A stretch of DNA of 64,000 nt from Polyangia bacterium (GCA_030427835.1 JAUICN010000014.1:1-64000), one strand, 5' to 3'; shown: positions 1 through 64,000, counted from the stretch's first letter. The notes: generated from the letters alone by a model not told the origin. A program made the numbers and translations.

Positions 1-1
1 C

Positions 2-112
2 TTGGAAACCCTAGTCCTACCAGAGGAGGTGATTTCCCAGCACGCCCACATTCTAGAAAAGCGCTCCACAGCCTACCCCGTACCCCTGTCGGTGCTCGCC
101 ACCGCCGAGTGA
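2..112 (+). CDS. C-terminal end of an unidentified protein (partial)
   Basis: An open frame enters from the left edge and stops with TGA at 110-112, leaving 36 residues ending in VPLSVLATAE. The residues have normal protein composition and no internal stop, and the frame ends 10 bp before the convergent gene at 123-767, so it is probably the tail of a real gene. Too little remains to name a family. The neighbouring sequence left of the window would settle it. Confidence 0.5.
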   Translation: METLVLPEEVISQHAHILEKRSTAYPVPLSVLATAE

Positions 113-122
113 CAGAGCAGCT

Positions 123-767
123 TCAGACACGTTTTGGGCCAAACTCATCTTGCCAAAAGCTCTGTCCCGGGCGAGGAGTAAACAGCATACTCTTCAAAAA
201 CAAACGGAGAGCTTTAAATCCTATCCATAGGGACGCTGCCGAATATAGAAACATGACAACACAAGTGACCGGCTTAGGAAAATGGGCTCCTCCAGGAAGG
301 CCCAACAGCACTTGGAGAAGAACCAAAACCACCGCAATGGTAAACAAGACCGCTCGCATGGACCGCCTGGCTGGATGCTGCGCAAGCAACGTACGCGTAT
401 CTAAACCCAACCAAAAGTCAGAACCCTTCGCGCGTACCACGGCCACAGGTTCGTCCACCACGATCACCTCCCACACGCTCGTATTCGCGTGCGAAGCGGC
501 AAGAGCCCCAACTTCCTTCTGAACAGCCGCAGGAACACCTTGGGCCACAAGGTGGCCAGGAAAACGTTGAACCTGAACGAGAAACTCTGAAGATTTCCAA
601 GATCGCTGTTCGAATGGTGGAAGGGCTCCTACCCACGTCCAGGAAGAAGTGCCTTCCAGGCGAACTGCCACTCCACATAGATCGGAAATCCCCTCCACTT
701 TAGCAAGTCGATCTGCGTATTCTGGAGCTATCCGGTCGAAGACAGAAAAAACACGTTCAAAAGTCAT
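123..767 (-). CDS. Hypothetical protein with two C-terminal membrane segments
   Basis: The 214-residue product is not recognised. I chose the ATG at 767 (MTFERVFSV) because an AGGAAAG-like ribosome site precedes it; a longer frame would run into the upstream gene. About 135 soluble residues are followed by two hydrophobic segments at roughly 135-160 and 170-190, so the N-terminal domain is probably held at the inner membrane by a C-terminal hairpin. It starts 7 bp after the stop of the gene at 775-1638, so the two are almost certainly co-transcribed. The pairing of a soluble and a membrane-anchored protein is compatible with an effector and partner, but nothing in the sequence proves it. Confidence 0.7.
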   Translation of the reverse strand: MTFERVFSVFDRIAPEYADRLAKVEGISDLCGVAVRLEGTSSWTWVGALPPFEQRSWKSSEFLVQVQRFPGHLVAQGVPAAVQKEVGALAASHANTSVWEVIVVDEPVAVVRAKGSDFWLGLDTRTLLAQHPARRSMRAVLFTIAVVLVLLQVLLGLPGGAHFPKPVTCVVMFLYSAASLWIGFKALRLFLKSMLFTPRPGQSFWQDEFGPKRV

Positions 768-774
768 ATCTTTC

Positions 775-1638
775 CTACTTTCTTCCAAATGCGGTGAGCA
801 CTTCAAGCTCAGCGGCGTTGTGCTCGGTCCAACGAAATCCGTAACGGTCGATATCGTGACCTGCTGCACTCACACCCGATCGATACGCTGCATCGAACCG
901 CAACCGGTTCTCATCGATCTGCTGGCTCTCGCGATCAGAATAACCTTTGGTTTTGGAACGCTGAACGTCCTGTCGAAATGCTTCCGCCTCCAGTGTTCGA
1001 GATGGGTCGTGAAGTAACTCCACAACCATCTCTCTGCCAATATGGAATGCAGGCTCACGGTTTGCGTCGTCCCAACCTTCCACAGCAGAACAGGCACCTG
1101 CCATGAACTCAGCATACACAGTTTGAAACGCGGTCTCCGCCGTGCGAAACCCCGCAGGATCCGTACGCTGAGCTTTTCGAGACAAAATCAAGCCTTGAAC
1201 AAACCCATCCGAAGCATCTTCGTGAATACAATCAAGCCCATCATTGTCCACTCCGGTTAGACCCGCAAAGACACCTCGTACAAGTTCGTAGTTGCCACTT
1301 TCCATGGCCTTGTTCACCTCATTGGAAAGATATTCATCACTGTTGTGTTCCCACATGGATTCAACCATCAACACGGTAAGCTTCACCGAAAACTTTCCAG
1401 TCTCTACAGCCCGATTTACAGCGCCCTGTATTCCCGGCTCAAAGAGCGACACAAACGTCTCCCAATCCGGAGCGGCTTCAGAGATGTCTTCCCCAAGGCT
1501 TTGCAGAAAATCAGAAGACTGCGCCTGATGACACATCAGTGCCTGAGCACGATCACCCGTGCCCGGTGGTTCGATCGGCATCTCTAGATAGGGCTGGGGG
1601 GTACAATGACCGCCATCAACTATTGGTGTGTCTGACAT
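775..1638 (-). CDS. Hypothetical soluble protein, first gene of a two-gene operon
   Basis: A 287-residue acidic, mostly helical-looking protein with no signal peptide or membrane segment. The start is the ATG at 1638 (MSDTPIVDGG), preceded by AAGGAGCG at good spacing. I see no known motif. The stop lies 7 bp from the start of the membrane-anchored protein at 123-767, which marks them as a unit. A function in the cytoplasm is implied only by the lack of targeting signals. The gene ends in a charged, Tyr/His-containing segment (about residues 245-287). Confidence 0.7.
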   Translation of the reverse strand: MSDTPIVDGGHCTPQPYLEMPIEPPGTGDRAQALMCHQAQSSDFLQSLGEDISEAAPDWETFVSLFEPGIQGAVNRAVETGKFSVKLTVLMVESMWEHNSDEYLSNEVNKAMESGNYELVRGVFAGLTGVDNDGLDCIHEDASDGFVQGLILSRKAQRTDPAGFRTAETAFQTVYAEFMAGACSAVEGWDDANREPAFHIGREMVVELLHDPSRTLEAEAFRQDVQRSKTKGYSDRESQQIDENRLRFDAAYRSGVSAAGHDIDRYGFRWTEHNAAELEVLTAFGRK

Positions 1639-1751
1639 ATCTCGCTCCTTTGCCCCCTTATCGGACCAAAGTCGCGGCAGTTGCGTCATTTCTGAAAAAA
1701 GTCTGGGGCGCAACCCCTCCACTTCGGCACATCTCCTTCGGCGGGAACCTC

Positions 1752-2699
1752 CTAACGCCTGGGAATCCTAGGTACGAGATTCTTGTCCACGCAGGGGCCG
1801 GTGTAGTGAACCGTCAAATCCTCCACCCGAAAACTATGGTGAATATTGAGTCCCAAGGCAGGCACAAGTGGGGCAAAGGGAGTGGGGAAACGGCCAGGCA
1901 CGTAGGGCAACGGTTCAACGGCCAGGTAGCGAATGGGAAGGTACTTTGCAGGAACACGCAAGCCATGAAACGTCACCACCGCCGTAGACACATCTGCCCG
2001 TGGTGCCACAAAGCACCCCAGGTACATCCCAGTTGGGTACGGATCGTAGTTGCGAAAGAGTTTTGCCCCGAGAACATTGGGATGCACGCGGCGTGCCGGC
2101 CTCCCAATATCATGGGTATCCAGGTAAAGGCAGACCGACGCCGGTTGCCCCATGGGAACCTGGGTGTAGTGGCTCCAGTCGTCCGGACTTGCCGGGTACA
2201 CCAACGTAGAAATCCGCATGGAGAGATCAATGGATCCACGATATGTGGACCGCACGAACGGAATCGTATGACGGCTGTGCGTACAAAGAACGTTGATTTC
2301 GGGAAGCCCCATCGGATCGGGATATTCATCCCTCCGGAAAAACGAACGATGCACATCAAAAGTACCAAGTGTGGGCACCACGTCCAAATCGCACCAGCTT
2401 AGGTCCCGGCTAGGCGGAGGAGAAGACGCTGCCATCCCGGTGAACTCTGGGCCGTTGAACTCCGGACCAGTCAACTCTGAACCATCGCGCTCAATCCACA
2501 CTTCCCCTATTTCACGGTCAAGGATCCGCAGAGACTCAAACACAAGGCCATCCGCAAGAACCCACTGCGGTACGTCAACTCGCGATTCGTCAACCTGGGA
2601 CCCATCGACAGAGGGTTCCACAGCAGAAGCACAACCCAACAAAGCGAAAGAAAGAACCAACCCCGCGGCAACCGCCGCTCCTCCCGTAGGCACACCCAT
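1752..2699 (-). CDS. Predicted lipoprotein, unknown function
   Basis: The product has 315 residues. Residues 1-23 form a signal peptide ending in a lipobox (FALLGC), so the mature protein would be lipidated on Cys23 and sit in the envelope. The mature N-terminus carries short repeats (VDGSQVDESRVDV and TGPEFNGPEFTG) typical of a flexible linker. The rest is beta-rich with several Cys and no recognised domain. It is convergent with nothing nearby and lies 40 bp from the dehydrogenase gene on the same strand. No clear ribosome site precedes the ATG. Confidence 0.75.
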   Translation of the reverse strand: MGVPTGGAAVAAGLVLSFALLGCASAVEPSVDGSQVDESRVDVPQWVLADGLVFESLRILDREIGEVWIERDGSELTGPEFNGPEFTGMAASSPPPSRDLSWCDLDVVPTLGTFDVHRSFFRRDEYPDPMGLPEINVLCTHSRHTIPFVRSTYRGSIDLSMRISTLVYPASPDDWSHYTQVPMGQPASVCLYLDTHDIGRPARRVHPNVLGAKLFRNYDPYPTGMYLGCFVAPRADVSTAVVTFHGLRVPAKYLPIRYLAVEPLPYVPGRFPTPFAPLVPALGLNIHHSFRVEDLTVHYTGPCVDKNLVPRIPRR

Positions 2700-2738
2700 A
2701 TTTTCTACTACGACAAAAACCGGGTAAACGAAACAAAT

Positions 2739-3680
2739 TCAATAACCGTGCACCCGATCCACGGTGTTTTGCACGGTTTCACCAGCCCAGAAGCGCTCGA
2801 GGTTCTGGGCAATCTGCTCCACCGCAGTGGGGACATTGGAAAGGCTAGAGATATGCGGCGTGACCCGAACCTTGGGGTGCGACCAAAAGGGGTGCCCCTT
2901 GGGCAGGGGCTCGTGCCGAAACACATCCAACGTCGCCCCTGCCAAATGCCCCGAATCCAAGGACGCAAGCAAATCCTCCTCCACCAGGTGCTCCCCTCGG
3001 GCCACATTGATCAACACCGCATCCTTCGGGAGCCTGCCAAACAGTTCCCCATTCAAAATACCCCGTGTCCCCGGGGTCAACGGAAGAAGGCAAATCAAGC
3101 AATGAAGCTCAGAAAGAAAAGGCCCAAGGCCATCCTCTCCCGCAAACATCTGTACACGCTCCACCCCGCGGCCCGAACGGCTCCAACCCGAAACGTGGTA
3201 GCCCACACCACCAAGCGCCTGGGCCACATGGGTTCCCAAATATCCCATGCCCATCACGCCCACACGATAGTCCGCCGCATCCAACCGAAACGCAGGCTTC
3301 CATTCCTGCCGCCCCTGCTGGGCGTCAAACCGATCCAATCCGCGATGGTAGTGCACCACAGTGGCAATCCCATAGAGCGACATACGCTGGGCCATCACCG
3401 GATCCACCAGCCGAGCCACTTGCACCTGATCCGGCAACCCATCCATCAACCGAACGATGGCGTCCACCCCCGCACCCAGGGAGTGCACCAGTTTCAACGT
3501 GGGTACCTTCTGCAACACCGAAAGTGGTGGGTTCCACACAATCGCCACCTCAATATCCGAGGTATCGGAACCCAGATCCTCCTCCCGAACAAACTCTACC
3601 CCTGGCAACCGGGGCTGAAAATGATCCAGCCAACCCCAATCCCGCCCATGGTCACAGAAATACAAAACCCGTCGTTTCAT
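2739..3680 (-). CDS. D-2-hydroxyacid dehydrogenase (glyoxylate/hydroxypyruvate reductase A-like)
   Basis: This 313-residue cytoplasmic enzyme is expected to reduce a 2-ketoacid such as glyoxylate or hydroxypyruvate with NAD(P)H. The Rossmann motif GMGYLGTHVAQAL lies near residue 145. The family catalytic Arg (NVARGEHL), Glu (DVFRHEPL) and His (VTPHISS) are all present in order. Length matches the GhrA branch. The ATG at 3680 is preceded by GAGG, which decides it over the upstream GTG at 3689. It lies 18 bp downstream of the glyoxalase-fold gene on the same strand, so the two probably form an operon handling small oxo-acids. Exact substrate is not predictable from sequence. Confidence 0.88.
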   Translation of the reverse strand: MKRRVLYFCDHGRDWGWLDHFQPRLPGVEFVREEDLGSDTSDIEVAIVWNPPLSVLQKVPTLKLVHSLGAGVDAIVRLMDGLPDQVQVARLVDPVMAQRMSLYGIATVVHYHRGLDRFDAQQGRQEWKPAFRLDAADYRVGVMGMGYLGTHVAQALGGVGYHVSGWSRSGRGVERVQMFAGEDGLGPFLSELHCLICLLPLTPGTRGILNGELFGRLPKDAVLINVARGEHLVEEDLLASLDSGHLAGATLDVFRHEPLPKGHPFWSHPKVRVTPHISSLSNVPTAVEQIAQNLERFWAGETVQNTVDRVHGY

Positions 3681-3698
3681 ACCAGTCACCCTCGGGAG

Positions 3699-4130
3699 CT
3701 AACGTGCAAAGAGGCGAGACATATCCCGCACCGTCTTAAACTCCAAAGCATTGCCCGAGGGATCTGCCACAAAGAACGTGCCCTGCTCGCCCACTTGGCC
3801 CTGAAACCGAACTCTCGGTTCAATTAAAAACGCCACACCGTGGTCCCGCAAACGTTGGGCCAAAGATTCCCACCTGGACCACTCCAACACGAGGCCAAAA
3901 TGCCGAACCGGAACCGCATCCCCATCCACAGGATTCGTCTCCACCGACACGTTGATGGGCGCCTGCTCTGGCCTCAAATGAATCGACAACTGATGCCCAA
4001 AAAAGTCGTAATCAACCCAGCGCTCCGCAGACCGCCCCTCCTTACAGCCCAACACCTCCCCAAAAAACCTCCGTGCTTCCATCAAATCGTGTACAGGAAT
4101 CGCCAAGTGAAAGGGAAACTCAATCGCCAT
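3699..4130 (-). CDS. VOC/glyoxalase-fold protein
   Basis: A 143-residue single-domain vicinal-oxygen-chelate protein. It opens [22 protein letters not shown], keeps a His in [10 protein letters not shown] in the second half, and ends with [14 protein letters not shown], the standard family signature with the last metal-ligand Glu. Size fits glyoxalase I or fosfomycin-resistance-type proteins, but substrate cannot be assigned. The ATG at 4130 gives the usual family length. The gene diverges from aroC across about 58 bp and is followed by the dehydrogenase gene. Confidence 0.82.
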
Positions 4131-4188
4131 GCACCGGATGTACCCCACAACGCTGGACGGATCCACGCCCGCGGTACACCATGTCCCC

Positions 4189-5307
4189 GTGGCTGGAAAC
4201 ACCTTTGGAACCGCATTTCGCATCACCACCGCTGGGGAATCCCATGGCCCGGGAAACCTAGTCATTGTGGACGGCTGCCCCCCGGGGCTTGAGCTCTCAG
4301 AGGAGGACCTGAAACCCGACCTGGCCCGCCGGCGCCCAGGCCAAAGTAAACTGGTCACCCAACGGCAGGAGGCAGACGAGCCCGAAATCCTGAGCGGCGT
4401 GTTCGAGGGAAAAACCACGGGAACCCCCATTGCCATCCTCATTCGCAACGCCGACCAGCGAAGCCGTGACTACGACGACATCAAAAACAAGTACCGCCCA
4501 GGCCACGCCGACTACACCTTCGATGCCAAGTACGGCACCCGTGACTACCGGGGCGGCGGCCGTTCCAGCGCCCGGGAAACCACAGCCCGCGTAGCCGCTG
4601 GCGCCATTGCCAAGAAGCTCATCGCCCAGGCGTTTGGCGGACAAGTCATCGCTTATGTCAAACAGGTGGGGCCCATCAAAGCTGTGATTGACGATCCAAA
4701 GGAGGTAACGCTTACCCAGGTCGAGTTCTTTTCAGACGGAACACCAAACCCCGTTCGCTGCCCCAACGAAACTGCGGCGCGCAACATGATCACCCTGATC
4801 GATGAGACCCGCAAGGATCAGGACTCCATCGGCGGTGTGGCGGAAATCTGCGCCTCGGGCATCCCTGCGGGCCTTGGCGAACCCGTCTTTGACAAACTTA
4901 AAGCCGATCTTGGCAAGGCACTGTTCAGCCTGCCCGCCGTGATGGGGGTGGAGTACGGAAACGGTTTCGATTGCGCCACCCTGAAGGGCAGCGAAAACAA
5001 CGACATCTTCACCGCCGACGCCGACGGCAACATCGTCACCCAAAGCAACCGACACGGCGGCATGCTCGGCGGCATCTCAAGCGGCATGCCCATCGTCCTG
5101 CGCGCCGCCATCAAACCCACCTCCAGCCTCTCCAAGGCCCAACAAACCGTAGATGATCAGGGCAACCCCACCACCATTCAAACCAAAGGCCGCCACGACC
5201 CCTGCCTACTCCCCCGCTTCATCCCCATGGCCGAAGCCATGGTCGCCCTCACCCTAGCCGACCACTGGCTGCGTCACATGGGGTCTCAACTCCCCCAAAC
5301 GCCGTAG
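4189..5307 (+). CDS. aroC: Chorismate synthase
   Basis: The enzyme converts 5-enolpyruvylshikimate-3-phosphate to chorismate, the last shared step to aromatic amino acids, folate and menaquinone, using reduced FMN. All family blocks are visible: FGESHG-like GESHG near residue 16, [40 protein letters not shown] and RHDPC. I chose GTG at 4189 because the residues after it ([14 protein letters not shown]) match the family N-terminus. An in-frame upstream codon at 4129 would overlap the divergent glyoxalase start. The product is 372 residues, a normal length. It supplies the precursor for the men genes at 56-60 kb. Confidence 0.95.
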
Positions 5308-5375
5308 GCTCTAAAATAGAGAGGCCCAAAACCCGCACACCAACAAACGGAACATGGTTTGCATATGCTGAGAGC

Positions 5376-6782
5376 ATGGAAAAACCTAACCAAAGCCTGA
5401 GAAAACCGGCCCATCGACATGGAAGACAAGCATGGGTAACGCTCTGCTTTACGCTCGGTGCTTGCACCCTCGTTGCCTGTATCGCCCCAAACCCTACCCT
5501 GCAAAACAAAGGTTCGCAGGAGTCGAATCCATGGGTACAACCGGCCCAGGATCTAGTCACGGCGCTCCTCGGGAGCGATAGCTCTCCAGATGTTCACGAT
5601 TACACACTGACGTTTGAAACCAACCATCTCCCGAACCTGAACCTGCCATTTTCAACTCCGCAACTCCGTACCATGACAGAATGCTATTTCGCGCAACCGG
5701 AGCATTTTGTGGTGATCGAAGGAGACTTTGGCTACATCCGAAAGAAGGCAACCAACCAACAATTGACAGAGTGGGCCGAATCCCTCACCCATCAACAACC
5801 GCGCAATCTAGCGGTACGTTGGGACAAGGAGGGGTTCTATCGCCAGTCCGGAAGACTACATCAGAATCTGGTTCGAAAGATCCAGGGAATTGAAGAAGTT
5901 CTAGACCAACTCCTGGAAGAGCGACGGATCACCGTCACTCCTGATTTATCGGTCGAAAAAGGATGCATCGCAGCAGACAAAACACCCATTGACCTGGGAA
6001 TCGTCGCAGGGATCATCAAAGCGCCTTACTCTCAATGGGAGAGCCCAGGCGCCTGCGGAAGGCTGTCAGAACACGCGGCGATCGTGCATCCAAGTTCAGT
6101 ACTCCCGACCCCCCAACCACATACAGGACAACCTGAAACCTACGTTCGATTCACCACAAGTGCAGTAGATGACATCTTCCCCAGTGCCTACGTCAATCTA
6201 CCGCTGACAAGCAAAAATGGAATTCAGCCCACTCCCAGTTACGGGAGATGCGAAGTAAGAAACGGAACGCTCGCTCAATGTTTCATCGAATACAACAACC
6301 AAGGCGTGCAACCCACTGGAGAAATCATCCACACCGGGGTTCGCGCCAGAGGCACAAATTGGAACCATTTGCTAGGGCAAAACGGCTCTTCCGACACATT
6401 GGAAATCGACTTCGTCGGGGCCCACTTCGTTCATCTCTCAAAGAATGAACAAGCAACCCAAAATGGCCACACAATTAGCGGCCTGTGTGAGCCACCTGTG
6501 CAAACTGCGGCCTTCCGACACCTGCAAGCCAGGAGCGAAACAGAAAGTCCACCAACAGAGCTGGTGCAACAACTGGCAGACTCGGACAACTTTCGAAATA
6601 CCGTGATCGAACTCGCTCCCAATCGAACACCCGGAGAGCCAATCTACGGAGAAGTAAAAATCGATGGTCTTTCCGAAGAAACCATTCGAGGAAACTTTTT
6701 AAAGTTTAAGAAATACCCCAACTACTATGTCCACGTACCCGACCGCAAAGTCGGCTTCTGCATGAGCAGCCACAAAACCTAG
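5376..6782 (+). CDS. Predicted lipoprotein, paralogue A1
   Basis: A 468-residue envelope lipoprotein with a signal peptide ending TLVAC near residue 35. The second half matches the lipoprotein at 7718-9070 block by block: CG followed by an HAAIVHPSSV-type segment, VRFTTSAVDDIFPSAYVNL, ISGLCEPPVQ, FRHLQAR, LAPNRTPGEP and a C-terminal YYVHVPDRKVGFC. The first half is much less conserved, suggesting a fast-evolving N-terminal and a constrained C-terminal domain. No known domain is recognised. It starts 68 bp after aroC on the same strand. Confidence 0.8.
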   Translation: MEKPNQSLRKPAHRHGRQAWVTLCFTLGACTLVACIAPNPTLQNKGSQESNPWVQPAQDLVTALLGSDSSPDVHDYTLTFETNHLPNLNLPFSTPQLRTMTECYFAQPEHFVVIEGDFGYIRKKATNQQLTEWAESLTHQQPRNLAVRWDKEGFYRQSGRLHQNLVRKIQGIEEVLDQLLEERRITVTPDLSVEKGCIAADKTPIDLGIVAGIIKAPYSQWESPGACGRLSEHAAIVHPSSVLPTPQPHTGQPETYVRFTTSAVDDIFPSAYVNLPLTSKNGIQPTPSYGRCEVRNGTLAQCFIEYNNQGVQPTGEIIHTGVRARGTNWNHLLGQNGSSDTLEIDFVGAHFVHLSKNEQATQNGHTISGLCEPPVQTAAFRHLQARSETESPPTELVQQLADSDNFRNTVIELAPNRTPGEPIYGEVKIDGLSEETIRGNFLKFKKYPNYYVHVPDRKVGFCMSSHKT

Positions 6783-6917
6783 AGTGACTTTGAATGAAAT
6801 AGGATCGGAAAAGACTTCAAGGATGGACTCAAGGCAAAGAACACCTCGAACAAGTCTAAATAGGACGTCCGCATATGGAACGACAGCGCTCGTGCAGCAG
6901 AAGAGAGCGAACGGAAA

Positions 6918-7397
6918 TCAGTTTCCAGATTTCGCAGCGTGCTTGGCGTACATCTCTTGCATGCCCTTACAGGATTCTGCGGCAGATGCTGCGGTGTAGC
7001 CCTCAACACCATAGGTATAGTAGTACCCCGTCAAATGGACCTGCACGCCTTCGTGCTTGAACGTCAACGGACAACCCTCAGGCAACCTCTTTTCGGACGG
7101 ACATCGAGTGTCAGAGGTATCCGACAGCTTCAGAATACCCGGCAAGGTCTTCTTTGCTTCAGCCACGCCTAGGGAGCCACTCATAAATTCCTGACAGCTA
7201 TTGGACTCCGAAGGGGTTCCGTACGAGAAAGCAAACTCACCCACTTCGTCGGTACCCTCGGGGGAATCATCGGCTGAACCAGCACCCGCCGACTTCACAG
7301 TTTCTTGGGCCCCCGACCCATCCTTTTTCGAGTCACAAGCCAGCAAGTTTGCAAAAACCAACAGGGAAAGTGTTGTGATGAATAGTCTTGAAAGCAT
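6918..7397 (-). CDS. Small predicted lipoprotein, paralogue B1
   Basis: A 159-residue lipoprotein. ATG at 7397 follows a strong GAGGAG site, and the signal peptide ends NLLAC. After a short Gly/Ser/Ala/Glu-rich linker comes a small domain with the Cys pattern CPSEKRLPEGC, then VQVHLTGYYY and ESCKGMQEMYAK. The gene at 10680-11273 has the same order (CPSENRIGEPC, LVIHLAQHFY, EQCGMMKAFMK), so the two are paralogues. It lies opposite in direction between the A1 and A2 lipoprotein genes. Function unknown. Confidence 0.8.
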   Translation of the reverse strand: MLSRLFITTLSLLVFANLLACDSKKDGSGAQETVKSAGAGSADDSPEGTDEVGEFAFSYGTPSESNSCQEFMSGSLGVAEAKKTLPGILKLSDTSDTRCPSEKRLPEGCPLTFKHEGVQVHLTGYYYTYGVEGYTAASAAESCKGMQEMYAKHAAKSGN

Positions 7398-7717
7398 ATC
7401 TCCTCCTCGTGCGATGCAATTGGCCCCACTACAACACCGGTCGTATTGAACCACCAAAGACACCCGATTCCTATGTAGATTCACTTTATTATCACATATG
7501 CAATCCAGGGCAACGAAGCTACCTACGCCAAGGGTCTGCAGGTCCCATAGACAAAGCTTCACAAAACCATCAACGACAAGAGCCCTTCACCACTATTCAA
7601 ACCGGCAGTGCTTCAATCAAGCATTCTTTGTCATGGTGGATCAGGGTCAGTCTGTGCCAGAGCATCAAATTCGGCCCAATGGCCGGCTGGCACGCCATTT
7701 GCAGAATGGTGTAGACC

Positions 7718-9070
7718 ATGCGCAGCACCACTAGAAACACGTTTCAGCACCACTTCCTTTGCCTGATGGCCTTGCTCACAGCCCAGGCCTGTACACAAAG
7801 CGTGCCTTCGTTGACAAAAACCACCGTCGATCACCAAAGCTGGCAAGAACTCGTCAACATTCTCACCGACTACGACGAAGGAGAAATCGGCTACAGCTTT
7901 GACGTCGCGTTTCACAGTGAGGAATCCGTACACGAGTTGGTATTTCTAGAAGAACAATGGGCCCAACAGGAAAACATCGTGGCCTGGTCCCACGCGTGGT
8001 ACTCAAGGGGAAAGTCAGCAAACACAATCCTGTTAGAGAGCCGCGAATCCGCTGACTTCTTCACAGACGGGGGCGGAATACCTGCGCTCGCCACCTGGTT
8101 TGAAGACCAGCTCACGGTTGTGGATGGCGGTGTGGAGCTTTGGTTTACAAGCACGAACAACAACCTGGATGCGCTTCAAGAAATACTCGCAAAACTCGCG
8201 GGTGCGCACCTCATCACCCAGGCACCGAGTGTGCTGGAAAGCGCGTGTGACACAGAATCCATACGTGACTGGGGCGGACTAAACGTTCCCCTTCGAAGTA
8301 TGTGGAGAACCTACGGAAGAACCAAGCCTTGCGGGGACATATCAAAGTACGCGGCCCTATTGCACGCGCGATCAAGCGTACCGCTGTCCTATCCCGGCGT
8401 TTTCGACAGTGGAATATACGCAAGAATCACAGCAAGCGGAGTCAGCCACACATTCCCAAGCACCTACCTCAATATGCAACTTGGCGTTTCAAAATCGGAT
8501 CACGAGGATCCAGGCTACCCAAACGGCCTCTACTCCGTTGACCATTACACAAGCGGGTACCTAAACTACTGGGGAGACTACTCCGTGGAAAAAATATTCC
8601 CGGTGGGACAGGTTCGCTACACGGGGTTTACCGCAAAGAACGTGGAGCTTGAAATCTCTCCCGGTATTCCTGGGTCGCCCCCACAGATGTCACTCACCCT
8701 ATCTGCGGAAACCCGTTTCGCCCCTCGAACAGAAAGTGCAGAAGAAACAAGAAACGGCTACGTGTTGGGTGGGATCTGCGAAGGCCCATTACAGTACGAA
8801 ACCCTGCGTCACCTACACGCCCGAACAAGCCCTGAAGTACCCAGCTACGAGTCCCATCAACTCGCGAACCAGCCACTGTTTGAACAGAAGGTGGCTTCAC
8901 TCACCCCGAACAGACCACCACAACAACTCCAATACGGAACGGTCACAATCACTGACGCCACCAACGGCCGCACCTTCAACGGCGTTTCGGTCGAGTTCTA
9001 CGGCCTACCCGGGCATTACGTCTACGTACCCGAATACAACACAGGCTTTTGCGTTCGACCAGGCACCTAG
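7718..9070 (+). CDS. Predicted lipoprotein, paralogue A2
   Basis: A 450-residue lipoprotein (signal peptide ending LTAQAC near residue 25) paralogous to the protein encoded at 5376-6782. Shared C-terminal landmarks are CGDISKYAALLHARSSV, ARITASGVSHTFPSTYLNM, LGGICEGPLQ, LRHLHAR, LTPNRPPQ and YVYVPEYNTGFC. The N-terminal 190 residues diverge strongly, as with A1. No catalytic motif or known domain is visible. A 320-bp spacer without a clear gene separates it from the divergent B1 gene. The spacing suggests a duplicated A-B unit. Confidence 0.8.
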   Translation: MRSTTRNTFQHHFLCLMALLTAQACTQSVPSLTKTTVDHQSWQELVNILTDYDEGEIGYSFDVAFHSEESVHELVFLEEQWAQQENIVAWSHAWYSRGKSANTILLESRESADFFTDGGGIPALATWFEDQLTVVDGGVELWFTSTNNNLDALQEILAKLAGAHLITQAPSVLESACDTESIRDWGGLNVPLRSMWRTYGRTKPCGDISKYAALLHARSSVPLSYPGVFDSGIYARITASGVSHTFPSTYLNMQLGVSKSDHEDPGYPNGLYSVDHYTSGYLNYWGDYSVEKIFPVGQVRYTGFTAKNVELEISPGIPGSPPQMSLTLSAETRFAPRTESAEETRNGYVLGGICEGPLQYETLRHLHARTSPEVPSYESHQLANQPLFEQKVASLTPNRPPQQLQYGTVTITDATNGRTFNGVSVEFYGLPGHYVYVPEYNTGFCVRPGT

Positions 9071-9100
9071 CCAAAACCCCTACGGATCACCTCGCGGAAA

Positions 9101-9130
9101 ACAGTGCCACCCATGTCTGAGGCTGTTCAG
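9101..9130. repeat. Short repeat at a lipoprotein junction, copy 1
   Basis: About 25 of these bases recur at 52651-52677 with two substitutions; the shared core is CACCCATGTCTGAGGC followed by (T/A)GTTCAG. Both copies sit just after the stop codon of one gene and before a lipoprotein gene. The core resembles the iterated end motifs of some insertion sequences, but no transposase is present here, so this may be a relic end or a recombination site. The 230 bp between 9071 and 9301 hold no other gene. Confidence 0.55.
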
Positions 9131-9301
9131 AACATGGAGCGCTCTATGGGGTGGCATTTGGAGCATTTGATGTTCCAAACAGGAACCTCTTCGGAAAATC
9201 ATCAATGTTTCTCGGCACAGGCTGGTTGGCATGTTTTCTGCACTACTAGTTCAAGCCCATCCACCTGGATGTCAGGCTCTATGCGAACGACGAGGCACGA
9301 T

Positions 9302-10549
9302 ATGGTTTCAAGAGGATGGATGAACTGGGTTTGGGGCACGGTCGCCTTGGGCCTGTTTGCAGGCTGTGATGCACCTGGAGCGGTGGCCAATGGTGCAAAG
9401 AGTGGGTACGGAAACCAGCAACCACCCACCTGGTTGGAAGACAACCCACTCTGCGACAAGAAGTTTCTCCAACGTGATGACCTTGGTAAAGCGGTAGCTG
9501 ACCTCCTGAAGGACCCGGCAAAGGGAACCTTCTCCGCACTGCCCATAGGACAGGCATTGAACTCTCTCGTGGAGGACAACCATGCCGTATCATCCGACAC
9601 CCACTACCGGAGTTGGAGTCAAAACGGCCGAGCATGGATGAGTAACCAAACTCCCCCCACCGCCATGGTGGAAGTGCCCGGGTTGAGCTTCAGCGGAACA
9701 CCCGCGGGGCTCCTGGGACTCGAGTTCTCAGACCGGGGGGAGAAAAAACTCCATCTTCGACTATCCGTCGATAACGCAGCCTACGTGTGTGACAAAGACG
9801 ACCTAGTGAAAGATTCCGATCAACCAAGTTCGTACACCCGTGGCTTTGTCAGCACACCAGAGAATTTCGAGGTCACACGCTATCTGCGCCGCGATAGGCC
9901 AACTATCATGATTTCTGAAAACCGCGGATTTTCTCCCCCGAGACAACTCCGTATTAGAAAAATTATGCAACAAGTGCTTGGTCAACACAAGGACTGGGGA
10001 AAGACCTCCATCTACGGATTCGTCAAGGGACTAAGCGGTAGCGACTTCAAGGACTTCAGTGGCATCAACTCCAACCTCACGGACTTCTGGGGAAGCTTCG
10101 GCACGGGAGACTCGGGCCCCTCATTTCAGCCGGAAGCCGTTGCACAGCTAATGTTTGGAGAGACTGTAAAAACCAACGACACGGAACGTGGGCTTCAGAC
10201 CTACACGCCAAGCACTTCGATCCTCGAAGTTCCTGAACTTTCATCAGCAAGCCATATCGACATGCTCATGTTCATGGGACCCGTGCTTGGACCGATGTCG
10301 GGCATCACGTTCCTGGGCACGTTTCAAACAAAAGTCGAGCAAGCGATGAGCAAAGGGCTGCTCAGTCCAGACGTGGTGTTTCATGTTCACATGATCACAG
10401 CCGTGGTGGACAACCAGGTCGTAGACGACGCCAATACACCGCAACAGGTAGAGCACGTTTTCAAAATGGCGTTCAAGATCAATGGGTTTCCCACGTACGG
10501 GAACGTAGTACTGGACCTTCCAATCGAGCTGTACACACCAGTGGAATAG
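9302..10549 (+). CDS. Predicted lipoprotein, unknown function
   Basis: A 415-residue lipoprotein. Several in-frame ATGs exist; I chose 9302 because GAGG precedes it and it gives a compact signal peptide (MVSRGWMNWVWGTVALGLFAGC) with a good lipobox. The mature protein has no recognised domain, is rich in beta-prone stretches, and has long Gly/Ser/Asp segments around residues 225-260. It lies downstream of the repeat at 9101-9130 and upstream of paralogue B2, on the same strand. The frame stays open upstream to 9104, across the repeat, which I treat as non-coding. Confidence 0.72.
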   Translation: MVSRGWMNWVWGTVALGLFAGCDAPGAVANGAKSGYGNQQPPTWLEDNPLCDKKFLQRDDLGKAVADLLKDPAKGTFSALPIGQALNSLVEDNHAVSSDTHYRSWSQNGRAWMSNQTPPTAMVEVPGLSFSGTPAGLLGLEFSDRGEKKLHLRLSVDNAAYVCDKDDLVKDSDQPSSYTRGFVSTPENFEVTRYLRRDRPTIMISENRGFSPPRQLRIRKIMQQVLGQHKDWGKTSIYGFVKGLSGSDFKDFSGINSNLTDFWGSFGTGDSGPSFQPEAVAQLMFGETVKTNDTERGLQTYTPSTSILEVPELSSASHIDMLMFMGPVLGPMSGITFLGTFQTKVEQAMSKGLLSPDVVFHVHMITAVVDNQVVDDANTPQQVEHVFKMAFKINGFPTYGNVVLDLPIELYTPVE

Positions 10550-10679
10550 GGCCAAGCCGCAAGCCTCAGCACAACCGGACGAACAAAAGAACAGGCAAGG
10601 TGGTTCTGATCCCCGGTCAAAACACATTGTGATACCTTTGTTGGCGGTTACCTGAAACAACCAACGAAGGAAAGCACAT

Positions 10680-11273
10680 ATGAGATACGCAATCGGACTA
10701 CTCACACTCACCCTTGCTGCAAGCTCCCTAGGGTGCGGTTCGAAGAAGAAAAACGCAGAGGGCGAGACCCAGGCCGCTCAGGCGAACAGCACGGAAACCC
10801 CCAGCTCAGGTGCGGCCAGCGCGGGATCCAACGGCCCAGTCATGTATGAAAAAGAAGGCTTCGGGCGCCTTGTTCTTTCAGGCCGAAGCTCCGATGAGCC
10901 CCACACCTGCATCGAAGTGGGCGACGGAGGTGGTAACGCTGAAGCACGGGCCAAGCTCATGGCGTTCATCAAGAAACAGGAAGAGAAAGACAAGGCCAAG
11001 GGCGTGACGAGCACCATGTCAGAGGAGCCTTGCCCCTCCGAAAATCGCATCGGTGAACCCTGCGTCATTTCCATGCCTGACGACGGCCTGGTCATCCACC
11101 TGGCCCAACACTTCTACAAAGGGCACAAGACCATGACCCCTGAGAAAGTGGAAGAGCAGTGCGGTATGATGAAAGCCTTTATGAAAATGGGAGACAATCT
11201 CAAAAAGAAAGCCGCTGAAGAAGCCAAAGCCGCAGCTGAAGCCGTGGGCGCAGCCGCCGCACAAGCTGAGTAG
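10680..11273 (+). CDS. Small predicted lipoprotein, paralogue B2
   Basis: A 197-residue lipoprotein with a clear AAGGAAAG ribosome site before the ATG and a signal peptide ending SSLGC. A charged Lys/Glu/Ala linker leads to a domain with CPSENRIGEPC, LVIHLAQHFY and EQCGMMKAFMK, matching the protein at 6918-7397. Unlike that paralogue it ends in a low-complexity Lys/Ala/Glu helix (about residues 172-197). A strong hairpin follows the stop. Function unknown. Confidence 0.82.
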   Translation: MRYAIGLLTLTLAASSLGCGSKKKNAEGETQAAQANSTETPSSGAASAGSNGPVMYEKEGFGRLVLSGRSSDEPHTCIEVGDGGGNAEARAKLMAFIKKQEEKDKAKGVTSTMSEEPCPSENRIGEPCVISMPDDGLVIHLAQHFYKGHKTMTPEKVEEQCGMMKAFMKMGDNLKKKAAEEAKAAAEAVGAAAAQAE

Positions 11274-11282
11274 AACATCCCA

Positions 11283-11328
11283 CAACCCTCCTGATCATTC
11301 GCCCGGCATTGAATGACCAGGGGGGTTG
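11283..11328 (+). terminator. Hairpin after the B2 lipoprotein gene
   Basis: An 18-base arm at 11283-11300 (CAACCCTCCTGATCATTC) pairs with 11311-11328 with few mismatches around a 10-base loop. It begins 9 bp after the stop and lacks a T-run, so it is either a weak intrinsic terminator or an RNA-stabilising structure. Confidence 0.5.
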
Positions 11329-11360
11329 AAGCCCTCCCCTCTCTCCAGCAAGGTGCGAGG

Positions 11361-12041
11361 ATGAAGACAATCCTTTTTGGGGCGAGTGGAATGGTGGGCC
11401 AGGGAGTGCTCATCGAGTGCTTAGAAGATCCTGCAGTAGAGAACGTGCTTGCCATTGGCAGACGGCCCGTCGAACAGGAGCATAGAAAACTCCAGCAACT
11501 CATTCACTCTGACTTCACCGATTTTGGCAACATCGCCGACCAACTGGCTGGCTACGATGCCTGTTTCTTTTGCTTGGGTGTTTCCTCCATCGGCATGGGT
11601 GAAGAGTCCTACCGCCACATCACCTACGACTTCACCATGGCCGCCGCCCGCGTACTCTCGGAACGCAATCCCAACATGACCTTTTGCTACGTCACCGGCA
11701 TCGGCGCAGACCCAACGGAAACCAGCCGGCTCATGTGGGCGCGGGTGAAAGGTAAAACAGAAAAAGACCTCGCCGCCCTCCCTTTCAAAGCAACCTACAT
11801 GTTCCGGCCAGGCTACATCCAGCCCCGCAAGGGCGTCGTCTCTGGCGTGTGGTGGACCAAACTAGTCTACGACCTCATCGGCTTTGGCTACCCCCTATGG
11901 AACCAACTCTTCGGCCGCCGCCTCACCACAAGCGACAACCTGGGCCGAGCCATGATTCGGCTAGCGGATAATCCTCCCCCAAACACCCCCCCTATCCTTC
12001 ACGCGCCAGAGATCAACACCCTCGCATCACCGGCCACCTAA
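11361..12041 (+). CDS. NAD(P)-binding Rossmann protein, atypical SDR/NmrA type
   Basis: A 226-residue cytoplasmic protein beginning MKTILFGASGMVGQGV, a textbook glycine-rich nucleotide-binding turn (GASGMVGQG). Further in it has AIGRRPV, CLGVSS and the YVTGIGAD and MWARVKGKTE segments usual in the HTATIP2-like/NmrA-type atypical SDR group. Its Tyr-Lys dyad is not in the classical YxxxK arrangement, so activity is uncertain; it may be a dehydrogenase-like regulator. ATG at 11361 is preceded by a purine-rich stretch and decides the start over an upstream ATG at 11313, which would place the hairpin inside the gene. Confidence 0.8.
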   Translation: MKTILFGASGMVGQGVLIECLEDPAVENVLAIGRRPVEQEHRKLQQLIHSDFTDFGNIADQLAGYDACFFCLGVSSIGMGEESYRHITYDFTMAAARVLSERNPNMTFCYVTGIGADPTETSRLMWARVKGKTEKDLAALPFKATYMFRPGYIQPRKGVVSGVWWTKLVYDLIGFGYPLWNQLFGRRLTTSDNLGRAMIRLADNPPPNTPPILHAPEINTLASPAT

Positions 12042-12059
12042 CGGGCCGTACCAGCCAAA

Positions 12060-13088
12060 CTAGCGCCGAACCTTGTAGAGTTTTCGCAGTGCAGCAAGGG
12101 TCTCTGGATCCACAGGCGTGTTCCGTAGATCAAGGCTTAAACCTAAAACCTCTTTTTCCAGCAGCAATCTCAAACCCGCATCCGACACAGAGCCCCGTTG
12201 GAGTTCAAAGTACGCGAGATATTGCAAAGCAGCAATGGCTTCCATCGCGTCGAACTCCAAGGAGGCTCCATCAAACCGCAAATGCCGAATGCCCGGCAAT
12301 TGCTCCGCAAGCGTTTGCACAACCGTGCTGTTAACTCCAGGGCCAAAGAGCGAAAGGTTGGCCACGGTGGTGAGCCCGACAACTCCCAGCGCTTCTTCTT
12401 CTGTAGCGGCAGTGACAAGCACATCCTCGAGACCCAACACATAGTTCACATGCGCTCGGAGCTCCTGATCAATACCCGAGGGAACAAATAGCGAAACCCG
12501 ACCTCCCTCAAGACCAGACACACAGCTCTGAAACTCCACACGATTCAAACGGGTCGAATCATAGGCGTCAAACTCAACAATCGACCACCGGTCCACCTGG
12601 TAGCCACCGTCATCGTTTTTCGCCAGGTCCTGAACACGAAAAGCGAACGTTCGGTCCTCCTCCGAAAACACAAACTCAAGAAGCTCTGCATCCGTCCAAT
12701 GGGTAACGGTATCTGTTGGAATCCTGGAGGTGGATTTCTCCCTCCATTGCACAGACACACATTCAGGGCGGTAGCCAAAGACATCCGCGGCGGCCTCCAA
12801 ATCTGCCGAGAGATCGCAGGACCGATCCTCTGCACCCACCAAAGAATACAACTCCGCAAGGGAAACCCCAGGCCCCTCATCAGAAACAGTTGCGCTCGAT
12901 AGCCACGTGTCCGACCGCTGAACCATCGCCTCCGCGAAAACGTCGCAACGCCCCGCCGCATCGAATGACTTGGCATCCTCGCGCGCGGCCCCCACCGAGC
13001 AAGCCGCCACAAAAAAGGTTCCCGTTCCCAGCGCGCACATCACCGTCAACAGACGGGCAACCCGCCTTCCAAAAATAAGATAAGACAT
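12060..13088 (-). CDS. Predicted lipoprotein with LRR-like C-terminus
   Basis: A 342-residue lipoprotein: CTGGAGAG ribosome site, then a signal peptide ending FVAAC near residue 30. Residues 240-335 show irregular leucine-rich repeats (VANLSLFGPGV, IRHLRFDGASL, LAYFELQRGSV, VLGLSLDLRNT), a fold used for protein recognition. Lipoproteins at 20053-21222 and 24251-25615 have a similar plan of a signal, a unique middle and a Leu-rich tail. It is convergent with the Rossmann-fold gene across 18 bp. Confidence 0.78.
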   Translation of the reverse strand: MSYLIFGRRVARLLTVMCALGTGTFFVAACSVGAAREDAKSFDAAGRCDVFAEAMVQRSDTWLSSATVSDEGPGVSLAELYSLVGAEDRSCDLSADLEAAADVFGYRPECVSVQWREKSTSRIPTDTVTHWTDAELLEFVFSEEDRTFAFRVQDLAKNDDGGYQVDRWSIVEFDAYDSTRLNRVEFQSCVSGLEGGRVSLFVPSGIDQELRAHVNYVLGLEDVLVTAATEEEALGVVGLTTVANLSLFGPGVNSTVVQTLAEQLPGIRHLRFDGASLEFDAMEAIAALQYLAYFELQRGSVSDAGLRLLLEKEVLGLSLDLRNTPVDPETLAALRKLYKVRR

Positions 13089-13268
13089 ATGCTCTCCAGT
13101 TCACCACGGGCGAAACTGCCCGTAAGACCCAGGAGAAATGCACCAACCGTGCCACCCCCAAAAGCCGCTAGTTCTGGAAATCTGCCTAAGCAGCTGGCAC
13201 AGAAGGTGTGCCAAACACTGCAAACCTGAAATCAAAAACCTAAGGATCGGGAATGACTTCCCCTTCGG

Positions 13269-13625
13269 CTACAACGTGGACCAGGGGACAAACGAAAAGA
13301 TCCACCGATCGACAGCAAACACCACCCCAGCAACGCCGCCAAGAACCCAAACTGCTTTGTGAACCAATGGAGCCTCCCGAAACCATTCCGGACTGGTACT
13401 GAGTGACCTCCATTCTTGCCGCGTAATAGGTGCACCTGGAAACAACGTCATCGCAATGCCAACAAGCGCCAGCGCTGGGCCCATCGCAAGCAGCCGAATA
13501 AGCTTGCCGCTATTCGTCACCTGGTGTTCAGCAATCAACGAACACACGACGCCAATAGCCACGATGACAGGCCCAATACGCCGCCCCACCTTCACCAAAT
13601 CATCATCCGACTTTGCAGGTTCCAC
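13269..13625 (-). CDS. Small membrane protein
   Basis: A 118-residue inner-membrane protein with three hydrophobic segments at about 18-36, 43-62 and 91-108 and a short charged N-terminus (EPAKSDDDLVK). The start is GTG at 13625 with a GGAG upstream. No family recognised. The 180 bp between it and the lipoprotein start at 13088 hold nothing I can identify. Confidence 0.6.
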   Translation of the reverse strand: MEPAKSDDDLVKVGRRIGPVIVAIGVVCSLIAEHQVTNSGKLIRLLAMGPALALVGIAMTLFPGAPITRQEWRSLSTSPEWFREAPLVHKAVWVLGGVAGVVFAVDRWIFSFVPWSTL

Positions 13626-13807
13626 AACAGAACTCCATCACATCCGATACCCCAGTGCAACACTCACAGAGCCAGAACTTGACGATCCGTGAACACAAAC
13701 GAATACGCCCCAGTATCTCTTACCGAGGCATTTTCGTCGCCGATGGGAACACGCAGATGCGTGGATCAAATAGCGTCATGTGGCTGTGACGGGCGAGCGC
13801 CCCCAAC

Positions 13808-13839
13808 TGAAAACACCCCGGAAAACCGAGGTGCTTTCA
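13808..13839. terminator. Terminator-like hairpin downstream of groEL
   Basis: Arms TGAAAACACCCCGG and CCGAGGTGCTTTCA pair around an AAAA loop with two mismatches. It is a relative of the hairpin at 13886-13919. Confidence 0.5.
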
Positions 13840-13885
13840 AACTAACTCGTGGGCGCAGGGTGCCGTAGTTGGCGAGCCCCCAATT

Positions 13886-13919
13886 GAAAACGCCCCGGTA
13901 TTTCTACCGAGGCGTTTTC
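13886..13919. terminator. Strong terminator-like hairpin downstream of groEL
   Basis: Fifteen-base arms (13886-13900 and 13905-13919) pair with one mismatch around a four-base loop (TTTC). A-rich and T-rich flanks make it a plausible bidirectional intrinsic terminator for groEL and for anything arriving from the left. A decayed copy lies at 13701-13735. Confidence 0.65.
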
Positions 13920-13992
13920 GTCCCTGATGGGAACACGCAGATGCGTGGATCAGAGGGCGTCAGGTTGCTGTGATTGGCGAGCGCCCCCGGAG

Positions 13993-14035
13993 CGTTGCAG
14001 GGTCGGAATATTCAACATATTTCGACCCTGCAACG
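13993..14035. terminator. Perfect 13-bp stem just after groEL
   Basis: CGTTGCAGGGTCG at 13993-14005 is the exact reverse complement of 14023-14035. The loop itself holds a second five-base dyad (AATAT/ATATT). It begins 46 bp past the groEL stop and has no T-run. It may be an RNA 3' end structure. Confidence 0.55.
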
Positions 14036-14081
14036 TGAGGAGGTAAGCCGCCAAGCGCAGTGACCTGGCGCCAGTCTGGCT

Positions 14082-15749
<1,668 letters not shown>

Positions 15750-15939
15750 TTATTTTCTTTTTCACTTCTAGGGACCTGAGGTTGAAGGCCAAAACATGGC
15801 TCTCCCATCAGGTCAAATACGTGACGCCCCTCGGGCGCGTCCACAGACCTAACCACCTGGTTGCAGGGGTCAAGCCCAAACTGGATCTTTTCCCTTCATT
15901 TTCGGGTAAAAAGCTCACATATTTGCGGCCAAATACCGC

Positions 15940-16605
15940 TCAAAGGTACTTCTCTCCCACCTTCCGCGACCGCATCACCCGGGCGGGTGTACCCCAGGCG
16001 CAGCAGTGGCTCGGCACGTCGCCAAGCACCGTGGCACCAGCCCCGATCACCGAGTGTGGGCCCACCCCAACCCCGTGGATCAACCGAGCCCCAAGCGAAA
16101 TGGCCGAGTATTCCCCCACAACCACGTTGCCACCGGTCACCACCCCCGGTGCCAGACTCGAAAAATCCCCCATCACCCCATCGTGATCCAACGACGATCC
16201 AGTGTTCACAATGCAGTGTTGCCCCACGCGACCGGCAGGGTTCACCACCGCCCCGGCCATCACCACGGTGCCCGCCCCCAACTCCACTCCCTGGCCGATC
16301 CTGGCCCCTGGGTGGACCGCGGTGGCAAAATTCAGATCTGGCACAAGTGCCACCAGGCGCTCCACCAGTTGATGGCGTACCCAGTTGTCACCCACGGCAA
16401 CCATGACAGCCAACGTGCCACCGTGTTCTTCGTACACCCGTGGAAGATCCGCTTCAGAACCCACCACGGGGTAGCCAAAATAGGATTCGCCCAGGGGCCG
16501 CTGGGCATCGATCCACCCCACCACGCGATCCGTTCCGGCCTGGGCCACCACATCGGCCACCACCTTGCCGTGGCCAGACGCTCCCACAATGACGATGTTT
16601 CCCAT
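15940..16605 (-). CDS. NeuD/PglD-type sugar O/N-acyltransferase
   Basis: A 221-residue cytoplasmic acetyltransferase of the hexapeptide class. The N-terminus is the PglD-type nucleotide-sugar-binding half (IVIVGASGHGKVVADV), followed from about residue 95 by left-handed beta-helix hexapeptides (ARIGQGVELGAGTVVMAGAV, IVNTGSSLDHDGVMGDFSSL). The SSLDHD and His region corresponds to the catalytic His of the family. It would acetylate an amino- or sialic-type sugar used in surface glycans, but no other glycan genes are nearby. It follows the DEG-type protease gene by 18 bp, so the two are likely co-transcribed. Confidence 0.88.
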   Translation of the reverse strand: MGNIVIVGASGHGKVVADVVAQAGTDRVVGWIDAQRPLGESYFGYPVVGSEADLPRVYEEHGGTLAVMVAVGDNWVRHQLVERLVALVPDLNFATAVHPGARIGQGVELGAGTVVMAGAVVNPAGRVGQHCIVNTGSSLDHDGVMGDFSSLAPGVVTGGNVVVGEYSAISLGARLIHGVGVGPHSVIGAGATVLGDVPSHCCAWGTPARVMRSRKVGEKYL

Positions 16606-16623
16606 GACCGTTCCCCCGGTAGG

Positions 16624-18078
16624 TTAAGGGTTCAGAAAGCGATCCACAGGGACCCCAAACCGTTTCAGCATATCCTTGGCGTCCTTCTTGGCCTGCTTAC
16701 GATCCACCACGATTTGGCCGCCGTGGGCCGTCTCAAAACTCACGTGGCTCTTTTTGCCGCCCAGCTCCGTGCCGTTTTCCACCAGGCGCACAAGATCCGC
16801 AAGGCATGTCACCGGCTCTCCATCTACCTTCGCGATCAACACGCTGTCCAGCTCGTGGTACCCAAGGTTCACCCGGTCCGCCAGCACCTTCTGCAACACA
16901 ACGGGTTCCTGCCGTTCCTTGGTGGGCAACCCCTGCTCGTACATCACCATGAGATCCCGGGGTGCGTTCTGGTACCAGGGCGGTGTCCAAGTACGTAGGT
17001 AGTTCCGGGTAAGGGCCGTGAACAATAGCCCCCCAAACACAAAGTAGTTGGGCCGCACGTGGGAACGGTTGTCCGCCACCAAGTACCGAGGAGCCTTGAG
17101 CGTTACTTCCAAGTTCAGGATCTCACCCTTCCCGGTCTCGCCGTTCCGAAGCACCTCAAGTTCCACCGTTTCCCCCACTTGATGCTGGGAAACAATGTAC
17201 TCAAAACCCACAAGTTCCCCCTCGCGCAGGGGCACGGTACCGTCCGCGTACACACGCTCACCGTTAATGCCCAGCAGCACGTCACCCGGTTTCAGTACGT
17301 CCGCAGTGGACCCCCCAAACGCCGTACGCATGACCAAAATGCCGCCGCCATCTGCAGGCAATCCCAACACCTCCCGATGGGCCAGGGACTCCAACGGCTG
17401 AAACACCGCTCCCAAATCCGGAAACCCGGTGTGAGTCCCCGAAGCCACATCCTTCAAGAAGTGGGAAATCACCGGACTCGCAATCATGAAACCAATGCCC
17501 TCCCCCTCTTCCAGGGTCTGGAACGCAATGCCCACAAGCTTATCCCCCGCCAACACGGGCCCGCCGCTGTTGCCAGAGTTGATCGCCGCATCCACCTGAA
17601 TCGCAAGCAAGTTCCGTTGACTCTGGGCGTAGTTCACCAAATCGATGCGGGACACAATTCCCTGGGTCATGGAGAGCCGTTCGCCACCAATTGGGTACCC
17701 CAACACGGACACCGGATCCCCCAGGCGAGGAAGCCGTGCAATCTCGAGCGGCGCCACCCCGTTAAAGAAGGACGAATCCTTGACGCTCAACAGGGCCAGG
17801 TCCGAATCGTGACCCAGGGCCTCCACCTCCGCCTCAATCTTTCGGGATTGGCCGTACCGGCGCACCTGCACAAACACGTGGTGCTCCACACAGTGGGCAT
17901 TGGTCAGTACGCGGGGGCCCCGCGGGGTATCCACGATCACGCCCGAACCGGACATGTGCACGGGCCCATGGGTCTGCCAGGGCTGCTCGTAGTCCGGAGC
18001 ATCTGAAACGGTGAATACTTTCACCACGGACTGGAGCCTGTCGGGCGCCAGCATCCCTTCTGCAAACACAGGGGTCAT
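16624..18078 (-). CDS. DEG9-type serine protease with PDZ domains
   Basis: A trypsin-fold protease of 484 residues from the ATG at 18078 (alternatives at 18129 and 18054). The catalytic triad is intact: His in VLTNAHCVEHH (~62), Asp in DSDLALL (~93), Ser in INSGNSGGP (~171). The layout after it (a PDZ-like domain with LKPGDVLLGINGERV and GTVPLREGE, then YFVFGGLLFTALTRNYL and a second PDZ-like region) follows the plant DEG9/Do-like 9 branch rather than DegP. No signal peptide or transmembrane anchor is evident, so it may act in the cytoplasm. It diverges from the ABC ATPase gene and precedes the NeuD-type gene. Confidence 0.88.
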   Translation of the reverse strand: MTPVFAEGMLAPDRLQSVVKVFTVSDAPDYEQPWQTHGPVHMSGSGVIVDTPRGPRVLTNAHCVEHHVFVQVRRYGQSRKIEAEVEALGHDSDLALLSVKDSSFFNGVAPLEIARLPRLGDPVSVLGYPIGGERLSMTQGIVSRIDLVNYAQSQRNLLAIQVDAAINSGNSGGPVLAGDKLVGIAFQTLEEGEGIGFMIASPVISHFLKDVASGTHTGFPDLGAVFQPLESLAHREVLGLPADGGGILVMRTAFGGSTADVLKPGDVLLGINGERVYADGTVPLREGELVGFEYIVSQHQVGETVELEVLRNGETGKGEILNLEVTLKAPRYLVADNRSHVRPNYFVFGGLLFTALTRNYLRTWTPPWYQNAPRDLMVMYEQGLPTKERQEPVVLQKVLADRVNLGYHELDSVLIAKVDGEPVTCLADLVRLVENGTELGGKKSHVSFETAHGGQIVVDRKQAKKDAKDMLKRFGVPVDRFLNP

Positions 18079-18169
18079 AAGGGGCCGCAACCTAGCACGG
18101 CTTGTGCGCAACGGCTTTGCATTCCACACCCGTTCGCCCTACAAGCTTGGCCCAAAGGCCCGGCCCCAC

Positions 18170-19183
18170 ATGAAAACACTAGAAATCAAAGGCGAGGGAG
18201 AGCCCAAAACCCCATCCGTGGCCCCCCAGAAGGCCACGTCCGCGTACAGTGGCCCCGCACTTCGGATCCGGGGCCTCCACAAGAAATACGGCAACCTCCA
18301 CGCGGTCGACAACGTGGATCTGGAGGTTCCCGAAGGCGAAATCTTTGCGCTACTGGGTCCCAACGGCGCTGGAAAATCCACCCTCATCCACTGCATTACG
18401 GGCCTTGCCGTCCCCACCTCGGGCAGCATTGAGGTCTTCGGCCACGACGTGGGTACCCACTTCCAGACCACCCGCCGACTGGTGGGCCTGGTTCCCCAGG
18501 AAATCACCTACGATCCCTTTTTCACTCCCCAGGAAAGTTTGCTCATTCAAATGGGTTTCATGGGTCTCAAACCCGATCCCAAATGGGCGAATCAGCTTCT
18601 AGAAACCTTCGCGCTTTGGCAGCACAGGCGAGCCTACACCCGCGCCCTATCTGGGGGCATGAAACGCCGCCTGCTCATCGCCAAGGCCCTGGCCCATCGC
18701 CCCAAGCTCCTATTCCTGGACGAACCCACCGCAGGGGTGGACGTGGAGCTCCGCCAGGAAGTCTGGCGCGAGGTCAAAAAGCTCCGTGACCGGGGCACCA
18801 CCATCATTCTCACCACCCACTACCTGCAGGAAGCCGAAGAACTCGCCGACCGGGTGGGCATGATCCGATCCGGAAAAATCGTGCTGGTGGAAGACAAGAA
18901 GACCCTCCTGGACAATTACCAAAAGAGGTTCCTCGTGGTCGCCCTCAAGGATCGCAAGCAAAGCGATCTGCTCCCCAAGGATGCATGGGCCCGGGACGAC
19001 GGCCGGTGGATGATCCCCTGGGAATCCGAAGCCCACCTGGAACAGCTACTCGCCGAGCTGCGAGGCAAAATCGCCCACCTGGAGTTTTCACAAACCACCC
19101 TGGAGGACATCTTCGTCAACGTCATGCACCAGCGCAACCCCGGCGGTTCCAACAACCGAGGTTCCAACAACCACGGCCAATAA
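18170..19183 (+). CDS. yadG: ABC-2 exporter ATPase, YadG-like
   Basis: A 337-residue ATP-binding subunit. Walker A is GPNGAGKST, the Q-loop is in LVGLVPQEITYDPF, the signature is LSGGMKRR, Walker B is LLFLDEPTAGVD and the switch His is in TTHYLQEAEEL. The segments fit the E. coli YadG branch best. The C-terminus ends in a small repeat (NNRGSNNHGQ) encoded by a tandem duplication at 19146-19178. I chose ATG at 18170; the frame continues upstream into the divergent protease start. It pairs with the permease 11 bp downstream. Substrate unknown. Confidence 0.92.
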   Translation: MKTLEIKGEGEPKTPSVAPQKATSAYSGPALRIRGLHKKYGNLHAVDNVDLEVPEGEIFALLGPNGAGKSTLIHCITGLAVPTSGSIEVFGHDVGTHFQTTRRLVGLVPQEITYDPFFTPQESLLIQMGFMGLKPDPKWANQLLETFALWQHRRAYTRALSGGMKRRLLIAKALAHRPKLLFLDEPTAGVDVELRQEVWREVKKLRDRGTTIILTTHYLQEAEELADRVGMIRSGKIVLVEDKKTLLDNYQKRFLVVALKDRKQSDLLPKDAWARDDGRWMIPWESEAHLEQLLAELRGKIAHLEFSQTTLEDIFVNVMHQRNPGGSNNRGSNNHGQ

Positions 19184-19194
19184 GCCCGTACACC

Positions 19195-20043
19195 ATGCCA
19201 ACTACTTCCAATCCATCGAATACCACTTCCCAACCGGAGCAGGCCGAAGTTACCGCCCTACCCATGGCCCACGTGGGGCGATTCAACTTCATCGGCTTCC
19301 AAACCCTGCTGCTCAAGGAAATCCGCCGTTTCACCAAGGTGTGGATGCAAACCGTGCTCAGCCCACTCATGAGCACCGCCCTCTACTTTCTTATTTTTGG
19401 CGTGGCCCTGGGCAGCCGCCTGAGGGAAGTGGATGGCGTGCCCTACATTCAGTACGTGGTGCCGGGCCTGGTCATGATGTCCATGATCAACGCGTCCTTC
19501 CTCAATACCTCCTCCAGCCTCTTCCAATCCAAAATCAACGGCACCATCAACGACATTCTCATCGCGCCGCTGGGTTGGATGGAAATCCTGTCGGCCTACA
19601 TCGCAGCTGCCGCCGTTCGCGCCTTTGTGGTGGGTGGCCTTGTGTGGAGCACCGCCGCCTTTTTCATTGGCCCGCAAATCCACAACCTGGGCCTCACCCT
19701 GTTCTTTGCACTCACCGTGGTGGTGGCCTTTGCCCTGCTTGGACTTGTGGTGGCACTGCACGCCCAAAAGTTTGATCACCTGGCAGTCATTCCAAGCTTC
19801 GTACTCACACCACTCACGTTCCTGGGTGGAGTCTTCTACTCCGTGGACATGCTGCCCGAACCCTGGTCGAACGTGGCCACCTACAACCCCATCCTGCACA
19901 TGGTCAGCGGCCTCAGGCACGGCATGCTCGGCACGGGCGACGTCAACCCCGCCACCGCCGCCGTCGTCGTCCTATGCGTACTCGCCCCCGCAGCCGCCCT
20001 CACCGCCCGAACCTTCGCCCGCGGCACCAAGCTGCGCAGCTAG
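19195..20043 (+). CDS. yadH: ABC-2 exporter permease, YadH-like
   Basis: A 282-residue inner-membrane subunit with six hydrophobic segments. Diagnostic stretches are LYFLIFGVALGSRL, QYVVPGLVMMSMI, PLTFLGGVFYSVDMLP and NPILHMVSGLRHGMLG, as in YadH. It works with the ATPase encoded just upstream. Its last 56 bases (19987-20042) recur nearly perfectly at 25616-25671, on the far side of a lipoprotein block, so the original downstream neighbour was probably the gene at 25725. Confidence 0.92.
   Translation: MPTTSNPSNTTSQPEQAEVTALPMAHVGRFNFIGFQTLLLKEIRRFTKVWMQTVLSPLMSTALYFLIFGVALGSRLREVDGVPYIQYVVPGLVMMSMINASFLNTSSSLFQSKINGTINDILIAPLGWMEILSAYIAAAAVRAFVVGGLVWSTAAFFIGPQIHNLGLTLFFALTVVVAFALLGLVVALHAQKFDHLAVIPSFVLTPLTFLGGVFYSVDMLPEPWSNVATYNPILHMVSGLRHGMLGTGDVNPATAAVVVLCVLAPAAALTARTFARGTKLRS
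19987..20042 (+). repeat. 56-bp direct repeat, copy 1 (3' end of yadH)
   Basis: The last 18 codons of the yadH-like gene. It is identical to 25616-25671 except for one base (ACC versus GCC in one codon). The repeats bracket the lipoprotein genes at 20053-25615. Confidence 0.95.
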
Positions 20044-20052
20044 ACCGCATTC

Positions 20053-21222
20053 CTACTTGGATGAGCGTCGTTCGATCTTCAAATCGACATTCCAACGGTC
20101 TTTGGCCTGATTAAGGAGATTAATCTCCTCCGCACTATCCATCCCAGGATCACTAAAAAATCTTCCCACCTGCGGCCCCGCCACGAGCGACTCCAGCGAC
20201 GCACAATCGAAAAAGGCATGATAGTCATCCACCACCACACCACTCACGTCCACAGTAGTAAGTCCATCCGCACAGGGCCCGTCGATCAGGATTTCATCCC
20301 CACTTGAGGAACGGCCGAACGACAATTCGCGAAGAGCGGATGGAGCATCCAAAGAAAAACTCCCCTCAATAGGACGACCGTTCAAATCCAACCTCGTCAC
20401 GTCCTGCAACCTCTTGAACGACTTCATTGAGAACAAAACATTCCCCGAAACAGATTGCTCCGACGTTGAGAATTCAAGAGAAGTCACACGACGGTCTACC
20501 CGCCCGGAACGTCCCAAAAACAAATCGATCCCACCCAAACCGGAAACCTCACCAGGAACCACAAGTTTCCATTCGTTCGCACTTGAACCCCCCAGATCGA
20601 TCGCCTCCATACTCGCATGGGCAAGCGCGTGGTTCGCCACAAAACGACCGCCATCACAATGCCACAAACCGTTAAGAACTCCCTGGTGGGAGATCGCATA
20701 GGCAGCCACCGATGCAGAAAGAACATGAATACGCTTGTCGCTGCTGAGACGATGACCATCAAGAGTCGCCGGCAGCGTGACAACAAAGCTCGCCACAATA
20801 GTTCGACGCACAAACTCGCCGTCATTTCCCATGTTCATGGTCACACCAATAGAGACCGCAGGAGGTGCCAACAAGTCCGCTACGATACCCTCTTTCGAAT
20901 GGGTAACAGACACTTTTCCAACAACAGCGTCTCCACCAAATAGGCTCGACGGATCCAACAACTGACTCACCCGTTCGCCAAGCGATGACTCCAGCTTCCA
21001 ATCATGAAACGACCAGAGCCCATCCTTCAACACAGGCAAATAGCCTCGGTTGAGCTCTTGAGCGAGCTTACCTGGAAGGTCTTGTCCACAGGCAAGCACA
21101 CTATTGTCTGCCACGGACTTGGCAAACTCAGGCTCCGCTTCCATGCCCACGCAACCCTGAGTGAGGCCGATAAAAGCCAGAAATAGAACCGGAAAACTAT
21201 ACAATCTAGTCACGATCACCAC
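20053..21222 (-). CDS. Predicted lipoprotein, LRR-like tail, island gene 3
   Basis: A 389-residue lipoprotein. I chose GTG at 21222 because AGGA lies 5 bp upstream; the signal peptide ends IGLTQGC. The C-terminal third shows irregular Leu-rich repeats (VTRLDLNGRPI, LRELSFGRSS, LTTVDVSGVVV, LESLVAGPQV). It is the last gene of a three-gene run on the minus strand, 7 bp after the previous gene, and its stop lies 10 bp from the duplicated yadH end. No enzyme motif. A recognition or adhesion role would fit the repeats, but is inference. Confidence 0.77.
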   Translation of the reverse strand: MVIVTRLYSFPVLFLAFIGLTQGCVGMEAEPEFAKSVADNSVLACGQDLPGKLAQELNRGYLPVLKDGLWSFHDWKLESSLGERVSQLLDPSSLFGGDAVVGKVSVTHSKEGIVADLLAPPAVSIGVTMNMGNDGEFVRRTIVASFVVTLPATLDGHRLSSDKRIHVLSASVAAYAISHQGVLNGLWHCDGGRFVANHALAHASMEAIDLGGSSANEWKLVVPGEVSGLGGIDLFLGRSGRVDRRVTSLEFSTSEQSVSGNVLFSMKSFKRLQDVTRLDLNGRPIEGSFSLDAPSALRELSFGRSSSGDEILIDGPCADGLTTVDVSGVVVDDYHAFFDCASLESLVAGPQVGRFFSDPGMDSAEEINLLNQAKDRWNVDLKIERRSSK

Positions 21223-21229
21223 CCCAGTC

Positions 21230-22459
21230 CTATTGCTTGGGCTTCCACACCATGAAGTCATCATGACTATTCAGCCGCCCGTCTAAGCTGTAGTCCTTGT
21301 ATCCTTTGCCGATCATTTGATCGCCGTCAGTCAGCGGGATAACCGCAATCTGTTGATTGAGCGGACCGTTGACAAATGCATAGTAGTGAAACCCCGTGAG
21401 ATAAGGGAACGTGTTCAAACCAATGTCGTTCAGCACCTCTACGTTGACCCCTATCACTCCTACGGAGTAGGAGGTGACCAGCCCCCTGCCACCCTTGCGA
21501 GGCGCCACAAACCAACCAATGCGCCTTTCACTCGTGGTCACCTCATGGCGAGAATGATGCGTTAACACGTCTTGTGCATCTATTGAGAACCAATTCAGGT
21601 CAGCGACGGGTCTTTGCGGATACAATTCCCGCCAGTTGCGATACCACGAATACGTCTCCCATTCTCTGACGATGGATTCTTTAGAGAGTAGCTGAGGATT
21701 GGCGCCCACCAACTCCGATACGGACCCATCGAACGCTTCAATGCCAGAAAGCAGATCCGCTAGAATCGGTGATTCAAAATCAGACGCCATATCCTCTTCA
21801 AAAGAGTAGCCGTTGTCGCCCATTGCAATAGCAACCTTGGACATCAGTTCACGACCCACCTCCATCACCTCAGCCTTCGAAAAGCGGACACAGCGTCTTA
21901 CTACGCGAGCTGGAAACACACGAGCCTTGTCCTCAGCTTCCAACTCCGCATCCGTCATCGACTCATAGTGCTCCTTTGCTTCGTCCCCATAGTCCCAAAT
22001 GCCAGACTCCTTCTCCAGATCCACAAAACTCTGCGGGTCGAAATCACATCGGTAGTACCAATGTTCACGCCACTCTGTGTTCGGGTCCGCGTTCCCATTG
22101 ATATATCGGTAGCCTACGCCCTTTCCATCGAACCCCAACACGTGCTGCTGATCAGGGTTCCGGGACGTACACTCAGGATCCGTCTCGCCGTTCTCGTCAG
22201 TGGGGCAACCCTCAACCGACCTGCCAAAGGTCAGCCAAAGCTGAGGGTGAACCTTCTTAGGAATTTTGGATTGATCCGTGTACCCAAACAGAAAGTTATA
22301 GCGAGATACCGGGCGCCCGCATTCACTTGGATACTGTTTGCAAATAAAGGCCCTTGCCGGCTCAACTCCCGTCGGATCAGACAACTCACTACTGGTCTTC
22401 ACCAGTGCGTCCGCTGAACAGGCCCCTAGAACCAATACCACTGTCGTTAAGAATCGCAT
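21230..22459 (-). CDS. Predicted lipoprotein, island gene 2
   Basis: A 409-residue lipoprotein. ATG at 22459 follows AGGAGTG; the signal peptide MRFLTTVVLVLGAC is short with a perfect lipobox. The mature part is acidic, has Cys-containing segments near the N-terminus (ICKQYPSECG, EGCPTDENG, DPECTSRN) and no recognised domain. It sits between two other lipoprotein genes with 8-bp and 7-bp gaps, which strongly suggests a single transcript and joint function. Confidence 0.8.
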   Translation of the reverse strand: MRFLTTVVLVLGACSADALVKTSSELSDPTGVEPARAFICKQYPSECGRPVSRYNFLFGYTDQSKIPKKVHPQLWLTFGRSVEGCPTDENGETDPECTSRNPDQQHVLGFDGKGVGYRYINGNADPNTEWREHWYYRCDFDPQSFVDLEKESGIWDYGDEAKEHYESMTDAELEAEDKARVFPARVVRRCVRFSKAEVMEVGRELMSKVAIAMGDNGYSFEEDMASDFESPILADLLSGIEAFDGSVSELVGANPQLLSKESIVREWETYSWYRNWRELYPQRPVADLNWFSIDAQDVLTHHSRHEVTTSERRIGWFVAPRKGGRGLVTSYSVGVIGVNVEVLNDIGLNTFPYLTGFHYYAFVNGPLNQQIAVIPLTDGDQMIGKGYKDYSLDGRLNSHDDFMVWKPKQ

Positions 22460-22467
22460 TTTCACTC

Positions 22468-23994
22468 CTAGTATCCTTCCGCAACAACACGTCCATAGGG
22501 GGTCACGTACACGGAACGAAAATGCAATTGTTTGTCTGTTGGTACGGGACCCGCCTCCGACATTTGCGTGACCACAGGGCGACACGAGACAAGGTACGCA
22601 TGCGGCACCCCTACTCCAATTTCATTATCGTCATCGTCTCCATCGCGTCGTAGCGTCAGCGACCAACCGATCGGCGAACACTCCCCATGGCCATCCGACA
22701 ACTTGTCCAAAAAAATTCCAAAGCGATGGTCAACCGCCGGATAAACACCATTTTTCTCCAACACTTCCAAGATAGGCTTCGACTCGACATCATTGGACAA
22801 CAACATTTGGGCTTCCACAAACTCACTCGACTGAGTCAACCCTCGTCGATAGAAACGCTCGTACGCAAGGTATCTCGTATTAACTTCCTTGCCGTCGAGC
22901 AGAGCTTGCACACGAGATCTCGCGTCAGCCGCCCACACGTGCGCGTGCAAAGACATCCACAACACCAACTTCGGCAATGGCATGTACAAGGCACGGTGCG
23001 TAAACCGAAGGAAATCCTCGGGGCGGTTCTTCACGTTGGCATAGTCAGGTGAACCCACCCGAGTTGTTTCAAAATGTTCGCTAACGCGACGCCATTCATG
23101 GCTAACCGGGCCAGCAAACTCCAAATCTTCACGCACCCTCCCAGTCACACTACGTAGATACCCGTAGGCAGTAGCAAATATGGACAACCGGTTGCTGAGT
23201 CTTTCATTTCCGTCAACGTCCGAAATCGCCTTCAACTGTTGATCGAACGAAAGTGCCGGTAACGGAGGCAACGACGTCTGAATGCCGTCCGTGGGATCTG
23301 CCTTTGTCGTACTGGACGCAAACAACTCCCCTACGATCCCCGTGGGGAGAGCGGCGTTCAACAAACCCTTGTCGCTGAACCACACACCACGGGCCATTTG
23401 CAATGCAGGATCCACGCTCACACCAACGTACGCGATCTCTCCAAGCATGCCGTCGGTCTCGTATGGCTGAAATATCGGATTAAAGCGAAAGCTGTTCCCG
23501 TTGGAGTACATGAGGAGCTCATCAAGAAGAAACAGGTCGGTGTCTGCGCCGTAGGTAGAGTCTTTTCCGCCTGGAAGAGTCAGATCAACATGGGTACTCT
23601 GAACCGTGCCCAGTTGGTCATCGTAGACCGCGCTCCGGGAAAGAATGAAAGGTCCGCCCTCGTATCTCATATGAGAAACCTCCGCGTACCAGGAAACCAT
23701 TCGAGAGGTAAAAATAGCTCTCGCGTCGTACATCGGAGAGTGAACCACATCCCCACGCAACATTTGAACGGAGGCCGGCGCATTGATCAGTGATTGCCTG
23801 TGAACGTACCGGAGAAATTCTGCAAAGTTGGGTTCCACACGCTCCACCCGCGTCACCTTCACTTCGCCCGTGGTTTTCTGAGCACCGGGAGCAAACCCAC
23901 AACCGGCCATGCCCGTCAAAAGCACGGCTGCAAGCGCTGTCGATACATTTGAAATGCACCTACGCGGAACAGATCCTCGAGATACGATATTCAT
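22468..23994 (-). CDS. Predicted lipoprotein, island gene 1
   Basis: A 508-residue lipoprotein and the first gene of the three-gene run. The start is uncertain: ATG at 23994 gives a 32-residue signal peptide ending LTGMAGC, while ATG at 24027 adds 11 residues. No conserved domain is recognised. The protein has a long mixed alpha/beta middle and an acidic DGDDDDNE turn near residue 460. It diverges from the lipoprotein gene at 24251 across a 256-bp, AT-richer spacer that probably holds promoters for both directions. Confidence 0.78.
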   Translation of the reverse strand: MNIVSRGSVPRRCISNVSTALAAVLLTGMAGCGFAPGAQKTTGEVKVTRVERVEPNFAEFLRYVHRQSLINAPASVQMLRGDVVHSPMYDARAIFTSRMVSWYAEVSHMRYEGGPFILSRSAVYDDQLGTVQSTHVDLTLPGGKDSTYGADTDLFLLDELLMYSNGNSFRFNPIFQPYETDGMLGEIAYVGVSVDPALQMARGVWFSDKGLLNAALPTGIVGELFASSTTKADPTDGIQTSLPPLPALSFDQQLKAISDVDGNERLSNRLSIFATAYGYLRSVTGRVREDLEFAGPVSHEWRRVSEHFETTRVGSPDYANVKNRPEDFLRFTHRALYMPLPKLVLWMSLHAHVWAADARSRVQALLDGKEVNTRYLAYERFYRRGLTQSSEFVEAQMLLSNDVESKPILEVLEKNGVYPAVDHRFGIFLDKLSDGHGECSPIGWSLTLRRDGDDDDNEIGVGVPHAYLVSCRPVVTQMSEAGPVPTDKQLHFRSVYVTPYGRVVAEGY

Positions 23995-24250
23995 GGCGCC
24001 ATTCCGGAGAAGCACATCCCGTGCCATGACAAAATCGCCTAGAATTCACAAAACACTCATTAAAATTGGGGTCATTTGTCCACATTTTTTACACTGTATT
24101 GATCGCAACGGAAATGGGACTCAGGTTTGAAAAAGACAACCTTTCACCGAAATGATCAGAGAGCACACCGGAGTGATGAAGCATCCTAGGGTCCGGACAC
24201 CCCAGATCTATCAACCCCGATTCAAATCATGCCCAGCAATCGAGAAAAAT

Positions 24251-25615
24251 ATGAATGGCATAGGTATTGCATCGATGAAGTTTGTTATGACACTAACCTC
24301 CCACACTTCTTCCGGATGCAGATCAACCCACGCTCCAGGGCCGTCCACAAAGGCCCTGTTCCTCTGTGCGGCAACCACAGTAGCCATGTGGAACTGCCAG
24401 GCACCTGGAGAAGACAGTACCGCAAAGGGTCTCGAAGAACGCCGGGTGTGCACAAACGTGGCGGAGGAAACCCTGCTTACGATCGAACCCAGTTTTGACT
24501 TCAGCGCAAAGGCTTGGGACAGTTATTTTGGCGCCGACCTCGCAGAACAGGCATCCCTAGTTCGGTCACTTAATAAGACCCTTCGTGACAACAGCGATCT
24601 CTATGCCTACCTAAAAGCCTACGGCGACAACGTCGGCGAGAACTACCAGTTCGATTCTTCTGATCCAAACAACCTAGACATCACCATCACGAAACAGGGC
24701 GGGGAAAACGAAAGCACGATGCACGTGGTGTTTCACAACGGGGAGGACGCGCTACTTCTTACGGTTCATGGCGAAGGGCTAGACAACTATTTGATGAAGA
24801 ACAACTCCACCAGTTGGGCCATCATTGAACTGGAAAAGTCCCTTGTCGACACCCGTATCAATGATAACCGCAAGTGGGATTTCTCCACGTGCAGCCCAAG
24901 CTTTGGTCGCGTCACCAATGGTGTTGCCGACATCACTCACAGACGCATGGTGAGGGACTACGAGGGACTCTGGCTCTTCGAAGACGCGCTGGACTACGGG
25001 ACGGCAACGGAATACGCATTTCTCAACGAGGTTGCCCAGGGGCGAACCATCTACCCCGCAAAGCCAGCGTTCGAACCCGTACTCTACGATTCGCCCGACA
25101 CCCAAGTGGGAAAACTTGGGCACCTAGATGCCTACTGGTTTCTCAAGGGCCTGGAAATCAGCGCCCCTGAATACCACTACAATGACGTAGAGTACTTCAC
25201 TAAGCCAAACCCCAACATCAAGCACCTTCACATCGACAATTTGAATGCTGGCCTACACGCAACATCCTGGGCCCTACGACACCATCCCAATCTGCAAGAG
25301 TTGCAAATCAATGGCTTTGGCGGGCGCCTCACACCCGTGGCTGAACAAACCGGTGACAGGTACGAACCCACAAACTACGACAATGCATTCGAAGCCCTAG
25401 GCGCGCTCACGGATCTTCACACACTTCGACTCACTTCGGGCCACGTGACCGACGCACAAGTCTCGTTACTTCTAGACACACTCTACAAAACCCAGAAGAC
25501 AGCCCACGCCAACGAGACCGTAATATCTAAGATCACCCTGCCTACCTCAGTCTCAGAACTAGCATTCGCCGAACTCCAAGAAAAGTATCCAAATATTAGT
25601 TTCCTCAGGCGATAA
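24251..25615 (+). CDS. Predicted secreted protein with LRR-like C-terminus, island gene 4
   Basis: About 454 residues, start uncertain among ATGs at 24251, 24275 and 24287. The N-terminus has a hydrophobic stretch (ALFLCAATTVAM) followed by WNC, an imperfect lipobox, so lipidation is possible but not assured. The C-terminal 150 residues carry Leu-rich repeats (IKHLHIDNLN, LQELQINGFG, LHTLRLTSGHV) and end FLRR. The tail plan resembles the lipoproteins at 12060 and 20053. The stop is directly followed by copy 2 of the yadH 3'-end repeat. Confidence 0.72.
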   Translation: MNGIGIASMKFVMTLTSHTSSGCRSTHAPGPSTKALFLCAATTVAMWNCQAPGEDSTAKGLEERRVCTNVAEETLLTIEPSFDFSAKAWDSYFGADLAEQASLVRSLNKTLRDNSDLYAYLKAYGDNVGENYQFDSSDPNNLDITITKQGGENESTMHVVFHNGEDALLLTVHGEGLDNYLMKNNSTSWAIIELEKSLVDTRINDNRKWDFSTCSPSFGRVTNGVADITHRRMVRDYEGLWLFEDALDYGTATEYAFLNEVAQGRTIYPAKPAFEPVLYDSPDTQVGKLGHLDAYWFLKGLEISAPEYHYNDVEYFTKPNPNIKHLHIDNLNAGLHATSWALRHHPNLQELQINGFGGRLTPVAEQTGDRYEPTNYDNAFEALGALTDLHTLRLTSGHVTDAQVSLLLDTLYKTQKTAHANETVISKITLPTSVSELAFAELQEKYPNISFLRR

Positions 25616-25671
25616 CCCGCAGCCGCCCTCACCGCCCGAGCCTTCGCCCGCGGCACCAAGCTGCGCAGCTA
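25616..25671 (+). repeat. 56-bp direct repeat, copy 2
   Basis: Duplicate of the yadH 3' end, still in frame up to a TAA stop but lacking any start. It begins immediately after the stop codon of the island's last gene, so it marks the right boundary of the insertion. The sequence after it leads to the small membrane protein at 25725. Confidence 0.95.
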
Positions 25672-25724
25672 ATTTCGCGGGCCGCTAGCATCGTTCACCC
25701 AAGGGAGATACAACCAGCCCAACC

Positions 25725-26105
25725 GTGCAATCAGAACTCCAAAGCGCCCCAGATCATTCGGAGAACGGTGAAGGCGAAGCACCGCGCTGGCACCGCAAAA
25801 CCGCCACGGCCCTTTGGCTAGCCAACACGCCCGTGGCGCTGGGCCTGGCGGGAACCGGTTGGTGGCTCATGCGCAACGACGACCGTGGCCGCGTCGCCAC
25901 CCCGCACATCGGGGATGCCTACGGCCTATTGCTCGTAGTCCTACCCGCGTTGCTCTTCATCGTAGGCGGGCTGTGGATCCTCTTTCGCCGCAAGCACAGG
26001 TGGATCTTCCTTGTACCCGTGACCACCCTCGCCATCAACGCCATTGCCCTTTGGCTGTTTTGGAAAGCCATCCCCGTGCTGCGCTACTTGCTGCTGCCCA
26101 AGTAA
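25725..26105 (+). CDS. Small membrane protein
   Basis: A 126-residue protein with a charged N-terminus and three hydrophobic segments at about 29-45, 63-85 and 93-112. The start is GTG at 25725; an AGGGAG lies about 20 bp upstream, rather far. It would have been the direct downstream neighbour of yadH before the lipoprotein island arrived, and may belong functionally with that exporter. No family recognised. Confidence 0.65.
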   Translation: MQSELQSAPDHSENGEGEAPRWHRKTATALWLANTPVALGLAGTGWWLMRNDDRGRVATPHIGDAYGLLLVVLPALLFIVGGLWILFRRKHRWIFLVPVTTLAINAIALWLFWKAIPVLRYLLLPK

Positions 26106-26554
26106 GACCGCGGCCCAACGACCTGAACCACCGCCCATCCACTACGCCGTGAACATGGATCTCGCTGCAGAAAAAATATTCTGCCGCGCAGATAATTTAA
26201 TTTTCCACAGAGTTCCTCTGTACAGCACTCCCCCCACCGCAAGTCTGGATCCGGGACCCAAATAGGGGCATCCTTGCTTCCACCATGTCCCTACGTCAGC
26301 CACTGCAACCCCAGACCACACCACCCCTACCCAATGCCGGGAACAGCGGGATCCATATGCTTCCGCGAGAACATTCCCATGGGCAACCCCACGCTTCGTT
26401 TACGGGTGCTCCTCCGGAACCAGCACTTCCGCCCACCCAGGAGGTCCTCCGCCTTGCTGCCCGGGAGACCCTTTCCGCCCTTGCCCCCGAGCTCTATTGA
26501 TTCTCAGCGCCATTCGTACAGACTTAGGGTTCAACTCCAAACCCCAACGAGACC
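26106..26554 (+). promoter_or_regulatory. 449-bp leader region ahead of ilvB
   Basis: An AT-rich stretch at 26165-26205 stands out in GC-rich surroundings and holds a small hairpin (GCAGAA...TTCTGC, 26167-26184). It is the best place for the promoter of the branched-chain amino-acid cluster. I found no Leu/Ile/Val-rich leader peptide, T-box or clear attenuator. A 71-codon frame at 26285-26500 is present but unconvincing. Confidence 0.35.
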
Positions 26555-28387
26555 ATGCCCGCCCCATCACCATCCGCACGCCCCATCTCTCGACTTAAAC
26601 CCACCAAACCTGTCAGCCTGCCCGAGGGCATGGAAAACCGGGAGGGTCACGAGCTTCTGGGCTCCCAGATCATTTGGGAATCCCTGGTCCGTGAGGGCGT
26701 GGACACCCTGTTCGGCTACCCCGGCGGGGCCATCATGCCCTCCTACGACACCCTGATTCAGTACCCGATTCATCACGTGCTGGTACGCCACGAGCAGGGC
26801 GCCTCCCACATGGCGGACGGTTACGCCCGGGCCTCCGGGCGTGTGGGTGTGTGCGTGGCCACCTCCGGCCCCGGCGCCACCAACCTGGTCACCGGCATTG
26901 CGACCGCCATGATGGATTCCGTACCCATGGTGTGCGTCACAGGCCAGGTGCCCTCCACCGCCATTGGCACCGACGCCTTTCAGGAAACCGACATCACCGG
27001 TGTCACGCTCCCCATCACCAAGCACACCTACCTCGTCACCCGGCCCGAGGACATTGCACCCGCAATCCATGAGGCCTTCTACGTGGCCCAATCCGGCCGC
27101 CCAGGCCCCGTGCTTGTGGACATCACCAAGGATGCCCAACAGCAGGCCTGTACCTTCACCTGGGACCCAAGCCCCGTGGTCATGCCAGGCTACCGGCCCA
27201 ACCACACCCCCAAACCCGGGGACCTGCGGCAAGCCCTGGACATGATAGCCCAGGCCAAACGCCCCATCATCTTCTGCGGCCAGGGCGTCGTACGCGCAGA
27301 AGCCACCCAAGCACTCACCGAACTCGTGGAAAAAACCAACATTCCGGTGGCCTGCACCCTGCTTGGCCTTGGCGGCTTTCCCGCCACCCATGACAGGAAC
27401 CTGGGCATGATGGGCATGCACGGGGAATCCTGGGTGAACACCGCCATTCAGGAAGCCGACCTCATCCTTGCCCTGGGCATGCGCTTTGACGACCGCGTCA
27501 CCGGCAACCTCAAAAACTACGCCTTGAACGCCAAGAAAATCCACGTGGAATTGGACCCGGCCGAAATCAACAAAAACGTCGCCGTGGACTGCCCGCTGAT
27601 CGGCGACGTGCGCGACGTGGTGCAGCAGTGGCTCCCCCGCGTGAAAGCCCAACCCATGGGCGATTGGCTCAAGCGCATCGATGCGCTCAAGGGCGACTCC
27701 GCCGTGCGGGACATCCAACAACTCCCCGACACGGGCAAACTCTACGCCGCCCATGTCATTCACGACCTCTACCGGTACACCGAAGGCAACGCGCTCGTCG
27801 TCACCGACGTGGGCCAACACCAAATGTGGGAAGCCCAGTACTACAAGCACGACCACCCGCGAAAGCTCATCACCTCAGGCGGCCTGGGAACCATGGGCTT
27901 TGCGTTGCCCGCAGCCATGGGAGCCAAGTTCGCCAAACCCGATGAAAACGTTTGGATTGTGGTAGGTGACGGGGGCTTTCAAATGACCGCCTGTGAGCTC
28001 ACCACCTGCGCCCAGGAGAACCTCAAGGTCAACATTGCCATCATCAACAACGGCTTTCTCGGCATGGTGCGCCAGTGGCAGGAGTTCTTCTACGGCGGCC
28101 GCTACGTGGCCACCCCCATGAAGAGCCCCGACTTCGTCAAACTGGCCGAGGCCCACGGCCTCAAAGGCATGCGCGTCACCGAACGTGCCGAAGTCAAAAC
28201 AACCGTGGAAGCAGCCCACGCCGAACCCGGCACCGTCGTCGTGGACTTCCGCGTCATCCAGGAAGACAGCGTCTTTCCCATGGTCCCCTCCGGCGCCGAC
28301 CTGGGCGACATGATCCGCCGCCCCGAACAAACCACTCATACCGGCGGCAAACACAACCCCATCTTCGAAACCGGCCAGGACAAGTAA
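26555..28387 (+). CDS. ilvB: Acetolactate synthase, large subunit
   Basis: The 610-residue catalytic subunit condenses two pyruvates to 2-acetolactate (Val/Leu) or pyruvate with 2-oxobutyrate (Ile), using ThDP, Mg and FAD. The ThDP-activating Glu is in VRHEQGASHMADGYARASG; the cofactor motif runs from GDGGFQMT to NNGFLGMVRQWQ; RFDDRVTG fits the FAD domain. The N-terminus is about 35 residues longer than usual and Pro/Ser-rich. The regulatory subunit, normally immediately downstream, starts only at 33848. Confidence 0.95.
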   Translation: MPAPSPSARPISRLKPTKPVSLPEGMENREGHELLGSQIIWESLVREGVDTLFGYPGGAIMPSYDTLIQYPIHHVLVRHEQGASHMADGYARASGRVGVCVATSGPGATNLVTGIATAMMDSVPMVCVTGQVPSTAIGTDAFQETDITGVTLPITKHTYLVTRPEDIAPAIHEAFYVAQSGRPGPVLVDITKDAQQQACTFTWDPSPVVMPGYRPNHTPKPGDLRQALDMIAQAKRPIIFCGQGVVRAEATQALTELVEKTNIPVACTLLGLGGFPATHDRNLGMMGMHGESWVNTAIQEADLILALGMRFDDRVTGNLKNYALNAKKIHVELDPAEINKNVAVDCPLIGDVRDVVQQWLPRVKAQPMGDWLKRIDALKGDSAVRDIQQLPDTGKLYAAHVIHDLYRYTEGNALVVTDVGQHQMWEAQYYKHDHPRKLITSGGLGTMGFALPAAMGAKFAKPDENVWIVVGDGGFQMTACELTTCAQENLKVNIAIINNGFLGMVRQWQEFFYGGRYVATPMKSPDFVKLAEAHGLKGMRVTERAEVKTTVEAAHAEPGTVVVDFRVIQEDSVFPMVPSGADLGDMIRRPEQTTHTGGKHNPIFETGQDK

Positions 28388-28485
28388 CCTCCGCGCCCCA
28401 AACTATTCTTTCGAAGCGACCTCTTCCCGAAAGTCGTCCAAGACAAGGTCACGAGAGACGCCCATCCAGCCGCACATGGAAGAAA

Positions 28486-28673
28486 AATCGCGTGGAGGCA
28501 GGGGTGCGTCCAGAAGAAAAATCGATGACGTTCCGAGCAACAAATGACGAATTGGGAAACTCTTTCAACAGGGGGAAGCGGCGCGAAGCGCTTCGCTTCC
28601 GTTAGAACAGCCTGAGGCCGAGTCGGCAGCGAGGCTCTTTTTCTGGCGGGCGTACCCCTGCCTCCACGCGATT
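28486..28673. mobile_element. MITE-like element with 20-bp terminal inverted repeats
   Basis: AATCGCGTGGAGGCAGGGGT at 28486-28505 is exactly repeated in reverse at 28654-28673, and similarity continues imperfectly inward for about 15 more bases. The 148-bp interior holds a perfect 14-bp palindrome (GCGAAGC/GCTTCGC) and no gene. Size, terminal inverted repeats and lack of coding match a miniature inverted-repeat element. I could not define a target duplication. It could alternatively be a large transcription terminator between ilvB and the convergent greB. Confidence 0.6.
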
Positions 28674-28696
28674 CCTTCAGCTTTCGGGAAAGCCAC

Positions 28697-29209
28697 TCAA
28701 ACGCACTGCAAGACCCGAACCCCAACAATCTCAAACGTGGCGGTGCCGGAGGGCTTTTCGATGGTGACATCGTCCCCCTCCTCTTTTCCAAGCAGGGCCT
28801 TGCCCACGGGCGAGTGCATGCTGATCCAACCCCGATCCGCGTCAAACTCGTCTGGCCCCACCACACGGTAGGTGTGCACAATTCCCTGTTCGTCTTCCAG
28901 GTCCACCCAGCAACCAAAGTACACCTTGCCGTCATTGGGCGGCGGGCCATCTGCCACCCTTAGCACCTTCATGCGATTGCCCAGGAACTGCAACCGCCTG
29001 TCCACCTCAGCAAGCTTCTTCTTGCCGTAGATGTACTCGGCGTTCTCGGATCGATCCCCCTCGGCCGCCGCCACCGCCACCGCCCGCGCAAGCTTCGGCC
29101 GCTCCACATTCCAGAGCCGCTCCGCTTCCTCCTCAAGTGCGCGGTACCCTTCCCGGGTAATGTACCCAGGCCGCTTCGACTCATCCGGACGTGTACGCAT
29201 GCGGCCCAT
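28697..29209 (-). CDS. greB: Transcription elongation factor GreB
   Basis: A 170-residue factor that rescues backtracked RNA polymerase by stimulating transcript cleavage. The coiled-coil N-domain contains AAAEGDRSENAEYIYGKKKLAEVDRR, with the acidic tip Asp/Glu that reaches the active site. The FKBP-like C-domain has VYFGCWVDLEDEQG, VGPDEFDADRGWISMHSPVGKALLG. The segment YIYGKK and the length distinguish GreB from GreA. It is convergent with ilvB and 16 bp downstream of a lipoprotein gene. Confidence 0.93.
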   Translation of the reverse strand: MGRMRTRPDESKRPGYITREGYRALEEEAERLWNVERPKLARAVAVAAAEGDRSENAEYIYGKKKLAEVDRRLQFLGNRMKVLRVADGPPPNDGKVYFGCWVDLEDEQGIVHTYRVVGPDEFDADRGWISMHSPVGKALLGKEEGDDVTIEKPSGTATFEIVGVRVLQCV

Positions 29210-29225
29210 CGCATGCAGCCATACC

Positions 29226-30425
29226 CTACCGCTGCACGTGGGTCACATGGAACTCCGTGTCCCGTTCGAGCACAATCCAGCTCCCGTCAAAATCCACAAA
29301 CGTAGGGCGGCTCACGTCCAGCCGTACAGGAGGTCGAGGTGCCCCGTCTAGGGAGGAAGGTGCCAGCTTCCAGACATCACCATGGTCACCCACCCAGCCC
29401 ACACGCAAACCAAGGGATGGGGCCCCCGGCACCGAAGAAGGGTACGCAACGTTGTCGCATTCATCCCACTCTACGCCACTGCGTTCACCACAACCCATAA
29501 TCGATCCATAAAAGGCACCCGTTCGATCCATGGACTGTTCATCTCCCCCCACAGACCAAAACTCCACCTGCGACATGGCGCCCGGCAATCGCCAAAACGA
29601 AGGAAAATCCAAGCGATCGGTACGCACATACACGGCCCCCCAACTTCCCCAGGGGCCAAACACCCGCGCAATCCAGACACGCGCAGCTGCCCGGTCCCCA
29701 TAGGTCAGTACACTCTGCGGTTTCAGCGGGTGCCGCCGTAATTTCCATTGCTCCACCGCCACCCCCTGCAGTACCGAAACCAGGGTAAATCCAGGCACAT
29801 CAACGGTGTAGATCAACTCCACCCGGATCCAATCAAGGCCACAACGCTCCCGCCACGATTGGGATATTTCATCCGCAAATACCAACTCCTGAGCATCGTC
29901 AGAACTTCGGTGGTAGTTCAGAAGAAACGAAGCGCGGGTCTCACCCTGTGATTGCAGGGCAACACCACAGGATCCCGACCCGTGGATCGACCATTGATCG
30001 CGCGCGAACACAACGAATGCCTTTGCATCCCGCTCCCGTACGGTAAGTCGGCCACCCGTCACAACCTCCGGGGGTACATGCAGCAAAAAGGGCGACAGGG
30101 TCACCGCCACCGCTGCCTGCTGGGGCGGAGGATCCACACCCACCACGCCCAACCTATCCGCGGGGTGTACCCTCACCTCCGGCCGAAGGCGCACCTCCGT
30201 AGGCCACGACTCCACCACCCCTCCCGCACGGGTCACCCGAAATGTGGCCACCACAGGCACCGTGTGACTCAACAGTGGATCCACAAGAGACTTCACAGAC
30301 GGGTCGTCATCCGCAACACCCACCTCCCCGGTCGCCACCGCCGAACACCCAGATAAGGTGCACATCAAACCCCACAAAAGAACAAACAGGGCGAAAGTGC
30401 AAGCACGGGCAAAAGGCAACTTCAT
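29226..30425 (-). CDS. Predicted lipoprotein, unknown function
   Basis: A 399-residue lipoprotein. ATG at 30425 follows GAGG at good spacing; the signal peptide ends CTLSGC. The mature protein looks beta-rich with many Trp and few Lys, typical of an envelope protein, but no domain is recognised. It diverges from the pseudoprotease gene at 30539 across 113 bp, so the two may share a regulatory region. greB lies 16 bp downstream on the same strand. Confidence 0.77.
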   Translation of the reverse strand: MKLPFARACTFALFVLLWGLMCTLSGCSAVATGEVGVADDDPSVKSLVDPLLSHTVPVVATFRVTRAGGVVESWPTEVRLRPEVRVHPADRLGVVGVDPPPQQAAVAVTLSPFLLHVPPEVVTGGRLTVRERDAKAFVVFARDQWSIHGSGSCGVALQSQGETRASFLLNYHRSSDDAQELVFADEISQSWRERCGLDWIRVELIYTVDVPGFTLVSVLQGVAVEQWKLRRHPLKPQSVLTYGDRAAARVWIARVFGPWGSWGAVYVRTDRLDFPSFWRLPGAMSQVEFWSVGGDEQSMDRTGAFYGSIMGCGERSGVEWDECDNVAYPSSVPGAPSLGLRVGWVGDHGDVWKLAPSSLDGAPRPPVRLDVSRPTFVDFDGSWIVLERDTEFHVTHVQR

Positions 30426-30538
30426 GGAAAACCTCAACCCTTCCTACGGTCGAAAGGGCAAAAAGATTCCTGAAGACCCCACACGCACAACAAAGCTAGC
30501 GCTGGCACGCCCCTTGCTTCTGCTGCTCACACCCCCCC

Positions 30539-32521
30539 ATGCCATTCCCACATCGCTCCGCTGTTCTTCCCCTACTCCTGCTCATCCCATGCTTGCATTG
30601 GGTCGGGTGCTTCCATGTGCCCCCCGCCGCCGAAATCAAACGTAGCTCCTACGTCCGCTACGATCTCCGCCGCGAGGCATGGATACTGTACAAACAGGAG
30701 CGCATGGACATCGCAACGCACCTGACGTGCCCCGGTGAGGGCCAGGTTCGTTCCAATACCATCGTACTCACCCCAAATAGGAAAAGTAAGCGCAGCAGTG
30801 AACTTAAGGAACAGGGGCAGGCCCTATGGATAGGCGTCCACCGCAACGTCTCAAACGGCCTCTTTGGCGTCACCCAAGAAGTCAGGCCTGCTGCCCAAAC
30901 CCGCTACAACAAGGCACCCACCGAAAGCATGGCCCCACCCGATCCCTGCGGTAGCTTTGATCTCCCAGACTACGGCGCACTGCACCTGCTGAAAGAAACC
31001 TTCGATGATTGGCTCACGGAGAACGACAGAGCCTACGGCATCGGGGTCTCCACCCGGGAACATGCGGAAAACAACCTCATCATCGATCGTGTGATTCGAG
31101 ATGTTCAGAGATGGCTCAACAAACCTTCCACCGGAACAAAAGGCAACCACCGACAAGACGGGGGTACAGCCACCGGCAACCAATCCACTCCCCCAAAAAA
31201 CCGCTACGACATTGTCCCGCATCACCCCGTTTCCGCACTGATCCAACGTGTTTCCACCTACGGTCAAATCATATGCTCGGCGGGCCGGCTTGATCTAGAT
31301 GAGGAAACAAACATCCAGCCCTACAGCGGTGTAGTCATCACCACTGCGGACTGCATCCCCAAAAAGAAGTCCGTGCTGTACGTCACCCACGGCCCCATCG
31401 GTACCCAGAAACTGCTGGAGGTAGCGTTTGTGGTCGTGCACCGGGGCCACAAACCCACACTACAGTTGGGTCCCCATACCAACCTAGCGTTTCTTTTCCT
31501 ACGGGATCCGGAATCCAGTCCCCAACCCCCACCCTCTTCCAACCGTGCCCTACCCCAGGAAACCCTGCCCCAGGAAACGCTGGATTGGCCCGTATTCCCA
31601 ATGGATCCCACGGCCACGTTTGCCGGAGCAGGCTACGGCATGCCCGGAGCGGGCTACCCCACTTCCTGGAACGTGGACAAGCTCGCCACAATTGAAAACG
31701 GGCAGCTCCAGGCCTTCACCCCAAGTTTTGAGCTTCAAGACAGCGACCAGGGCAGCCCCATCTACGACACCTTTGGGACCTTCCACGGCATTCTCACCAC
31801 AGAAACCGGCATTACACGGTTAAAAGACGAACCTTCCTTTCAACGGCACTATGTACTGCCCCTGCGCATGCACCACCTGATGCTCAACTGCGCCATCGAT
31901 CTTGCCACCCAAAATCCCCCCGCAAGCGGCCGTTTTCGAATCGATAGGAGCACCTGCCCCGCGTTGTTAGATCCGGAGGACCACAACTACGATGCCATGG
32001 GCACACGCCAATTTAGGCTCGGAGCGTGGACCGTATATCTGTCCCCCTGGCAGCCCGGTGCCTGCCGCACCGCCTACCCGGGGCCCGAGCCCCTAGAAAC
32101 GAATCCAACCTCCCCAAAACCAAACCTAGGCCATATTTGGACACGCCACATCTACGCTGAACTGCCCCGCAAGGACGGAAAACCCGCCCGACAACAGCGG
32201 CTCCGCATCGACGCTCGGAACCATTGGTTCACCCCCGAAAACCAACGCAGTCGCCCCGCCGGCGAGGTAGATTGGGAGGTTTCCACAAAAACGGTCGCGG
32301 TGGCATTTCCCCCAGGCACTGAACTTGGCGCCCGGATGCCTTGTCCAGAAACCTTCGCCGCCTGCCCCAAGGACCTCCCCGACGAACCCAACTGCACCTG
32401 TCACCATGACCGAACCTACAACGCCGGCATCAAAGCACTCGAGTACATCATTCCCGGTGCAATCCAGTCACGCCCCGTCGGGCATTCCAACCTTGCATAC
32501 GCCATTGAGTCTCCCCGCTAG
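30539..32521 (+). CDS. Predicted lipoprotein with a triad-less trypsin-like domain
   Basis: A 660-residue protein with a signal peptide and a Cys at WVGC (residue 24). Residues ~240-425 look like an S1 trypsin fold: SGVVITTADC aligns with the GVLITxxxxLTAAHC block, HTNLAFLFL with NDIALL, AGYG with VGWG, and SDQGSPIYDTFGTFHGILT with the GDSGGP region. In this alignment all three catalytic residues are replaced: His by Asp271, Asp by Asn315, Ser by Gln404. It should therefore be a pseudoprotease, perhaps a binding protein. Flanking N-terminal (~45-200) and Cys-rich C-terminal (~580-650, CPETFAACPK to CTCHH) domains recur in the fragments downstream. Confidence 0.72.
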   Translation: MPFPHRSAVLPLLLLIPCLHWVGCFHVPPAAEIKRSSYVRYDLRREAWILYKQERMDIATHLTCPGEGQVRSNTIVLTPNRKSKRSSELKEQGQALWIGVHRNVSNGLFGVTQEVRPAAQTRYNKAPTESMAPPDPCGSFDLPDYGALHLLKETFDDWLTENDRAYGIGVSTREHAENNLIIDRVIRDVQRWLNKPSTGTKGNHRQDGGTATGNQSTPPKNRYDIVPHHPVSALIQRVSTYGQIICSAGRLDLDEETNIQPYSGVVITTADCIPKKKSVLYVTHGPIGTQKLLEVAFVVVHRGHKPTLQLGPHTNLAFLFLRDPESSPQPPPSSNRALPQETLPQETLDWPVFPMDPTATFAGAGYGMPGAGYPTSWNVDKLATIENGQLQAFTPSFELQDSDQGSPIYDTFGTFHGILTTETGITRLKDEPSFQRHYVLPLRMHHLMLNCAIDLATQNPPASGRFRIDRSTCPALLDPEDHNYDAMGTRQFRLGAWTVYLSPWQPGACRTAYPGPEPLETNPTSPKPNLGHIWTRHIYAELPRKDGKPARQQRLRIDARNHWFTPENQRSRPAGEVDWEVSTKTVAVAFPPGTELGARMPCPETFAACPKDLPDEPNCTCHHDRTYNAGIKALEYIIPGAIQSRPVGHSNLAYAIESPR

Positions 32522-32853
32522 CCCACCCCGCCATCGGTTGCCCGCTCCACCCCCTGTGGCCCACTCTGCCATCCGTAGCCCACCCTGCCCCAAACAAAAC
32601 AGCTCTGCACCCATGGCACATCACCTATCCCGAAAAGGCGAGGACCTGCGCAACCAACGCCTCGATCATCTTAGAGGAAGCAAGCCCCTTGCCCACGGCA
32701 CAGCTCACCTCATCAACCCGTGTCGTCTCAACAGGTGTACGGGCAAAGGGGTCAGCCTGCAGCCGTTGGCGTTCGAGCAAGGCCGTTAGGATTCCACACT
32801 GGATAAACCCTCGATACCGCGCCACCGGCTCAAACTGCGCAACCGCGGTGTAG

Positions 32854-33021
32854 TCCCCTGCCGTAGGCCAATCAGGAAAGTGGCCTGAACTGGCAACCTG
32901 CAAACACAGCGGTACCCACGGTGCCGCACGAAAGGCATTGCACTATCTGGTACCGGGCAAACGCGCACTTCAACTCCCCGAACAAGAATCCATCGTTTGG
33001 GCCATCAGTTCGCTCCGCTAA
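32854..33021 (+). pseudogene. Remnant of a pseudoprotease-family C-terminus
   Basis: An open stretch with no start and a TAA at 33019-33021. Its tail (KALHYLVPG, then WAISSLR) aligns with the ends of the proteins encoded at 30539-32521 (KALEYIIPG, YAIESPR) and 33035-33472 (KALHYLIP, LDAISHVP). Only about 50 residues survive after an in-frame stop at 32851-32853. The 330 bp before it (32522-32853) hold nothing else I can identify. Confidence 0.6.
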
Positions 33022-33034
33022 CACACAGGCAGAC

Positions 33035-33472
33035 CTGCATTCCGCCTCCCATTGCCCCTACGCCCTGCTACTGGGTGCCACTTCCTGCACAGCTCCGCTG
33101 CCCACGGCCGGCGTCAAGGGCGCCCCTACCCAACGGCGTCTGCTTCGCCACAAACGCTGGGCTCTCCATACCGCCGCCGTACACGTCGCCACCCACCTGA
33201 CCTGCCCCAACGGGGGTGACCCCTGGGTACGCTCCAAACAGAAACTGGCCGTAACCCATCCCCCGGGCACGGATTTCGGCACCCTATTGGGCTGCCCGAA
33301 CACATTCAGCAAGTGCGACAAGGAAAAACCAAATGCCCCGGACTGCACCTGCCATCACCCAGACACACTAGGCGCCGCAACAAAGGCGCTCCACTACCTG
33401 ATTCCAGCAGAATGCTTGAAAGACACACCCAACCGTACCGTGGTCCTAGACGCGATCTCACACGTGCCCTGA
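33035..33472 (+). pseudogene. Internally deleted member of the pseudoprotease family
   Basis: About 145 codons. The start of the frame matches the N-terminus of the 30539-32521 protein (ATHLTCP shared, same spacing from a lipobox-like ATSC), then jumps directly to its C-terminal domain (PPGTDFGTLLGCPNTF, CTCHH, KALHYLIP). The whole trypsin-like middle is missing. The codon at the expected start is CTG rather than ATG. It is either a deletion derivative out of use or a short gene with a non-standard start. Confidence 0.6.
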
Positions 33473-33562
33473 GCCCCAAGGGGGAGGCAAGCTTGACCAG
33501 GACCGCAGACAACCCTATTCTTTCACCATGTTCTCGGCACAACCCCCTGCTGCGATGTCCGT

Positions 33563-33637
33563 AGCCCGCCCTATGGCGGTCCGCCCTGTGGAGGTCCGTC
33601 CTGTGGCGGTGCGTCCTGTGGCGGTGCGTCCTGTAAT
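33563..33637. repeat. 15-bp tandem repeat, about five copies
   Basis: Units of the type GGTGCGTCCTGTGGC run head to tail, the first one more diverged. It lies in the 375-bp gap between the degenerated gene at 33035-33472 and ilvN, in which I see no gene. Confidence 0.8.
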
Positions 33638-33699
33638 TGTGCTCGAGCTTATGATCCTCCGTACCTAGGGGCTCGCCGTTACATGTCTTTTTGACTTCG

Positions 33700-33731
33700 A
33701 GCCCCGCACCCAGGTCGCGGGGCTTTTTTTT
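33700..33731 (+). terminator. Intrinsic terminator ahead of ilvN
   Basis: AGCCCCGC at 33700-33707 pairs perfectly with GCGGGGCT at 33717-33724, followed by an eight-base T-run. It would stop transcripts from the inserted block 117 bp before ilvN, so ilvN and the genes after it should need their own promoter between 33732 and 33848. Confidence 0.88.
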
Positions 33732-33847
33732 GGCCCAAACCCGACCCCAAGACCCCAAGACCCCGCCAACGCAACTCCATTTACAAATCCCACAAAGCAG
33801 CTAAACCCATGCCCCCGAAAACCCGCGACCCTAGCGGGGCCCAAAAC

Positions 33848-34489
33848 ATGACCCAAAGCACTGAAAATAAAGAAGAAACATCCAGTTCCGGGGATTCCGC
33901 CCCCACCCCCTCTTCCGCGCCCCCCTCCGTACCACCCACAGGGCCCGCCCCCGCACCCACCCGCAGCCACACCTTTGTGGTCCACGTCGAGGACATTCCC
34001 GGGGTGCTCAACCGGGTCTCGTCCCTCTTTCGGCGCCGCAACTACAACATCGATTCCCTCACCGTCAGCCGCACCCACCAGGAGGGTGTTTCTCGCATGA
34101 CCGTGGTGGTCCAGGCCGACGACGACAAGGCCAAGCGCATCGAAGCCAACCTTTACAAGCTCGTCAACGTGCTGCGTGTGGACAACATCAGCGACGAACC
34201 TGCTGTGGTCCGGGATCTTGCCCTGATCAAAGTGCGCGCCACACCGGAACAGCGCAGCCAAATCCTCACCGTGTGCGAAGTATTCCGCGCCCGGGTCCTG
34301 GACGTGAGCCCCCGCTCGGTGGTGGTGGAAATGAGCGGCACCCGCGAAAAAATCAACGGCCTACTCGACGTACTCGAGCCCTTTGGCCTGGTGGAGCTCG
34401 TACAAAGCGGCGTCATCGGCATGGCCCGCGGGGCCGACCACACCGGCGCCTCCCTACCCCCCACACGCAAATCCATTCACGTCGCCTAA
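33848..34489 (+). CDS. ilvN: Acetolactate synthase, regulatory subunit
   Basis: The small subunit activates IlvB and confers feedback inhibition by valine. The N-terminal ACT domain is clear ([33 protein letters not shown]), followed by the C-terminal IlvN domain with RDLALIKV and [19 protein letters not shown] chose ATG at 33848 (GGGG upstream); an in-frame ATG at 33809 adds 13 residues. About 38 residues of Pro/Ser/Thr-rich extension precede the ACT domain. Its partner ilvB lies 5.4 kb upstream, an unusual separation. A 10-base tandem duplication spans the stop codon. Confidence 0.93.
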
Positions 34490-34557
34490 CGACGTCGCCT
34501 AGTGAACACAGCAAGATTCCCAAAAACAGGAAAACCAAGGAAAAAGAAGGAAACACA

Positions 34558-35577
34558 ATGAGTCTGCAAATCCGTTACGACAAGGACGCCAACCTCGACC
34601 TCATCCAATCCAAGAAGGTCGCCATCGTTGGGTACGGTTCCCAGGGCCACGCCCATGCACTGAACCTCAAGGAATCCGGCGTGGACGTGCGCGTGGGTCT
34701 TCACGAGGGCTCCAAAAGTGCCCCCAAGGCCCGGCAAGCCGGCCTACCCGTCATGAGTGTTGCCGACGCTGCCAAGGAAGCGGACGTGATCATGATCCTG
34801 GCGCCGGACACCTCCCAGGCTGAAATCTACGAAACCTCCATCGCCCCCAACCTCAAGGCCGGCGACACCCTGATGTTCTCCCACGGATTCAACATTCGTT
34901 ACGGCACCATCACGCCCCCCAAGGACGTGGACGTTTCCATGGTGGCCCCCAAGAGCCCCGGCCACCGCGTGCGTGAAACCTACCAGGAGGGCGGCGGAGT
35001 CCCCGCACTTGTGGCCGTGCATCAGGATGCCACCGACAAGGCCGACGCCCTGGCCCTGGCCTACGCGTGCGCCATCGGTTCCGGCCGGGCAGGCGTGCTC
35101 ACCACCACCTTCACCGAAGAAACCGAAACCGATCTCTTCGGCGAACAGGCCGTGCTTTGCGGCGGTGCCTCCGAGTTGGTCAAGGCCGGCTTCAAAACCC
35201 TGGTGGACGCAGGTTACCAACCCGAAATCGCGTACTTTGAGTGCCTGCACGAGCTGAAGCTCATCGTGGACCTCATGTACCGCGGCGGTCTCAACTACAT
35301 GCGTTACTCCATCAGCGACACCGCTGAACAGGGCGACTACGTCTCCGGCCCCCGGGTCATCGACGACCACGTCCGCGAGTCCATGAAAAAGGTACTCACA
35401 GACATCCAGGACGGCACCTTCGCCAAAAACTGGATCGCAGAAAACAAGGCCGGTCGCCCCAACTACAAGGCCACCCAGCGGGCCGAACAGGATCAAACCC
35501 TGGAACAGGTCGGCGCACGCCTGCGCTCCATGATGACCTTCGTGGATCCTGTCACCATCAAACCTGAAGACCAATGA
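34558..35577 (+). CDS. ilvC: Ketol-acid reductoisomerase (class I)
   Basis: The 339-residue enzyme isomerises and reduces acetolactate or acetohydroxybutyrate with NAD(P)H and Mg, the second step to Val/Leu/Ile. The cofactor loop is [17 protein letters not shown]; metal ligands lie in [13 protein letters not shown] and [18 protein letters not shown]. The length marks the short, class I form. AGAAGG precedes the ATG, 68 bp after ilvN; leuA starts 7 bp after the stop. Confidence 0.96.
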
Positions 35578-35584
35578 GATAAAG

Positions 35585-37240
35585 ATGAGTTCCACCCCGA
35601 GTCAAGACAGCAACTACGTTCGTATTTTCGACACGACCCTTCGAGACGGGGAGCAGTCGCCCGGCGCGACCATGACCAGTCTCGAAAAGTTGGAAGTGGG
35701 GCGTGCGCTAGCAAGGCTTGGGGTGGACATCATTGAAGCCGGCTTTCCCGCGGCCTCTCCAGACGACCTGAGGGGCGTGCAACAACTGGCAGAACGGGTG
35801 GGGCAGCAACCCGCAAACGGGCGCCCCCAGTCGGAGCCCCCGGTCATCTGTGGCCTTGCCCGGGCCATGGAGCGGGACATCGACAAAACCTGGGAGGCCG
35901 TAGCCCCCGCAGCCCACCCGCGCATCCACACCTTCATTGCCACCTCACCCATTCACCGGGAGCACAAGCTGCGCATGTCGAAGCAAGAGGTGCTGGCACG
36001 CATTCGAGAAATGGTGGGCTACGCCAAATCCAAGTGTGCGGATATCGAGTTCAGCCCCGAGGACGCGGGCCGAACAGAGCTGGATTTCCTCAGCGAGGCC
36101 GTACAGGTCGCCATCGACGCGGGTGCCACCACCATCAACATTCCAGACACGGTGGGCTACACCACCCCCAACGAGTTTGGTGCACGCATCGCCCACCTCA
36201 TGGCCCACGTGCCCAACGTGAACCAGGCGGTGCTCTCGGTGCACTGCCACAACGATCTTGGCCTGGCCACGGCAAACGCACTGGCCGGCATCCAGGCAGG
36301 CGCACGCCAGGCAGAAGTCACCATCAACGGCATCGGCGAACGGGCCGGCAACACCGCATTGGAAGAGCTGGTGATGGCCCTGCACACCCGCTCTCCCCTG
36401 TACGGACTAACCACCGGAATCGACACCACCCAGATCGCACGCACCAGCAAACTGGTCAGCGCCACCACCGGCATGGCGGTGCAACCCAACAAGGCCATCG
36501 TGGGCGCCAATGCCTTTGCCCACGAGTCTGGCATCCACCAGGACGCCATGCTCAAGCATGAGGAAACCTACGAAATCATGCGGCCAGAAACGGTCGGCAT
36601 CACCCAAAGTTCACTCATCCTGGGCAAACACTCCGGCAGGCACGCTTTGAAAAACAGGCTGGAGGAGCTTGGCTTCGGGCTAGAGGGGGAAGACCTCAAC
36701 AAAATCTTTGAGCGTTTCAAGGAGCTGGCCGATCGCAAGAAGGTCATCACCAACGCGGACCTCATGGCCATGGTCTCCACCGAAATGGATGAGACCGCAG
36801 AGGGCTACCAACTGGACGCCGTACAGGTGGCCAGCGGCTCCGCCGGCATGCCCACCGCCACCCTACGGTTGCGTGATCCTGAAGGGAACCTTCACACGGC
36901 CGCCTGCATCGGCACCGGCCTGGTGGACGCATGCTTCAAGGCCATCAAAGAGATTGTTCCCGCAAAAGCCGTGCTCATGGAATACACGGTTCAATCCGTC
37001 ACCCAGGGCATTGATGCCCTGGGCGAAGTCAGCGTGCGCCTGCGCCCAGATACAGCAGACAACGGGCAGACCACCGACGCCAACGAGGGCCGACTCAATC
37101 CCCAGAAGGGCCTAGGCCAACAACGTGTCTTTCACGGGCATGGCGCCGATACCGACGTCATCGTCGCGGGTGTCCAGGCCTACCTCAACGCACTCAACCG
37201 AATGATGTTAGCAACCCCCCACACCCAAGAGAACCCATGA
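35585..37240 (+). CDS. leuA: 2-Isopropylmalate synthase
   Basis: The 551-residue enzyme condenses 2-oxoisovalerate with acetyl-CoA, the committed step to leucine. The N-terminal TIM barrel starts [19 protein letters not shown] and includes the metal-binding [16 protein letters not shown] and [20 protein letters not shown] lies in the linker. The C-terminal regulatory domain (about residue 400 on) is present, so leucine feedback is expected. The gene overlaps leuC by 4 bp (ATGA). A short Asp/Gly-rich insertion lies near residue 480. Confidence 0.95.
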
Positions 37241-38634
37241 AAACCCTGTTTGAAAAAGTCTGGAACGATCACGTTGTAAACACCGAGGCCAACCGCCCGG
37301 CCGTGCTCTACATCGACCTGCACCTCATTCACGAAGTCACCTCGCCCCAGGCCTTCCAGGGCATACGCAACCGAGGAATGAAGGTTCGCCGTCCCGATCG
37401 GACCCTTGCCACCATGGATCACTCCACACCCACCACCCCTGGGTTGAAGATTGTGGATCCCCTGGCTGCCAAGCAGCTGGAAACCCTGGTCAACAACTGC
37501 GCCGAGTTCGGCGTGGAGCTGCACAGCCTTACCTCCGACAAGCAGGGCATCGTGCACGTCATCGGGCCAGAGCTGGGCCGCACCCAACCCGGCATGACCA
37601 TCGTTTGCGGCGACAGCCACACCTCCACCCACGGCGCCTTCGGGTCCCTGGCCTTTGGAATCGGCACAAGCGAAGTGGAACACGTACTCGCCACCCAGTG
37701 CCTTTTGCAACACAAGCCAAAAACCTTCGAAGTGCGCTTTGAGGGCACGCCCGCAAAGGGGGTCACCGCCAAGGACTTCATCCTGGCTGTCATCGCACAA
37801 ATCGGCACCGACGGCGGCACCGGCCACGTGCTGGAATACACCGGAAGCGCCATCCGCGCCCTCGACATGGAGAGCCGCATGACCATCTCCAACATGTCCA
37901 TCGAAGCGGGCGCCCGGGCCGGCATGGTCGCCCCAGACGACACCACCTTTGAATACGTGGCCGGCCGTGAAGCGGCACCCAAGGGGGCCGAGTGGGATGC
38001 GGCCGTGGCCCGTTGGAGGCAACTCCCCACAGACGAGGGCGCCACCTACGATCAATCCATGACCATCGACGTCAACACGCTCGAACCCATGATCACCTAC
38101 GGCACCAACCCAGGCATGGGTGTGGCCGTAACACAACCCGTACCCACCCCTGAGAGCATGAAGAGTGCCGCCGCCAGGGCCGATCTGGAAAAAGCCCTGA
38201 AGTACATGGGACTGGAAGCCGGAAAGCCCCTCACAGGCAAGCCCGTGGATGTGGTGTTCATCGGCTCCTGCACCAACTCCCGCATGTCCGACTTGCGGGC
38301 CGCGGCAAGCGTACTCAAGGGCCGCAAGGTGGCCAGCAGCGTTCGCACGCTCGTGGTGCCCGGTTCCAAACAGATCAAGCGCGAAGCCGAAGCAGAGGGA
38401 CTGCACACCATATTCACGGACGCGGGCGCCGAATGGCGTGAGGCCGGCTGCTCCATGTGCATCGCCATGAACGGCGACCAGATCAACGCCGGGCAGTACG
38501 CGGTCAGCACCTCCAACCGAAACTTCGAAGGCCGCCAGGGCAAGGGCGGGCGCACCTTCCTGGCATCGCCGCTCACCGCAGCCGCCTGCGCCATCACGGG
38601 CAAGGTCACCGACGTGCGCACCATGCTCCCCTAA
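37237..38634 (+). CDS. leuC: Isopropylmalate dehydratase, large subunit
   Basis: The 465-residue subunit binds the 4Fe-4S cluster and, with LeuD, isomerises 2- to 3-isopropylmalate; it also acts on citramalate in the CimA route. The cluster Cys are in IGSCTNSR (~344) and [10 protein letters not shown] (~405 and ~408). [32 protein letters not shown] and the C-terminal [11 protein letters not shown] are standard. It overlaps leuA by 4 bp. Confidence 0.96.
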
Positions 38635-38694
38635 CGCCACACCACGCCACTCAAACCCAAAACCATCTTCCAGAACAACACCAAAGGACATTCC

Positions 38695-39270
38695 ATGGGC
38701 CACCAATTCACCACCCTCACCTCCCGCGTCATTCCCCTCCCCGTGGACAACGTGGACACCGACCAAATCATCCCCGCACGATTCCTTAAAGTCACCGACA
38801 AGAATGGGCTCGCCGAACACGCTTTCGCGGATTGGCGCCAGGATCCCGCATTCATCATCAACCAACCTGAAGCACAGGGCTGCACCATCCTACTTGCGGG
38901 AGACAACTTCGGCAGCGGGTCCTCCAGGGAGCACGCGCCCTGGGCACTGACAGCCTGGGGGCTGCGCGCGGTCATCTCCACCCGGTTTGCTGACATCTTC
39001 AAGAGCAACGCCCTCAAAAACGGCCTGCTCCCTGTGGAGGTCTCCCCCGAGGTGCACGCGCAGCTCATGGCTGCCCGTGAACAGAGTGCCTCGGTAGAAA
39101 TTAGCCTGGATCTTGAGAGCCAAACCCTCACCGCACCGGACGGCAGCAAGATCACCTTCGACGTGGATCCCTTCGCCAAGCACTGCCTGCTCAACGGCAT
39201 GGACCAACTCGACTACCTGGTGGCCCACAAGTCAGAAATCGAAGCCTTCGAGGCCCGCACCGGTAGCTAG
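38695..39270 (+). CDS. leuD: Isopropylmalate dehydratase, small subunit
   Basis: The 191-residue swivelling subunit of the LeuCD dehydratase. Key segments are [12 protein letters not shown] and [26 protein letters not shown], the substrate-recognition loop of the family. It starts 60 bp after leuC and its stop lies 2 bp before the cimA ATG, so the three are one transcript. Confidence 0.95.
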
Positions 39271-39272
39271 CC

Positions 39273-40952
39273 ATGCCCAAGATCCAAATTTACGATACGA
39301 CCCTGCGGGACGGCACCCAGGGCGAGGGGGTTTCCCTCTCCTGCGACGACAAGCTGCGCATTGCCCGAAAATTGGACGAGCTAGGGGTGGATTTCATCGA
39401 AGGTGGTTGGCCCGGGTCCAACCCGAAGGACGCCGAGTTCTTCGAACGGGCAAAGCAGCAGACCTGGAAGCACGCCACCATCACGGCATTCGGTTCCACT
39501 TGCCGCACCGACGTGGCAGCCAAGGACGACACCAACGTGCAAGCATTGCTCGCCTCGGGCACCGAAGTTTGCACCATCTTCGGCAAAAGCTGGATGTTGC
39601 AGGTCACCGACGTGCTGCGCACCACCGCAGAAGAAAACCTGCGCATCATTGAGGAAACCATCCAGCACCTGGTGACTCAGGGCAGGCGCGTCATCTACGA
39701 CGCCGAGCACTTCTTTGACGGCTACCGGGCCGACGCCGACTACGCGCTGCAAACCCTACGTGCCGCCATTCGTGGTGGTGCAGAAACCCTCGTTCTTTGC
39801 GACACCAACGGCGGTTCCCTGCCCTGGCAGGTGGATTCCATTATCCGCGACGTGATTCAAAAAACAAACCACCCCGTGGGCGTACACACCCACGATGACG
39901 CAGGCTGTGGGGTCGCCAACGCCCTTGCCGCCGTACGTGCCGGAGCAAGACATGTGCAGGGAACCATCAACGGCATTGGCGAACGTTGTGGAAACGCGAA
40001 CCTTTGCGCCATTCTCCCCGCGCTGGAGCTCAAACAGGTCATGGATTCCGGGGATACCCTTCACAGCCTTCCCCAGGGGAGCCTCGAGCACCTGACCGCC
40101 ACGGCCCGTTTTGTGACCGAGGTGGCAAACCTCACCCCCAACCGGCAGATGGCCTACGTGGGTCGCAGTGCCTTTGCCCACAAGGGCGGCGTGCACGTGG
40201 CCGCCATGCGCCGTAACGCCGACGCCTACCAACACATCGATCCACAGCTCGTGGGCAATGAAATGCGCGTGGTGGTCAGCGAACTCTCCGGTCGCGGCAA
40301 CGTGTTGAGCAAAGCCGAAGAGCTTGAAATCGATGCAAGCCCAGACGTGGCCCGCCAGGTCGTGGAAGACATCAAGTCCCTGGAAGCCATGGGGTACAGC
40401 TTTGAGGCGGCCGAGGCCTCCATCGCCATGATGGTCCGACGCCGCAACCCGGACTACCAAGCCCCCTTCAGGGTGCTGGACTACAAAGTCACCGTCAGCG
40501 GAAAAGAGGACGGGTCCACCCTAGCGGAAGCGGTTGTCAAAGTGGCCGTGGGCGGTGCCCAGCTCCACACCGCAGCAGAAGGAGATGGCCCCGTGGAAGC
40601 CCTGGACCGGGCCCTGCGCAAGGCCATTCGCCCCGAGTTCCCCCACGTGCGCGAAATCCATCTTACCGACTACAAGGTGCGTATCCTGAACAGCGCCGCA
40701 GGAACGGGCGCCGTCACACGTGTACTCATCGACAGCGCCAGTGGTCCACACTCGGCCTCTTCCCCACACAAGTGGAGCACCGTCGGAGCCTCCGACAACA
40801 TCATCACCGCATCCTGCACGGCCCTCATCGATAGCCTAGAATACGGCCTGTTCATCACCGCAGAATCGAATGGCAATCGCATCGAAGGAACAGGGCAAGC
40901 CGTGCACGAAATGAACTCAGCATTCCCCGAACATTCGCCCAAAACTCAATAA
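39273..40952 (+). CDS. cimA: (R)-Citramalate synthase
   Basis: The 559-residue enzyme condenses pyruvate with acetyl-CoA to citramalate, opening the threonine-independent route to 2-oxobutyrate and isoleucine. It has the LeuA-type barrel ([47 protein letters not shown]) and the long C-terminal regulatory domain. The EGVSLS and THDD variants distinguish the CimA branch from LeuA, and a separate true leuA lies in the same cluster. LeuBCD from the cluster would complete the pathway. Confidence 0.93.
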
Positions 40953-40990
40953 ACACCCCCACACCCAACAAGACACAGAGTACCAAGACC

Positions 40991-42052
40991 ATGAACGCCA
41001 AGATTGTATTGCTCCCCGGAGACGGGATTGGACCCGAAATCGTCACCCAAGCACGCCGCGTGCTTGAAGCCATCGCAAAGAAGCACGGTCACACCTTTGA
41101 GTTCAGCGAACAGCACATCGGTGGAATCGCCATCGACGAAACGGGCAATCCCTTGCCCGATGCCACTCTACAGGCTTGCAAGAACGCAGATGCCGTATTG
41201 CTAGGCGCCGTGGGAGGCCCCAAGTGGGATGATCCCAATGCAAAAGTCCGGCCCGAGCAGGGCCTGCTTGCCATTCGTAAGGCACTGGGCCTCTTTGCCA
41301 ACATTCGCCCGCTCACCATTCACCCGGATCTGGCCGATGCCTCTCCCCTAAAAATGGAACGGCTTACGGGCGTAGATTTGATCGTGGTGCGCGAACTCAC
41401 GGGCGGCATCTACTTTGGCCAACCCCGCACGCGCGACACAAAGGACGGCCACGAACGGGCCATCGACACCATGGAATACAGCCGTCCCGAGGTGGACCGC
41501 ATTGTACGATTGGCCTGCAAAATCGCCATGGGCCGCAGCAAAAAGGTCACCAGCGTAGACAAGGCCAACGTGCTGGAGTCCTCACGGCTCTGGCGCACTG
41601 TGGCCAACGAAGTGGCCGTGGATTTCCCCGAGGTCACCATGGAGCACCAGCTGGTGGATTCCTGCGCCATGCGGCTTATCAGCCACGCCGCCACCTTCGA
41701 CGTGATTGTCACCGGCAACATGTTCGGGGATATTCTCACCGACGAGGCCTCCGTACTCAGCGGATCCCTTGGGCTTCTCCCAAGTGCCTCCCTTAGCGAA
41801 GGAACCCTGGGCCTGTACGAGCCCATCCATGGATCCGCTCCCGACATTGCCGGAAAGGGCATTGCCAACCCCTTGGGTACCATCCTAAGTGCCGCCATGT
41901 TGCTACGCCATTCGCTGAATCTAGAGAACGAAGCCAAGGCCATCGAGGCCGCAGTATTCTCCGCGGTGGCCGAAGGGTCCCGAACCGGGGACCTGGGAGG
42001 CACATTAGGCACCCAGGAAATGGCCGACGCAGTGCTGAACAAACTAAGCTAG
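40991..42052 (+). CDS. leuB: 3-Isopropylmalate dehydrogenase
   Basis: A 353-residue NAD-dependent oxidative decarboxylase acting on 3-isopropylmalate and, in the CimA route, methylmalate. The family blocks [30 protein letters not shown] and the [26 protein letters not shown] plus [14 protein letters not shown] segments are complete. It follows cimA by 38 bp and precedes the malic enzyme gene by 9 bp. Confidence 0.96.
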
Positions 42053-42061
42053 CGCCCAACC

Positions 42062-43783
42062 ATGCGTACCAGCGAATACTTCAACATTTGTCGTGACGAA
42101 AACGGCGAACGCTACATGACCGTCAAGCTTCGGGGCATCGCCCTGTTGCGCCTTGTGCTCACCAACAAGGGCACCGCTTTCCCACTGGATGAACGGCGAG
42201 CGCTCGGGCTCGACGGCCTGCTCCCGCCGCTTGTCAAAACCATCGAGCAGCAACGGGAACGTTGCTACCGCATGTACCAACAGCAACCCACGGACCTGGC
42301 AAAGTACAGTTACCTAAGGGCCCTGCAGGAGCGCAACGAGACCCTTTTCTACGCCCTACTCGAGCACCACATCGAGGAAATGCTACCCATCGTCTACACA
42401 CCCACCGTGGGCGAAGCCGTGCAGAAGTTCAGCTCCATCTACCAGAACCCCCGCGGCATCTCCCTGTCCCCACGCAACATCGATCGAGTCACAGAAGTCC
42501 TACACAACTACCCCATGGAGGATGTGCGCATGATTGTGGTCACGGATTCCTCAGCCATCCTAGGCATCGGTGATCAGGGCTACGGTGGCTTGGCCATTCC
42601 CATTGGCAAGCTTGCCCTCTACACCGTGGCCGGTGGGGTCAGCCCCTTCAATACCATGCCCGTTTCCCTGGACGTGGGCACCGACAGGGATGATCTAAGG
42701 GACGACAACGTCTACCTTGGCGTGCGCGACCCACGGCTCACGGGCGAGGCCTACTTCGATTTTGTGGACGCCTTTGTGGGGGCAGTTCAGGAACGCTGGC
42801 CCGAGGCCGTCATCCAATGGGAAGACCTGGCCAAGGAAACCGCATTCACCGTGCTCGATCGCTATCGTGAAACACTCCCTTCCTTCAACGACGACATCCA
42901 GGGCACCGGCGCCGTGGCGCTCGCTGGCCTCATTAGCGCGTGCAAGGCCAAGGGGGCGCGCTTGCGAGATCAACGCATCGTCATCCACGGGGCAGGTGCA
43001 GGGGGCGCGGGCGTAGCCCTTGCCATTCGCAACGGACTCATGCGCGACGGCCTCAGCGCAGAGGACGCAGCTCACCGTGTGATGGTGCTCGATTCCCGTG
43101 GATTGATCCTGGACGATCGGGCCAAGATCGAAGATTACAAACGCCCACTGGCTCTTCCCCGCGAAACCGTGGCTGACTGGCGCTTCATGGGCGACGCCCC
43201 AGACCTGCTTGAAACCGTGAGGGAAAGCCGCGCCACCGCACTGCTTGGCCTCTCCGGCCGCCCCGGCGCCTTCACCGAAGAAATCGTGCATGCCGTGTGC
43301 AAAAACGATGAACGCCCCGCCATCTTCCCCATGTCCAACCCGACGGCCTCCAGTGAAGCCCACGCCGCCGACGTCATTCGATGGTCGGACGGCAAAGCCC
43401 TGGTGGCCACGGGCAGCCCCTTCGACCCGGTTGAATACAACGGCAAGACCTACCCGATCGGCCAGGGCAACAACGCCTTCATCTTCCCAGGCCTAGGCTT
43501 TGGCGCCATCGTCTGCAACGCCCGTAAAATCACCGACAACATGGTGCATGCGTCCGCTGTCGCCCTCGCAGACTACACCGAGCAACACCACCTCAAGAAC
43601 GGCCTCATCTACCCCCCCATCGACGAACTGCAGCAGGCCTCACGCCTCGTCACAAAGCGAGTCATCGAACAGGCCCAAAAAGACGGCGTCGCCGGCAACT
43701 TGCTGATGGCAGAAAAGGACATCGACCAAAACATCGACGCCCACTTCTTCCACCCCCAATACCTACGCTTCGTTGCGGAGTAG
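42062..43783 (+). CDS. maeA: NAD-type malic enzyme
   Basis: The 573-residue enzyme oxidatively decarboxylates malate to pyruvate. It has the long eukaryote/SfcA-type architecture: YTPTVGEAVQKFSSIYQNPRGISLS, VVTDSSAILGIGDQGYGG, FNDDIQGTGAVALAGL with metal ligands, and the nucleotide motif HGAGAGGAGVALAI. The position 9 bp after leuB makes it the last gene of the branched-chain cluster, where it would generate the pyruvate used by IlvB and CimA. Whether it prefers NAD or NADP cannot be told for certain. Confidence 0.92.
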   Translation: MRTSEYFNICRDENGERYMTVKLRGIALLRLVLTNKGTAFPLDERRALGLDGLLPPLVKTIEQQRERCYRMYQQQPTDLAKYSYLRALQERNETLFYALLEHHIEEMLPIVYTPTVGEAVQKFSSIYQNPRGISLSPRNIDRVTEVLHNYPMEDVRMIVVTDSSAILGIGDQGYGGLAIPIGKLALYTVAGGVSPFNTMPVSLDVGTDRDDLRDDNVYLGVRDPRLTGEAYFDFVDAFVGAVQERWPEAVIQWEDLAKETAFTVLDRYRETLPSFNDDIQGTGAVALAGLISACKAKGARLRDQRIVIHGAGAGGAGVALAIRNGLMRDGLSAEDAAHRVMVLDSRGLILDDRAKIEDYKRPLALPRETVADWRFMGDAPDLLETVRESRATALLGLSGRPGAFTEEIVHAVCKNDERPAIFPMSNPTASSEAHAADVIRWSDGKALVATGSPFDPVEYNGKTYPIGQGNNAFIFPGLGFGAIVCNARKITDNMVHASAVALADYTEQHHLKNGLIYPPIDELQQASRLVTKRVIEQAQKDGVAGNLLMAEKDIDQNIDAHFFHPQYLRFVAE

Positions 43784-43847
43784 CCTACCTGCAAAGCCCT
43801 GCATTTCAGAACACAAGCAATTTCAACGATGTAGCGAGGCGTTTTCT

Positions 43848-43877
43848 TGCAAATTGCAAATCGATTTGCAATTTGCA
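43848..43877. promoter_or_regulatory. Perfect 30-bp palindrome of TGCAAAT heptamers
   Basis: The structure is (TGCAAAT)2-CG-(ATTTGCA)2, an exact palindrome made of two tandem heptamers on each side. It lies 65 bp past the malic enzyme stop and 28 bp from the stop of the convergent PIN-domain gene. It has no T-run on either side, so it may be a protein-binding site or an RNA structure ending both transcripts. Confidence 0.7.
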
Positions 43878-43904
43878 TAAAAACTTATCGAGAGTCAGGC
43901 CCAT

Positions 43905-44291
43905 CTACCAAAGAACTTCGACGTCGTAATTTTGGTAGGCCCCATCGGACGTGATGATGGGGAGGTGTTCGGATTGGGCCTGGGCGATGAGCATGCGGTC
44001 GAAGGGGTCACGGTGGTGCATGGGCAACGTGCTGACCTGCAAGGCGTGGGCGGGTTGCACGGCAATCCCATCCGTTCGGGTGCGCGTCATGCGTGAGGGC
44101 ACGTAGTCCCGCACGTCCGTGGGCAGCTTCAACTTCCCCAGGCGCGCCTTGATGGAAATCTCCCAAATGCTTGCGGCGGACAGCAAAAGTTTGTTCGAGG
44201 GATCGACCAGCAATCCCTTCACACGTTCACTGAGTTTCTCAGGGTGCATCAGCATCCACAACCACACGTGAGTATCCAACAAGTAAGTCAT
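43905..44291 (-). CDS. PIN-domain toxin (VapC-like)
   Basis: A 128-residue predicted RNase. It opens YLLDTHVWLW with the first catalytic Asp; Glu in SAASIWEISIKARLGKL and the Asp pair in HHRDPFDRMLIAQAQ and IITSDGAY complete the PIN active site. This is the HicA-unrelated, Phd-partnered PIN subgroup. It overlaps the antitoxin gene by 4 bp, so translation is coupled and antitoxin is made first. Confidence 0.9.
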   Translation of the reverse strand: MTYLLDTHVWLWMLMHPEKLSERVKGLLVDPSNKLLLSAASIWEISIKARLGKLKLPTDVRDYVPSRMTRTRTDGIAVQPAHALQVSTLPMHHRDPFDRMLIAQAQSEHLPIITSDGAYQNYDVEVLW

Positions 44292-44554
44292 GGGCGTGAA
44301 CCAGAATCATTTGGATCAAGTGACCCTGCTTCAAAGTCCTGAAGTACCTCACCACCAAGCGGCTCCAAAAACGCATCCATCACCGTGCCCTGACCCGCGT
44401 CCTCGCCAAGCACCCTCGGACGTGAAACCGATTCCGCCGGCACCAATCGCGCCACTGGGTTACCCGATCGCGCAATCACCACAGCCTCACCCGTGGCCAC
44501 CCGCCGCAACAACTCCGAAAAATGTGTCTTCGCGTAATGAACATTCACCTGCAT
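44288..44554 (-). CDS. Phd/YefM-type antitoxin
   Basis: An 88-residue DNA-binding antitoxin. MQVNVHYAKTHFSELLRRVATGEAVVIARSGNPVARLVP is the standard Phd/YefM domain; the C-terminal half, which should neutralise the toxin, is acidic and flexible. The ATG at 44554 follows GGGGGTG. Tandem dyads lie directly upstream and are a likely autoregulatory operator. Confidence 0.88.
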   Translation of the reverse strand: MQVNVHYAKTHFSELLRRVATGEAVVIARSGNPVARLVPAESVSRPRVLGEDAGQGTVMDAFLEPLGGEVLQDFEAGSLDPNDSGSRP

Positions 44555-44569
44555 CACCCCCAAAAAATA

Positions 44570-44599
44570 GACTAAGTCATAGACTAAGTCCATACGTAT
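44570..44599. promoter_or_regulatory. Likely operator of the toxin-antitoxin pair
   Basis: Two copies of the dyad GACTAAGTC start at 44570 and 44582, 12 bp apart, followed by the perfect palindrome ATACGTAT at 44592-44599. They lie 16-45 bp upstream of the antitoxin start, where Phd-family proteins bind to repress their own promoter. The remaining ~115 bp up to the metH stop show nothing else. Confidence 0.55.
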
Positions 44600-44716
44600 T
44601 GGATTCCTACCCCAATGAATGCAAGCCACGCACCGAGCTACAATCAAATAATTTCAGTAACTTAAACAGTCTCAGGCTGCAATTCCGCCAATCACCGCCG
44701 GCGCCCACCGATACTC

Positions 44717-47700
44717 TTAGAGATTACTTGCGAGCCACTTGCGGGTTTCGTCGATGGTAGCTCCGGTGCGGCGGGCGTAGTCTTGCACCTGATCGTCACC
44801 CAGTTTGCCCACGGTAAAGTAGCGAGACTTGGGGTGAGCGAAGTAGAGGCCACTCACGCTTGCGGCGGGGGTCATGGCAAGGCTCTCGGTGAGCTCCATG
44901 CCCTGGGATCGTGCATTGAGAAGATCAAAGAGCTTGGCCTTCTCCCTGTGATCCGGACAGGCCGGGTACCCAAGGGCCGGGCGAATACCCCGGTACTTCT
45001 CCGCAAGAAGCTCCTCGAGAGAAAGGTTTTCCTCCTGGCCGTACCCCCATTGCGCACGTACCCGTTGGTGCATGTATTCTGCAAAAGCCTCGGCCAATCG
45101 ATCCGCCAGGGCCTTCACCATGATGGCCTGGTAGTCGTCGTGCTCCCGTTCAAACCTGGCAGCAGCTTCGTCCGCGCCTAGCCCCGCAGTTACCGCAAAG
45201 CCGCCGATATGATCTACAACACCAGATTCCACCGGAGCCACAAAATCCGACAAACAAAAATAGGGCTCCTCCCCCGCCTTTACAGACTGCTGCCTCAGCA
45301 TGTGAAAACGATCCAACTCCGCAGATCGCTGCCCATCCTTCCAAAGCACAATATCGTCACCATCCCGGTTGGCATGCCAAAACCCGTAGGTCCCGCGCAG
45401 CTGCAACCATTGTCCACCGACGATCTGATCCAGAAGCTTACGGCCGTTGTCGAACAGCTCCCGGGCAGCTTCTCCCCGCTCTGGATGTTTCAAGATGGCG
45501 GGGTACTTCCCCTTAATGCCCCAAGAGGTGAAGAAAAACGTCCAGTCTATGATTTCTGCGAGGCTCTCGAGTGAAACGTCCTCTACCACACGCACGCCCG
45601 TAAACTCTGGCTGGGCGATTTCTACCGAACTCCAACCCTCACCACGATCCCCCTGAAAGCCGTGTTCCCTCGCTTCCGCCAATGACAACATGGGCCTATC
45701 CTTCTTGGCTGCAAACAACCTGCGAAGTCGCTCCTGTTCCACCCGGTTCTTGGCATCAAACGTTTCACGTTGGCTATCGCTCTTAAGCGCAGACACCACG
45801 CCCACCACACGGGAGGCATCCAACACGTGCACCACGCTCTGTTCGTACTCGGGTGCCACTTTCACAGCGGTGTGCTGCCGGCTCGTGGTCGCACCACCGA
45901 TAAGCAAGGGCACATCAAAATCCTGGCGCTTCATTTCCTTGGCCACATGCACCATCTCATCCAGGGAGGGCGTGATAAGCCCGCTCAGGCCAATGATGTC
46001 GCACCCCTGATCCTTTGCCGTTTCAAGAATTTTTGCGGCCGGCACCATCACCCCCAGGTCCACCACCTCATAGTTGTTGCAACCCAGCACCACCCCCACG
46101 ATGTTCTTACCAATGTCGTGCACATCGCCCTTCACCGTGGCCAACAGGATCTTGCCCTTGGCCTTTGGAAGTTGCTTTAAGCCATCCTTCTCTGCTTCCA
46201 TGAAAGGTGTCAGGTAGGCCACCGCCCGCTTCATGACCCGTGCACTCTTCACCACCTGGGGAAGAAACATCTTGCCCTCCCCAAACAGATCACCCACCAC
46301 CTTCATGCCGTCCATGAGTGGCCCCTCGATCACGTGAAGCGGGCGTTCCGCCTTTTGCCGCGCCTCTTCCGTATCCTCCTCGATAAAATCCACCACCCCT
46401 TTGACAAGCGCATGGGTCAACCGTTTCTCAACGGTCGTCTCCCGCCAGCTCAGATCATCCACCCGTTTCTTGCCAGAACCCTTGACCTGGTCTGCCAACG
46501 TCACCAGCCGTTCGGTGGCGTCAGGCCGGCGGTTCAGGATCACATCCTCCACATGTTCCCGAAGGTTCTTGTCGATCTCCTCGTACACCCCCAACTGCCC
46601 TGCATTCACGATACCCATGTCCATGCCCGCACGGATCGCGTGGTACAGAAACACGGTGTGCATGGCCTCACGCACAAGATCGTTGCCGCGAAATGAGAAG
46701 CTCAAATTGCTCACACCACCACTGATCAGTGCTCCGGGGCATTGCTCCTTGATAAGGCCAGCCGCCTGGATGAACTCCACCCCGAAGTTGTTGTGTTCCT
46801 CAATCCCCGTCGCCACCGCCAACACGTTCGGGTCAAAGATAATGTCGCACCCCTCAAACCCCGCTCGCCCGGTCAGCAAATCGTAGGCGCGCTTACAGAT
46901 CGCCACCTTTCGTTCTGCAGTTTCCGCCTGGCCCTGTTCATCAAAGGCCATCACCACCACAGCCGCACCGTACCGTTTAGCAATACCCGCCCGTTCCAGA
47001 AACTCCGCCTCCCCCTCCTTGAGGCTAATGGAGTTCACAATGGCACGCCCCTGCACGCACTTGAGACCCGCCTCAATGACGGACCACTTGGAACTGTCGA
47101 TCATGATGGGAATGCGTGAAATCTCTGGCTCGGACGCAATGAGATTCAGAAACGTCGTCATTACCGTTTCGGAATCGAGCAAACCCTCGTCCATGTTCAC
47201 GTCCAACACGTTGGCGCCACCGCGCACCTGGTGAAGCGCCACGTCCAATGCTTCGTTGTAGTTCCCTTCCTTGATAAGGCGCATGAACTTCCGGGATCCG
47301 GTCACGTTCGTGCGCTCCCCAATCATGGAAAAATTGGACTGATCGGTGATCTGAAACACCTCCAACCCGGAGTACTCTGCCTTCGCTTTTTTGGGAGCTC
47401 CGTCCACCACCCGCGGTTCCAGATCCCGCGTGGCCTTGCCCACCGCACGGATGTGATCTGGCGTGGTCCCGCAACAGCCCCCCACCAGGTTCACAAAACC
47501 CGCCCGGCCAAACTCCCCAAGCAACGCACCCATTTCGTCCGGCGTCTGGTCGTACTCCCCAAAGGCATTGGGCAACCCGGCGTTCGGGTAGCAGCTGATC
47601 AGCGATTCGGACAACCCCGAGAGTTCTTCAATATGGGGGCGCATTTCCTCGGCTCCAAGGGCGCAGTTGGCACCCACGAACAGCGGTTTCGCATGGGCCA

Positions 47701-48430
47701 CCGAGCGCCAGAAGGCACCCACCGTTTGGCCCGAAAGCGTACGACCACTCCGGTCCGTAATCGTCACCGAGATGATTAGCGGAAGCCGCTTCCCCTTCTC
47801 CTCGAACACCCGTTCCGTCGCCACAAGGGCTGCCTTGGCGTTCAATGTATCGAAAATGGTCTCCAACAACAGAAGGTCCACGCCGCCTTCCATCAAACCG
47901 CGCACCTGTTGCGCGTAGGCATCACATACCTGATCAAACGTGACCGCCCGAAACCCAGGGTCGTTCACGTCGGGCGACAAACTCAGCGTTCGGTTCATGG
48001 GCCCCATGGCGCCTGCCACAAAACGGGGTTTGTCCGGGTTCTGGTCCGTAAACCGATCGGCCACCTCCCGTGCAATCTGGGCCGCCGCCACATTGATATC
48101 CGTCACCACCGACTCAAGCCCATAGTCCGCCTGGGCCACCGTGGTGGCCGAGAACGTATTGGTTTCAATGAGGTCCGCCCCGGCTTGCAGGTATTCGCCA
48201 TGGATGCTCGAAATCACATCCGGCCGGGTCAACACCAACAGATCGCTGTTACCCTTCAAATCCACCGGGTGATCCGCAAACCGCTGGCCCCGGTAATCCC
48301 CGTCGGTCACCCCATGACGCTGGATCATGGTTCCCATGGCGCCGTCCAACAACAGGATGCGCTGACGGGCAATGTCCCGAAGGTGCTTGGCCACGGGGGT
48401 TTCAAGGGGTGGATCTGTCACGGTAGACAT
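44717..48430 (-). CDS. metH: Cobalamin-dependent methionine synthase
   Basis: A full-length 1237-residue enzyme that transfers the methyl group of methyl-tetrahydrofolate to homocysteine through cobalamin. Modules in order: homocysteine domain (~20-340, zinc Cys in GANCALG and GGCCGTTP), pterin domain (~360-640, [14 protein letters not shown]), cap (~660-750), B12 domain with the cobalt-ligand motif DVHDIG (~767) and the SAM-binding reactivation domain (~920-1237). I found no convincing cobalamin or SAH riboswitch in the ~110 bp upstream. It diverges from the lipoprotein gene at 48554. Confidence 0.97.
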
Positions 48431-48553
48431 AGCCCTGGGGTTCTAAAGCCAACACCCCTGCCAGGCCACTCCTTTCACCCGATTCAAACAGCGTACGATC
48501 CCCACGGAGAATCGACTTGAGAGCGGTGGGTCGACACCCTAGTGTCGGCCCCC

Positions 48554-49525
48554 ATGAGCAAGCTGTACTACCCCCACCGATCATCCTTCCGTACCACTCA
48601 CCCCAGGCAAGCCTGGCGAGTTCCAACAACCGTTGTTGCCTTTTGCCTGCTGCAGTTCGGATGCGCCTCCTACACCAGTGCCCCCCTAGACAACGGGCCC
48701 ACACCTAAATTCGGGCACGATCCCTTCGAAGCAAGCACCGAGACAACCTCGGAGGCCGGTTTCAAATTCGACCCCCACTGGAAGAAACACCGCCAATGCC
48801 ACATGGGCGAACATATCGGCGATCCTCCCAAGACTCCCGTCTACCGCCCCAGTCGCCAGGTGGAACAGTTTCGTATTCATTGGAATCAGGAGGACCATCC
48901 ATCCCACACCTGGGTATTCTCTAGGGAGATCGTTGCAAAGTACGGCTCCCGCGTGGGCCAGGGCCTCTGGCTGAAGCGCCTTTCAAACTCCGAAAAAGAC
49001 AGCGGTTGTGGCACATTCGTGGGCAACCACGAAGACGCGGTCACCCTGTGGCTTTCGCAGATTGCCGCCCTGTGGAACACCCATTCCATTTCCTGGGAGG
49101 AGGACAAGCGAAGCAGAACGCTCCTACGGATCGCCAATCGCCTGATGGGAAAACCGCACCGCACCCGAGAAACCATACCCTCCGAAGATCAGATCCGTAC
49201 CGCCGCAGAGGCCACATTCCTACTCGTGGCCACCATCGCCTCCGTCTGCCCTATTGTGGATCCAGCCACACACCCGGATGCCTCCCAACCCGAGGGCTGC
49301 GTTTGTTGGCGAGCATCCATCCCCAGGGTTGCAGCCGAATGGCTACACAATCCGGATCTCGAGCAGTCCTGCGAACAGATCCTCTACCAGATTCGACGGC
49401 ACTGCGTACTCACGTTCCCCAACGGGCAACAATCCGGGGTTGCACCAGAGCCCACCGCCGAGTGCGTTTGGCCCAGCACCGGTGGCCCACCCGCACCGGC
49501 CGTACCGGAACGGACGAGCCAGTAA
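48554..49525 (+). CDS. Predicted lipoprotein, distant relative of the pseudoprotease family
   Basis: A 323-residue lipoprotein from ATG 48554, signal peptide ending LLQFGC. Parts follow the order seen in the 30539-32521 protein without its trypsin-like middle: an N-terminal Cys-GE segment, then GCGTF before a Leu/Trp helix (compare PCGSF there), and a C-terminal CP...C-x-C block (GCVCW; compare NCTCHH). Identity is low, so the relationship is suggestive only. It is convergent with the rhodanese gene. Confidence 0.7.
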   Translation: MSKLYYPHRSSFRTTHPRQAWRVPTTVVAFCLLQFGCASYTSAPLDNGPTPKFGHDPFEASTETTSEAGFKFDPHWKKHRQCHMGEHIGDPPKTPVYRPSRQVEQFRIHWNQEDHPSHTWVFSREIVAKYGSRVGQGLWLKRLSNSEKDSGCGTFVGNHEDAVTLWLSQIAALWNTHSISWEEDKRSRTLLRIANRLMGKPHRTRETIPSEDQIRTAAEATFLLVATIASVCPIVDPATHPDASQPEGCVCWRASIPRVAAEWLHNPDLEQSCEQILYQIRRHCVLTFPNGQQSGVAPEPTAECVWPSTGGPPAPAVPERTSQ

Positions 49526-49542
49526 ACATTGGACCGTAGCCG

Positions 49543-49866
49543 TTAATAGCGCGGAACTTCTGGGTCCACGTCCCGGGCCCAAGCCTCAATGCCTCCGGTC
49601 AGGTTGTACACCTCCGTAAAACCCAATTGCAGGCACTGCTGGGCCACGTTCATGCTGCGGATCCCGTGGTGGCAATGGATCACAAGTACGGTATCCCGTT
49701 CCAACCCCTGCAACTCTACGACGCCATCCGCGTCCAGCAACACGCCACCGGGAATACGCGCCTGATCGTGCTCCCACTGTTGCCGAGCATCAAACAAACG
49801 GTAGTTCCGTTTTTCCTTCATCCAAGTCTGAAACTCTTCCGGGCGAAGAGGTTGCACGGTAGCCAT
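49543..49866 (-). CDS. Single-domain rhodanese-like protein
   Basis: A 107-residue sulfurtransferase-fold protein. The active-site loop is CHHGIRS with the catalytic Cys and closing Arg, after VLVIHC; YRLFDARQQWEHDQARIPGG and YNLTGGIEAW complete the domain. The six-residue loop indicates a sulfur carrier rather than a phosphatase. I chose ATG at 49866 over a GTG 36 bp upstream because the domain begins right after it. Confidence 0.87.
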   Translation of the reverse strand: MATVQPLRPEEFQTWMKEKRNYRLFDARQQWEHDQARIPGGVLLDADGVVELQGLERDTVLVIHCHHGIRSMNVAQQCLQLGFTEVYNLTGGIEAWARDVDPEVPRY

Positions 49867-50013
49867 GCACCCGGTTGTAGCCTGTTGCCCACAATCCACC
49901 ACATATTGGGTAAAATTGGGGAAATCGTGCTACTTTCAAGGAATCTTTCTGGAGCAGGGACACCCGGCAGGAGACCCATTGAATAGGCCGCGCGCCCACC
50001 GCATCCAACCCCC

Positions 50014-50790
50014 ATGACCACCATGTCGTCGCCCCCATCAAAACCACCATCGCCCTCTCGGCCAGCGTCTTCTCGACCAGCGTCTTCTCGGCCAGCGTCT
50101 TCTCGACCAGTGTCTTCTCGACCAGTGTCACCCCGGCCGGCATCCCCACCTCCGGCGGCAGCCTATTCAGATCCACTCCCCCTGGACGCCCTAGGGTCCT
50201 CCCAACGCGCGTCCATGGCTCCGGGCAGCCTTGCGCCGAGCCTTCCACCCACCATGCCGCCGCTATTCAAACCTGCGCAGGAGGCCCGGCGAGCCATGTT
50301 CCAAGCGATCGTCACCGTGCTTGGTTTCACGGCGTGGGTGGCGGTAAGTTGGCTAGGTCCGAGCTTCACCCCGACCCACGGGTGGACCTGGCAGTGGTCG
50401 ATCGGTGCAGTCACAGGCTACAGCCTTCTGTCCGTGTTCACCTGGATGTCCCTGGTACGTCACACCCTGCGCCACATGCGAAGCGGCCACTTCCAACGCA
50501 ACATCACCAACCACCTGGCCCCCTTCTGGAGCGTGGCCATCCTGGCATTGCTCGCAAGCACCGTGGCCTTCCGCTACATGCCCTCCGATGCGTTGCTCAT
50601 ACGCCTGTGGCTCAGCGCCGCCCTGGGCCTCATTCTACTCACCTCAAGCTTTGCCGTGGCGTGCGCCGCCCGATGGGCCCGACTCTCGGCCGATCAAAAG
50701 CAACTGGATTACCTTCCGGATGCACAACTACGCGCTCCCTCCATTCCCCTGGGTTCCCTGTTGCCCAGCAAAACGCCCTCCAGCAAATAG
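50014..50790 (+). CDS. Membrane protein with SSRPA-repeat N-terminus
   Basis: A 258-residue protein. Residues 1-95 are low-complexity Pro/Ser/Arg with an SRPAS repeat; the rest carries four hydrophobic segments at about 96-114, 128-148, 171-188 and 198-215, separated by a charged loop with many His/Arg. It would place a disordered tail in the cytoplasm. The gene ends about 40 bp before the NodI-like ATPase start, suggesting a three-gene unit. No family recognised. Confidence 0.72.
   Translation: MTTMSSPPSKPPSPSRPASSRPASSRPASSRPVSSRPVSPRPASPPPAAAYSDPLPLDALGSSQRASMAPGSLAPSLPPTMPPLFKPAQEARRAMFQAIVTVLGFTAWVAVSWLGPSFTPTHGWTWQWSIGAVTGYSLLSVFTWMSLVRHTLRHMRSGHFQRNITNHLAPFWSVAILALLASTVAFRYMPSDALLIRLWLSAALGLILLTSSFAVACAARWARLSADQKQLDYLPDAQLRAPSIPLGSLLPSKTPSSK
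50056..50130 (+). repeat. 15-bp tandem repeat, five copies, coding
   Basis: Units of TCTCG(G/A)CCAG(C/T)GTCT run head to tail inside the membrane-protein gene and encode the repeated SRPAS pentapeptide. Copy number is likely to vary between strains by slippage. Confidence 0.9.
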
Positions 50791-50831
50791 CTCGGCTGGC
50801 ATCCAACCCCGGTGGCACCATACTCGGCCCC

Positions 50832-51797
50832 GTGCCCGGGCCTGAAACCACCACTGAATCGTCAAACACGGCGTCTCCTAACACGGTGCCACTGCTGGAT
50901 GCCCAGGGGCTCACCAAGTCCTACGGCGAAACCACCGTGGTGAGCGATCTGCACATCCAGTGCCACCCCGGTGAGGTCCTGGGCCTGCTTGGGCCCAACG
51001 GCGCCGGAAAAACCACCACCCTGCGCATGCTCTACGGTTTTGTGAAACCGGACCGCGGCACCATTCAATACCAGGGGCGCGATTTCGACCAACATCGCAC
51101 GGACCTCAAACGCATGATCGGCGTCTGCACCCAGGAGGACACCCTGGATCACGACTTCACCGTGCGGCAAAATCTGCTGGTCTACGCACGCTACTTTCGC
51201 CCCTTCACGGAGGACCCTAAAAAACGGGCCGACGAACTCCTGGAACGGTTTCATCTTCAGGAACACTCCAAAAAAAAGCCAATGCAACTCAGTGGCGGCC
51301 TAAAGCAACGGGTGCTCATTGCGCGATCCCTGATCCATCGTCCAAAAATCCTCTTCCTGGACGAGCCCACGACCGGCCTTGACCCACGGGCACGGGTGGA
51401 ACTCTGGCAACTCATCGATGACCTTCGGGCCGACGGCATCGCCGTGGTGTTGACCACCCACTACATGGAGGAGGCCGAAAAACTTAGCGACCGGCTCATC
51501 GTGCTACAAAAGGGCAGGCGCGTGGCTACGGGCACCCCCCAAAGCGTGATGGGCAAAGTGCTCGGCGAACAAATGATCGTCATCCCCAAGGCCGCCGCGG
51601 CCACCCCGGAAATCACCTCCTGGGTGCACGATGCCACGGGCCGGACCATCGAAAAGGTGCTGGGTGAGTTTCACATCCCACTGCCGCTCACCACCATCGG
51701 TGAATTCCAGGCCCAGTTTCCAGACGTGCGTGTCACCGTACGCGCACCCAACCTGGATGATCTCTTCCTACGCCTTTCTGAAGGGGACCTGCCATGA
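50832..51797 (+). CDS. ABC-2 exporter ATPase, NodI/DrrA-like
   Basis: About 321 residues. Walker A GPNGAGKTTTLRML, Q-loop GVCTQEDTLD, signature LSGGLKQR, Walker B ILFLDEPTTGLD and switch His in TTHYMEEAEKL are complete; GVCTQEDTLDHDFTVRQNLLVYARYF is typical of NodI-type exporters. The start is uncertain: GTG at 50832 or 50886, neither with a good ribosome site. It overlaps the permease by 4 bp. Substrate unknown; a lipid-like or oligosaccharide cargo is usual for the family. Confidence 0.9.
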   Translation: MPGPETTTESSNTASPNTVPLLDAQGLTKSYGETTVVSDLHIQCHPGEVLGLLGPNGAGKTTTLRMLYGFVKPDRGTIQYQGRDFDQHRTDLKRMIGVCTQEDTLDHDFTVRQNLLVYARYFRPFTEDPKKRADELLERFHLQEHSKKKPMQLSGGLKQRVLIARSLIHRPKILFLDEPTTGLDPRARVELWQLIDDLRADGIAVVLTTHYMEEAEKLSDRLIVLQKGRRVATGTPQSVMGKVLGEQMIVIPKAAAATPEITSWVHDATGRTIEKVLGEFHIPLPLTTIGEFQAQFPDVRVTVRAPNLDDLFLRLSEGDLP

Positions 51798-52627
51798 AAA
51801 ACCCTTCCGTGAAGTTTCTCTTCTCCTTTGCCGATTGGCGCTCCATCGCTGTGCTCTGGCGCAATACGTTGGTGTACCTGCGCAACTGGCGCACCAACTT
51901 CATCCCCCCTGCCATGGAACCCGTGCTGTTCTTCCTCGCATTCGGGGTGGGGCTCGGCGTCCATGTGGACGGCATGGAACTGCATGGAAAAACCATTCCC
52001 TACGTTACGTGGGTTGCCCCTGGCCTCATCGCCTACACCGCCTTCACTACGCCATTCTACGAGGCGCTCTACTCCGCCTACGTGCGCATGTTCTACCAAA
52101 AAACCTGGGACGGCATTCTCGCCACCCAGGTGGAAGTACGCCACCTCATCTGGGGTGAAATCCTCTGGGCAGGCCTGCGCGGCTTCATGAACTCCAGTAT
52201 CGTGTGCCTGGTCATCGCCGTCTTTCACTTCATGGGCCTCATCCACATCCGAGTGGGTCTGCTGCCGTTGTTGCCCCCAATCGTATTTCTCTGTGGATGG
52301 ACCTTCGCCGCCTTCTCACTCATCTTCACCGCACTCGTTCCCGCCATCAACCACATGAACTACCCCACCTTCCTTGTGGGCATGCCCCTGGGCCTCACCA
52401 GCAACACCTACTTTCCCCTCTCAAGTGACAACCCCGCATTGCAGTTCCTCATCGAACTCAATCCAATCTACCAGCTGGCCGAAGGCGCCCGGGCCCTACT
52501 CATCCCAGAGCTCCCCGTGGCCCCACTACTCCACCACAGCGCCTGGCTCGCCCTCACCACCCTCACCTTCCTCACCCTCTTCGGCACCATCGCCAACAAA
52601 CTGATCCACAAACGCATCCTCACCTGA
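51794..52627 (+). CDS. ABC-2 exporter permease, NodJ-like
   Basis: A 277-residue inner-membrane protein with six hydrophobic segments. EPVLFFLAFGVGLG, YVTWVAPGLIAYTAF, YEALYSAYVRMFYQKTWDGILATQV and the C-terminal FPLSS...LIELNPIYQLAEGAR blocks place it with NodJ. ATGA overlap with the ATPase gene shows translational coupling. Confidence 0.92.
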   Translation: MKNPSVKFLFSFADWRSIAVLWRNTLVYLRNWRTNFIPPAMEPVLFFLAFGVGLGVHVDGMELHGKTIPYVTWVAPGLIAYTAFTTPFYEALYSAYVRMFYQKTWDGILATQVEVRHLIWGEILWAGLRGFMNSSIVCLVIAVFHFMGLIHIRVGLLPLLPPIVFLCGWTFAAFSLIFTALVPAINHMNYPTFLVGMPLGLTSNTYFPLSSDNPALQFLIELNPIYQLAEGARALLIPELPVAPLLHHSAWLALTTLTFLTLFGTIANKLIHKRILT

Positions 52628-52650
52628 AACGTTACATATCTTGTTGCAGA

Positions 52651-52677
52651 TGTGTCACCCATGTCTGAGGCAGTTCA
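52651..52677. repeat. Short repeat at a lipoprotein junction, copy 2
   Basis: Matches 9101-9130 through the core CACCCATGTCTGAGGC. It begins 24 bp after the stop of the NodJ-like gene and precedes a lipoprotein gene. The ~130 bp following it up to 52805 contain no recognisable gene or second inverted copy. Confidence 0.55.
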
Positions 52678-52805
52678 GCCAACCGGTGGCAACCATAGAA
52701 GCCAGTACTGCAACCCGCTGACCCTTTTTGGTCCAATCAAACCATACCCGGCGAACATTTTGCCCGAACGAAACTGGCATGTATATTGCAAATGAAACCG
52801 TCATC

Positions 52806-53945
52806 ATGAAACCGATTTCCAGAGACAGAGTACCGATGTTGACCGCCATGCACCGGACTGCAGCAAGGCATATTGTCCTAGGCATCTCCGCCTCAGCCGC
52901 CCTATTCGGTTGCCAGATGAGCGCATCCCCTGTGCACAAGGGCATGGAGAGCAATCCATGCCCCGCCGGTACGGAGAAGTTGGCCCCGCACCTATGTGTG
53001 GATCAAAACGCCCAGATGCACGTCGCAGTAGACCACCTTCTTTTTTCGTCCACAGACTGCGATGGTCAGTGGTGGGATATCAACCCTCTACGCGTCGTCG
53101 GAGAAAGCCTCGGTCAACTCGTCGGCCAGGGAGATAAGAGGTGGAGCCACATTGCACCCGATCCCATGGTTGTGCTGTCCCGAGGGAATCCAGAAGATGA
53201 GGAAGCTTCTCCTAACCGTCGTTTCTGGAACAACTACGGCACCGAGGCGGACACCCACATTGGCAACTACAGGCGGTCAGACTTGGATCTGTGGTCACTG
53301 CCTCTACCGATTTCGCTCAAGGAACTAAAGAGCGGCGACCTGAGCTACTTCATCACAGAACACGACGGGTCGAGTACCTCGTTTCACGATAAACAAGGAA
53401 TCCCCGCAACGCTGCCAGCCTCATTGGATGACCTCGACTTTGACCGTCTACCGATCGACGAATCTCCGAGACCAATCGTAGCGTTCAAGGGCAACACTGT
53501 ATCTCCTTTGGTTTGTGATGGACCCGAGCAGCCGCTGATTGAAATGCAACCCCAGTATTTGCTTGAACGGGAGTGTGTCCACTACTCGAAAGGGCACGCA
53601 GATGACCACGATAACCCGCACAAATGGATTGCTTGCGGGCAGACCGTTCCACTGTCCCTAGAGCCCAATACCTCGCTAACGTTGCGTTTTTCCGCGGACC
53701 CAGGGGTGACATCGGCAACACTTGCACTCGAACAGGACCGGCCGAGCGAAGTGGATGTCAGCACGCGGCCCGCCTGTCAGGGCATACAAAAACCCACGGC
53801 CACCTGCTCCATCACCGAAGGGTGCTCTGGGGACAAGGATCGTCACACGCTCTTTGCCACACCAGACGATCCAAAATCCTTCTCGATCTCGCTGCACGCC
53901 ACATCGACCGCAACAGAATTGATGGTCACCATCGATTGCGACTAA
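52806..53945 (+). CDS. Predicted lipoprotein, unknown function
   Basis: About 379 residues; starts at 52779, 52806 or 52836 are possible. The signal peptide ends SAALFGC. The mature protein is Asp/Ser-rich with Cys pairs, and its last 120 residues read as a beta-sandwich-like domain (LEPNTSLTLRFSADPG, then a C-terminal LMVTIDCD). No known domain. It follows the exporter genes on the same strand after the short repeat. Confidence 0.75.
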   Translation: MKPISRDRVPMLTAMHRTAARHIVLGISASAALFGCQMSASPVHKGMESNPCPAGTEKLAPHLCVDQNAQMHVAVDHLLFSSTDCDGQWWDINPLRVVGESLGQLVGQGDKRWSHIAPDPMVVLSRGNPEDEEASPNRRFWNNYGTEADTHIGNYRRSDLDLWSLPLPISLKELKSGDLSYFITEHDGSSTSFHDKQGIPATLPASLDDLDFDRLPIDESPRPIVAFKGNTVSPLVCDGPEQPLIEMQPQYLLERECVHYSKGHADDHDNPHKWIACGQTVPLSLEPNTSLTLRFSADPGVTSATLALEQDRPSEVDVSTRPACQGIQKPTATCSITEGCSGDKDRHTLFATPDDPKSFSISLHATSTATELMVTIDCD

Positions 53946-54142
53946 CGCACTCCGCATTTGAGACGATGGAGAGCCTAGCCGCAGCAGATTTGGCTCTGGA
54001 GCCAGGAGACGCGCACAGGCGCAGCCAAAGCTACGGCAAACACATACGACACCGATCCAGAGCCAAAGATCACGGCTAAAACTCGATCAGATCGAATCCC
54101 GAGCGCGAGAGCCTGCAAGGCCCACAAGTAAAGGCCGAGGGA

Positions 54143-54283
54143 ATGCCTCAAGATTTCCTGAACCTCACCATCGATCCAAACGCCGGCAGCATCACAAGAA
54201 AACAACCCACGTTCGTTTGGTCCAAGCCGCGCCACGTTCCCATGGCCACGCTAGTGGTGGCCACCGTTGTAGCCGCGAGGTAG
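54143..54283 (+). pseudogene. Possible gene remnant (46 codons)
   Basis: Within the 430-bp gap between two lipoprotein genes, an open frame from ATG 54143 to TAG 54283 has normal protein composition (DFLNLTIDPNAG, PTFVWSKPRHVPMATLVV) and stays open upstream to 54080. It reads like the tail of a secreted protein whose front is gone, but I recognise no family and chance is possible. The rest of 53946-54374 shows nothing. Confidence 0.3.
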
Positions 54284-54374
54284 ACACAACGGTTCAATCA
54301 ACCATCCAAGGGCCCCAAAAGGCCACGAAACCCAGCTTCCTCAGCTGGAACCACTTTTGCTTACGGCAGTCGCA

Positions 54375-55739
54375 ATGATTTTACAGCCCCCCTTTGGGTC
54401 TACACTCTGTTCAAGAGCCCTTGTTGTCCACTGCATCCTCGTGACTGTATTCACGGTAGGGTGCGCAGCTACAAGCCACCACGAAGCCGTATTAAAAGCA
54501 CCGGCAGAAGCAACCCTCGTCTTTCCGGAGCACCCCACGCTGGTTACCGACCCAACACCCGCAGGCGCTACCGAGCTCACCGTATCCATAGGGCTTCCAG
54601 GCAACTTCTACGACCAATACAGATCCGTACTGGAACAAACCGAATTGGCATTCGTGCCGATCCGTGAAAAAGGCGGGCACACCACAGTAGAGAATCACAC
54701 CGGGGAAACACTCAGTCTCGCCATGGAACAGCCAAGTGCGGGATCCGGATCCGGAACTTCATGGGTCGGTGCGTTTGCCCCCTTTGGCCTTGTTGAAACA
54801 CAAGGAGTCGCCGCAAAGCTCGTTGCAGACGCTCTCGCCAAAAGCGCTGCCATCCAGGAAGCAAACCTTGCTGCACAAATCAGCCAGCAAGCCGTCACGG
54901 TAGTCACCCAGGCTGAAGCCTCCGGCGCACGGGTAGCATCCTCCGCCAGCCGACTCGCACCTGGAACCGTCGTCCGAGTGGTCATGGGAGTGATCCGTGC
55001 AGCCACACCCATTGTCATAAGTTATGCTGCATTTCGCCTCATTGAGTCCTTCGATTGCGACACCTTCTGGCACGCCACCTTCTGGCCATTCCTGGACATG
55101 ATGGGAATGCTCAGCATCGACTGCTACGAGGAAATACAGAGGCATATCCAGGAAAAAGGTTTCCTAAAAATGCTCGCCATCGAAGCGAAGCACATTGGCG
55201 TAGCTCTCGGGCTCGTGAAGGCCGCCGCAGTGGCGGAAGGAATCGACGAAGCCATTGCAATACTCGAACTACCAGGAGGCGGCTTGCCTCCGCATTGGCC
55301 TCCCACCAAACGGGACAAAAGCCGTTGCCGACTTGAAACAGGCACCGCACCACCGTTTATTCTCAACCTAAAGGGCGCCACTCCACGGTTCTCACAGGTC
55401 ATCAACCAGGAAATCACCAACTTACGACTCAGCGCCCCCGCCAGACTCCATGAAGAAGACGCTGCCACCGTCACCACATTCTTCGACGCGGGCAGCAAAA
55501 CCCATCGCACCGTGGTGGACGTCTACGAGCACTTCACAGGCAGGCAGGACGACACGTTCATTTGGACCGTTCGTACAAAAATGGCCGCCGTCAACAACTG
55601 CCCCGGCACCGTGCAGCGCTACAAAGTCCTACTCAAGGGTGGCCTCAACATCGCAGACAGGCGCGTCGCCTACCTGCAAAGCATCGGCTTCAGCAACAAC
55701 CCCACCGCCCGCTTCGTCATGCAACGCATGAACCACTAA
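54375..55739 (+). CDS. Predicted lipoprotein with an internal hydrophobic region
   Basis: A 454-residue protein from ATG 54375, signal peptide ending VFTVGC. After a beta-rich N-terminal part, residues ~140-200 are an Ala/Val/Gln-rich helical stretch (QEANLAAQISQQAVTVVTQAEASGA) and ~205-260 are strongly hydrophobic (VVRVVMGVIRAATPIVISYAAF, then FWPFLDMMGML). Such an arrangement could insert into a target or host membrane, but no known toxin motif is visible. An intrinsic terminator follows. Confidence 0.75.
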   Translation: MILQPPFGSTLCSRALVVHCILVTVFTVGCAATSHHEAVLKAPAEATLVFPEHPTLVTDPTPAGATELTVSIGLPGNFYDQYRSVLEQTELAFVPIREKGGHTTVENHTGETLSLAMEQPSAGSGSGTSWVGAFAPFGLVETQGVAAKLVADALAKSAAIQEANLAAQISQQAVTVVTQAEASGARVASSASRLAPGTVVRVVMGVIRAATPIVISYAAFRLIESFDCDTFWHATFWPFLDMMGMLSIDCYEEIQRHIQEKGFLKMLAIEAKHIGVALGLVKAAAVAEGIDEAIAILELPGGGLPPHWPPTKRDKSRCRLETGTAPPFILNLKGATPRFSQVINQEITNLRLSAPARLHEEDAATVTTFFDAGSKTHRTVVDVYEHFTGRQDDTFIWTVRTKMAAVNNCPGTVQRYKVLLKGGLNIADRRVAYLQSIGFSNNPTARFVMQRMNH

Positions 55740-55762
55740 CCCCCTCCTAAAACCTCAAACAA

Positions 55763-55785
55763 AAAAACGACCCAGGGTCGTTTTT
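55763..55785. terminator. Bidirectional intrinsic terminator
   Basis: AAAAACGACCC and GGGTCGTTTTT are exact reverse complements around one base. Flanking A- and T-runs let it end the lipoprotein transcript from the left and the menaquinone operon from the right. Confidence 0.85.
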
Positions 55786-55989
55786 ATCTCAATAGATTCA
55801 ACAGGTTACATCCGTCAGGGCCCCCAAAATCACTAATATGAACCAGGGTCGTATCCTCCGGAACGAACTTCGTGGCGACAAATGACTTTCGCCCTAGGGC
55901 GAATTTTCGAACCCAAGATCGCGCCATTGAAATCATTAGCATTTTCAGACAAAAGTCGCCCGCTATGAATCCAGATAGAAAACGATCGT
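55786..55989. other. Non-genic spacer with a 16-bp palindrome
   Basis: The spacer between the terminator and menE is AT-richer than its surroundings and holds the perfect palindrome TTCGCCCTAGGGCGAA at 55888-55903. No convincing gene; a minus-strand open stretch continuing from upstream of 55990 reads partly protein-like but lacks a start. Confidence 0.4.
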
Positions 55990-57423
55990 TCAGTCCGCGG
56001 TCCAGAAGGGCACGGCGCGTTTGGCTTGGGTGAGGATGGTCTGGCGGTCCACTTTGCCGGTGGGTAAGCGTGGGAGGGCGTCCAGTTCCAGGTAGGCCCG
56101 GGGGCATTTGAAAGCCGCCAATTGGCTGCGCATCCAGGCATTCATCTGGGCCCCGTGCAAACCATCCCCCACCACCGCCGCAACGACACGGGTTCCCCAC
56201 CGAGGGTGGGGCAGGCCAAACACCAAAACGTCACGCACCTCGGGAAGCATTCGCAACACCTTCTCCACCTCGGCGGGTTGCACGTTTTCACCACCGGTGA
56301 TCACCGTGGCATCCAAACGGCCACGCACAAACAACCAACCCCGATCATCCAGAGTACCCAGGTCCCCCGTGCGCAGCCAACCATCCTCCGTGAACCGCTC
56401 CCGATCCAAGGGCACCCTGCCGCTCCAATCGCCGCGCAACACCGAGCTCCCTAGCACCCCATCCATCACCATGGGGCCGGACAACTCCACCTCACCCCGC
56501 TCCGAGATCCGCGCCTGCACCCCGGGAAGCATGGGCGCGTGAGTGTCACAGGCAGAGTGGTCCCCTGCAGCCCGCGGCTTCTGGGTCGCCACCTGGGAGC
56601 AGGTCTCCGTCATTCCATAGGTCGCAAGCACAGGCCACCCCAGGGAAATCGCATCATCCATAAGCTCAAGCGGTGCCGCCGCCCCACCCACCAAAGCCAC
56701 CCGCAGGCTCCCCGGCGCACGGACCTTCTGTTCCACGAACCCACGCAACATGGTGGGCACAAGCGAACACACCGTGGCACCCAACTCAGCCATTTCCCCC
56801 ACCGCTTGCACGGGATCAAAAGAACCCGTGGAAACCACAAAGGAGGAACGCCAGGCAAGGGAGCGCAACAGCACCGAAAGGCCACCCACATGGGCAAGTG
56901 GCAGTGGGGACCACCAGCGGTCCGAAGACTCCAAACCCAAATGCATGCGCACAGCCACGGCCGACGAAAGAAACGCACGACGGGAAAGCACAACGCCCTT
57001 GGGGTTCCCTGAACTGCCGGAGGTGAACATCACCGCCAGGGGCCCATCGATATCTACCTGAGCACGTTCCTTGATCCGATCCGCAGGAACCGCCTCGTCT
57101 CCATGCACTTCCGGCAAGGGCCTCAACCAGGGGCACCTGCGCTGGACCTCATGGAGCTCAGGGGGTGTCCACCGATCATGCAACGGCACCACTGCAAGCC
57201 CCAACTCCACACAGGCCAAAATGGAAAACACCGTGTCCGAGTTAAGGCGGGTAACCAGGCTCACGGGAACGGGTGAATCCAACGCCAACCCGGCAGCTTT
57301 CCATACGGAGATACGCTGCCCCACCTGGGCACCCACTTCCCCCCAGGTCCAAGAACGTCCGCCCAAAAAGAATGCGGGGGCATCACCCATCTGGGCCGCC
57401 GCATCAAATACCGAAAGATTCAT
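55990..57423 (-). CDS. menE: o-Succinylbenzoate-CoA ligase
   Basis: A 477-residue ANL-superfamily enzyme that activates o-succinylbenzoate with ATP and CoA in menaquinone synthesis. The phosphate-binding loop is MFTSGSSGNPKGVVLS (~130), followed by ATYGMTETCSQV, DGWLRTGDLG and the C-terminal LPRLPTGKVDR with the catalytic Lys. The MenE assignment rests on the men genes next to it. It is the last gene of the operon, 69 bp after menC. Confidence 0.9.
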   Translation of the reverse strand: MNLSVFDAAAQMGDAPAFFLGGRSWTWGEVGAQVGQRISVWKAAGLALDSPVPVSLVTRLNSDTVFSILACVELGLAVVPLHDRWTPPELHEVQRRCPWLRPLPEVHGDEAVPADRIKERAQVDIDGPLAVMFTSGSSGNPKGVVLSRRAFLSSAVAVRMHLGLESSDRWWSPLPLAHVGGLSVLLRSLAWRSSFVVSTGSFDPVQAVGEMAELGATVCSLVPTMLRGFVEQKVRAPGSLRVALVGGAAAPLELMDDAISLGWPVLATYGMTETCSQVATQKPRAAGDHSACDTHAPMLPGVQARISERGEVELSGPMVMDGVLGSSVLRGDWSGRVPLDRERFTEDGWLRTGDLGTLDDRGWLFVRGRLDATVITGGENVQPAEVEKVLRMLPEVRDVLVFGLPHPRWGTRVVAAVVGDGLHGAQMNAWMRSQLAAFKCPRAYLELDALPRLPTGKVDRQTILTQAKRAVPFWTAD

Positions 57424-57492
57424 CGTCAGGGAGAATTTCTACCACAGAACCCATCCCCCTTGGGGAACCGATTGACACCTTCCATGGGCGCC

Positions 57493-58452
57493 CTACCCGG
57501 CTGATTCCACCCCATGGGCAAGCGCTCCCCCAATCCCCCGAGCAAGCACCGCGCACATCTCCTGGCCCACGGTCCCCTCAAGCGTGTGGCTCACCACAGA
57601 AGCGCATCCAAACCGAGCAGCCTGCCGCGCAACAGCAATACTGCGGTGCATCCCCCCAAGGACCGAGGGTTTAAGCACAACAACCCCCACCCCGGCTCCC
57701 ATCAACGACCGTAAATCACCCACACCCCATGGCCCCACCACGGTGCCCAAGGACTCATCCAGTGCGATACAACACCCTTTCCAAATCGCGCGATCCCCAC
57801 CGGGTTCCTCCACATATTCCACCCCCAGCCCGGAACACCGTTGTCCCCAAACAAGGGCATCCCGCAAGCCAACTTTTTTAGACGGATCCGCACCGTTGGC
57901 ATCCAAACGAATTCGAATGGCCGCCCCCCACCGCGCACGAATACCTTGCAAGGCACACCACTCCCCTTCCCAGTCCACGCCCACCTTAAACTTGTGGGTG
58001 CGCACTCCACGCCGCCAACCCTCGGACACCTTCGCTATCCATCCGTCGGTCGGGCCGCTCACCATCTGAGACACGGGCACCGGACCATCTCGCCAACCCA
58101 ACAACGCCGATACTGTCACCCCTTCCTGGAGCGCCCAGGATCGCAACACCGCGGACTCCAACGCAAACCGGGCCGAAGGGAGCGCACCCAAACCCTTCAC
58201 TCCACCCCATCCATCCGGATCCAACCCACAAACCTCCACCTCTCTCACAGCGGCCAACCCATGTTCCACATCGATCAACGTATCTGGGGAATACCCCACA
58301 AGCGGTGCCGCCTCCCCCACGCCCTCAAATCCCCCAGGGCCCTCCACGTGCACAAGCAAAGACTCACGTACATGCCATGTTCCCTTGGACGTTCGCACAG
58401 GTCGTTCCAACTCCCATGACCGGCGTTCCAGGCCAACCATACGAAACCTCAT
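57493..58452 (-). CDS. menC: o-Succinylbenzoate synthase
   Basis: A 319-residue enolase-superfamily dehydratase making o-succinylbenzoate from SHCHC. The KFKVGVDW Lys pair, the metal Asp in RLDANGA, Glu in YVEEPGGD, Asp/Glu in ALDESLGTV and Lys in VVLKPSVLGG are in place. ATG at 58452 overlaps the menA stop by 4 bp (ATGA), which fixes the start against a longer frame. Confidence 0.9.
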   Translation of the reverse strand: MRFRMVGLERRSWELERPVRTSKGTWHVRESLLVHVEGPGGFEGVGEAAPLVGYSPDTLIDVEHGLAAVREVEVCGLDPDGWGGVKGLGALPSARFALESAVLRSWALQEGVTVSALLGWRDGPVPVSQMVSGPTDGWIAKVSEGWRRGVRTHKFKVGVDWEGEWCALQGIRARWGAAIRIRLDANGADPSKKVGLRDALVWGQRCSGLGVEYVEEPGGDRAIWKGCCIALDESLGTVVGPWGVGDLRSLMGAGVGVVVLKPSVLGGMHRSIAVARQAARFGCASVVSHTLEGTVGQEMCAVLARGIGGALAHGVESAG

Positions 58453-59456
58453 GGCCCGACCGATACAGGCAGCACATCCAACGAAAGTGGCGCATCCAAC
58501 ACAAGCGCCCCGGCCCATAGTGCAGCCACCATCCACATCCAGTAGGCCGTGTGCTTAAGCACCGGATTCAGCTCTGCGCCCGTCCGACGAAACACGTGGG
58601 TCACAAGCAGGGCACCACGGGGAAGCACCGCCAGGGGAAGCAAGCCGTAATAGGTCATCTTGCCCTGGGCCACGAGCATCACCGGCACCACAAACGTGCC
58701 CAATACCATCACCGCGTACTGGGCCAGGCCAAACCCACGCCCAAACAACACCACCAAGGTGCGCTTGCCCACACGCCTATCTGTCGGCTCATCCCTGAGG
58801 TTGTTCACCACCAAAATCGCCACGGCCGCAGTGCCCACCGGAACGGCGGCCCACCAGGCAAGCGACGTCACGGCCCCCAACTGCACGTACACCGTGCCAC
58901 ACACCGCCACCACACCAAAAAACACAAAGACAAACAAATCCCCCAACCCATTGTAGGCCAGCGGAAACGGCCCGCCCGTGTACAAATAGCCACACAGAAT
59001 AGACACCAGCCCCACCACTAGAATCGGCCAGCCCGCCACGTACACAAGGTACGCCCCCGTCAACAACGCCATCCCAAAACAAAACACCGCAGCACGCTTG
59101 ATGCTTCGCCCCGAAATCAATCCCGACTGCACCACACGCACCGGCCCCAGCCTATCGGAAGCGTCAGCACCCTTTTCATGATCAAACACGTCGTTCACCA
59201 AATTGGTGCCCACCTGGATCCACAGCGCGCCCATCAATGCCGCTAGTGCCGGCCACCAGTCCACACCACCTTCCCAGTGCACCACGGCCGTGCCCACTGC
59301 TACTGGAGCAAAGGCGGCCACCAACGTGGGCAGGCGAATCGCCATCAACCAGGCACGCACCTGTGAAACTTCTGAAACAGGCAAAACTTCCGAAGCAGGT
59401 GTTGGATCGTTTGTCACCCCAGTCACCCCCACACCATGGGTAGCAAGATCATCCAT
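58449..59456 (-). CDS. menA: 1,4-Dihydroxy-2-naphthoate polyprenyltransferase
   Basis: A 335-residue integral membrane prenyltransferase with eight to nine hydrophobic segments. The two Asp-rich sites are NLVNDVFDHEKGAD and NNLRDEPTDRRVGKRTL, the pattern of MenA rather than UbiA. It attaches the isoprenoid tail to DHNA. It overlaps menH by 8 bp and menC by 4 bp. Confidence 0.94.
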   Translation of the reverse strand: MDDLATHGVGVTGVTNDPTPASEVLPVSEVSQVRAWLMAIRLPTLVAAFAPVAVGTAVVHWEGGVDWWPALAALMGALWIQVGTNLVNDVFDHEKGADASDRLGPVRVVQSGLISGRSIKRAAVFCFGMALLTGAYLVYVAGWPILVVGLVSILCGYLYTGGPFPLAYNGLGDLFVFVFFGVVAVCGTVYVQLGAVTSLAWWAAVPVGTAAVAILVVNNLRDEPTDRRVGKRTLVVLFGRGFGLAQYAVMVLGTFVVPVMLVAQGKMTYYGLLPLAVLPRGALLVTHVFRRTGAELNPVLKHTAYWMWMVAALWAGALVLDAPLSLDVLPVSVGP

Positions 59457-60216
59457 GTTCAAGCCCTTCCACAATCAAGTTCGCCAATACGTCTGGCGTC
59501 TCTAGCACCACGTTGTGCCCCCCAGGCACTTCGAACACCCGGGCGCGAGGCATCATGGCACAGGCACGACCAGCCACCGTCCTAAAAGCCGTGTCCTGGC
59601 TCCCCACAACCCAACGTACGGGGAGATCAATTTCAGGCAATGCATCCCAATAGCCGGGCATGGCCCCACGCCCCAACACGCGGATAGCCTGCACGATCCC
59701 CCTAGGATCGTGAGACAAACGCAGAGCCCTTTGTTGAGCCAAAACCTCGGATTTCAAGCCCAACTGCGATTCAAAGAGAGGCAATTGCTCCCACCCATTC
59801 ACGAACGCCTCGAGCCCGCTCGACTCGATGGTGTGAACCCACCGTTGCTCTAATGCTTTTCGTGAAACCCGTTCCTCCCCAGAGAGCACCCCAGGGTGAC
59901 CACCCACAAGCAGGGCCCCCTGAAACAGTTGAGGGTGTCGCGCCAACAGCCCAAGCAACACCCGAGCCCCCATGGAGTACCCCACCCCGTACACCTTCCT
60001 TGCCCCCACAGCGCTTCCAACCACACTTGCCCCGATCCAATCGGCCAGGCGATCCACTTCCCCCTCAAAATCCCGGTCGCAGCAAGACCAATCGGAAGGC
60101 CCATGCCCCATCAGCCAGGGCGCGTGCACACGAACCTGTTTCGGTAGTTGGGCCCGCACCCGATCCCAGCTCCGGGGCCCCCCTAGAAAGCCATGGAGCA
60201 GCACACAGGCGCTCAT
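59449..60216 (-). CDS. menH: SHCHC synthase-like alpha/beta hydrolase
   Basis: A 255-residue alpha/beta-hydrolase. VLLHGFLGGPRSWD supplies the oxyanion region, GVGYSMGARVLLGL the nucleophile Ser, WVVGSQDTAF the Asp and VPGGHNVVLE the His. In the men context it should eliminate pyruvate from SEPHCHC to give SHCHC. ATG at 60216 overlaps the ATPase gene upstream by 4 bp. menD, menF and menB are not in the window. Confidence 0.88.
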   Translation of the reverse strand: MSACVLLHGFLGGPRSWDRVRAQLPKQVRVHAPWLMGHGPSDWSCCDRDFEGEVDRLADWIGASVVGSAVGARKVYGVGYSMGARVLLGLLARHPQLFQGALLVGGHPGVLSGEERVSRKALEQRWVHTIESSGLEAFVNGWEQLPLFESQLGLKSEVLAQQRALRLSHDPRGIVQAIRVLGRGAMPGYWDALPEIDLPVRWVVGSQDTAFRTVAGRACAMMPRARVFEVPGGHNVVLETPDVLANLIVEGLEHG

Positions 60217-60998
60217 GATCCCACATCCAAGGACCACCACACCCTGTTCCCCTCCCTACAAACCGAAGAGGAGACACCAAGGGCTTCCTGAATTTGCCTG
60301 GAGTGGAGCATCTGATCGACCGGACCCTGATCCAGAACCCTACCATTCTGGAGCCAAAGCACATGGGTGCACACCCCAGCGGCTACCATCAAATCGTGGC
60401 AACTCATCACCACCCCATGCCCGCTCGCTGCCAACCCTTGCACCAAACGTACAAACTGCACCGCGTGCTCCACGTCGAGATTCGAGGTGGGTTCGTCCAA
60501 CAGCAATACCGGAGCCTCTTGACACAGGGCACGCGCAAGCATCACCCGACGTTGCTGACCCGACGACAGGGTAGAAAACTGCCGGTGTCGCAGTGTACCC
60601 ACATCGGTTTGTTCCATGGCACGTACAATCCGGTCACCATCGTCGGGGCTCCCCCCTCCCCAACGCCGAAGGTGTGCGTACCGGCCCTGGCCCACCACGT
60701 CATCGACACGAAAGCCCACACCTTCGGGAACATCCTGGGGAACATGGGCCAACGCCCGGGCCAAACCCCTGCGACCCATGACGTCAACGTCCGTTCCTTG
60801 CACAACAATCCGCCCACCCATGCGAACACCCGCATCCAAAACCGACCGCAGCAACGTGGTCTTTCCACAGCCATTGGGCCCCAACACTCCCCACACCTGA
60901 CCAGGCTCCACGCAAAGCGATACCCCATGGACCACAGGGCAACCACCGTAGCCCGCCACCAGGTTCTCCAGCTCAAGCAGGGTACCCACAGGTGCCAC
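60213..60998 (-). CDS. BtuD/FecE-type ABC transporter ATPase
   Basis: A 261-residue ATP-binding subunit for uptake of cobalamin, haem or a siderophore. Walker A GPNGCGKTTLLRS, Q-loop AHVPQDVPEG, signature LSSGQQRRV, Walker B VLLLDEPTSNLD and switch His in SCHDLMVA are present. The start is taken as GTG at 60998, overlapping the permease stop (TAGTG). It overlaps menH by 4 bp, tying the transporter to menaquinone synthesis. Confidence 0.9.
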   Translation of the reverse strand: MAPVGTLLELENLVAGYGGCPVVHGVSLCVEPGQVWGVLGPNGCGKTTLLRSVLDAGVRMGGRIVVQGTDVDVMGRRGLARALAHVPQDVPEGVGFRVDDVVGQGRYAHLRRWGGGSPDDGDRIVRAMEQTDVGTLRHRQFSTLSSGQQRRVMLARALCQEAPVLLLDEPTSNLDVEHAVQFVRLVQGLAASGHGVVMSCHDLMVAAGVCTHVLWLQNGRVLDQGPVDQMLHSRQIQEALGVSSSVCREGNRVWWSLDVGS

Positions 60999-62086
60999 TA
61001 CAGGCGCCCCCGACCGTAGCGCACCAACAACACCAAAAAGAACGGCCCGCCCGCAAGGGAGGTCACCACCCCCAGCTTCAATGCGCCATCGGGCGAAACC
61101 CGACACAACAAATCCGCCAACACCAACAACAGCACCCCGCCCACCATGGAAGCGGGCAGCAGGCGGCCATGGGGAGCCCCTGTCACCAACCGCACCATAT
61201 GGGGAACCATCAACCCCACAAACGCCACCGTTCCCATAACGGAAACCACCGAAGCGGTCACCAGCGAAAGCAACACAAGCACCCGCGGGCGCACCCGGGC
61301 CACGTCCACACCCACCGATTGTGCATGCCCTTCCCCCAGGGACAGCGCGTCCAGCTCAGGAGCGTGGAGACAGAGCCCCACCATGCCCACCAGCACCGTG
61401 GGCACCATCCAGGCCACGTGCACCCAGGTGCGTTCTTCAAGGCCCCCCATTAACCAGTGCATCATCTGGCGCCCCACCTCCCATTCGGCAAGCGACAACG
61501 AAAGAAGCAACGAGGTAAGCGCACTGGCCACGCTGGCCACCGCAATCCCAGAAAGCAGGAGCCCACCGAGCCCCACACCCGTCCAGCGAACGGCCAACAC
61601 GTACACCGCAAACGTGGCCGCCAACGCAGTCAATAGCGACGCCACGGGCACACCCAAAAACACCCAGGTCGGGGGCAAAAGATACAGGGCCGCCACCGCA
61701 CCCACGCTCGCGCCGGCAGATATCCCGAGCACCCCAGGATCCGCCATGGGGTTGCGAAAGAGGGCCTGCATGGCCGCACCCGAAACCGCCAGGCCTGCGC
61801 CCCCCACCGCTGCCAAAAGCAAACGTGGCAAGCGCATATGCCACACCACAAATCCTTGCCACTCCGCAGCGCCTAGGGAGGACCCAACGAAACCTTCACC
61901 CCCTGGACCGGCAACAATCGCCCCAAAAAGCTCACCCCAGGAAAGACGCGCCTCCCCAAACGCCAGGTACACCACACCCAAGGTTAAAACTGCGGCCACC
62001 CAACCCAATAGGGGCCACCGGCGCCCCCGCTTCTGAACCGCGTAGTCCACGGCCAACGCCGTAGCCGTGGTGCGACACGAGGTCAA
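60998..62086 (-). CDS. BtuC/FecCD-type ABC transporter permease
   Basis: A permease of about 362 residues with nine to ten hydrophobic segments. RLPRLLLAAVGGAGLAVSGAAMQALFRNPMADPGVLGISAGA and GTVAFVGLMVPHMVRLVTG are hallmark FecCD stretches. Start uncertain: TTG at 62086 or GTG at 62050. It is the first gene of the operon. No periplasmic binding protein gene lies beside it; the 120-bp spacer to 62207 holds only the promoter region shared with the divergent gene. Confidence 0.9.
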   Translation of the reverse strand: MTSCRTTATALAVDYAVQKRGRRWPLLGWVAAVLTLGVVYLAFGEARLSWGELFGAIVAGPGGEGFVGSSLGAAEWQGFVVWHMRLPRLLLAAVGGAGLAVSGAAMQALFRNPMADPGVLGISAGASVGAVAALYLLPPTWVFLGVPVASLLTALAATFAVYVLAVRWTGVGLGGLLLSGIAVASVASALTSLLLSLSLAEWEVGRQMMHWLMGGLEERTWVHVAWMVPTVLVGMVGLCLHAPELDALSLGEGHAQSVGVDVARVRPRVLVLLSLVTASVVSVMGTVAFVGLMVPHMVRLVTGAPHGRLLPASMVGGVLLLVLADLLCRVSPDGALKLGVVTSLAGGPFFLVLLVRYGRGRL

Positions 62087-62206
62087 TCCAGAGGGTCAAT
62101 CCACCAGGACAGCTCCATGGGGCACAACCCAGCCTGATCTTCCCCCCCACCGCAACCCCGTCCGCTGTACAGACCACCCCCATTTCGGTCACACTAGGTG
62201 CGAGCC

Positions 62207-64000
62207 ATGCGTATCCGCCTCAACCCAACCTTCCCCTGCCCCACAATTGCTCGGACGTTCGCGCGGACATGGGTTCGACATGCAGCACTTGGCGCCCTCA
62301 TCACGTCCCAGCTGTGGATGGCCCAGGCCTGCTCCCGCCCCCAATCGGTCCAACGGACCGCATCGCTGAAAGTCGATCTCATCACCGACTACGATGCCCC
62401 TTCCGAATTTGCCTCGGTGGAGATCTCCCTCTCCACCGGAGAAACCCAGGGCCTTGAAAACAACGAGTCCATTCGCTTCAATCCCACAAGCCAACATGAT
62501 CTCGGCAACGGTGTCACCGTGGCTCGACTTCCAGATCTTCCCCTGGGCAACCACATCCTCGAGCTGAATCTATTGGCCGTCAACGAATCCCTAGTATTGG
62601 AATGGCGCACGCCCGTGTTCCTCACGGGAGACGACTCGATCCAGGTCATTCTTACCCGGGGGTGCAAGGGCGACACCTGCCAAAGCCACAAGGGCCTGGC
62701 CTGTGACCAATGCATTGCCGGGATTTGTGTTTCAGACAGCGGTGCCACCATCGGAACAGCCACCGTGGAAAACATCTCCGCCTCCACCTTACCCATCACC
62801 GCGTGTAGCGCCGCAAGCTGCGAACAGAACAGCGACTGCCCCACCTCTTCCAGTTGCGCCGAATCCAAATGCTTCAACGGAGCCTGCCTGCAACTGCTCA
62901 AACCCGAAGGTTGTGAGTCCCCCTTCTTCTGCAATCCCAACCCAAACAGTTCCGGGTGCCAACTCCCGGATGGCTCCCAGTGCGGCCTTCCCTGCATCCC
63001 CGAAGATTCCCAATGCCAATACGGTTTCTACAAGTGCGAGGGCGACCAAATCAGTTGCGACTCCATCGTCAACCGGGGCGTGGGCATCGATTGCGACTGG
63101 GGTAAATGCGACGGCCGCGGCGGGTGTGAGCCCCTCATCGACCCCAACGAACCCTTGGCCACCAACGCATTTTTTGGAGAAGAGCTCGCCTCCACAAACA
63201 ACCAACTCTTCATCGGTGCTTCCCAGGGCGTGGGTGCCGGGTCCACCGTTGGGCCAGGAACCGTGTACGTCGCTGGAATTACAGACGACGGTTCATCCAC
63301 TTACCTGCAGCGCCTCGATCCCTCAGAAGCCGACGACAAATTCTTCGGCATCGCAATCGCAGTAGACGATTCCCACCTACTGGTGGGCGCCTACGACACT
63401 CAGATCAGTGCCGCCCGTGGGGGTTCCGCCTACCTCTTTGCCCAACAAAGCGACGGAACCTGGGTAGAAGAATCCCGTTTTCACCCCGCAGTGGGAATGC
63501 AAACCGATCGCTTCGGGTTCTCGGTAGCCATGGCAAACAACTGGTACGTCATCGGTGCACCGCAACACCACGTGGATTTTCCAAGCGCTTCACAAATCGT
63601 GGATGCAGGGGTCATCTACATTCAGGATCGTAGCAACGCCACATTCGCACCCACCCAACTGAAAGCAAGCGACGCGGATGTGGACGATGCATTTGGGTGG
63701 TCGGTCGCATCCTCAGGCAACTGGGTCGCCTCGGGCGCTTTCCAGGAAGACAGTGCCGGAACCGACGCCGGCGCGGTCTACCTATTTGAACAGGATGGAA
63801 CCCAGTGGAACGAACGGGCCAAAATCACCGGATCCACCATTGGCGCCGACGCAGAGTTTGGCACCTCCGTTGCCATGGAAGACACCCTTCTTGCGGTAGG
63901 GGCCCCGAGCGATGGTGCAAGCATGGCCAACCCCCCTGGCAAGGTATTCATCTTCGAACGTTCCGGTACCACCTGGAGTGAAGTCACCATCATCGAGCGT
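62207..64000 (+). CDS. Secreted FG-GAP repeat protein (partial, runs off the window)
   Basis: At least 598 residues. A signal peptide ends MAQAC, so it is probably a lipoprotein. Residues ~150-305 are a Cys-rich segment with pairs such as CKGDTC, CDQC and CEQNSDCPTSSSC, ending CDWGKCDGRGGC. From ~325 on, integrin-alpha-like FG-GAP beta-propeller repeats appear (KFFGIAIAVDDSHLLVGAY, RFGFSVAMANNWYVIGAP, AFGWSVASSGNWVASGAF, EFGTSVAMEDTLLAVGAP). Asp-rich loops suggest calcium binding. Such proteins are common at the surface of Myxococcota-type bacteria and may serve adhesion. Divergent from the transporter-men operon. Confidence 0.85.
   Translation, partial: MRIRLNPTFPCPTIARTFARTWVRHAALGALITSQLWMAQACSRPQSVQRTASLKVDLITDYDAPSEFASVEISLSTGETQGLENNESIRFNPTSQHDLGNGVTVARLPDLPLGNHILELNLLAVNESLVLEWRTPVFLTGDDSIQVILTRGCKGDTCQSHKGLACDQCIAGICVSDSGATIGTATVENISASTLPITACSAASCEQNSDCPTSSSCAESKCFNGACLQLLKPEGCESPFFCNPNPNSSGCQLPDGSQCGLPCIPEDSQCQYGFYKCEGDQISCDSIVNRGVGIDCDWGKCDGRGGCEPLIDPNEPLATNAFFGEELASTNNQLFIGASQGVGAGSTVGPGTVYVAGITDDGSSTYLQRLDPSEADDKFFGIAIAVDDSHLLVGAYDTQISAARGGSAYLFAQQSDGTWVEESRFHPAVGMQTDRFGFSVAMANNWYVIGAPQHHVDFPSASQIVDAGVIYIQDRSNATFAPTQLKASDADVDDAFGWSVASSGNWVASGAFQEDSAGTDAGAVYLFEQDGTQWNERAKITGSTIGADAEFGTSVAMEDTLLAVGAPSDGASMANPPGKVFIFERSGTTWSEVTIIER

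Follow-up and report, generated by a model that had tools for sequence, protein, structure and literature searches.

Putative lipoprotein genes lie between duplicated housekeeping-gene ends at several loci of a Polyangia genome

In the 64,000-nucleotide stretch of DNA analysed here (hereafter the window; Polyangia bacterium, GCA_030427835.1, JAUICN010000014.1:1-64000), a block of four putative lipoprotein genes is enclosed by the 3' end of a yadH-like permease gene and an orphan copy of that same end. Duplicated ends of other, mostly housekeeping genes enclose inserted genes elsewhere in the genome as well. The pattern suggests that surface lipoprotein genes of this lineage turn over via one-sided recombination at the ends of housekeeping genes.

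A duplicated yadH end brackets four putative lipoprotein genes

The last 56 bases of yadH recur as a direct repeat with one mismatch at a spacing of 5629 bp (Table 1). The second copy abuts the stop codon of the fourth inserted gene, as the earlier note on this DNA had reported. Within 10 kb, an ungapped match of 55 out of 56 positions has a chance expectation of about 1e-23, and the genome-wide search that the note had pointed to returned these two copies of the 56-bp sequence and no others (E = 2.4e-21). Copy 1 ends with the bases TA, the first two of the yadH TAG stop codon. The first base of copy 2 directly follows the TAA of inserted gene 4, and the base after copy 2 is an A, so that the would-be stop codon of the orphan reads TAA. 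Both edges are sharp, as similarity is lost outside the repeat (20-33% identity on both outer sides). The composition shifts at the same place: the G+C content is 0.524 for the 5573 bp between the copies and 0.598 and 0.610 for the two flanks, and the shift coincides with the repeat. The single mismatch is nonsynonymous and turns a Thr codon into an Ala codon in copy 2. With this one difference, a donor allele and a fresh duplication are indistinguishable at yadH. Because the pair has too few differences, the choice of a mechanism rests on other loci and on the positions of the edges.

Table 1. Features of the yadH locus (window positions) and of the other loci with a duplicated gene end (contig positions).
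Feature	Position	Strand	Remarks
yadH-like ABC-2 permease gene (target)	19195-20043	+	stop TAG; Pfam ABC2_membrane 1e-29; NCBIfam PRK15066 2.2e-78, above cut-off
Repeat copy 1, 3' end of intact yadH	19987-20042	+	56 bp
Inserted gene 1, putative lipoprotein	20053-21222	-	weak lipobox TQGC
Inserted gene 2, putative lipoprotein	21230-22459	-	lipobox LGAC; without Pfam family
Inserted gene 3, putative lipoprotein	22468-24027	-	lipobox MAGC; without Pfam family
Divergent intergenic region within the insert	24028-24151	.	AT-rich (38% G+C)
Inserted gene 4, putative lipoprotein	24152-25615	+	weak lipobox MWNC; leucine-rich-repeat-like C-terminus
Repeat copy 2, orphan yadH 3' end	25616-25671	+	56 bp; one mismatch versus copy 1
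Resident downstream gene	25725-26105	+	126-aa membrane protein
ilvB	starts at 26555		beyond the resident 126-aa gene
clpB 3' end	C7:26939-28080		68 bp (last 66 bp plus 2), 97%; brackets a short insert
aspS 3' end	C3:125779-129889 (L087:5779-9889)		copy after each of three successive genes; DNA 88-97% identical
miaE 3' end	C3:134151-135330		about 175 bp; brackets one lipoprotein gene
ychF 5' end	C3:104298-106510		235 bp, 96.6%; brackets one lipoprotein gene
NAD-dependent epimerase 3' end	C9:89505-90472		brackets PIN-domain and AbrB-like genes
Glutamine amidotransferase 5' end	C15:199208-201590		recurs beyond a lipoprotein gene

The earlier note described the block as three co-directional lipoprotein genes and one divergent one. 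This layout stands, and the three minus-strand genes are separated by 7 and 8 bp. The lipobox is clear in genes 2 and 3; the lipoprotein assignment is provisional for genes 1 and 4, which carry weaker motifs. None of the four reaches the cut-off in a Pfam scan. Gene 1 has a 30% identical paralogue at C18:27364-28527, while a search of the genome for the same cassette elsewhere via paralogues of genes 3 and 4 found none. No integrase was found in the block, as the note had stated, and the scanned inserts as a whole contain no transposase or integrase families.

The loci compared (L033-L035) come from myxobacterial and deltaproteobacterial MAGs of the same order, with YadH about 60% identical. 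The gene order yadG, yadH, ..., ilvB, ilvC is kept in all three, and leuA follows suit in the two longer contigs, but relatives of the four inserted genes are present in none. Neither L033 nor L034 represents an exact empty site, as the gap between yadH and ilvB is filled by other genes, among which a kinase and a glyoxalase-like gene. Across 115 other genomes of the same order, gene 4 finds no more than a single marginal match. It has no relatives in the viral contigs searched, and gene 3 has none in the plasmids searched. Since the relatives lack the four genes and gene 4 is nearly unmatched in the order, the four are taken as apparently lineage-specific, as far as tested.

Duplicated ends at other genes

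A scan for local direct repeats and orphan gene ends, covering 1.82 Mb (55%) of the genome, revealed six further target genes with a duplicated end around inserted genes, which are mostly lipoprotein genes. The 3' end is duplicated in clpB, aspS, miaE and an epimerase gene, and the 5' end in ychF and a glutamine amidotransferase gene. The number of loci is a lower bound, as the automatic filter for terminal duplications missed miaE and ychF, both found by eye. Genes were called with a simple hexamer model and lipoproteins with a simple rule; HExxH, AbrB-like and lipobox assignments were made by eye or by simple rule. The targets were identified via NCBIfam, and the names miaE, epimerase and amidotransferase are to be read at family level, as their scores lie below the strict cut-offs. 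The earlier proposal of an insertion at a gene 3' end that leaves a duplicate behind is supported, and the pattern repeats itself within the genome.

The repeats measure 56 bp at yadH and 58-235 bp at the remaining loci. Their sequences differ between loci and are unrelated to one another; each inserted gene is followed by a piece of the host gene at its own locus. The G+C content was measured at five loci, and in every one the insert lies below its flanks. The passengers comprise putative lipoproteins, one uncharacterised ORF and one PIN/AbrB-type pair. Three of the lipoprotein-type proteins, encoded in the aspS array, are divergent and contain an HExxH motif, and a fourth member of their family is located at C3:63413-64522. 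Around eight of the 13 inserted genes encode lipoproteins (simple rule plus inspection), versus around 15% of all called genes, an enrichment (p = 2e-4) that is indicative only since the inserted genes are non-independent. By the simple rule alone, lipobox genes account for around 15% of the called genes in the genome sample and 7% in two relatives. Several inserted lipoproteins belong to families whose members share just 20-33% identity.

Some candidates were discarded. The repeats at C1:44841 and C3:48292 turned out to be flagellin and lipoprotein paralogues rather than duplicated gene ends. A 162-bp repeat that flanks a lipoprotein gene (C7:159784/161762) belongs to a dispersed MITE-like family and corresponds to no gene end, and C18:288366 and C15:230030 were left out because their gene ends are not clear. 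In 0.8 Mb from two control relatives, a sample too small for a firm contrast, no duplicated-end insert was found, versus about three expected at the rate seen in the scanned genome. One relative does carry a 63-bp repeat that contains an apparent tRNA 3' end, with copies around 5.3 kb apart (G003:C8:276006-281396), which looks like the footprint of a classical integrative element. At ychF, an older direct repeat of 105 bp (75%; C3:104513-104616 versus 106160-106264, L086) lies just inside the duplication, as if the site had been hit by two insertions.

Edges and divergence of the copies

One edge of the homology between the young copies falls at or near the terminus of the target gene. The yadH copies part within the stop codon (TAG versus TAA) and the aspS copies at theirs (TGA versus TAA), whereas the clpB copies part 2-3 nt past the stop codon and the ychF copies 23 nt upstream of the start codon. 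At its opposite edge, the duplicated segment begins or ends at variable depth within the target gene. Homology that ends at a gene terminus is to be expected where two alleles with unrelated neighbours were joined, but not from a random target-site duplication.

The older pairs can be read from their substitutions. The miaE copies differ mainly at synonymous positions (pS 0.385 versus pN 0.105; Fisher p = 6e-5), as do those of the amidotransferase gene (pS 0.71 versus pN 0.16; p = 5e-4), and neither pair contains frameshifts. Alleles from different strains would differ in this manner. The epimerase copy shows an in-frame difference of 15 nt and has its own stop codon. Synonymous-rich, in-frame divergence suggests that the miaE and amidotransferase copies evolved as working genes before they met, and the copies at these two loci and at the epimerase gene probably diverged while functional. 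In the aspS array, the three proteins are 22-30% identical, versus 88-97% for the interleaved aspS fragments. Given this gap in identity, the fragments do not stem from the duplication of one gene unit; they are younger than the protein family and mark repeated arrivals. Nonsynonymous change exceeds synonymous change in these fragments, like in decaying copies of one allele, though not significantly, and this look of decay is neutral between the models.

Possible routes of insertion

We lean, with moderate confidence, towards an import of the block from a related strain by a homologous crossover on one side and illegitimate joining on the other. The donor that we infer would be a related strain whose yadH has these lipoprotein genes downstream. 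Its DNA would pair with the resident yadH and cross over inside the gene, and the non-homologous end would be joined illegitimately 56 bp upstream of the resident yadH end. Alternatively, the fragment may have circularised before integrating through a single crossover, which would give the same product: an intact hybrid yadH with the donor stop codon, followed by the new genes, the resident 3' end as an orphan and the original downstream neighbour. This route, taken at 3' ends and mirrored at 5' ends, would repeatedly have added lipoprotein and other accessory genes beside housekeeping genes. Homologues of ComEC and DprA were found in the genome and Ku is absent from it. Both ComEC and DprA are widespread in non-competent bacteria as well, and none of these observations proves competence or a joining route. 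Between the two options raised in the earlier note, homologous exchange fits best.

An insertion with long target duplication, in which a staggered break or a template switch at the resident gene end copies 50-250 bp of the target during the joining of foreign DNA and without any donor allele, would yield an identical end product, and we assign it a minor but appreciable probability. The near-identity of the yadH and clpB copies and the neutral-looking change of the aspS fragments are in line with it, and the toxin-antitoxin-like pair at one other locus is a typical passenger of such insertions. Yet it leaves unexplained why homology is limited by a stop or start in each young case, why the stop codons differ between copies and why the divergence at miaE and the amidotransferase gene is rich in synonymous changes. 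The latter two cases could be remnants of former tandem copies. For yadH itself, an ancient tandem duplication of the gene, possibly with its neighbours, followed by deletion of the second copy down to its last 56 bp, is improbable: similarity is confined to the fragment, at 98% identity, and the inserted genes have no adjacent paralogue. Such a history suits the amidotransferase locus better, where neighbouring lipoproteins are mutually paralogous, and possibly miaE, but in the aspS array divergence among the proteins greatly exceeds that among the intervening fragments.

The earlier note also considered a cassette moved by an enzyme encoded elsewhere, for instance a tyrosine recombinase that uses the 56 bp as attachment site of an integrative element or cassette. 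A direct repeat that regenerates the 3' end of the target gene is indeed the classical footprint of site-specific integration, of which the tRNA-end repeat in the control genome is an example. This option is nevertheless disfavoured and seems very improbable, as no insert contains an integrase, the duplicated sequences are unrelated across loci and two of them are 5' ends. Moreover, the whole genome holds only three tyrosine recombinases, all at C22 and C15 and outside the inserts, and the one at C15:133940 reads by eye as an ordinary chromosomal Xer type. An assembly artefact, in which strain variants of a mixed sample were mis-joined via the shared 56 bp, deserves mention because a short read exceeds the length of the copies and the assembly consists of 30 contigs. 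We consider it very unlikely: at other loci the copies carry substitutions relative to each other and the repeats reach 235 bp, and the stated completeness and contamination are 98% and 0, respectively.

Gain of lineage-specific genes between conserved ones that involves no integrase or transposon usually goes unseen, as a clean homologous exchange is scarless. Here, scars are kept at several loci of one genome, and their edges reveal the homologous versus the non-homologous side, which makes the one-sided import route testable. More speculatively, the duplicated ends may act as portable tags, such that ordinary homologous recombination at the tag lets strains exchange and stack lipoprotein genes that are followed by a host-gene end. 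We hold this extension to be doubtful. If true, housekeeping-gene ends would offer docking sites that need no recombinase to a lipoprotein repertoire that varies between strains, and the aspS array, in which an aspS 3' end comes after each of three divergent proteins, would be an example of such stacking.

Comparison with known systems

In homology-facilitated illegitimate recombination (HFIR), the illegitimate junction relies on 3-10 bp of microhomology, and the process needs RecA and the uptake of linear DNA. One end is homologous and the other illegitimate, and foreign DNA is trapped by a shared gene, as proposed here. The process is known from S. pneumoniae, A. baylyi and P. stutzeri, and both HFIR and the circularisation of linear DNA with single-crossover integration are RecA-dependent (PMC3240628). 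In most of the products described, DNA of similar size has been deleted (PMC3240628), whereas a short duplication is seen here, which counts against import.

Insertion with long target duplication, as the footprint was named, is described for the restriction-modification genes of H. pylori (Nobusato et al. 2000, as cited in PMC1643837 and PMC4978471; see also PMC3154945). There, accessory genes similarly lie between long direct target repeats, with no transposase or integrase inside. The passengers are mainly putative lipoproteins in our case and not restriction-modification genes, which are frequent among the described cases; in addition, the repeats here end at gene termini, and two loci show allele-type divergence. 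In the T6SS of V. cholerae, sequential effector displacement has been proposed to leave orphan immunity arrays (PMC5361080). The proposed repeated one-sided recombination pushes old 3' regions downstream, comparable to aspS, but is anchored inside the effector module, while the anchors here are unrelated housekeeping genes. Integrative elements likewise restore and duplicate the 3' end of the gene or tRNA that they target. The inserts in this genome differ from them in being integrase-free, in lacking a common attachment sequence and in including 5' ends. Integron cassettes resemble them in being small inserts of one or a few genes, of which the last may stop right at the repeat. However, the repeat here is coding sequence of the host gene and not attC; no attC-type site is common to the inserts and no integron platform was seen.

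Other repeats in the genome

The MITE-like dispersed repeat mentioned above is around 162 bp long, has inverted ends (GCGCACCTCATT...AATGAGGTGCGC) and gives 24 matches in the genome. One copy lies in the window (53952-54097, minus strand) and another (G000:C7:27006-27171) inside the clpB insert, where a copy starts right after the clpB end. Two copies flank the lipoprotein gene at C7:159784/161762, and several are located at contig ends. A 26-bp sequence, TGYCACCCATGTCTGAGGCNGTTCAG, is possibly an insertion-sequence end. The genome has six copies of it with at most three mismatches, and both copies in the window (9105-9130 and 52653-52678) lie just upstream of a putative lipoprotein gene. Finally, a sequence of about 104 bp is present as a pair of direct copies (87%) downstream of groEL, at window positions 13701-13988.
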